From a virus: a stretch of DNA of 24,180 nucleotides. Both the position numbers and the translations under genes were made by a program. Of the stretch, positions 1 to 24,180 are shown one piece after another. The stretch's first letter is position 1, and the number at the start of each line of letters is the position of its first letter. Where the stretch lies: the IMG/VR virus record IMGVR_UViG_3300042567_000265, positions 1 through 24,180 of that record. One strand, written 5' to 3'. The notes below the pieces were generated by a model. That model did no database searches. It worked only from the letters and a program-made list of their open reading frames with translations, and was not told the origin of the DNA.

Positions 1-1366
1 TAATGAATGAATAAGAAGATAATGGGAAACCATCAATGATTGGGTTCTCAATATCATTAGTATGAACATTGTCAAATGCTGGGTTCAATACAAACTTAAC
101 ATTTGCCAAGAAAGGAATCACATAAGAAGTATAAGCAAATCCAAAGTTCAAGTCCATACCTTTACCAGTGATAGCACCGATATCAGCAGCTTGAATTAAT
201 AAACCTGAAGATACAGCTTCTTTCTTGATAGCCTCATTAACCATACGCATACCACCCATACCAGTTTGTACAACCAATGAGCGTTTTGGATCTGGTCCTT
301 GGAACTCAACTTTTCCATTGAAGAAGTTGTAGATCTCAGAACGGAATAAATCCAATGTAAAGTTATTTTTGTTGTAGATTCTTTTGAAAGAGTTATCCAA
401 CTGTTTCCAAAGACCCACTGACAATCTTAAATCATCTGGACCATCTTGTTTAACACGTCCACCTTGACCCCACATTAAGTAAGTCTCAATATCCGAAGCA
501 ATTTTAGACAAGTGAGCAGCTTCCATTCCAGTAAGGAAAGTTCTAGATAAGTCACCATTATCAAATGCTTTCTTAACTTTATCTTTACCCATTACTTTAA
601 CCATATCTTCTAACGAAGCTACAGAAGGATCAATGTTCTTGTCAAATGTACGCCAGATCTCAGTTACAGGAACTGTACCATCTGCATTCATTCCACCTTT
701 GATCATTAAATCTGCACGGCTAGAAATAGAATAGTGAACGTGAGCTTCAGCTCCACCAACATAATTATAGAATTCACGGAATCCAGTTCTTGTTTGGATG
801 TCAGAGAATCTTTCTCCATACTCTCCACGCGCAGAACCTTTACGGAATACTTTAGTACCATTAGACAAGTACTTATTGTCAATGTATTTAAAGTTGTCAT
901 TGTTAACTAACTGTACAGTGTAGATATATCCGTCACCTAATGGTAAGATATCTTCAGCTGTAATGTACATCTCAACACCGTTGTATTTGTCATAAGTGAT
1001 GATATCACCATGTCCAAACTCACGTCTGTTTAATTTGATACGGAATGTAGTACCATCTACACCTTTAAAGTCATTTGATGGTTCAATGTCTTCAACAATG
1101 TATGGAAGGTCAATAGAAACCGGAGTTTGCCATTTGTACTCTCCACGAGCATTATCTACATTGATTACATTTTTACCACCAAAACTTGACATTTGGTAAA
1201 GTGGCATTTCAACTTTTTGAGCCATAGCCCATAAATCAACTGGGCCTAAATCCATAGGCTCAGCATCTTTCAGCATGTTTACCAAGTGGTATGAATCCAC
1301 ATGGGAACTTGCATTGTAAGCGGTATCTCTGAGGAATATACCATTGTTCATTACTGGAGTTGCCAT
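1..1366 (-). CDS. Major capsid protein, 3' end cut by window edge
   Basis: The reading frame opens at an ATG at 1366 (protein starts MATPVMNNGIFLRD) and stays open for 455 codons to the left edge, so the C-terminus is missing. I read it as the HK97-fold major capsid protein of a crAss-like phage. The support is its place directly downstream of terminase, portal and a scaffold-like gene, a visible length close to the roughly 490 residues usual for these proteins, and a sequence rich in Asp, Gly and aromatic residues without a signal peptide. The segment around codons 300-320 (GQGGRVKQDGPDDLRLSVG) and the GMGGMRMVNEAIKKEA stretch look like crAss-type capsid sequence. The leader before the ATG is A-rich (AACAAATAAATA) with no Shine-Dalgarno site. 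It sits 27 nt after the scaffold stop and is probably co-transcribed. The assignment relies on family recall plus synteny, with no alignment run. Confidence 0.85.
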   Translation of the reverse strand, partial: MATPVMNNGIFLRDTAYNASSHVDSYHLVNMLKDAEPMDLGPVDLWAMAQKVEMPLYQMSSFGGKNVINVDNARGEYKWQTPVSIDLPYIVEDIEPSNDFKGVDGTTFRIKLNRREFGHGDIITYDKYNGVEMYITAEDILPLGDGYIYTVQLVNNDNFKYIDNKYLSNGTKVFRKGSARGEYGERFSDIQTRTGFREFYNYVGGAEAHVHYSISSRADLMIKGGMNADGTVPVTEIWRTFDKNIDPSVASLEDMVKVMGKDKVKKAFDNGDLSRTFLTGMEAAHLSKIASDIETYLMWGQGGRVKQDGPDDLRLSVGLWKQLDNSFKRIYNKNNFTLDLFRSEIYNFFNGKVEFQGPDPKRSLVVQTGMGGMRMVNEAIKKEAVSSGLLIQAADIGAITGKGMDLNFGFAYTSYVIPFLANVKFVLNPAFDNVHTNDIENPIIDGFPLSSYSFI

Positions 1367-1393
1367 TATTTATTTGTTTTTGTTTGTTACTAA

Positions 1394-2656
1394 TTAAAAT
1401 TTTCTAAAAATACTTCCTGTATTTCTAGGTATTGTTCTTTGTGGTTTACTACTAGGTCTTCTATCTTCATGCTCATCATCACGAGCTGTGTTAGAAGTTT
1501 TTCTAGCTTCTTCCGTTTTCAACATTCTTACTGCTTTCTCAGTAGCTTGTTTACCACCTTGTTCTCTTACTTTACCTTTATATCCATCAGGATCTGAAAG
1601 TAACCAAAGAGCTTCAGCAATTAAGTCATGTCTTGGTTCTACAAACTGATATTTCTCTAATAAGTGTCCTAACATGTTTGTATTTTTACCGGAGATTGAT
1701 GGGTAGTTTGGTTGAACTAATCCAGAGTAAAGTAAACTTTGCACTTTCTTGTCAATTTTAATACCACCAAGTTCTCCAGTCAAAAGTGTGTTATATACAT
1801 TATCTGTATATTGTTGAGCAGCTTTTGCTTGTTGTTCTTTCTTTTGCTCTTGTTCAGCTAGTTGTCTTGCAACAATTTCTTCTTGCATTCTATCTAACTT
1901 AGGTTTGAACTGATTTGCTTTCTGTTCTAATTTACCCATTTCATCCCAATCTTGTATCTCAGCTTCAATTTCTTCTGGAGTACCAAATTGAGTTGTATGT
2001 AAATATTGTCTTGCAATTTCTGCTTGATCATATTCATTTGAAGGATCTAATTGGATCATCTCTTCTACATGTGCAAGAGTTCTAAATAATCCTTTTAGAT
2101 CTTGTCCTCCGTCAGCAACATACTTAGCAGCTATCTGAAGTTCTTCTGGTAATGATTGGAAAAATTCTTTTGGAATATTTTCCTTAATCTTAGCTTCTCT
2201 TTCTTCAAAATTAGCTTCAAACAATTCTCTGAAGTCTTTAGTTGTATAATCTTCTAATGACTTATCATCATCAAAAGGAACTAATGAACCTTCTTCAATC
2301 ATTTTTTGGGCTAACTCATAAAGACCTGATTTGTCAACTTTAGGGCGACCCTTGTTTCCAGATTCTTCTTCTTGAGCAATTAAGCCATCAAGTTCAGCAA
2401 TTGTTTCTTCAACCTCTGCTTTATTATCTGCAGCTTCCTCTTTTTCTTTAGGAGTTGCAGGTGTGTCAAGGAACGTAGTGTCAATATTCTCTTTAGAAAA
2501 AACTGACTTTGGTTTATCATCTGTTGTACCATCTGCAGGAAGCATAATGTTTTCTGCTCCAGGTGTACCAAATAACTCATCAATGTTCACATCAATTTGA
2601 TCTACCGTTGTAGAATCTTGTACCTGTTTGTTCAGGTCTTGTGTGTCTTCACTCAT
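1394..2656 (-). CDS. Scaffold-like, acidic coiled-coil head assembly protein
   Basis: This 420-residue protein lies between portal and major capsid, the usual place of the scaffolding or internal head protein in tailed phages. It is strongly charged. An acidic N-terminal third (many Asp and Glu, residues 1-110) is followed by a Glu/Lys/Gln-rich helical region. A probable coiled coil lies at about 235-285 (EQKANQFKPKLDRMQEEIVARQ and onward), and the tail is basic (SSKPQRTIPRNTGSIFRKF). Such composition is typical of phage scaffolds, whose basic C-terminus contacts the capsid protein. The final residues (GSIFRKF) could be the capsid-binding end, which is inference. No protease domain is visible. 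An 89-nt gap before it carries a promoter-like motif, so scaffold and capsid may be boosted relative to the portal. Confidence 0.6.
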   Translation of the reverse strand: MSEDTQDLNKQVQDSTTVDQIDVNIDELFGTPGAENIMLPADGTTDDKPKSVFSKENIDTTFLDTPATPKEKEEAADNKAEVEETIAELDGLIAQEEESGNKGRPKVDKSGLYELAQKMIEEGSLVPFDDDKSLEDYTTKDFRELFEANFEEREAKIKENIPKEFFQSLPEELQIAAKYVADGGQDLKGLFRTLAHVEEMIQLDPSNEYDQAEIARQYLHTTQFGTPEEIEAEIQDWDEMGKLEQKANQFKPKLDRMQEEIVARQLAEQEQKKEQQAKAAQQYTDNVYNTLLTGELGGIKIDKKVQSLLYSGLVQPNYPSISGKNTNMLGHLLEKYQFVEPRHDLIAEALWLLSDPDGYKGKVREQGGKQATEKAVRMLKTEEARKTSNTARDDEHEDRRPSSKPQRTIPRNTGSIFRKF

Positions 2657-2677
2657 TTTTGTTGGTTTTTGTTTATA

Positions 2678-2688
2678 CTTTAATATAC
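2678..2688 (-). promoter_or_regulatory. Candidate promoter -7 motif before scaffold and capsid genes
   Basis: In the 89-nt gap between portal and scaffold the minus strand reads GTATATTAAAG. It shares the GTATATT core with the motifs at 11012-11019, 18025-18044 and 21376-21394, but it lacks the full TAnnTTTG ending and a clear TTTG element 19-20 nt upstream. It could be an internal promoter raising capsid expression. The evidence is a shared short motif in a gap that is long for this operon. Confidence 0.35.
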
Positions 2689-2745
2689 TAATTAAACTTG
2701 AGAAATTTAAAACCCATTATTTAATTTTTTGTACTATATAGCTAA

Positions 2746-5496
2746 CTACTTTTTCTTTTTATCATCTGACTTTTTATCAAATCTGTTTTTGTTCTCTCTA
2801 GCTATTTGTAATTGTTTTTCAGCTATATCTTTTTGAGCTTGTATCTTTTGTTGTTCAATACTCATTTTTTGAGAACTTCTTAAATTTTCAGCATTCTGTT
2901 TCTCTCTTTGTAAGTTAGTTTGCTCTTGATATTGTTCAGATTGTCTAATATCTTTCATAGCATCTTGATAGTCAGACATCTCATTTTTGTTAACATCTAC
3001 AGCAGCACCAAATCCAGCAGATCTAATCTCAGCAACAACTACATTATTTTCAAGTTGTCTAGCTTGTTTTTCAGCTTCAGCTTGAATCAGTGCTTGTTGT
3101 TGTTTTTCTTGAGAAGCTAATTGCTCTTGTTGCATTTGTTGTTGAGACTGTTGTTCTTGTTGTTTTTCTTGTTGTTGTTTAGCTTCAGATGCTTTAAGAA
3201 CTGTATTAAGTTCTGCAATAGAATCTGATTGTACAATTTTACCAAGATCATAAATAGAAGCTCCTGTTGTATTATTTTGTAAAGCCATTTGTTTAAGTTG
3301 CTCAAGAACAGCTCTATGGTTTGCAGTAGTTGTACAGAAAATATTCAAGTCTCTCATTAACAAGTCAGTACCATTTATCTGGAAATTAACTTTTTCATCA
3401 GCTCCTGTAATATATGTAAGTCTTGATGAAGGTTTTGTTGAATGATAGAATTGAGCCAAGTCAGTTCTCATCTGATGTACTCTTGGCATTAAATAATCAC
3501 AATGCTGAATAAAGAATATTTCAGTTTGAGCATAAGATGAACTAACAGCTTGTTCTACTCCAGTAGCAGTTTGTTGTGATAATTGTTGTCCCATTCTTTG
3601 TGGGTTAACACCAATTACTTCATATGCTTGTTGTTTAAAGTAGTTTGCAATATTAATCCTAGACATTAATCTCTCTGTCTGAGATAGATCAAGTTTTTGG
3701 AAATGTTGGAAGTTTAATGCATTCTCTGTATTTGTAATAGATGTATCAAGAGGAAGCATTTGGAAATCCTTCATTGCTACATATGCTTTAGCTAAATTAC
3801 CTTTACCCCAATCTTCACCTAAAGAGTGTCTAGGAAGTGTGTTCTGGTCTAACATGATAATTGTACCTAACTCATCTACTAATATATCAGCAATCTGGTT
3901 ATTTACTATGTTATATCCAATCTGGAAAGGTTTCATTAAGTCTAATAATGCAGTTGACTTAGTATTTCTATCTGAGAATACAGATCCTTCAACAGGAAGT
4001 TTACAACCATATAAAGTTGAATCTCCTTTAAATTGAAATCTTAAAGGACCAATATGATTCTTATCAATACCAATATAGATAGGAGAGAATCCTCCAGGAT
4101 TATTCATACCCCAGAATGAAGGTAAATTTGGTCCAACTTTTACACCACCCCAAACTTCATTGATCCATATCCAATCAATGTGATCACCATACAATAAATT
4201 ATCTTTGCTTTTATTTTTAAATAGTCTTGTATCATAAATTGGTTTATTCTCAATTTTATAATCTTCAGTAACTATTTCATTAGTAACCTCACCATTTTCA
4301 GCAACACTTGTAAGATGTCCAACTTTTCTTTGAGACTTCCAATATATTGTAGAAACTCTTAATAAGAAAGCTGTACCTTGATCATGGTAATCTTCACCTT
4401 CCATTAAAATCTCATTAATGATATCACCTTGACCTACAACAGTACCTGCCATAGCTGATGTATATTGTCTGTAAGCTAATGAAGGCATATTAGTATTCCA
4501 TTCATGTGATCTAGTACCATCATAGAATGAACCATCATTTTGCATACCTCCGATAGTATATCCTGCAGATCTAATTGGATAAACAGCTTCTAATGCAGCA
4601 AGCTGCTCTTCAGTCATGATGTAACCATATCTATCAATAACATCTGATGCTGTCATCATATCTGTTTTACCAACCCAGTTAGATTGAGATATGTATCTTG
4701 AGTCTGGAGATTTGTGATAGAATGTAATTGCTGGATTCCAAAGTTCTACTTCATAATCATCTTCCATCATACGGAAATGCCAGAACTCTCTATCTGTAAT
4801 AAGCATATCACGGAAACCTCTTTCTTCTAGTTCATCCATTTTAAATCTTTCAACATCTACTTTATGTTGATGACTTGCCCATTCTTCTACCATTGATCTA
4901 TAATCCTTTTTAAAGAATTGCTCAATCTCTGGTAAAGTTTTAAGATTGTCTGGTGACATTTGTTGTTGTGCTTCTTCTGAATCAGGATCTAATCCTTGTT
5001 CTAATAAAGCTGCAGTAAGTTTAATTTGTGCATCAGAAAGCAAAGTCTCTTCAACCATCTTTCTTTTTTGCTCCATCATCTCATTATATGAGAACTCATC
5101 AGTAGCACGGTAAGTAAGTTTAGTTGATCTTTTAGCAAATTCAGCTACTAGAACATTAATAACATTTGGGATAATAGGGTAAAACTTTAATTCTAGAGCA
5201 GACTGATCTTCTTTAGTAAGTACTTCAACAATATCTCTGTATTCATTATCATCCTCAACTATATAGTCAGACTTATCAATAACACCTTTTGCTAGTTTAT
5301 AATTCTTCATTAATCTTCTAGCATTTCTACGGATTTGTTTTAGCCCTTGCCATTCAATCCAGTCTAGGTTCCAAGCAGCCCATTGCTCATCCTTTTCCTT
5401 TTTAGGAATGAATTGTAATGGTTGTGTGATTGAAGCTATTCTGTTATTATCAGTTTTAGCTCCACTCTTGGCTTGCATTGCATTTATAATTTGCAT
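2746..5496 (-). CDS. Portal protein
   Basis: This 916-residue protein begins 6 nt after the terminase stop and precedes scaffold and capsid, which is the portal position in crAss-like phages. The dodecameric portal forms the DNA entry and exit ring at one capsid vertex and docks both terminase and tail. The first 720 or so residues look like the folded portal. They include a Trp-rich N-terminus (EQWAAWNLDWIEWQGLKQ) and a GVNPQRMGQQ...TGVEQAV stretch resembling the helical stem and wing segments of portals. From about residue 770 the protein becomes a long Gln/Lys/Glu-rich tail with runs of QQQ. This tail is larger than in compact portals and probably forms coiled coil or barrel. The final residues are a lysine run. 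The stop is TAG, which argues against amber reassignment. Confidence 0.85.
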   Translation of the reverse strand: MQIINAMQAKSGAKTDNNRIASITQPLQFIPKKEKDEQWAAWNLDWIEWQGLKQIRRNARRLMKNYKLAKGVIDKSDYIVEDDNEYRDIVEVLTKEDQSALELKFYPIIPNVINVLVAEFAKRSTKLTYRATDEFSYNEMMEQKRKMVEETLLSDAQIKLTAALLEQGLDPDSEEAQQQMSPDNLKTLPEIEQFFKKDYRSMVEEWASHQHKVDVERFKMDELEERGFRDMLITDREFWHFRMMEDDYEVELWNPAITFYHKSPDSRYISQSNWVGKTDMMTASDVIDRYGYIMTEEQLAALEAVYPIRSAGYTIGGMQNDGSFYDGTRSHEWNTNMPSLAYRQYTSAMAGTVVGQGDIINEILMEGEDYHDQGTAFLLRVSTIYWKSQRKVGHLTSVAENGEVTNEIVTEDYKIENKPIYDTRLFKNKSKDNLLYGDHIDWIWINEVWGGVKVGPNLPSFWGMNNPGGFSPIYIGIDKNHIGPLRFQFKGDSTLYGCKLPVEGSVFSDRNTKSTALLDLMKPFQIGYNIVNNQIADILVDELGTIIMLDQNTLPRHSLGEDWGKGNLAKAYVAMKDFQMLPLDTSITNTENALNFQHFQKLDLSQTERLMSRINIANYFKQQAYEVIGVNPQRMGQQLSQQTATGVEQAVSSSYAQTEIFFIQHCDYLMPRVHQMRTDLAQFYHSTKPSSRLTYITGADEKVNFQINGTDLLMRDLNIFCTTTANHRAVLEQLKQMALQNNTTGASIYDLGKIVQSDSIAELNTVLKASEAKQQQEKQQEQQSQQQMQQEQLASQEKQQQALIQAEAEKQARQLENNVVVAEIRSAGFGAAVDVNKNEMSDYQDAMKDIRQSEQYQEQTNLQREKQNAENLRSSQKMSIEQQKIQAQKDIAEKQLQIARENKNRFDKKSDDKKKK

Positions 5497-5502
5497 ATTC
5501 CT

Positions 5503-7704
5503 TTACTTTAAGTTTTTAAATGGGGATCTTTTATGTGTCTGACCATTTGCAAGTTGACCCCTCCCCATGTGTCTAAACGGACTTCTATTTAATTTAAACA
5601 AATTTTCTGACTTTTGCAAGTTTTTAGCAGCATCATCCATGATAACTCTTTTTGCATATCCTCTATTTGCTTGTTGTATTCTCATAAAAGCTACAAGTGC
5701 GCAGAAAGAAACTAATCTATCCACATTGACACCTGGAGCATATTCTCTCATCTCTACTAATAACATAGGATCTGGTATTCTTTCTATACCGTACTTTGTC
5801 CGTACAATTGTACCATCGGTTTTTGTTTCAATATCTAACTCTTCTTTAGTATACTCTATTGCATAGTTAAGAAGATGTTGTTTAAATAATGTGCCTGTAT
5901 TTTTCCATCCATACTCCTGGAATACGTTAGTATTAGAACCAAGATCTTTTAAGAACATGATCTGACTCTTAGGTACTAAGTACTTTTGTTTTTTTCTAGA
6001 TATCATGTACTGGATAAATAGTGAGATATTGTTCTCTATCAATGTCCAAGCATTATACCATTCTATAATTAATTCTAGTCTTTGATGTGTTTTGTTAAGA
6101 TCATCAAACCTACCACACCATGTAGCTACAATTCTATCTGGTTCTATGTATGTTTCTGTCTCAATCCCTGTTACTTTAGTAACTTCTACTGGAGCTTTCA
6201 TTATGTAAATAGAACATAATGATTCTGAAGTAGTTGTCTTACCCTCTGACACAGGGTCAATAGAAGCATAATACTGACCAAAAGTAGGATCTTTTATAGG
6301 TCTTTCCCATACTACTAAACAACCTGTTTTATCTTCAGTCTTTTTTGTAATAGGAAATTCTTTAATAGGTTGTTTATTAGATGCTTTAACAGTAGGTTTA
6401 CCATTCTCATCTGTGCTAATATCTAAGAACTCATATGCATATTCTTTTTCTTCTATTCTTCTAGCTTGTGCAGCAACAAGATGTGGAGGAAATACAGATA
6501 CAGATCTGTGTGCAAAAGCTTCTTCAATGTTTCTTGGTCTCTGAGATATTCTTAACTGATAAGTTTCTGGATCAAGTTCTTTCTTCCAAATTGCAAATTG
6601 CTCATCTAAAGCTTTTAATGCTTCTTCTACAAGTGAATTACCATAATCATCTATATATGGAGGCATTGACCATTGCTCAGGAATAAATAAACCTGACATA
6701 CCATGAGTACCTTTTGAATCTATAAGATTAGTTTCAACAGCATATACATCACTATCTCCAGGAGATAATATCATTTTTCTTAATGGCTCACACTGAGATA
6801 AATCCCCTACAGATCCTGCAGCAATAAACATTCCTGTAGTAATTAAACCAGAAGCCATAGCTGGACGCATGTACTCATATGTTAAATCCATCTTAGGAGC
6901 AATACCAGCTTCCTCATGAAAGAAGTATTTTACTGGACCCCCTACACCATTTGTAGGATCTTTCTCAAAAGACATACCTTGCATAGTACCCTTTAAACCT
7001 ACTTCTGTTTTTCTATCTCCTTTTCTAACTTCAATCTTTTGTTGCCACATTAATACTTTATCCGGAGACATTGGTCTATACCATGCAGTATGTTCATTTA
7101 AGAATGCTGCATATTCAGACATAAACTTCCAAGAACCTTTCTCATTAATATAATCCTTAAGACTAGCTCCCATCTTTAAAGTTACCCCTGCTTCAAACCA
7201 AAGCTGATTAAGTAACTTAGACATGTGAAAATAAGAAGAAGCTATCTGACGTTTCTTTAGAATAGCTACATGCTTATAATTAAGTTCTGCTAACAGTTCA
7301 TATAGAGCCATATGATACTGAGCATCTCTTACTTTAGCAAATCCAAAGTTTTGTTCTTCTTTATCAAAGATAGGTAAGAAGTTTAACCACATGTAATAGT
7401 CTCTAGTAATAAACCACTTCTTATCTTTGTTTATATAAAAGACTCCTTTTCTACATTTGTGTTTTTGATCATCCCAGTAGTTTATAAAGTCTTTAGATTT
7501 AAAAGGAGCTGTGCAGTATACTTTATTCTGATTAAATTTTATAGATTGTTCATTAAATATAAAACTTGTTTCATCAAACTGATACTGACCTGGTTCTTTA
7601 AAAAGTTCTTTTATAGCATTAGCATATTCTTCTCTAGACTCAAAACTAACTGTAGTCCAAACTCCATTATCCCAACAGGGTATATCTTGATATATCTCAC
7701 TCAT
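5503..7704 (-). CDS. terL: Terminase large subunit (TerL)
   Basis: This 733-residue protein is the packaging motor: an N-terminal ATPase pumps DNA into the procapsid and a C-terminal RNase H-like nuclease cuts the concatemer. A Walker A-like segment is at 148-158 (ILKKRQIASSY), a degenerate P-loop of the crAss type. Walker B followed by the catalytic Glu is at 258-265 (VKYFFHEE). A coupling-motif-like segment is at 293-301 (FIAAGSVGD). The nuclease domain starts with the acidic motif YYASIDP around D483, and a late segment (NVDRLVSFCALVAFMR) carries the third acidic position. The ATG at 7704 follows an A-rich leader. Length and motif order fit crAss-like TerL. The gene is followed 6 nt later by the portal, so the two are probably translated from one message. 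Confidence 0.92.
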   Translation of the reverse strand: MSEIYQDIPCWDNGVWTTVSFESREEYANAIKELFKEPGQYQFDETSFIFNEQSIKFNQNKVYCTAPFKSKDFINYWDDQKHKCRKGVFYINKDKKWFITRDYYMWLNFLPIFDKEEQNFGFAKVRDAQYHMALYELLAELNYKHVAILKKRQIASSYFHMSKLLNQLWFEAGVTLKMGASLKDYINEKGSWKFMSEYAAFLNEHTAWYRPMSPDKVLMWQQKIEVRKGDRKTEVGLKGTMQGMSFEKDPTNGVGGPVKYFFHEEAGIAPKMDLTYEYMRPAMASGLITTGMFIAAGSVGDLSQCEPLRKMILSPGDSDVYAVETNLIDSKGTHGMSGLFIPEQWSMPPYIDDYGNSLVEEALKALDEQFAIWKKELDPETYQLRISQRPRNIEEAFAHRSVSVFPPHLVAAQARRIEEKEYAYEFLDISTDENGKPTVKASNKQPIKEFPITKKTEDKTGCLVVWERPIKDPTFGQYYASIDPVSEGKTTTSESLCSIYIMKAPVEVTKVTGIETETYIEPDRIVATWCGRFDDLNKTHQRLELIIEWYNAWTLIENNISLFIQYMISRKKQKYLVPKSQIMFLKDLGSNTNVFQEYGWKNTGTLFKQHLLNYAIEYTKEELDIETKTDGTIVRTKYGIERIPDPMLLVEMREYAPGVNVDRLVSFCALVAFMRIQQANRGYAKRVIMDDAAKNLQKSENLFKLNRSPFRHMGRGQLANGQTHKRSPFKNLK

Positions 7705-7725
7705 AAGTGTTTGATTATTAATAAG

Positions 7726-8241
7726 TTAAGAATCATACGCAAGCCCCTGGCCTCCGCGAACTTTGCTAGATTGTTCATCTTGAAGATCTTTATACACTCC
7801 TTTAAATGATGCTCTAATCTGGTCAAAGTTTTTGGCTGCAGCAACTAGTGAATTAATGTTACCATCTCTTCCTGCTGTAATACTTGTAGTTTCCATATAT
7901 CTAGCTAATCTATCTAACATAGATGCCATACCTTTGTATGCTCTAGATGTTGGAGTCTCATACATTCTTTTACAAAATTCTAATGCAATAAATATATCTG
8001 TATCTTCTGTAGAAAATTCTGCTTGAATCTCTGTTAATATGATATGTTCTTTATCTATTTCAGGAGTATGAAAGAAAGGATTCATATCTGGATTAGGACA
8101 AGTCATATAAAATAAATACAAATAGATCTTAAGATAATCATCAGGATAATTATCCATAACATCCTTAAGTGCCTTTAATGTATAGCAATGTTCTGTGGGA
8201 ACTACTACACCATTTTGTACATCAAATAATCTTACTATCAT
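7726..8241 (-). CDS. Conserved packaging-module protein, candidate small terminase
   Basis: This 171-residue soluble protein has no signal peptide or membrane segment. Its start overlaps the stop of the nuclease gene by 4 nt and it lies immediately upstream of terL. The sequence is mostly helical, with an aromatic-rich centre (DDYLKIYLYLFYMTCPNPD) and a C-terminal half (MASMLDRLARYMETTSITAGRDGN) followed by a charged tail. I recall no named domain. Its place before terL is where many phages keep the small terminase subunit, which recognises the packaging site. No helix-turn-helix is obvious, so that role is only a positional guess. It could equally be another conserved crAss-like structural protein. 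Confidence 0.65.
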   Translation of the reverse strand: MIVRLFDVQNGVVVPTEHCYTLKALKDVMDNYPDDYLKIYLYLFYMTCPNPDMNPFFHTPEIDKEHIILTEIQAEFSTEDTDIFIALEFCKRMYETPTSRAYKGMASMLDRLARYMETTSITAGRDGNINSLVAAAKNFDQIRASFKGVYKDLQDEQSSKVRGGQGLAYDS

Positions 8242-9074
8242 TTCTTTTTAATTTTATGTTTATTCTGTTGCAAATAATGAATAATACTAATTACTTCATC
8301 TACTAAATATGGTATTGGAATAGGAATAACTTCTTTTACAATTGGGTTACCATCATTATCTAGTTGAGTAATAGGATATCCATAATCATCTTCCCCAGCT
8401 TGTTCAAATATAACATGGTGTATAAATATTCTACCAGGTTTTAATTTTGGGTTATGCTTTAATATAATATACATATAAATACTAAGCTGTAGTGCATAAT
8501 GATTAAAGTTACAATCATCTAAATGATTTATAGGCTCAAGCAGTTTATCAGAGGCTCCTTCCCAGTTTACAAATGATTCTGTCTTAATTTCTTTATTAGT
8601 CTTATAGTCAATGATATTTACTTTACCATTAACTACTTCTACTAAATCTGATTGACCACAAATACCTGCAGACTTTAAATATACCATATGTTCAGGATAT
8701 ATTCCAGCTTCAAGTTTCTGTATAGGTGCAAATCTTAATCCATTTGTTTCACCAGAAGGTACTATAATTGGAATAGTAACACCTTCTCTTTCCATAGAAG
8801 CAAGAGAACATAAATCAGTCTCTCTTTGGTTATGATAGAATGTTCCTAATGTAGTAGCTCTATCAGCTTCATTTTTCCAAATAGATTCTATTTTAGCTGG
8901 TTCAATACCATACCATTTTGATCTTTTATTTTTAGAAACTTTTGCAGCTGTTGATTTAGCATCAAAAGATTTCTTTAAATGTGATATCAAAGTAGTAACA
9001 CTAACCCAGTCAATGTTATCTGTATCATCAATACTTTTGTATGAATGATCTATTGCACTAAATATTATGCTCAT
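8238..9074 (-). CDS. PD-(D/E)XK nuclease, RecB/Cas4-like
   Basis: This 278-residue protein carries the ordered motifs of a RecB-family exonuclease fold. They are a GTFYH segment with H81, an acidic residue near 122-128, GQSD at 140-143 (metal-binding D143), IIDYKTNK at 154-161 (D156, K158) and a QLSIY segment at 196-200 (the QxxxY motif). Together these define the PD-(D/E)XK active site, so nuclease activity on DNA is very likely. I see no Cys cluster for an iron-sulphur centre and no helicase domain. Lying just upstream of terminase, it could trim or resolve concatemers before packaging, or recombine phage DNA; that choice is inference. It overlaps the next gene by 4 nt and the preceding one by 17 nt, which indicates tight translational coupling. 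Confidence 0.85.
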   Translation of the reverse strand: MSIIFSAIDHSYKSIDDTDNIDWVSVTTLISHLKKSFDAKSTAAKVSKNKRSKWYGIEPAKIESIWKNEADRATTLGTFYHNQRETDLCSLASMEREGVTIPIIVPSGETNGLRFAPIQKLEAGIYPEHMVYLKSAGICGQSDLVEVVNGKVNIIDYKTNKEIKTESFVNWEGASDKLLEPINHLDDCNFNHYALQLSIYMYIILKHNPKLKPGRIFIHHVIFEQAGEDDYGYPITQLDNDGNPIVKEVIPIPIPYLVDEVISIIHYLQQNKHKIKKK

Positions 9075-9330
9075 TTGTCATTTGTTCTATGGCTAATAAA
9101 GCCAGGTTAAAATTATCATGATCTGGAGAGTTTAACATTTCTATTAATCTTTCTCCAGTTTGTTTATCAACTTTGTTGCTTTCCATAGCCCACTCTAAAT
9201 AACCAGTAGCATTATTTACAGCCATTGCATGAGAAACCATTTCCATACCATAAGCACCAGTATACATGTGTACAGTTCTTTCCTGCATATCATGCATGTT
9301 TCCAAATATTTCTTCTACTGTATTAAGCAT
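9058..9330 (-). CDS. Small conserved protein, function unknown
   Basis: This 90-residue protein starts at an ATG (9330) that overlaps the upstream stop by 8 nt and ends inside the nuclease gene, so it belongs to the same compact operon. It is Met-rich, with an aromatic centre (MYTGAYGMEMVSH) and an acidic helical C-terminus. There is no signal peptide, membrane segment or metal-binding cluster. I do not recognise a family. Co-position with nuclease and packaging genes suggests a role in DNA handling or head assembly, but nothing in the sequence proves it. Confidence 0.7.
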   Translation of the reverse strand: MLNTVEEIFGNMHDMQERTVHMYTGAYGMEMVSHAMAVNNATGYLEWAMESNKVDKQTGERLIEMLNSPDHDNFNLALLAIEQMTNEHNI

Positions 9331-9667
9331 TTTCTATAATTGAATCAGCTAATGTTCTAGATGCTTCATCTTCTGACATAAGCATCTTTTTAATATTACT
9401 CATTTCTTCCTGTGTAAACTTGCCTTCAATACCGAGAATTTTAAGTCTCATTAATTTGATAGTTAAAGCTTGATCATCTAATTGTTTCTGTAATCTCCAT
9501 ATTTCAGTTTCAAAAGAATCAATAGCAGTATTATAATGACCTTTTGAACCTTGTTGTATTTGGCTCCATAAACCCTGACCAGTTTGAATAGTATTATTGG
9601 ATGGACCATGAATGACTTTAGTAGGATCATTAACTACTATTCCTTGTATATTTGATAAACTTGCCAT
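9323..9667 (-). CDS. Small coiled-coil protein, function unknown
   Basis: The longest frame begins at a TTG at 9682, but an ATG at 9667 gives the protein MASLSNIQGIVVND... (114 residues). That start lies 4 nt after the preceding stop, whereas the TTG would create an overlap, so I prefer 9667. Residues 1-50 are Gly/Asn/Gln-rich and probably extended. Residues about 52-80 (TEIWRLQKQLDDQALTIKLM) form a likely coiled coil, followed by a helical acidic tail. I do not recognise a family. The mix of a flexible head and a coiled coil is common in phage structural or assembly proteins, and its neighbours are packaging genes. Confidence 0.7.
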   Translation of the reverse strand: MASLSNIQGIVVNDPTKVIHGPSNNTIQTGQGLWSQIQQGSKGHYNTAIDSFETEIWRLQKQLDDQALTIKLMRLKILGIEGKFTQEEMSNIKKMLMSEDEASRTLADSIIENA

Positions 9668-9671
9668 AATC

Positions 9672-9971
9672 TTAGTTTTCAAGGTTATCTAATGCATCTT
9701 CTTCTTCTTCTGTAAGCAAAGCTTCCCATTTACCTAATGGACAGTCAGAAGCAAGAGATCTAGTCTTAAATCCAAGAGAACATCCACATTCATTGCAGCA
9801 TGGAGCTGTGCCTTTCATTACACATTTCTTTCCTTTACTTGGACATTCATCACAAATACTATGTCTCATTGCAGCTACTTCTTCAACAAACTGATCTCTA
9901 ATAATTGAGTTCTTAATACCTTCAACTATCTTGTGTCTCTCCTTCCAAATTGTTTTCAGTGTTATTGCCAT
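9672..9971 (-). CDS. Cysteine-cluster (zinc-binding type) protein
   Basis: This 99-residue protein has a basic helical N-terminus (about 1-33) followed by a Cys cluster. CDECPSKGKKC and CCNECGCS together hold eight cysteines in about 25 residues, and one more lies in SDCPLGKWEAL. The spacing suggests one or two zinc sites (zinc-ribbon or treble-clef style). An acidic tail (EEEEDALDNLEN) closes the protein. It overlaps the upstream IHF-like gene by 50 nt in another frame, an unusually long overlap. I recall similar small Cys-rich proteins in Bacteroidota phages without a known role. DNA or protein binding is the natural inference next to an IHF-like gene. Confidence 0.75.
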   Translation of the reverse strand: MAITLKTIWKERHKIVEGIKNSIIRDQFVEEVAAMRHSICDECPSKGKKCVMKGTAPCCNECGCSLGFKTRSLASDCPLGKWEALLTEEEEDALDNLEN

Positions 9972-10326
9972 ACTTAAGTTTTTTAAAAGTTTCTTTTCTT
10001 TCTTCCTGTTTAATAATCTTTTTCTCTAATTCAATAAGTAGTTCTAGTTTTGTTTCTATACCTTTCTTATTAAAATAAGCTGCAAATGTAGATGTATCAT
10101 GATTATCTAATGATTTAGTATATCTTGGAATAGCTGACTTAACCATTTTAGCTTTCACTACAAAATGTCCAAGACCTTCTACATTTATTCTAGGGTCTGT
10201 TAAACCACTTAACATTTGTCTTATATGGTTATAATAAAAACCTATTGTTTCTTCTACTAGTGTATCAGATACATCAAGTTCTTCTGCTACTTCTTTATAA
10301 AGTTTATTAGCCTTCTTGGGATTCAT
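9922..10326 (-). CDS. IHF/HU-like DNA-bending protein
   Basis: This 134-residue protein matches the crAss-like IHF subunit family. The N-terminal helix pair is MNPKKANKLYKEVAEELDVSD and the second part is TLVEETIGFYYNHIRQMLSG. The beta segment INVEGLGHFVVKAK, with its GxGxF-like core, is where HU proteins begin the DNA-gripping arms. The usual flexible arm and its proline are replaced by a phage-specific region (PRYTKSLDNHDTSTF), followed by a Lys/Glu-rich coiled tail. Family members bend DNA during compaction, packaging or transcription. Crassvirales genomes often carry one or two such genes close to the packaging block, as here. It overlaps the upstream gene by 20 nt and the downstream gene by 50 nt. 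Confidence 0.8.
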   Translation of the reverse strand: MNPKKANKLYKEVAEELDVSDTLVEETIGFYYNHIRQMLSGLTDPRINVEGLGHFVVKAKMVKSAIPRYTKSLDNHDTSTFAAYFNKKGIETKLELLIELEKKIIKQEERKETFKKLKYGNNTENNLEGETQDS

Positions 10327-10684
10327 GACCTAAAAATTTATAATCTAATAGAATTGTACCTTCAGTTTGAATTTTTAAATTGGGGTTAAGCATAATGACT
10401 TTTTTATTTTCACTATCCTTAACCACCAAATTATTTTTTTCAGCTTTATTAATACAATTTCTAACAGTCTGAGGTGATTTAAATATCCACTCTTCTTCTG
10501 AAGAAGCATCATAACAAAAATGTGTAAGCTCAATAGGTTGATTGAAACTTAATAATGTTAAGCAATTCAAGTCTGACTCACTCATTGCAATTCTATTTAC
10601 AAAGCAATGTGTAAGTATTTGGAATTTTACTACATCCCATTTAGGCATCTTAACCTTTTTCTGAACTTGATTTACTAAAGCCAT
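10307..10684 (-). CDS. Putative winged-helix protein of crAss-like phages
   Basis: This 125-residue protein has a Cys/Leu-rich first half (WDVVKFQILTHCFVNRIAMS). The second half reads like a winged helix-turn-helix: SPQTVRNCINKAEKNNLV fits a recognition helix, then VVKDSENKKVIMLNP fits the wing strands. No signal peptide or membrane segment is present. I recall proteins of this type next to the IHF-like gene in crAss-like genomes, with unknown function. A DNA-binding or regulatory role for the packaging operon is plausible but inferred from a predicted fold only. Its ATG at 10684 is 2 nt after the preceding stop. Confidence 0.7.
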   Translation of the reverse strand: MALVNQVQKKVKMPKWDVVKFQILTHCFVNRIAMSESDLNCLTLLSFNQPIELTHFCYDASSEEEWIFKSPQTVRNCINKAEKNNLVVKDSENKKVIMLNPNLKIQTEGTILLDYKFLGHESQEG

Positions 10685-10686
10685 GA

Positions 10687-10989
10687 TTACTCTTTTCTAA
10701 GTTTTCTTTTTTTAGGATCTTCTTGTGCTGCAGCTTCTGTTTCATATCTTTCCTCAGTTTCAAGTTCTTCTGGGTGTTGCATTTGATACATAGCCATAGA
10801 TAACTGAGTATCCCATTGAAACTTTTTGAACTTAGATTCAGCTATGTCCATAAGAAGTTTTTCATACTTAACTTGTGATTCTAAGTAAGGAATAGCCTCA
10901 TCAAAATAAGCTTTCATTTCTTCCTTTCTTTGTGCTAATTGCTCTGGAGTTAACTGCTCTAACTCTTCTTGTTGGTTATTGTTTTCCAT
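10687..10989 (-). CDS. Small conserved crAss-like protein, first gene of packaging operon
   Basis: This 100-residue, highly charged helical protein (Glu/Gln-rich N-terminus, basic end KKRKLRKE) is the first gene behind the promoter at 11012-11042. The stretch YLESQVKYEKLLMDIAESKFKKFQWDTQLSMAMYQM is a long amphipathic helix and probably a coiled coil. There is no membrane segment or known motif. I recall similar proteins at this position in crAss-like genomes, without a function. It probably acts in the cytoplasm during assembly, and more cannot be said from sequence. Confidence 0.7.
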   Translation of the reverse strand: MENNNQQEELEQLTPEQLAQRKEEMKAYFDEAIPYLESQVKYEKLLMDIAESKFKKFQWDTQLSMAMYQMQHPEELETEERYETEAAAQEDPKKRKLRKE

Positions 10990-11011
10990 TTTTATACTTT
11001 TTAAGTTTAAG

Positions 11012-11042
11012 CAAATATACTAAAAAAGTTTAAACATAAAAC
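11012..11042 (-). promoter_or_regulatory. Promoter of the packaging and head operon
   Basis: On the minus strand TATATTTG (11019-11012) is a perfect Bacteroidota -7 element (TAnnTTTG). The upstream -33 region is T-rich (GTTTTATG) but lacks an exact TTTG at 19-20 nt. The element lies 23 nt before the first start codon of the operon and just after a terminator, which is the right place for it. Confidence 0.75.
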
Positions 11043-11050
11043 ATTTAAAT

Positions 11051-11080
11051 AAAAAAATCCAGATACCTAAATACCTGGAT
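11051..11080 (-). terminator. Intrinsic terminator after the lysis and virion operon
   Basis: Read on the minus strand, ATCCAG (11080-11075) pairs with CTGGAT (11062-11057). The stem is extended inward by four further pairs, two of them G-U, to a UUAG loop, and is followed by seven T. It lies 23 nt after the TAG stop of the 116-residue gene. Confidence 0.85.
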
Positions 11081-11103
11081 CTGAGAATATATGATAATTT
11101 ATT

Positions 11104-11454
11104 CTACTTTTTCTTCTTTACTGAACCACCTTTTTTCATACCTAATGCTTCTTTAGCTTCTTTTCCAAAAAGACCTTTTTTATTAGCTATAAGTGCAGCT
11201 GTTGCAAGACCCGCACCTATAATAGGACCCTTAACTTTATCAACACCTTCTTTAAAGTTGTGCCATGCTTCGCGTCTTCTATTTTTTCTAGCAGCTTTAG
11301 ATGATTTACATCCACCATCCCCAGGTCCACAACTTTCTGTTGCACCTCCTTCAGCAAATTTTCTACCTTCAAGCATGCTACCTACTTTGCTATTCATTGA
11401 TTTACAATAATCCATTGCGTCAGTAGCCCCTCTTAATCCCATTGCTTTTTTCAT
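11104..11454 (-). CDS. Small basic Gly/Lys-rich protein, function unknown
   Basis: This 116-residue, very basic protein is last in its operon, with a TAG stop and a terminator directly after it. Residues 38-50 contain a short Cys/Gly segment (CGPGDGGCKSS), followed by a basic block (KAARKNRRREAWH). A mildly hydrophobic Gly/Ala segment (IIGAGLATAALIANKK, about 79-94) is too weak to be a sure membrane span. The C-terminus is KKGGSVKKKK. Lys/Gly-rich tails of this sort are common in phage virion or DNA-associated proteins. No family is recognised; nucleic-acid or membrane association is possible. Confidence 0.7.
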   Translation of the reverse strand: MKKAMGLRGATDAMDYCKSMNSKVGSMLEGRKFAEGGATESCGPGDGGCKSSKAARKNRRREAWHNFKEGVDKVKGPIIGAGLATAALIANKKGLFGKEAKEALGMKKGGSVKKKK

Positions 11455-11456
11455 AA

Positions 11457-11615
11457 TTATCTATTTTTTATTGTTAAGTTAAATAAAGTAAACATATAGA
11501 ATTCTCTAGATATGTCTACTTCTATAGTTAAAATATCCAATGAAGATATTCTCAATCTAATTGATACTTTATCCCACTGTTTATTTACTGATTTCCAACT
11601 GTTTCTGAATTTCAT
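11457..11615 (-). CDS. Small hypothetical protein, 52 residues
   Basis: A longer frame reaches back into the homing endonuclease gene, but an ATG at 11615, 5 nt after the endonuclease stop and behind an A-rich leader, gives a tidy 52-residue product (MKFRNSWKSVNKQWDKVS...). It is basic, with alternating hydrophobic residues that suggest beta strands (VSIRLRISSLDILTIEVD), and ends 2 nt before the next gene. No family is recognised. The conserved-looking strand pattern and close packing between neighbours favour a real gene over a shadow. Confidence 0.6.
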   Translation of the reverse strand: MKFRNSWKSVNKQWDKVSIRLRISSLDILTIEVDISREFYMFTLFNLTIKNR

Positions 11616-11620
11616 ATTTT

Positions 11621-12265
11621 TTATTTTAAAATGTTTGACCAAATAAAACCACCTGCAGATTTTTGTCTTTCTTTCAGACAATCTGTTATTGCAGTTTTAT
11701 TTAAGTTATAGTAATCTATTGCATATTTTGCACAAGCCCATTCTTTAATAAAAATACCATCAAGTGAGTACTGAAACACTTTAAATGCTTTACCATTTTT
11801 ATGCCCTTTACTTTCTAACCAATGACCAGTTTTATTTTTTTTATGAGTTAAAGACATTTTTTCTTTAGTCTCATTAGAAGGTTTTCTACCAATAGCTTTA
11901 AATCTAATTTTTTCTTTAGTTTTTTCACTAACCGGGTGACCCATTAATGATTTTTTTCTTTTAAGATTTATCTCTTTACCAAGATATCCCCCATTTCCAC
12001 CATCTGCAATATTACATAATAGTCCTCCTTGTGTATTCTTAACATACAGTTTAATAAATTCTTTTTCTTTTTCACAAGCTTCTTCCCAAGATAAATCATC
12101 TAATAATATTTCTACTCTATATTCAGTTTTATTTACAATATTTTTCCAATATGTATTTCTGCTAGATTTAAAGTATGCTCTATTATAATCTGATTCACTT
12201 TTTCCAATACCAATGTAAAAAGGTTCATTCTTATCTAATCTGATATGTCTATACAAGTAAGCCAT
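11621..12265 (-). CDS. GIY-YIG homing endonuclease with NUMOD-type DNA-binding domains
   Basis: This 214-residue protein has three parts. The catalytic GIY-YIG domain (about 1-90) shows the first motif as YLYRHI, the YIG at 17-19, a likely catalytic Arg at 29, a Glu in EKEKEFIKLY (65-74) and NIADGG at 85-90. The linker has repeated NUMOD3-like segments (SEKTKEKIRFKAIGRKPS and NETKEKMSLTHK). The C-terminal part (about 161-210, KVFQYSLDG... ending AGGFIWS) is a NUMOD1-like helix-turn-helix. The order matches free-standing homing endonucleases of phages, which nick intron-less or related alleles and spread by repair. Its ATG overlaps the endolysin stop as TAATG, so it is inserted precisely between genes. 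It is probably selfish rather than part of lysis. Confidence 0.9.
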   Translation of the reverse strand: MAYLYRHIRLDKNEPFYIGIGKSESDYNRAYFKSSRNTYWKNIVNKTEYRVEILLDDLSWEEACEKEKEFIKLYVKNTQGGLLCNIADGGNGGYLGKEINLKRKKSLMGHPVSEKTKEKIRFKAIGRKPSNETKEKMSLTHKKNKTGHWLESKGHKNGKAFKVFQYSLDGIFIKEWACAKYAIDYYNLNKTAITDCLKERQKSAGGFIWSNILK

Positions 12266-12744
12266 TATTTTAAATCTGCATCTGTTTTATATGGTATATA
12301 TTTAGTTGCTGATCCAACTTTCTTAGCAACCAATATTTGTTTTCTTTGTTTGCCAGTTGATTCGTAAGATACGTGTACCCAAGCTGGGTTTCCATTTACA
12401 GGGAACTCAGCAATCATTTGATCAAAATTTACATGTTGCTTAATGAAATCAAAAACTTGCTTATTAGTAATTGATGTTCCATCCATGTCAATATCAATTG
12501 CTTCACCTGTACAATGTTGGCTGGACAAACTCCCCCCTACCGCAGTATTCAAGGCTTTGCTTCTGTACCCAGAGCTCAAATGAATAGGAACTCCAAAGTG
12601 TTCTCTAATTGGTTGAAACACATTCTCAGCTAACTTTTTAAAGTTCTCAATGTGTTCTGGAGTTGGCATGTTGCTAATTCCTTTTCTTTTTGCAGTTTCA
12701 CTTCTTGTTACTTCTGCTAGTGCTAAATTCTTACTTAATTGCAT
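12265..12744 (-). CDS. Endolysin, peptidase M15 (D-Ala-D-Ala type)
   Basis: This 159-residue protein matches the Peptidase_M15_3 family of zinc peptidases that cut peptidoglycan cross-links. The core SSGYRSKALN (58-67) is followed by SSQHCTGEAIDID (74-86), which supplies zinc ligands H77 and D84. The segment AWVHVSY (121-127) supplies the third ligand, H124. No signal peptide is seen, so it should need a holin to cross the inner membrane; candidates lie immediately upstream. The length is typical of compact phage endolysins. A C-terminal basic strand region (KQRKQILVAKK) may bind the wall. Confidence 0.9.
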   Translation of the reverse strand: MQLSKNLALAEVTRSETAKRKGISNMPTPEHIENFKKLAENVFQPIREHFGVPIHLSSGYRSKALNTAVGGSLSSQHCTGEAIDIDMDGTSITNKQVFDFIKQHVNFDQMIAEFPVNGNPAWVHVSYESTGKQRKQILVAKKVGSATKYIPYKTDADLK

Positions 12745-12761
12745 CTTGTTTATTTTTATTG

Positions 12762-13037
12762 TTAATCTACTACTTCTTCTGAAGTTTCTTCTTTGTTTTC
12801 AGCTTTTTTCTTTAATGACATAATTCTACCTGCTGTTGTAATACCAAATGCACCAAGTGTAAGAATCATAAATCCATCAAAGATAAACTCCTTGATAATC
12901 AATTCTTTACTTAACATTCCTGTTACTACATCTACCAATAATACAAAGACCATAGCAAAGAAAGAGATAACTCCTACAAATGCTTGTTCATTAATATTGT
13001 TATTGTCACTAATTAATTCTCTAAAAAACTTTTTCAT
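12762..13037 (-). CDS. Holin-like two-transmembrane protein
   Basis: This 91-residue protein has a short polar N-terminus and two hydrophobic spans, about 20-44 (AFVGVISFFAMVFVLLVDVVTG) and 53-70 (IFDGFMILTLGAFGITTAG). It ends in a charged tail (KKKAENKEETSEEVVD). Size, topology and place directly before the endolysin fit a holin that forms lesions in the inner membrane at the end of infection. I cannot match it to a named holin family. The start overlaps the previous gene's stop by 4 nt. Confidence 0.7.
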   Translation of the reverse strand: MKKFFRELISDNNNINEQAFVGVISFFAMVFVLLVDVVTGMLSKELIIKEFIFDGFMILTLGAFGITTAGRIMSLKKKAENKEETSEEVVD

Positions 13038-13591
13038 TGTTTATAATTTAATAAGGGAGCTAATGTTACTTTAGGTCTCTTAGGTTTAATAATATCTGTA
13101 TACCAATACTTATGTGGTTCTTCCTGGTCTTCTTCTGTATTTACAGGTTCATCATATCTATAAAAAAATATGTCTCCTGTATGATCATCCTTTCTAACAT
13201 AATGTTGACTTAAATCTACAGAATATACTAAAGTATCTTTCCATGAATAATATAACCATGTGTTGTTTATTGCAGCATTTAGTAACCAATGCTCTAATAA
13301 ATCTAATCTTTTTGCTAATTCTAAGTTATAGGTAAATGTTTCTATAAGTTCTGTCTTCTGAATTAGTAATGTATCTTTAATAGCAAGTAAACTATCTTTA
13401 CTAGCTACCTCAATTTTAAAGGCAGCTATCTTAGCTTTCTGGCTTTCAAATATGTCATTGATATTCTTTGCTTGTGCTTTTGTAAGAATAACAACTGAGT
13501 CACCTTTAATTACCGTCTGAAGCGGGTAGTTTGATTGGCTGAAAATCAAACTGCTCACCAGTAGACTGCTTAATATTAATAGCTTTTTCAT
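13034..13591 (-). CDS. Exported protein, candidate outer partner of a spanin pair
   Basis: This 185-residue protein starts with a clear signal peptide (MKKLLILSSLLVSSLIFSQS), with cleavage probably after FSQ, as often in Bacteroidota. A helical coiled-coil region follows (about 45-95, with repeated SLLAIKDTLLIQK-type heptads), then a Tyr/Trp-rich and Pro-rich C-terminal half. There is no lipobox Cys, so it is not a classical lipoprotein o-spanin. Its first 86 nt lie inside the 3' end of the upstream gene in another frame, like overlapping Rz/Rz1 genes, and it sits between holin and membrane-protein genes. A role in outer-membrane disruption is inferred from position and topology. Confidence 0.65.
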   Translation of the reverse strand: MKKLLILSSLLVSSLIFSQSNYPLQTVIKGDSVVILTKAQAKNINDIFESQKAKIAAFKIEVASKDSLLAIKDTLLIQKTELIETFTYNLELAKRLDLLEHWLLNAAINNTWLYYSWKDTLVYSVDLSQHYVRKDDHTGDIFFYRYDEPVNTEEDQEEPHKYWYTDIIKPKRPKVTLAPLLNYKQ

Positions 13592-13895
13592 CTGACAATT
13601 CTTTTTTAATATCTTTTACAACTGCATTAGTGCTATCTAAACTTCCAATAACTTCTGAAACCATAGACTCTAAATTAGCTTTATCTTCCACAAGTGCTTC
13701 ATTCTTAGCCTTTAATGAATTAACACTTTTTTTTAAACTTCCGTTTTGTTTTGTAAGTGTCTGATTTGCAGTAGTAAGTACTTCATTCTTTTCAACTACT
13801 ACAACATGACCATGACCAGTTGAAAATACTTGAAAACAAATAAGTGCTATGAATCCAATAGCAGAACCTAATATGATTCTTTTATTCTTTTTCAT
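13506..13895 (-). CDS. Candidate inner-membrane spanin (Rz-like)
   Basis: This 129-residue protein has one N-terminal membrane anchor (about 7-26, IILGSAIGFIALICFQVF) preceded by lysines. A long periplasmic coiled coil follows (about 36-110, with LTKQNGSLKKSVNSLKAKNEALVEDKANLESM heptads) and a short Pro-containing end. That is the topology of an Rz-type i-spanin, which links the inner membrane to an outer-membrane partner and fuses the two in the last lysis step. The following exported gene begins inside its last 86 nt in a different frame. It lies within a lysis cassette. Confidence 0.65.
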   Translation of the reverse strand: MKKNKRIILGSAIGFIALICFQVFSTGHGHVVVVEKNEVLTTANQTLTKQNGSLKKSVNSLKAKNEALVEDKANLESMVSEVIGSLDSTNAVVKDIKKELSDEKAINIKQSTGEQFDFQPIKLPASDGN

Positions 13896-14137
13896 TTCTT
13901 CTTACCAAACAATGTCAAAACTGTTTCCTTTAAACTCTTAGAATGTTCTGTACTTTCTTCTAACTTTTTTTCTAAGTCTTCTCTGTACTCACCTTCTAAC
14001 TCTTCAACTCTTGATCTATAATCATCCTCACTCTTCATAAGTCTATTAAGAAAAATCCAGCACAAATAACCTAATCCTAAGACTGCAAAACCTAAGATAC
14101 CATATTGAGTTAAACTTTCAAATATTCCAAATGACAT
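13892..14137 (-). CDS. Single-span membrane protein, holin-type paralogue A
   Basis: This 81-residue protein has one membrane span near the N-terminus (about 11-31, YGILGFAVLGLGYLCWIFLNR) followed by a charged coiled coil and a KKK end. It is a clear paralogue of the next gene upstream (14140-14346): both share YG..G(F/L)AVL.LGY..WIF..R at the span. The layout resembles small holins of the BhlA/UviB kind, in which one N-terminal span is followed by a charged helix, though I cannot confirm family membership. It overlaps the spanin-like gene by 4 nt. Confidence 0.65.
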   Translation of the reverse strand: MSFGIFESLTQYGILGFAVLGLGYLCWIFLNRLMKSEDDYRSRVEELEGEYREDLEKKLEESTEHSKSLKETVLTLFGKKK

Positions 14138-14139
14138 GA

Positions 14140-14346
14140 CTATTTACTTTTAGTTGTTCTTGTTTTCTTTTTAGCTGTTTTAATTAACTCTTCTTTAAGT
14201 CTATCTTTCTCAGCAAGATGTCTTTTAATAAAGATCCATGCAACATATCCTAAAGCTAAAACTGCTAATCCCGCAGGACCATAATTTCCTAACTGTGCAA
14301 ATACACCAAAGTCCTGTGCACCGTTTGCTACTGATGTTGTATCCAT
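14140..14346 (-). CDS. Single-span membrane protein, holin-type paralogue B
   Basis: This 68-residue protein has a polar N-terminus, one span (about 23-42, YGPAGLAVLALGYVAWIFIK) and a strongly basic tail ending in KKKTRTTKSK. Its span aligns with that of the downstream neighbour at 13892-14137, so the two arose by tandem duplication. A pair of related single-span proteins in a lysis cassette could be holin and antiholin, with differing charge at the ends setting the timing. That is inference from layout. Confidence 0.65.
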   Translation of the reverse strand: MDTTSVANGAQDFGVFAQLGNYGPAGLAVLALGYVAWIFIKRHLAEKDRLKEELIKTAKKKTRTTKSK

Positions 14347-14347
14347 A

Positions 14348-14614
14348 TTAATTATGTAATTTTAACATTAACTCTTTAACTGCAGTAGATAAATCACTTA
14401 CATTTCTTGCAAGCATTTTAAGTTCTAATTGAGTTTGTTCTTGTATTGCTTGGTATTTTAATCTTGCTTCTTGTTCTACAAGTTCTACTTTACCTTTTAA
14501 TTTACCCATATCTTCTACTGTTTTTCTAACGTCCGTATGGACCATTCTTAAAAAATAGCCTATTACAGCTAATGCAGTAATCAGACCTGCTTGAATTAAT
14601 TCTCCGTATGTCAT
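14348..14614 (-). CDS. Single-span coiled-coil membrane protein, lysis cassette
   Basis: This 88-residue protein has an N-terminal span (about 6-23, LIQAGLITALAVIGYFLR) followed by a long amphipathic coiled coil to the end. The architecture parallels its neighbours at 13892-14346, but sequence identity is low. Its start overlaps the upstream stop by 4 nt. It could be a holin, an anchor of the lysis machine, or another membrane effector. No family is recognised. Confidence 0.65.
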   Translation of the reverse strand: MTYGELIQAGLITALAVIGYFLRMVHTDVRKTVEDMGKLKGKVELVEQEARLKYQAIQEQTQLELKMLARNVSDLSTAVKELMLKLHN

Positions 14615-15144
14615 GGCTTTAATATTAATGCACCGGCTAATATCCCATTAAGGATATAAGACCAGTTCCGTTGTCTTTTTATTTTTTTTATGTCTAGTGT
14701 TAAGGATGATATGATAGTGTCCTTAGAATTGATTATATAGCGTTGTGCAGTGATTATAGTGTCTTGACTTGATATAATCAAGTCTTTTTCTTTATCTCTA
14801 CGGTATAGAGTATGAATCATTGTATCCTGGATCTGTACTATACTAAAAGTATCTCTGGAATTTTTAACAGCATCTAGTTGAGACTGTAAGTCATGCAACC
14901 CATGGTTAAGTTCATTAATAATAAGTTTACTATTATCAATAACCTTACCTTTCTCTTTAATAATAGTCTCCTTACCTTCTATTCTTTTCTCAATTGTTTT
15001 TTGAGTAGATATAGGGTATACTTGTTTTGGATCTCTTATTAATAAGACAAAACACATTACCCCTAAACAAAGAGTTAATATTATAGATATGTTTTCTTTT
15101 TTAACCACAACCACACTCACTACATGATTCTCTATTATTACCAT
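14611..15144 (-). CDS. Membrane-anchored coiled-coil protein
   Basis: The longest frame begins at a TTG; the first ATG is at 15144 and gives 177 residues. A GTG at 15108, overlapping the stop of the upstream gene, would give VVKKENISIIL..., a neater membrane-protein start, and cannot be excluded. A membrane span lies near the N-terminus (IILTLCLGVMCFVLLI) and a weak hydrophobic segment at the very end (YILNGILAGALIL). Between them is an extended coiled coil with repeated DTI motifs (SSQDTIITAQRYIINSKDTII). A spanin-like or bridging role between membranes is possible. It is first of the membrane-protein run after the Cys-repeat protein. Confidence 0.65.
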   Translation of the reverse strand: MVIIENHVVSVVVVKKENISIILTLCLGVMCFVLLIRDPKQVYPISTQKTIEKRIEGKETIIKEKGKVIDNSKLIINELNHGLHDLQSQLDAVKNSRDTFSIVQIQDTMIHTLYRRDKEKDLIISSQDTIITAQRYIINSKDTIISSLTLDIKKIKRQRNWSYILNGILAGALILKP

Positions 15145-16819
15145 TCCATACAACTGTAGCGGGTCCTACTGTAGGTCCTACAATTGACCAACATGTTCCA
15201 GTATCATCACGGTATACAAGTGTTAAATCAAGATTATCAGGTAATAACATTACTCCATTTGGAACAATATCACAACAGTCTGCTACTTCATAATAAGTAA
15301 TGCAACCATGTTCCTTAACACAATCATTACAGTCCTTTGCATCTTTGATAAATGTATCTAATATTATTGTTGCTGTTCCTGTATTACTAAAACTTACAAC
15401 TTTCCAACATTGTGGAAAAAGTGGAGAAGTAGTAGTAGTTATTATTATTACAGTTTCTGGTGCTATTAAAGTATCAATTACTATAACTTCTGTATCACCT
15501 GTACAACAATTAATAACATTATAATATAATGGTTGACCGCAAGCATTAACCTCTATACAAGGTATACATGGTTCATCGGGTTCTCCATAACTAGTTCCAA
15601 ATTCAATGAACGGTGCTGAAATACTACCAGTATAACCTAACCGTACTGTATAACAATTACCAAATGTATCTGAAACAAGTTCTCCCTCTACTGGTGTATA
15701 ACCAAATAATGCAGCCGTAGTTAATATTTCTGTTCCTCCTATATATTCACAACATGGTATTAATTTAATAATTTCAGGACATGCATTTATATTTAAACAA
15801 TCTTCACATGCTTCCGGACCATAATTTGTATCAATCATAACCATACCTGTAATAGGACCAGAAGTTTCATCAATAGCTGCCCAACAGAAACCATATGTAT
15901 CAACAAAAACATCTCCTACTGAAACACCAGGTAAAGAAGCTGTAAATGTTTCAGCTCCCATAAAACAACATGATTCAACTATTATATTATCAGGGCATTC
16001 ATTAAAGCTAATACATTCTTCACAAGAGGTATACTTTGTAGTTACTGTTCTTACACTAGTTACTTGTGCTCCTGTTTTAGCTTGAGCTTCCCAACAGTTT
16101 CCTTCATTATCTACAAAAAAATCTCCTACTGTTAATGTTGTATCATATACAATATCAACAATTGATGGATCACAACATAATTGTAATTCCATATTTGGAG
16201 TTAAATCTACTTCACCGCAATTTCTTACAGTACCTAATGAAAAACTAACACTTGGTGTCACTAAAGTTTCAGATTTATTATCACAACCAAACACAGCATA
16301 AAAAACTGTTTCCCCTGCTAAAAAAGTTTGAGTTACAGTATGTTCTATTAAAAAACATAAATACCCAGTTTGATTATTAGTAGGATATGTATAGTCAAAG
16401 TTTTGTGTAGTAATAATAGTAGATAATGGGATATCTCTATCATTATTTCTAATATTATCACAAGTTGCAAATACTAAACCAACCGATAACTTTGTTAAAA
16501 CAACAGGTTGGTCGCTATAACTAATATAACTTGTACCAGAAAATTTAATAATGTCTCCAGGAAATAAATCTGCAGATAAAGTAATTCCTGAATTTAAATT
16601 TCTATTTCTTACATTAGTAACAAAACCAGGTAAAGCTGTATTTACTACAGCATCCCATCCTCCATTAGTCCATCCAAATTTTCCTGATCCACAAAATAAA
16701 AGATAGTCACCATTTTGAATCTCATTTGTTTGTAATCCTGCTGCACCAATTAATGATGTATCCGTAATACAAGAATTATTAGGTGCACTAGACCCAGCTA
16801 TTTGTATAAATGTACTCAT
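15101..16819 (-). CDS. Cysteine-repeat virion-type protein with five tandem CC...CW...CxxC...C units
   Basis: This 572-residue protein has no signal peptide. Residues 1-210 form a beta-rich N-terminal domain. The remainder is five tandem units of about 69-82 residues. Each has a CC pair (215, 284, 356, 438, 515), a CW or CY (242, 312, 389, 471, 543), a CxxC (266/269, 338/341, 418/421, 497/500, 566/569) and, except in the last, a further Cys (275, 347, 427, 506). Several units carry VGDxFVDxxGxCW. In total 36 cysteines are visible (6.3%). The pattern suggests disulphide or metal-stapled modules on an extracellular fibre. It follows fibre genes and precedes the lysis cassette. No known family is certain, and a host-binding role is inferred. 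Confidence 0.8.
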   Translation of the reverse strand: MSTFIQIAGSSAPNNSCITDTSLIGAAGLQTNEIQNGDYLLFCGSGKFGWTNGGWDAVVNTALPGFVTNVRNRNLNSGITLSADLFPGDIIKFSGTSYISYSDQPVVLTKLSVGLVFATCDNIRNNDRDIPLSTIITTQNFDYTYPTNNQTGYLCFLIEHTVTQTFLAGETVFYAVFGCDNKSETLVTPSVSFSLGTVRNCGEVDLTPNMELQLCCDPSIVDIVYDTTLTVGDFFVDNEGNCWEAQAKTGAQVTSVRTVTTKYTSCEECISFNECPDNIIVESCCFMGAETFTASLPGVSVGDVFVDTYGFCWAAIDETSGPITGMVMIDTNYGPEACEDCLNINACPEIIKLIPCCEYIGGTEILTTAALFGYTPVEGELVSDTFGNCYTVRLGYTGSISAPFIEFGTSYGEPDEPCIPCIEVNACGQPLYYNVINCCTGDTEVIVIDTLIAPETVIIITTTTSPLFPQCWKVVSFSNTGTATIILDTFIKDAKDCNDCVKEHGCITYYEVADCCDIVPNGVMLLPDNLDLTLVYRDDTGTCWSIVGPTVGPATVVWNGNNRESCSECGCG

Positions 16820-16823
16820 GTTC

Positions 16824-17180
16824 TTAAGATATATAAGTTATTACAAATGTTGTTCCTGTAGCATTATAGTTAATGCTGTTTAAAGTATTGTTTAAAGCTC
16901 CCGCATCAAAGTTTACAGTTACTCCTGGCTTAATAATACTACCAGAAATTGTACCGTCAGCAGCACCTACATTAGCTATTGAAAAACTAAATGCTCCAGA
17001 TAAAGTAGTACCTGTTGAAGTACTTAATTCATAATGCGGAACTCTAACTTGTGGAGCTAAGAATGATCCTGGACCACCTGATATTGCTGCTAAGATTTTA
17101 TCTAATCCTAATAACATTTTATATTGCCACGGAAAGTTATTTCCTTTGTTTCCGTAATCTTTTAAATTTCCTATTGACAT
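16824..17180 (-). CDS. Conserved small virion-type protein (NLKDYGNKGNNFPWQ motif)
   Basis: This 118-residue protein opens with MSIGNLKDYGNKGNNFPWQ, followed by a helix (KMLLGLDKILAAI). I recall this N-terminal signature from several Bacteroidota phages in or near fibre and appendage genes. Residues 45-118 are Ser/Thr/Gly-rich beta strands (STGTTLSGAFSFSIANVGAADG, then GTTFVITYIS), which suits an exposed appendage. There is no signal peptide. It is 3 nt downstream of... the previous gene's stop region and 4 nt upstream of the Cys-repeat gene start, so the three are one unit. The function is not known to me. Confidence 0.75.
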   Translation of the reverse strand: MSIGNLKDYGNKGNNFPWQYKMLLGLDKILAAISGGPGSFLAPQVRVPHYELSTSTGTTLSGAFSFSIANVGAADGTISGSIIKPGVTVNFDAGALNNTLNSINYNATGTTFVITYIS

Positions 17181-17190
17181 AATTTATAAT

Positions 17191-18000
17191 TTAATAAGTT
17201 TTTGATAATGTAAATATTTCAGAATATATGGAGTCAGCTGCATTTGCTGCACCCCATTCAGCTGTAACAATTAATGTATTACTAACTGTTGTATTAAAAG
17301 TTGTATTATTTATAATACTAAAATTAGTTCCTTCAAAATTAGTCCCAGAGTTCTTAGTATAAGAAAATATACCTCCAGATGCTATTGACGCTACACCAAC
17401 TGCTCCTAATGTTCTTACTGTAAAATATATATTTATTTCCCAATGTTTATTAGTAGCTGCTTCCATATTAATTACACCAGTATCAGCTAAAAGGACAGTT
17501 CCTGATTTTACTCTAAGTCTAAGTGTAGCTGAACCATTACATGATAAATGGCCAATTAATTTTGCATGAAATGAATCTCCAACTTGAAATGCATTTGCTG
17601 GAACTGATAAACTTCCTACTCCTGTACCAATTAAACTAGATTCAACAATTGTATTTGTAATAGGAGTACTTGATACAGTTTGTGTAAATAAACCATAATT
17701 TAATGTGTCTGGTATATTTGCTACAAGAGGGCTTGCCGGAGTACCTAATCCTGTAATAGAACTATTATCAACTGAAACTTTAACAATAGGATTTTGAGGA
17801 TCTGTATTATCTGTGTTTAAACCTGTAACAGATTGTACACACTCAGATAAAAAATCTTCTGTAGTAATAGCCATTGGTTTATATCCACCATCATATTGAG
17901 AATCTTGTACTCCAAGAGTTACCAAAGCATTGTTAACAGGAGCTTTTAATATCTGTCTGGTTTTTATAAGATTATAAAGATTTGTTAAGTTATTTAACAT
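17191..18000 (-). CDS. Fibre or adhesin protein with shared N-terminal anchor
   Basis: This 269-residue protein has an N-terminal region (1-52, MLNNLTNLYNLIKTR...LVTLGVQDSQYDGGYKPMAI) related to three other genes in the window (18421, 19902 and 20848). The shared core is LxxxG(V/L)xxxxxDGxYxxxxxTxxDF. A low-complexity linker (about 53-115) follows, then a beta-rich C-terminal domain (FHAKLIGHLSCNGSATLRLRV through SLSKTY-like end) of jelly-roll character. Such modular proteins are phage head or tail fibres: a common end plugs into the virion and the variable end contacts the host. It is first gene behind the motif at 18025-18044. Confidence 0.75.
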   Translation of the reverse strand: MLNNLTNLYNLIKTRQILKAPVNNALVTLGVQDSQYDGGYKPMAITTEDFLSECVQSVTGLNTDNTDPQNPIVKVSVDNSSITGLGTPASPLVANIPDTLNYGLFTQTVSSTPITNTIVESSLIGTGVGSLSVPANAFQVGDSFHAKLIGHLSCNGSATLRLRVKSGTVLLADTGVINMEAATNKHWEINIYFTVRTLGAVGVASIASGGIFSYTKNSGTNFEGTNFSIINNTTFNTTVSNTLIVTAEWGAANAADSIYSEIFTLSKTY

Positions 18001-18024
18001 GGCTATACATATATAAGTTTATAA

Positions 18025-18044
18025 TATAATATACAAAAAAATAT
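18025..18044 (-). promoter_or_regulatory. Candidate promoter for fibre, Cys-repeat and lysis operon
   Basis: On the minus strand a run of seven T is followed by GTATATTATA, nearly the same as at 21376-21394. TATATTAT matches the Bacteroidota -7 consensus (TAnnTTTG) in all but two positions, and a TTGG lies 19 nt upstream within the terminator T-run. It sits between a terminator and the first start codon (ATG at 18000). Confidence 0.6.
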
Positions 18045-18054
18045 CTTATAAACC

Positions 18055-18083
18055 AAAAAACCTTAGATGTTTAAATCTAAGGT
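18055..18083 (-). terminator. Intrinsic terminator after the 103-residue gene
   Basis: On the minus strand ACCTTAGAT (18083-18075) pairs perfectly over 9 bp with ATCTAAGGT (18068-18060) around a 6-nt loop and is followed by six T. It lies 24 nt after the stop codon at 18107. Confidence 0.85.
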
Positions 18084-18106
18084 CTTCTAGTTATTGTTTA
18101 AATTTA

Positions 18107-18418
18107 TTAACTTAGTAATAAAAAGTTATTATAAATTTCTTTATCCTTATCAGATAGTGTAGTGTAATCAAGAGTTACTACATCTTCATTAATGATTTCT
18201 GATGTCATTCTACTCATTTCTACATCATCTGTATTATTAATTATAGTTGTAGTATTTGCTGCAAAAACATTTACAAAATCTGCATATGTTTTTTGATCTT
18301 CTGTAGATAAAGTATCTTTAGTAACTGTATAGTTAATTGTCTCATTATCAACTGTTTTAGTAACTAATACTAATTCAATTGTGATATCTGATTGACCTGC
18401 TGAAATAAATGTAGTCAT
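18107..18418 (-). CDS. Small hypothetical protein at end of fibre operon
   Basis: This 103-residue acidic Thr/Asp/Asn-rich protein has beta strands at the start (DITIELVLVTKTVDNETINYTVTK) and helices later. Two related segments are visible, LSTEDQKTYADFVNVF (37-52) and LSDKDKEIYNNFLLL (88-102), an internal repeat with the pattern LS-x-(E/D)-(D/K)-x-x-x-Y-x-(D/N)-F. No signal peptide or membrane span is present. The gene is the last before a terminator and follows a beta-helix fibre gene by 2 nt. It may be a fibre chaperone or small appendage subunit, which is position-based inference. Confidence 0.7.
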   Translation of the reverse strand: MTTFISAGQSDITIELVLVTKTVDNETINYTVTKDTLSTEDQKTYADFVNVFAANTTTIINNTDDVEMSRMTSEIINEDVVTLDYTTLSDKDKEIYNNFLLLS

Positions 18419-18420
18419 AA

Positions 18421-19887
18421 TTATATGTATTGTGGCACTATTATATTTGCCTCTTGAGTAAATCCTGTTGCTGTATATAAACTTGTGATAGAGTTATTTG
18501 CTCTTGTAGCTTGTACATTAATCATACCTGCACTTGAACCTGCAACACCTGACATAAAGAAATCTGATGCATTAGCATGTTGACCAACTACATTATTAGC
18601 ATAAACTCTTGATGAAGCTGAAATTAAACTAATTGTATTAAATCCACCTGCAGCATCTCCATTATAAATAGTACAACTATTTAAATATAAATTTGCAGCA
18701 CCTACTCCAATAATTGCATTAGCATCTGTACTATCTCCTCTTACAATTGTAGAATTTTTAATCTGTGTACTACCTGCACTAACAGATGCAACAATAGAAG
18801 TAGTACTAATATTTCCTTCAACAAATTGTTTAGAACCACTATTGTTTAATATTGCTCTTTGAGTTCCTGCATAAATATTACCATTAAGTCTTAATGTGTA
18901 CCCATTAGATGTTGTCCAATCAGAAATACATCCACTATTAGATCCTAAAAAAGTAGCCGTAGTTACTTCATTATATAAGTTACCATTAATAGTAATTATA
19001 GAAGTTGCTGCTACTGCATAAGTAACTAAACATTGCTTATAAGAAGCATTGTTACCAAATTGACCACCTTCTTCTATAACTATTGTAGGACATGTAATAT
19101 TTGATTTTCCAGTATATCCTGTAACAGATCCTTGACCTCTTACATCAATTACACTATAAGGGGATCTAATAAATTCTTTAACATTTAAGTTAATATCTAC
19201 TTGTCCTCTAATACGGCAACCATTTGCATTAGCTGCTGTTGTTTTTAAACTATTACAACTAATATTAATTTTAGGAAAGTATAATGCATTTCCGTTTACA
19301 ATTTGAAAAAATCCATTAGTTGTTGCATTATCTGTTTTATCAAATTCAATTGTTAAATTACAACCATAGTTTAAAGTAATAGATGCCGATCCTGTAAACT
19401 GAGCATATCCAAATAATCCAGATACTGCTTGTTGATCAGAAACAGAATCACTTGCTCCAGATGTATAAAATACTACACCATTTTCTGCATAATAATAAAT
19501 TCTATCTCTAAATACAATACCTTCATTATATTGACCTGGTCTCAAATGAATTATGATTGGAATACTTGATCCTAATGCAACAGCAGCAGCTGTAGCAGCA
19601 GCAATAGTTTTATAAGTATTAACTAATGAACCAACTTCTGCAGTAGCATTATTACCATATACTAAATCTACATATAGTGTGTATGCAGCATTTACATCTG
19701 CAACACCTGGTACAACTTGTGCTAAAATAGAATCTGCAAAATCACGGTATGTGTTTAATGCTGGTCTATAATTACCATCATAGTTTGGATTTCTTACACC
19801 TAATGTAATTAAATCAGTGTCTTGTGGTACATCCACAATAGCTTTTAATCTAATTAGATCAGGATAGTTAGTTAAATTGTTTAACAT
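18421..19887 (-). CDS. Tail or head fibre with right-handed beta-helix (pectate-lyase-like)
   Basis: This 488-residue protein starts with the shared anchor (1-55, MLNNLTNYPDLIRLK...LITLGVRNPNYDGNYRP). It then enters a beta-helix. Residues about 87-150 read AYTLYVDLVYGNNAT...TYKTIAAATAAAVALG and IPIIIHLRPGQYNEGI, a classic entry into pectin-lyase-like folds. The rest is short repeating strands rich in Asn, Ser, Thr, Gly and Ile with NANGC- or NGNLY-type turns. Such helices occur in phage receptor-binding fibres and depolymerases. No catalytic residues can be assigned, so glycan binding or cleavage is open. It lies 14 nt downstream of the collagen-like fibre gene. Confidence 0.8.
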   Translation of the reverse strand: MLNNLTNYPDLIRLKAIVDVPQDTDLITLGVRNPNYDGNYRPALNTYRDFADSILAQVVPGVADVNAAYTLYVDLVYGNNATAEVGSLVNTYKTIAAATAAAVALGSSIPIIIHLRPGQYNEGIVFRDRIYYYAENGVVFYTSGASDSVSDQQAVSGLFGYAQFTGSASITLNYGCNLTIEFDKTDNATTNGFFQIVNGNALYFPKINISCNSLKTTAANANGCRIRGQVDINLNVKEFIRSPYSVIDVRGQGSVTGYTGKSNITCPTIVIEEGGQFGNNASYKQCLVTYAVAATSIITINGNLYNEVTTATFLGSNSGCISDWTTSNGYTLRLNGNIYAGTQRAILNNSGSKQFVEGNISTTSIVASVSAGSTQIKNSTIVRGDSTDANAIIGVGAANLYLNSCTIYNGDAAGGFNTISLISASSRVYANNVVGQHANASDFFMSGVAGSSAGMINVQATRANNSITSLYTATGFTQEANIIVPQYI

Positions 19888-19901
19888 ATCTTTAATTTAA
19901 A

Positions 19902-20825
19902 TTATGAATGTTCTGTTATACGTACTCTATTAATTGTTGCTTGTTCAGCAGGTGTTCCTAATAATACAGCAAAAATAATATATAAATCTACAGTAGGATT
20001 AATTGTTACTTCATTTCTAATGTTACTTGTAAATGTAATATCATTTGCATTTTGCTGAAGAAAATTATAACCATATATTTTATTACCAACTTTTTGAAAA
20101 TCTCTTTCATTTCTAAACCATCCTCCATCTGCTGATTGATTAGCACCAGTAGCAATTCTTGTAGCACCTACTAATGAATTAGAAGTATTAACCCAAATTT
20201 GAGATTGAACTACATCTGAACCTGTACGATATACACCCCATGATGTTTGAAGAACACTGTTTGTAGCAAGTGTGTTTGCAGGAACTAAAATACTTCCTGA
20301 AATATATGGTGTTAATGCAATACCTCCTGTTACAACAGATCCTTCTGGAATTGCACCAATAGCTTTAAATCCTGAAATATTAGGTCCGGGTACTCCTTGA
20401 ACTCCTTGTGGTCCTATTGCTCCTTGAGAAGCTAATAATGCCCAATTTGCTGTATCTAAACTTGGATTAGTTGTACCTGATGTTGGATTAATACAAAAGT
20501 AAGAAGCTCCGCCAAAACCTACTGCATCATCTGCAACATAAGAATTACCTGATACCCATGCACCTTGCCATGTTAATCCAGCTGGTCCTACTGGTCCAGG
20601 TAAACCATTTGCGCCTGTAGCACCTGTTAAACCTATTGGTCCTGCAGGTCCTGCTGGTCCTGGACCAAATTGATTTGCAAAATCTTGAACAGTGATTGCT
20701 CCAGTTAAGTAACTATCATCTCTTCTATTGTCTTTAAGACCTACTGGTAAAAGAGTTTTAGATGGATCAACAGTAGTAACTTGTCTACCTCCTTTGATCC
20801 AACTAATAAAATTTAAAATATCCAT
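19902..20825 (-). CDS. Fibre with collagen-like repeats and a carbohydrate-binding-like module
   Basis: This 307-residue protein is modular. The anchor (1-52) begins MDILNFISWIKGGR, the same 14 residues as the neighbouring gene. Collagen-like Gly-X-Y triplets run at 54-83 (GPGPAGPAGPIGLTGATG and on) and again at 135-148. Between them, 84-134 contains WQGAWVSGNSYVADDAVGFG and ASYFCINPTSG, reminiscent of CBM5/12-type chitin or glycan-binding modules of phage fibres. A beta-rich C-terminal domain (about 150-307) ends in strand-like ATINRVRITEHS. Triple-helix repeats suggest a trimeric extended fibre. The C-terminal part probably contacts the host, which is inference. Confidence 0.8.
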   Translation of the reverse strand: MDILNFISWIKGGRQVTTVDPSKTLLPVGLKDNRRDDSYLTGAITVQDFANQFGPGPAGPAGPIGLTGATGANGLPGPVGPAGLTWQGAWVSGNSYVADDAVGFGGASYFCINPTSGTTNPSLDTANWALLASQGAIGPQGVQGVPGPNISGFKAIGAIPEGSVVTGGIALTPYISGSILVPANTLATNSVLQTSWGVYRTGSDVVQSQIWVNTSNSLVGATRIATGANQSADGGWFRNERDFQKVGNKIYGYNFLQQNANDITFTSNIRNEVTINPTVDLYIIFAVLLGTPAEQATINRVRITEHS

Positions 20826-21354
20826 GATTTTATTTGTTTATTATTTGTTATGAGTAAACTCTTATTTCTATTGATACATTTTCAAAATTATCTTGTTGTA
20901 CAAATGAAGTATCAAAATTTCTAACAATTATAGCATTATTTTGAAGAACCCCCATAGCTGTATTATTATTTGCGTACAAGGGAACATTATTATTTTTACC
21001 ACTTCCAATAAATACAAATGTTTTACCAACAATAAAAGGACCATTACTTGGAAAAGATGGTAATGATAATCTATATTGTCCAGTTGATAAATATTCCCAA
21101 GATAAATTTACATCAATAGTATTCATTAATATAGTATCTGATGGATTACTTGTTCCTGATTGACTTAATATAGCTGTATATACTTTATACGGACTAAGTT
21201 GTGCTGCAAAGTCTTCAACTGTAATTGCTCCAGCTAAATAACCATCATCTCTACGGTTATCTTTTAACCCAACAGGTAATAATGTTTGTGTAGGATCAAC
21301 TGAAGTAACAACTCTGCCACCCTTTATCCAAGAAATAAAATTTAAAATATCCAT
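20701..21354. repeat. Diverged direct repeat coding the shared fibre anchor
   Basis: The 5' ends of the two adjacent fibre genes (20701-20825 and 21230-21354) are clearly similar DNA over about 125 bp. The last 20 bases at the start codons are identical, and the two copies lie 529 bp apart. The repeat encodes the N-terminal anchor. It could serve as a recombination track for exchanging the C-terminal parts, and it is also evidence of tandem duplication. Confidence 0.8.
20848..21354 (-). CDS. Short fibre protein with shared N-terminal anchor
   Basis: The frame is open to an ATG at 21387, but that would put 11 residues (MYIILYTKTLA) inside a promoter-like motif. The ATG at 21354 gives MDILNFISWIKGGR, identical to the neighbour's start, so I choose it (168 residues). 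Residues 1-52 are the shared anchor. Residues about 53-168 form a beta domain beginning YKVYTAILSQSGTSNPSDTI and ending IEIRVYS, a pattern I recall from phage and Bacteroidota fibre tips. There is no collagen or beta-helix part, so it is the shortest of the four paralogues. It lies 22 nt upstream of the collagen-like fibre gene. Confidence 0.75.
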   Translation of the reverse strand: MDILNFISWIKGGRVVTSVDPTQTLLPVGLKDNRRDDGYLAGAITVEDFAAQLSPYKVYTAILSQSGTSNPSDTILMNTIDVNLSWEYLSTGQYRLSLPSFPSNGPFIVGKTFVFIGSGKNNNVPLYANNNTAMGVLQNNAIIVRNFDTSFVQQDNFENVSIEIRVYS

Positions 21355-21375
21355 TGCTAATGTTTTTGTATACAG

Positions 21376-21394
21376 TATAATATACAAAAAATAT
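21376..21394 (-). promoter_or_regulatory. Candidate promoter for fibre operon
   Basis: On the minus strand ATATTTTTTGTATATTATA is almost identical to the motif at 18025-18044, the only difference being one T fewer in the run. TATATTAT is a 6 of 8 match to TAnnTTTG. The motif sits between the terminator at 21402-21432 and the preferred start at 21354. Confidence 0.6.
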
Positions 21395-21401
21395 TTGAAA
21401 T

Positions 21402-21432
21402 AAAAAAATCCTCAGCCTGTAAACTGAGGATT
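21402..21432 (-). terminator. Intrinsic terminator after the tRNA-Cys operon
   Basis: On the minus strand AATCCTCAG (21432-21424) pairs with CTGAGGATT (21415-21407) over 9 bp with an 8-nt loop, followed by a T-run. It lies about 40 nt after the stop of the 67-residue membrane protein. Confidence 0.88.
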
Positions 21433-21473
21433 AAATTTTCTAGCTGAATGAGGTAACAAATACTAGAATACTT

Positions 21474-21677
21474 TTATGCACATAGATAACCAACTGTAAA
21501 AGCAACAATGATGATTAAAGCTATAGCAACATTGCTCATAAATCTTGCTTCTGAATCTTCTTCCCACATATGTTTTTGTGGATTATAGACAGGCTTAGTT
21601 AAACTTATTGAAGCTGCCCAAAGAGTAATTACTAGTATCACTGCTATAAACCATCCTATTGCTTTAATAATTATCAT
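21474..21677 (-). CDS. Small two-transmembrane protein
   Basis: This 67-residue protein has hydrophobic spans at about 2-23 (IIIKAIGWFIAVILVITLWAA) and 47-66 (MSNVAIALIIIVAFTVGYL), joined by a charged loop (NPQKHMWEEDSEAR). The start overlaps the DUF3310 stop as ATGA. Small inner-membrane proteins in early phage operons sometimes act in superinfection exclusion or membrane remodelling. Nothing in the sequence fixes the role here. Confidence 0.7.
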   Translation of the reverse strand: MIIIKAIGWFIAVILVITLWAASISLTKPVYNPQKHMWEEDSEARFMSNVAIALIIIVAFTVGYLCA

Positions 21678-21979
21678 AGTGAGTCAATTCTTTTTTGTAA
21701 ATATACTAAAGCTTTTTCTAAATCTTCTTTTTCTTTAGATTTATTTTTTTTACCAGCTCTAGCTACATACTTAATTACATTACCAAGATAGAAGTCTTTA
21801 TCTAAACCCCACGCTTCCAGTACGTTAAACACTTCATATACATTACCAGCTCCACCATAATGATTAGGTCTTGTAGGATTTTCTGCAATACCTTTTCTTT
21901 CATTGTACTGGTTACATACCAAATCATGTTCTGCTGAACTTGTCATTACATATGGAAAGTCTTCATGATTAGTATCCAT
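21674..21979 (-). CDS. DUF3310 phage protein
   Basis: The longer frame begins at a TTG; the ATG at 21979 lies 2 nt after the preceding stop and gives MDTNHEDFPY... (101 residues). The C-terminal 65 residues match the DUF3310 signature: RPNHYGG, then NVLEAWGLDKDFYLGNVIKYVARAG, then KEDLEKALVYLQKRI. The domain is widespread in phages and also appears at the C-terminus of the T7 gp1.7 nucleotide kinase. The helical His/Asp/Glu pattern recalls nucleotide-handling MazG-type proteins. A role in nucleotide metabolism is therefore plausible but not shown. Confidence 0.85.
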   Translation of the reverse strand: MDTNHEDFPYVMTSSAEHDLVCNQYNERKGIAENPTRPNHYGGAGNVYEVFNVLEAWGLDKDFYLGNVIKYVARAGKKNKSKEKEDLEKALVYLQKRIDSL

Positions 21980-21981
21980 GA

Positions 21982-22275
21982 TTACCAAATTATTACAACA
22001 TCCATTTCACTAAGTACAAACTTCATTGTACCACCAACTTCTAGTCTTTCAACTGTTTCTAAGTTTAATGCAGATGTACGGACATACACTTTATCTCCAA
22101 CTTTTACATCTTCAACTTTGTCTCCTACTGCATACACATTCAACTTGTTCCACAACTTAATTGTTTCTTGCATAATGTGTTCTTCATCTTTTTCAGATAA
22201 CTGGATAGATGATTCTTTTCTTACTGGTACATCAACTAAGATTGTACGGCCTCTTAATACTTTAAATTCTGACAT
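21982..22275 (-). CDS. GroES-like co-chaperonin-type protein
   Basis: In this 97-residue protein the N-terminal strand is VLRGRTILVDVPVRKES. A charged loop at about 23-45 stands where the GroES mobile loop lies. NVYAVGDKVEDVKVGDKVYV (about 46-65) fits the GroES VGD..DVKVGDxVxx core, and the end MKFVLSEMDVVIIW fits the closing strands. Phage GroES substitutes such as T4 gp31 pair with host GroEL to fold capsid protein and are very diverged. The barrel-like pattern and length agree with this family. A typical mobile-loop hydrophobic tripeptide is not clear, so a chaperone function is probable rather than certain. Confidence 0.6.
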   Translation of the reverse strand: MSEFKVLRGRTILVDVPVRKESSIQLSEKDEEHIMQETIKLWNKLNVYAVGDKVEDVKVGDKVYVRTSALNLETVERLEVGGTMKFVLSEMDVVIIW

Positions 22276-22278
22276 AAT

Positions 22279-22566
22279 TTAATTTTTAAATGTTACTACT
22301 TTTACTGCTGCCATTTGTGCACTTACTAGTTCTCCTACTGCATGGTCAAATAACAAACTCTTAATCGGAGATTTTCCGTTTTCTTCATATGATTCTAACA
22401 TGATATTAGCAACTTCAGCCATCAGGCTTTTTACTTTAGCTACCTTGTCATCATTAGAAGGGTTGAATTCAATACCTACTAATAACTCACCAAAAGATAA
22501 AATCTTTGTTTCTTTAAAGCCTACTGTTTCTTCTGCAGCTTCATTTACATTTGTGTTCTCTTCCAT
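22279..22566 (-). CDS. Acb2/Tad1-type hairpin protein, candidate cyclic-nucleotide sponge
   Basis: Residues about 31-95 of this 95-residue protein resemble the phage Acb2/Tad1 helical hairpin. GIEFNPSNDDKVAKVKSLMAE forms the start, then a helix (VANIMLESY) and a turn follow, then HAVGELVSAQMAAVKVVTFKN, matching the AxxxLxxAxMWAVKA ending I recall. Acb2 proteins sequester CBASS signalling cyclic nucleotides, and related Tad1 proteins bind Thoeris signals. The acidic 1-28 tail is unusual. The assignment comes from motif memory; the usual Trp of MWAVKA is Ala here (QMAAVKV). The gene overlaps its upstream neighbour by 1 nt. Confidence 0.6.
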   Translation of the reverse strand: MEENTNVNEAAEETVGFKETKILSFGELLVGIEFNPSNDDKVAKVKSLMAEVANIMLESYEENGKSPIKSLLFDHAVGELVSAQMAAVKVVTFKN

Positions 22567-22829
22567 TATACAACTGTTTCATATGTTAATTTAAATATAT
22601 CTTCCCGGCAAGGATAAAACTCACCCTTAACACCTCTGATAATATAATCTCCTACTGTAGCTGTCATATCCCCTTCTAGAGTTACAACAACTAAATTGTT
22701 TACCTCACCTTTGCTAAAGCATCTTTCACAAAAACCTAACATCTCAGTTAAGTTGTCACCTGTCCATTGTTTTGCTTGAATGACTACAGGTTTTTTTCTA
22801 TAGAACTTTGGCATAAACTTAGGCATCAT
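22566..22829 (-). CDS. Small conserved phage protein (YRKKPVVIQAKQW type)
   Basis: The longest frame begins at a TTG at 22850. ATG codons at 22829 and 22826 overlap the preceding stop, and I take the first (87 residues); an ATG a few codons later (MPKFYRKK) is also possible. The protein has the phage signature MPKFYRKKPVVIQAKQWTGDN, a mid part VVVTLEGDMTATVGDYIIRG and a tail KGEFYPCREDIF. The same order (YRKKP, QWTG, GDYII, GEFYPC, DIF) occurs in many small phage proteins of unknown function. It looks like a compact beta fold acting in the cytoplasm. Confidence 0.75.
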   Translation of the reverse strand: MMPKFMPKFYRKKPVVIQAKQWTGDNLTEMLGFCERCFSKGEVNNLVVVTLEGDMTATVGDYIIRGVKGEFYPCREDIFKLTYETVV

Positions 22830-23010
22830 ATTGAGCTTCTTTCTTCTCAATGTTTTTAAACATTTGATCTTTTAACATATCAAACTTAATTTGCTCTAGA
22901 ATTCCAATCAAAGTGATTGCATTCATTTCACCTTTCTCTAAGGCTACTTCAATTTCTACTCCTTGATCCTTATGGATATGGATAGCTAGAATTGTTGTTT
23001 TTTCTGACAT
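22819..23010 (-). CDS. Small hypothetical protein next to tRNA-Cys
   Basis: This 63-residue protein begins 21 nt after the tRNA 3' end and is probably on the same transcript. It has alternating strand-like residues (TILAIHIHKDQGVEIEVALEKG) and a helix (NAITLIGILEQIKFDML) followed by a charged tail. No family is recognised and there is no signal peptide. It is the first protein gene of the operon that holds the Acb2-like and GroES-like genes, and therefore probably an early gene. Confidence 0.7.
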   Translation of the reverse strand: MSEKTTILAIHIHKDQGVEIEVALEKGEMNAITLIGILEQIKFDMLKDQMFKNIEKKEAQYDA

Positions 23011-23031
23011 ACTTATTTGGTTTTTAGTTTG

Positions 23032-23106
23032 AGGTACAGATAGGATTCGAACCTATGGCTTTACAGTTTTGCAGACTGTTGCTTTAGACCACTCAGCCAC
23101 TGTACC
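23032..23106 (-). tRNA. tRNA-Cys (GCA)
   Basis: The 75-nt cloverleaf on the minus strand has acceptor stem GGTACAG/CTGTACC. The anticodon stem ACAGT/ACTGT surrounds the loop CTGCAAA (anticodon GCA), and the T arm is ATAGG-TTCGAAT-CCTAT. The discriminator base is U, as expected for tRNA-Cys. CCA is not encoded. A consensus promoter lies just upstream. The phage also encodes a 36-Cys protein at 15101-16819, so the tRNA may help its translation, which is inference. Confidence 0.95.
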
Positions 23107-23116
23107 TTATTTTATA

Positions 23117-23147
23117 CAAATATAAACTTTTTTTATTTACAAACAAA
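23117..23147 (-). promoter_or_regulatory. Consensus Bacteroidota promoter of the tRNA-Cys operon
   Basis: On the minus strand TTTG (23147-23144) is followed by 19 nt and then TATATTTG (23124-23117). This is exactly the Bacteroidota TTTG-N19-TAnnTTTG consensus. The predicted start is near 23112, a few bases before the tRNA. The -33 box lies in the U-tract of the upstream terminator. Confidence 0.9.
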
Positions 23148-23172
23148 AATCCCTAGAATATTTTCTAAGGAT
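23144..23172 (-). terminator. Intrinsic terminator of a very short transcript
   Basis: On the minus strand the 24-nt segment 23172-23149 folds as a 10-bp stem (one G-U) around a 4-nt loop and is followed by TTTTTG. It ends the small unit that starts at the -7 element 23217-23210. Confidence 0.85.
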
Positions 23173-23177
23173 CTTTC

Positions 23178-23204
23178 TTACCTAACCGTAGCAAAAATTT
23201 TCAT
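23178..23204 (-). CDS. Possible 8-codon leader peptide
   Basis: ATG at 23204 gives MKIFATVR and then TAA, 5 nt before the terminator stem. The start codon lies about where transcription should begin, 5 nt after the -7 element, so the message could be leaderless. Nothing but position supports translation, and it may be part of a small RNA only. Confidence 0.25.
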   Translation of the reverse strand: MKIFATVR

Positions 23205-23209
23205 CAATA

Positions 23210-23217
23210 CAAATATA
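23210..23217 (-). promoter_or_regulatory. Candidate -7 element of the short transcript
   Basis: On the minus strand TATATTTG matches TAnnTTTG fully. The -33 region 19-20 nt upstream falls in the T-run of the preceding terminator (GTTTTTT), similar but not exact. It precedes an approximately 60-nt unit with its own terminator. Confidence 0.6.
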
Positions 23218-23233
23218 TAAATTATTTATGATA

Positions 23234-23279
23234 TAAAAAACCCAGGCAGCAATTCTTGATCAGAGAGACTTACCTGGGT
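23234..23279 (-). terminator. Intrinsic terminator of the lipoprotein/RNA unit
   Basis: On the minus strand ACCCAGG-type sequence at 23279-23273 pairs over 7 bp with CCTGGGT at 23246-23240, followed by a run of T. The loop is long (26 nt). Part of the stem sequence is repeated in the upstream hairpin at 23416-23436, see the findings. Confidence 0.75.
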
Positions 23280-23450
23280 GTGTTAGTGGTTATACATTTC
23301 TGCTTTCCCAATAACGGAGAGACCAAGCAGCAGATCTTACGGGATGCATGCATGGTACTGAGCCTATGTAATGAAATACACAGGTCTTGCAAAAGACCTA
23401 CCCTGGTACGCTCGGCTGGGTGACACCCCAACCCAGAAGCGTGGTAGGTA
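23280..23450 (-). ncRNA. GC-rich structured RNA region downstream of lipoprotein gene
   Basis: There is no supported gene between the lipoprotein stop and the terminator, yet GC is about 50% over 23241-23450, far above the surroundings. On the minus strand a long stacked hairpin follows the stop codon: CCTACC/GGTAGG (23448-23443 with 23402-23397), ACGCT/AGCGT (23442-23438 with 23412-23408) and CTGGGT/ACCCAG (23436-23431 with 23421-23416). Then come AGGTCTT/AAGACCT (23399-23393 with 23388-23382), which competes for three bases with the first stem, and CTGCTT/AAGCAG (23330-23325 with 23305-23300). It may be a processed small RNA, a regulatory 3' UTR, or a switch controlling the terminator. I recognise no known RNA family. 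Confidence 0.65.
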
Positions 23451-23801
23451 TTAATCTATACAAAATAATCTTTGTCTACTATAGCTATAAATATTAAATT
23501 CATTTACAGTGTCTATCCAATATCCCAATGGGAAAGTATCTTTACAGTAGAATGGATAGTCTGCCGTGTTGTCATATATAGGACTTGATACAGTGTCCCA
23601 ATGATATGTATAAACATACCTAGGTCTTGTGTTGTCATACCCATCACCATTCCACCAACCTGGATCACTTTGAACATCAATAGAGTCCTTGTACCTTCTC
23701 TCCCATAGATACATTGCCTTACAAGTACATGGTAATGTGTACTCTTCCTTCTTACATCCAGTTAAGGAAATTGTTAATGCTAATAATAATACTTTTTTCA
23801 T
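23451..23801 (-). CDS. Small lipoprotein, probably surface-exposed
   Basis: This 116-residue protein has a lipoprotein signal peptide (MKKVLLLALTISLTGC) with lipobox LTGC at 13-16. The residues just after the Cys are KKEE, which fit the K-(D/E)2 surface-export signal known from Bacteroidota lipoproteins. The mature part is rich in Tyr, Trp and Asp, with further cysteines (CTC near 25-27, one near 86 and one near the C-terminus) that could pair in disulphides. I recognise no family. Phage lipoproteins such as T5 Llp block receptors against superinfection, so that is a reasonable hypothesis. The gene stands alone between two GC-rich RNAs and has a 14-bp palindrome 9 nt before its ATG. Confidence 0.8.
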   Translation of the reverse strand: MKKVLLLALTISLTGCKKEEYTLPCTCKAMYLWERRYKDSIDVQSDPGWWNGDGYDNTRPRYVYTYHWDTVSSPIYDNTADYPFYCKDTFPLGYWIDTVNEFNIYSYSRQRLFCID

Positions 23802-23809
23802 AATATTTA

Positions 23810-23823
23810 TACCTTTAAAGGTA
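23810..23823. promoter_or_regulatory. 14-bp perfect palindrome before the lipoprotein start
   Basis: TACCTTTAAAGGTA reads the same on both strands and ends 9 nt before the ATG at 23801. It could be an operator or a short hairpin that hides the translation start. There is no proof beyond symmetry and position. Confidence 0.45.
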
Positions 23824-23856
23824 ACTACTTTTCAAAAACACTACATATTAGATGAT

Positions 23857-23958
23857 CTATATCCCCAATATGGTATAAAACAGAGGCTCCCACCTGCCTT
23901 CCTCTGCTATAGACTTATCTCTCCAGTAGTCTACCCGATGCCACGGATGCTTAACCAT
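23857..23958 (-). CDS. Possible 33-residue peptide inside the structured RNA
   Basis: The frame ATG (23958) to TAG (23857) encodes MVKHPWHRVDYWRDKSIAEE and 13 more residues, rich in Trp. A perfect AGGAGG (23973-23968) lies 9 nt before the ATG, an unusual thing in this window where leaders are A-rich. The frame crosses three predicted RNA hairpins. It may be a real small gene, a dual-function RNA, or chance. Confidence 0.3.
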   Translation of the reverse strand: MVKHPWHRVDYWRDKSIAEEGRWEPLFYTILGI

Positions 23959-24085
23959 CCTGCATTCCCTCCTTCACAATGTTAAGTTGTCTTGTGAGCC
24001 AGTTATTTTTACTGTCTTCAGGGAGAACTTGAAATGGACATCCTAACGGTTATATTCCACAGCTTTTTGTCTCCCGTCTTATACC
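23872..24085 (-). ncRNA. 214-nt multi-helix structured RNA candidate
   Basis: A closing stem GGTATAA/TTATACC (24085-24079 with 23878-23872, 7 bp) encloses several local hairpins on the minus strand. They are GGGAGA/TCTCCC (24075-24070 with 24026-24021), CAGT/ACTG (24014-24011 with 24003-24000), TCACAA/TTGTGA (23997-23992 with 23979-23974), GGATG/CATCC (23960-23956 with 23949-23945), TAGACT/AGTCTA (23933-23928 with 23915-23910) and CAGAGG/CCTCTG (23906-23901 with 23886-23881). GC over 23881-24080 is about 46%, well above the surroundings. A promoter ends 2 nt before the closing stem, so the RNA would start at its own base. I recognise no known family. No terminator follows, so the lipoprotein gene may be on the same transcript. 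Confidence 0.65.
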
Positions 24086-24086
24086 A

Positions 24087-24118
24087 CAAATATATATTAT
24101 AATATACATAACACCAAA
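24087..24118 (-). promoter_or_regulatory. Promoter of the 214-nt RNA and lipoprotein unit
   Basis: On the minus strand TTTG (24118-24115), then 20 nt, then TATATTTG (24094-24087), which is one base from the 19-nt Bacteroidota spacing. The predicted start falls at the 5' strand of the closing stem of the RNA. The GTATATTATA sequence seen at other promoter sites also occurs inside the spacer (24107-24098). Confidence 0.75.
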
Positions 24119-24174
24119 TATAACTTACAAAAGCATGCTATACTTTACATATTATACCAAATATACTTTACATA
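24113..24174. repeat. Cluster of promoter-like repeats at the right edge
   Basis: ACCAAATATA occurs at 24113-24122 and 24156-24165 (43 bp apart), each giving TATATTTG on the minus strand. A 13-nt unit TATACTTTACATA occurs at 24139-24151 and again at 24162-24174 (23 bp apart). The cluster may be stacked promoters or protein-binding iterons. The window ends inside it, so its extent is unknown. Confidence 0.6.
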
Positions 24175-24180
24175 ATAGTA

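Follow-up and report, generated by a model that had tools for sequence, protein, structure and literature searches.

The window analysed here, i.e., the whole stretch of DNA under study, is a virus record of 24,180 bases with a four-RNA locus at its end, on the minus strand (Table 1). On that strand TATATTTG is followed by RNAs A and B, the gene for a lipoprotein, hairpin C, RNA D, and then tRNA-Cys and small genes. The first-pass annotation of this DNA had placed two GC-rich non-coding blocks around the lipoprotein gene, and both the coordinates and the strand proved to be correct. The GC contents it had given (about 46% and 50%) agree with the measured fractions of 0.46 for A and B (23879-24078) and 0.491 for C and D (23238-23449); the values elsewhere are 0.321 for the whole window and 0.336 for the lipoprotein gene. 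Seven of the 1199 segments of 200 nt reach a GC fraction of 0.45, three of them inside the two blocks and four at 20461-20720, within a gene with a collagen-repeat-like translation. Each block is composite: block 1 consists of two separable RNAs, A and B, and block 2 of two separable modules, C and D.

Table 1. Features of the four-RNA locus and their positions in the window
Feature	Position	Strand	Description and basis
Promoter-like -7 element, TATATTTG	24087-24094	minus	Read from the sequence; 9 nt upstream of RNA A
RNA A, 64 nt	24015-24078	minus	Outer stem GGGAGAC/GUUCUCCC, variable inner stem, conserved loop with ACCGUUAGGAU
RNA B, 125 nt	23879-24003	minus	P1 encloses two hairpins with pairable loops, then two more hairpins
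RNA B, hairpin loop 1	23981-23986	minus	CUUAAC; pairs with loop 2
RNA B, hairpin loop 2	23950-23955	minus	GUUAAG; pairs with loop 1
Lipoprotein gene, 116 aa	23451-23801	minus	Lipobox LTGC, export signal CKKEE; ORF translation
Hairpin C	23396-23449	minus	ACCUACC-ACGCU ... AGCGU-ACCAG-GGUAGGU; alignment A4
RNA D core	23304-23384	minus	Hairpins D1 and D2 around GCAUCCCGUAAGAUCUGC; alignment A3
RNA D including terminator-like hairpin	23235-23384	minus
Terminator-like hairpin	23235-23278	minus	CCCAGG...CCUGGG (stem 23278-23241), loop CUGAUCA, then U6; read from the sequence
tRNA-Cys(GCA)	23031-23106	minus	ARAGORN and Rfam; downstream member of the same island

The -7 promoter consensus of Bacteroidota is TAnnTTTG, which TATATTTG fits. 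A second copy of TATATTTG is located at 24115-24122; it precedes B in three related loci (L010, L011, and L022), where A was not seen. The scan for sigma-70-type promoters, a type that does not cover those of Bacteroidota, gave 4 sites versus 5.6 in shuffled sequences. The terminator scan missed the hairpin at 23278-23241, and the single terminator-like site it reported was 23401-23380 (0.9 in shuffles). Ends resembling the terminal hairpin of D are present in other loci. Also, a homing-endonuclease-like gene (phrog_314, E 2.5e-21) was found at window positions 11621-12265 on the minus strand.

Conserved structures in the two blocks

Relatives were collected by a protein search (11 loci) and by matching DNA patterns to the viral collection. 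The earlier proposal that both blocks are structured non-coding RNA is borne out by covariation in A, B, C, and D. Folding energy backs block 2 (z -3.83; -3.57 for hairpin C and -3.57 for RNA D) but does not single out block 1 (z -0.28 for A and B together, -0.89 for B, and -1.47 for A), so that the case for block 1 rests on covariation. The structure of RNA A was guided by RNAalifold; in its alignment (A2, 8 sequences) 96.1% of the cells are paired, two-sided changes occur in 6 of 16 pairs, and the covariation score is 0.335 versus 0.140 in shuffles. The corresponding values are 96.7%, 12 of 36 pairs, and 0.328 versus 0.181 for RNA B (A1, 13 sequences); 92.1%, 9 of 20 pairs, and 0.158 versus 0.093 for hairpin C (A4, 20 distinct sequences); and 97.8%, 4 of 15 pairs, and 0.208 versus 0.104 for RNA D (A3, 23 sequences). 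Alignment A4 omits L011, L014, L025, L026, L105, L115, L116, L120, L122, and L123 as well as the near-identical L001-L004. Two of the 25 segments extracted for A3 (L025 and L116) were left out, and the near-identical L001-L003, L006, L007, and L026 were not extracted.

For each of the four modules, none of 500 shuffles, which ignore kinship among the sequences, attained the observed covariation score. Structures slid along the alignments scored below the true one in all cases (at most 0.092 for RNA B). Shuffles with at least as many two-sided pairs as observed numbered 76 of 500 for A, 1 for B, 0 for C, and 17 for D; those with at least as many further pair types numbered 227, 436, 172, and 0, respectively.

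Some positions were constrained by the searches themselves. In stem 2 of hairpin C, five of the six pairs are set by the search pattern and therefore cannot vary, and the patterns for B fix TGGTTRAG, and hence most of loop 2 in the rows found with them. Seven of the 13 rows of B (the window, L004, L005, L008, L009, L010, and L011) came via the lipoprotein and not via the B pattern, and 14 of the 23 rows of D came via the pattern for C, which carries no information on D. The models built from these alignments matched members from outside the seeds, namely B in L104 and D in G007, G011, G025, and G044.

Model R2, made for RNA A, matched 10 of 14 records, one of them weakly (E 0.04), and one of 26 other records. 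Model R3, made for RNA D, had matches in 36 of 47 records with E values no higher than 0.01, the weakest being that in G046 (E 0.0026); 22 of these records had supplied seed rows. Hairpin C was found as 34 stretches in viral contigs, 28 of which also matched D, with no D match in the remaining six (L108, L109, L113, L117, L118, and L120). Model R1, made for RNA B, gave 20 matches across 81 sources. It matched none of the seven viral stretches in which the B pattern occurs by chance and none of the 50 pattern stretches from bacterial genome contigs; the latter were accordingly rejected as relatives of B, and 50 is, by a rough estimate, about the number to be expected by chance.

Six standard pairs can be formed between loops 1 and 2 of RNA B in all 13 sequences. 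One-sided wobble changes occur in four of them and two-sided changes in none, and random loops of the same size gave six pairs in 0.56% of trials. In L104, a member from outside the seed, both loops are unchanged and the pair closing loop 2 shows a paired change. Judged from this complementarity, a loop-loop contact within RNA B is likely. Two differing copies of B were found in G007 (L019 and L024), at 294-416 and 66622-66736, that is, at the two ends of a 66.7-kb contig; the second copy is cut by the contig end, and the two are perhaps neighbours in a circular genome. RNA A and RNA D have the hairpin-loop motif ACCGUUAG(G)AU in common (window positions 24040-24051 and the D core of L103, L107, L112, and others), which is perhaps a shared binding site.

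By inspection, up to three extra hairpin blocks lie between C and D in other phages; one of these (CUUUACCUU...UUGAACCCNAAUCAA) was also found after D in L103, and the hairpin modules thus seem to be shuffled. The terminal loop of D contains the self-complementary UGAUCA in a number of loci. In L040, L107, L110, L111, L112, L119, L121, and L122 another hairpin takes the place of UGAUCA, which is therefore not essential. An element resembling ATATTTATA is present within 30 nt upstream of C in 9 of 30 loci, as compared with 25 of 6000 positions drawn at random from these loci, and may be a promoter.

The lipoprotein gene and the tRNA-island setting

The mature lipoprotein begins with C-K-K-E-E-Y, and CKKEE or CKKDE is found in all seven aligned lipoproteins, the window's included. 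In Capnocytophaga, the optimal surface-export signal is C-X-K-(D/E)2-X (PMC5080379). The earlier prediction of a surface lipoprotein is supported, with both the LTGC lipobox and this signal present. The signal is also what the protein has in common with the Bacteroidota surface lipoproteins described there (PMC5080379), while the window protein has no known domain. On these motifs it is likely to be a surface protein of a Bacteroidota host. Searches against Pfam and PADLOC assigned it to no family, and tblastn gave no match at E 0.1 among 50,697 phage records. The mean pLDDT of its predicted structure was 47, which makes the structure unusable for fold assignment and a fold search not worthwhile. 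Cor (phrog_1119) is a small phage lipoprotein of superinfection exclusion. The Cor family matched the lipoprotein with E 0.00059 over residues 1-68, no stretch being significant by itself; the likeness is that of a small phage lipoprotein, and homology across the mature protein was not found. A superinfection-exclusion locus, as suggested in the first-pass annotation, is thus possible but unsupported, this weak match being the sole one.

In all 12 loci with the lipoprotein (the window and L001-L011), B precedes the gene and D follows it. However, 17 loci hold both B and D, and the lipoprotein is absent from five of these (L014, L025, L026, L034, and L104). Among 47 related records, many of which are fragments, it was found in 11 (5 of 14 and 6 of 33) and D in 36, 25 of which lack the lipoprotein. 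The idea of one cassette of promoter, RNA, lipoprotein, and second RNA, with RNA regulation of the lipoprotein, was therefore rejected, because the RNAs occur without the gene. The blocks are unlinked to the lipoprotein elsewhere, an outcome that the annotation had itself named as refuting its proposal, and no positive evidence of RNA regulation was obtained. The upstream and downstream modules vary as well: L010 and L011 have B with no A seen before it, L005-L008 lack C but keep the lipoprotein, and in L009 two genes, another RNA-like stretch, and tRNA-Met separate the lipoprotein from C. The lipoprotein gene is a separate passenger, and a single group of relatives has it between B and C; from its sequence, the product is probably surface-exposed. 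A four-gene cassette follows D in L005 (5166-7814) and also in L008 (3675-6293). In L005 it encodes, by Pfam, a family 2 glycosyltransferase, a piece of a DegT/DnrJ aminotransferase, a methyltransferase, and a hexapeptide transferase.

In most loci these RNAs have tRNA genes close by on the same strand. A tRNA was found within 2 kb of D in 26 of the 30 loci examined; the exceptions are L005, L008, L011, and L034, and the absence of tRNAs within this distance is in part due to short contigs. The 30 loci omit L002, L003, L006, and L007, which are close to others, L105, and also G007 and G046, which came from whole-record searches. Two of the 30 hold no tRNA, and in 27 of the 28 that do, all tRNAs are on the strand of D. 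Several of the RNAs begin less than 10 nt past the 3' end of a tRNA. In L037 and L038, whose fetched stretches contain 12 and 15 tRNAs, respectively, RNA A begins 5 nt past the end of tRNA-Trp. RNA B follows tRNA genes in L024 and L104; in the latter it begins at 9332, 2 nt after the tRNA end (9330). Hairpin C begins 7-9 nt past a tRNA end in L009, L027, L102, L111, L118, and L121. What lies downstream of D varies between tRNAs and various ORFs, and the neighbours after B differ too; neither B nor D has the constant position before one gene or gene class by which a cis-regulatory element would be recognised.

The same islands contain other unusual elements. A permuted tmRNA (RF04321, 66.8 bits, gathering cut-off 47) was found at 3066-3244 on the minus strand of L111, in the tRNA island that holds C and D. 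Odd tRNA-like genes are present in L014 (669-793), L009 (4258-4382), L040 (1401-1522, minus strand), and L027 (515-670); their D-arm-like and T-arm sequences are separated by about 75 to 107 nt where the anticodon region would normally be, and Rfam scored those of L040 and L009 below cut-off (40.2 and 22.7 bits, respectively). Another element, about 100 nt long, conserved, and structured in appearance (ACCTTAATACCGA...GTGGCATCGGTGAC), is located in L009 (5943-6042), L040 (1058-1161, minus strand), L103 (10-109), and L124 (4080-4179, minus strand). It shares GTGGCATCGG and, in most copies, GTTAAG with RNA B.

Phages that carry the RNAs

The first-listed relative of the window terminase is that of Crassvirales cr130_1 (26.5% identity, E 1e-35), with Flavobacterium phages that are not filed in Crassvirales close behind. 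The window terminase matches 3 of 34 records, many of them fragments, and one of the three is a near-identical phage. Proteins of the Terminase_6N family were found in 5 of the 34 records tested. The one from the L112 contig shares 57% identity with its counterpart in Flavobacterium phage immuto, where a T4-like gp20 is adjacent, and 72% identity with the one from the L040 contig; both contigs bear D. Since the L112-contig terminase has no significant similarity to that of the window, D is found with at least two terminase lineages. By these protein comparisons, D occurs with a Crassvirales-like terminase in the window and with T4-like terminases in the L112 and L040 contigs.

Searches with blastn against the phage collection returned little for the RNAs. 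The window region gave a single 36-nt match in nine Lak phage records (E 7e-3), which sits at and just past the terminal U run, and the L121 and L118 regions gave none. The L123 region matched no phage record without its tRNA and 253 records with it, the best 20 of the 253 all lying over that tRNA. Model R3, run on four named phage genomes, gave one match (E 0.68), which was taken as chance.

Interpretation and comparison with known RNAs

RNAs A, B, C, and D are separate modules that occur in varying combinations and have conserved, covarying structures. We consider it probable that both blocks represent free-standing genes for structured RNAs, belonging to a phage tRNA island and transcribed together with the tRNAs. 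Any one function for the RNAs is much less probable than this reading. Judging from spacing alone, the island RNAs and tRNAs would share precursors, from which tRNA end-processing enzymes (RNase P, RNase Z, and exonucleases) would free the RNAs. The terminal hairpin of D would stop transcription, and the mature RNAs would act in trans. The most likely role appears to lie in taking over or protecting the translation machinery of the infected host, because the RNAs accompany tRNA genes and no particular protein gene regularly follows them; candidate partners are ribosomes, tRNAs, or tRNA-cutting defence enzymes.

A related alternative is that the RNAs imitate parts of tRNAs and absorb anticodon nucleases, as decoys or suppressors of a tRNA-cutting host defence. 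The neighbouring tRNA genes and the odd tRNA-like genes in the same islands are consistent with this idea, as is hairpin 1 of RNA B, in which a stem of 4-5 bp carries the seven-nucleotide loop CUUAACA. However, the six pairs that this loop can form with loop 2 of RNA B explain it better, and its reading as an anticodon mimic was dropped for that reason. In addition, no acceptor or T-arm was seen in any of the four RNAs, and neither ARAGORN nor Rfam calls any of them a tRNA, tRNA-Cys being the only one in the window. We regard such decoys as unlikely.

It is quite unlikely that the RNAs form RNA-only assemblies through loop-loop contacts, in the manner of GOLLD or ROOL. The loop-loop match of B and the self-complementary UGAUCA of D would provide contacts, the phage tRNA-island setting is the one described in PMC12286853, and L037 contains a GOLLD match, but the RNAs of the window are much smaller (64, 125, and about 210 nt) and UGAUCA is replaced in eight loci.

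Regulation in cis, with block 1 as the 5' leader of the lipoprotein gene and block 2 as a 3' element or attenuator of one operon, would account for the constant order of B, gene, and D in the 12 lipoprotein loci and for the terminator-like hairpin at the end of D. We hold it to be very unlikely, given the five of 17 loci with B and D and no lipoprotein, the position of B after tRNA genes in L024 and L104, the varying sequences after B and D, and the loss of C in L005-L008 with retention of the lipoprotein. Finally, it is extremely improbable that the blocks are non-functional, whether as GC-rich repeats or as coding sequence in decay: the folding of block 1 is not unusually stable and antisense ORFs run over both blocks, with one same-strand ORF over block 2, but every module shows paired changes, slid controls fall below the true structure, and the alignments contain 1- and 2-base gaps that would break a reading frame.

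Returning to the reading as free-standing RNA genes, phage tRNA islands are usually interpreted as a supply of codons. Here, such islands are found to hold several RNA elements that covary and match no Rfam 15 family, and D spans phages with unrelated terminases. If the RNAs are expressed, tRNA islands carry an RNA programme beyond tRNAs. As a tentative and rather doubtful extension, phages with Crassvirales-like and with T4-like terminases may share and exchange an undescribed modular set of tRNA-island RNAs, in which C-D changes by whole hairpins and B folds by loop-loop contact, and which would be an RNA-based system handling host tRNAs or ribosomes. The alignments and structures enable a search in cultured Bacteroidota phages.

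The Rfam scan proposed in the first-pass annotation placed no family above cut-off in the blocks, the only family in the window being tRNA. RNAs A, B, C, and D reach no Rfam 15 cut-off, that of GOLLD (RF02032) included, and ROOL was matched neither in the window nor in the 23 related loci scanned. At a relaxed threshold, the window end gave tRNA and Plastid-ycf2, a chance antisense match over that tRNA; weak matches below cut-off in L009 to SNORD20, PreQ1, and CC0196 (the last with E 1, over the terminal hairpin region of D) were likewise taken as chance. No published description of RNAs A to D was recognised among the matches listed.

The small stable RNAs C and D of phage T4, whose function is unknown, are encoded within the phage tRNA cluster. 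They are likened by setting and description only to the RNAs studied here, which are from contigs resembling Bacteroidota phages. A GOLLD RNA (324 bits) was found at 2962-3373 of L037, in a contig that also carries RNA A and no fewer than 12 tRNA genes. GOLLD and ROOL are structured phage RNAs of unknown function that, according to PMC12286853, often lie near tRNA islands, and many GOLLD RNAs exceed 800 nt. The position near phage tRNA genes is common to them and to the RNAs described here (26 of 30 D loci). The present RNAs are smaller, from 54 nt for hairpin C to an estimated 370 nt or so for C-D with inserts, as against more than 800 nt for many GOLLD RNAs (PMC12286853), and several distinct families stand side by side in one island. 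By Rfam they are not members of GOLLD or ROOL, but these two are the nearest known kind.
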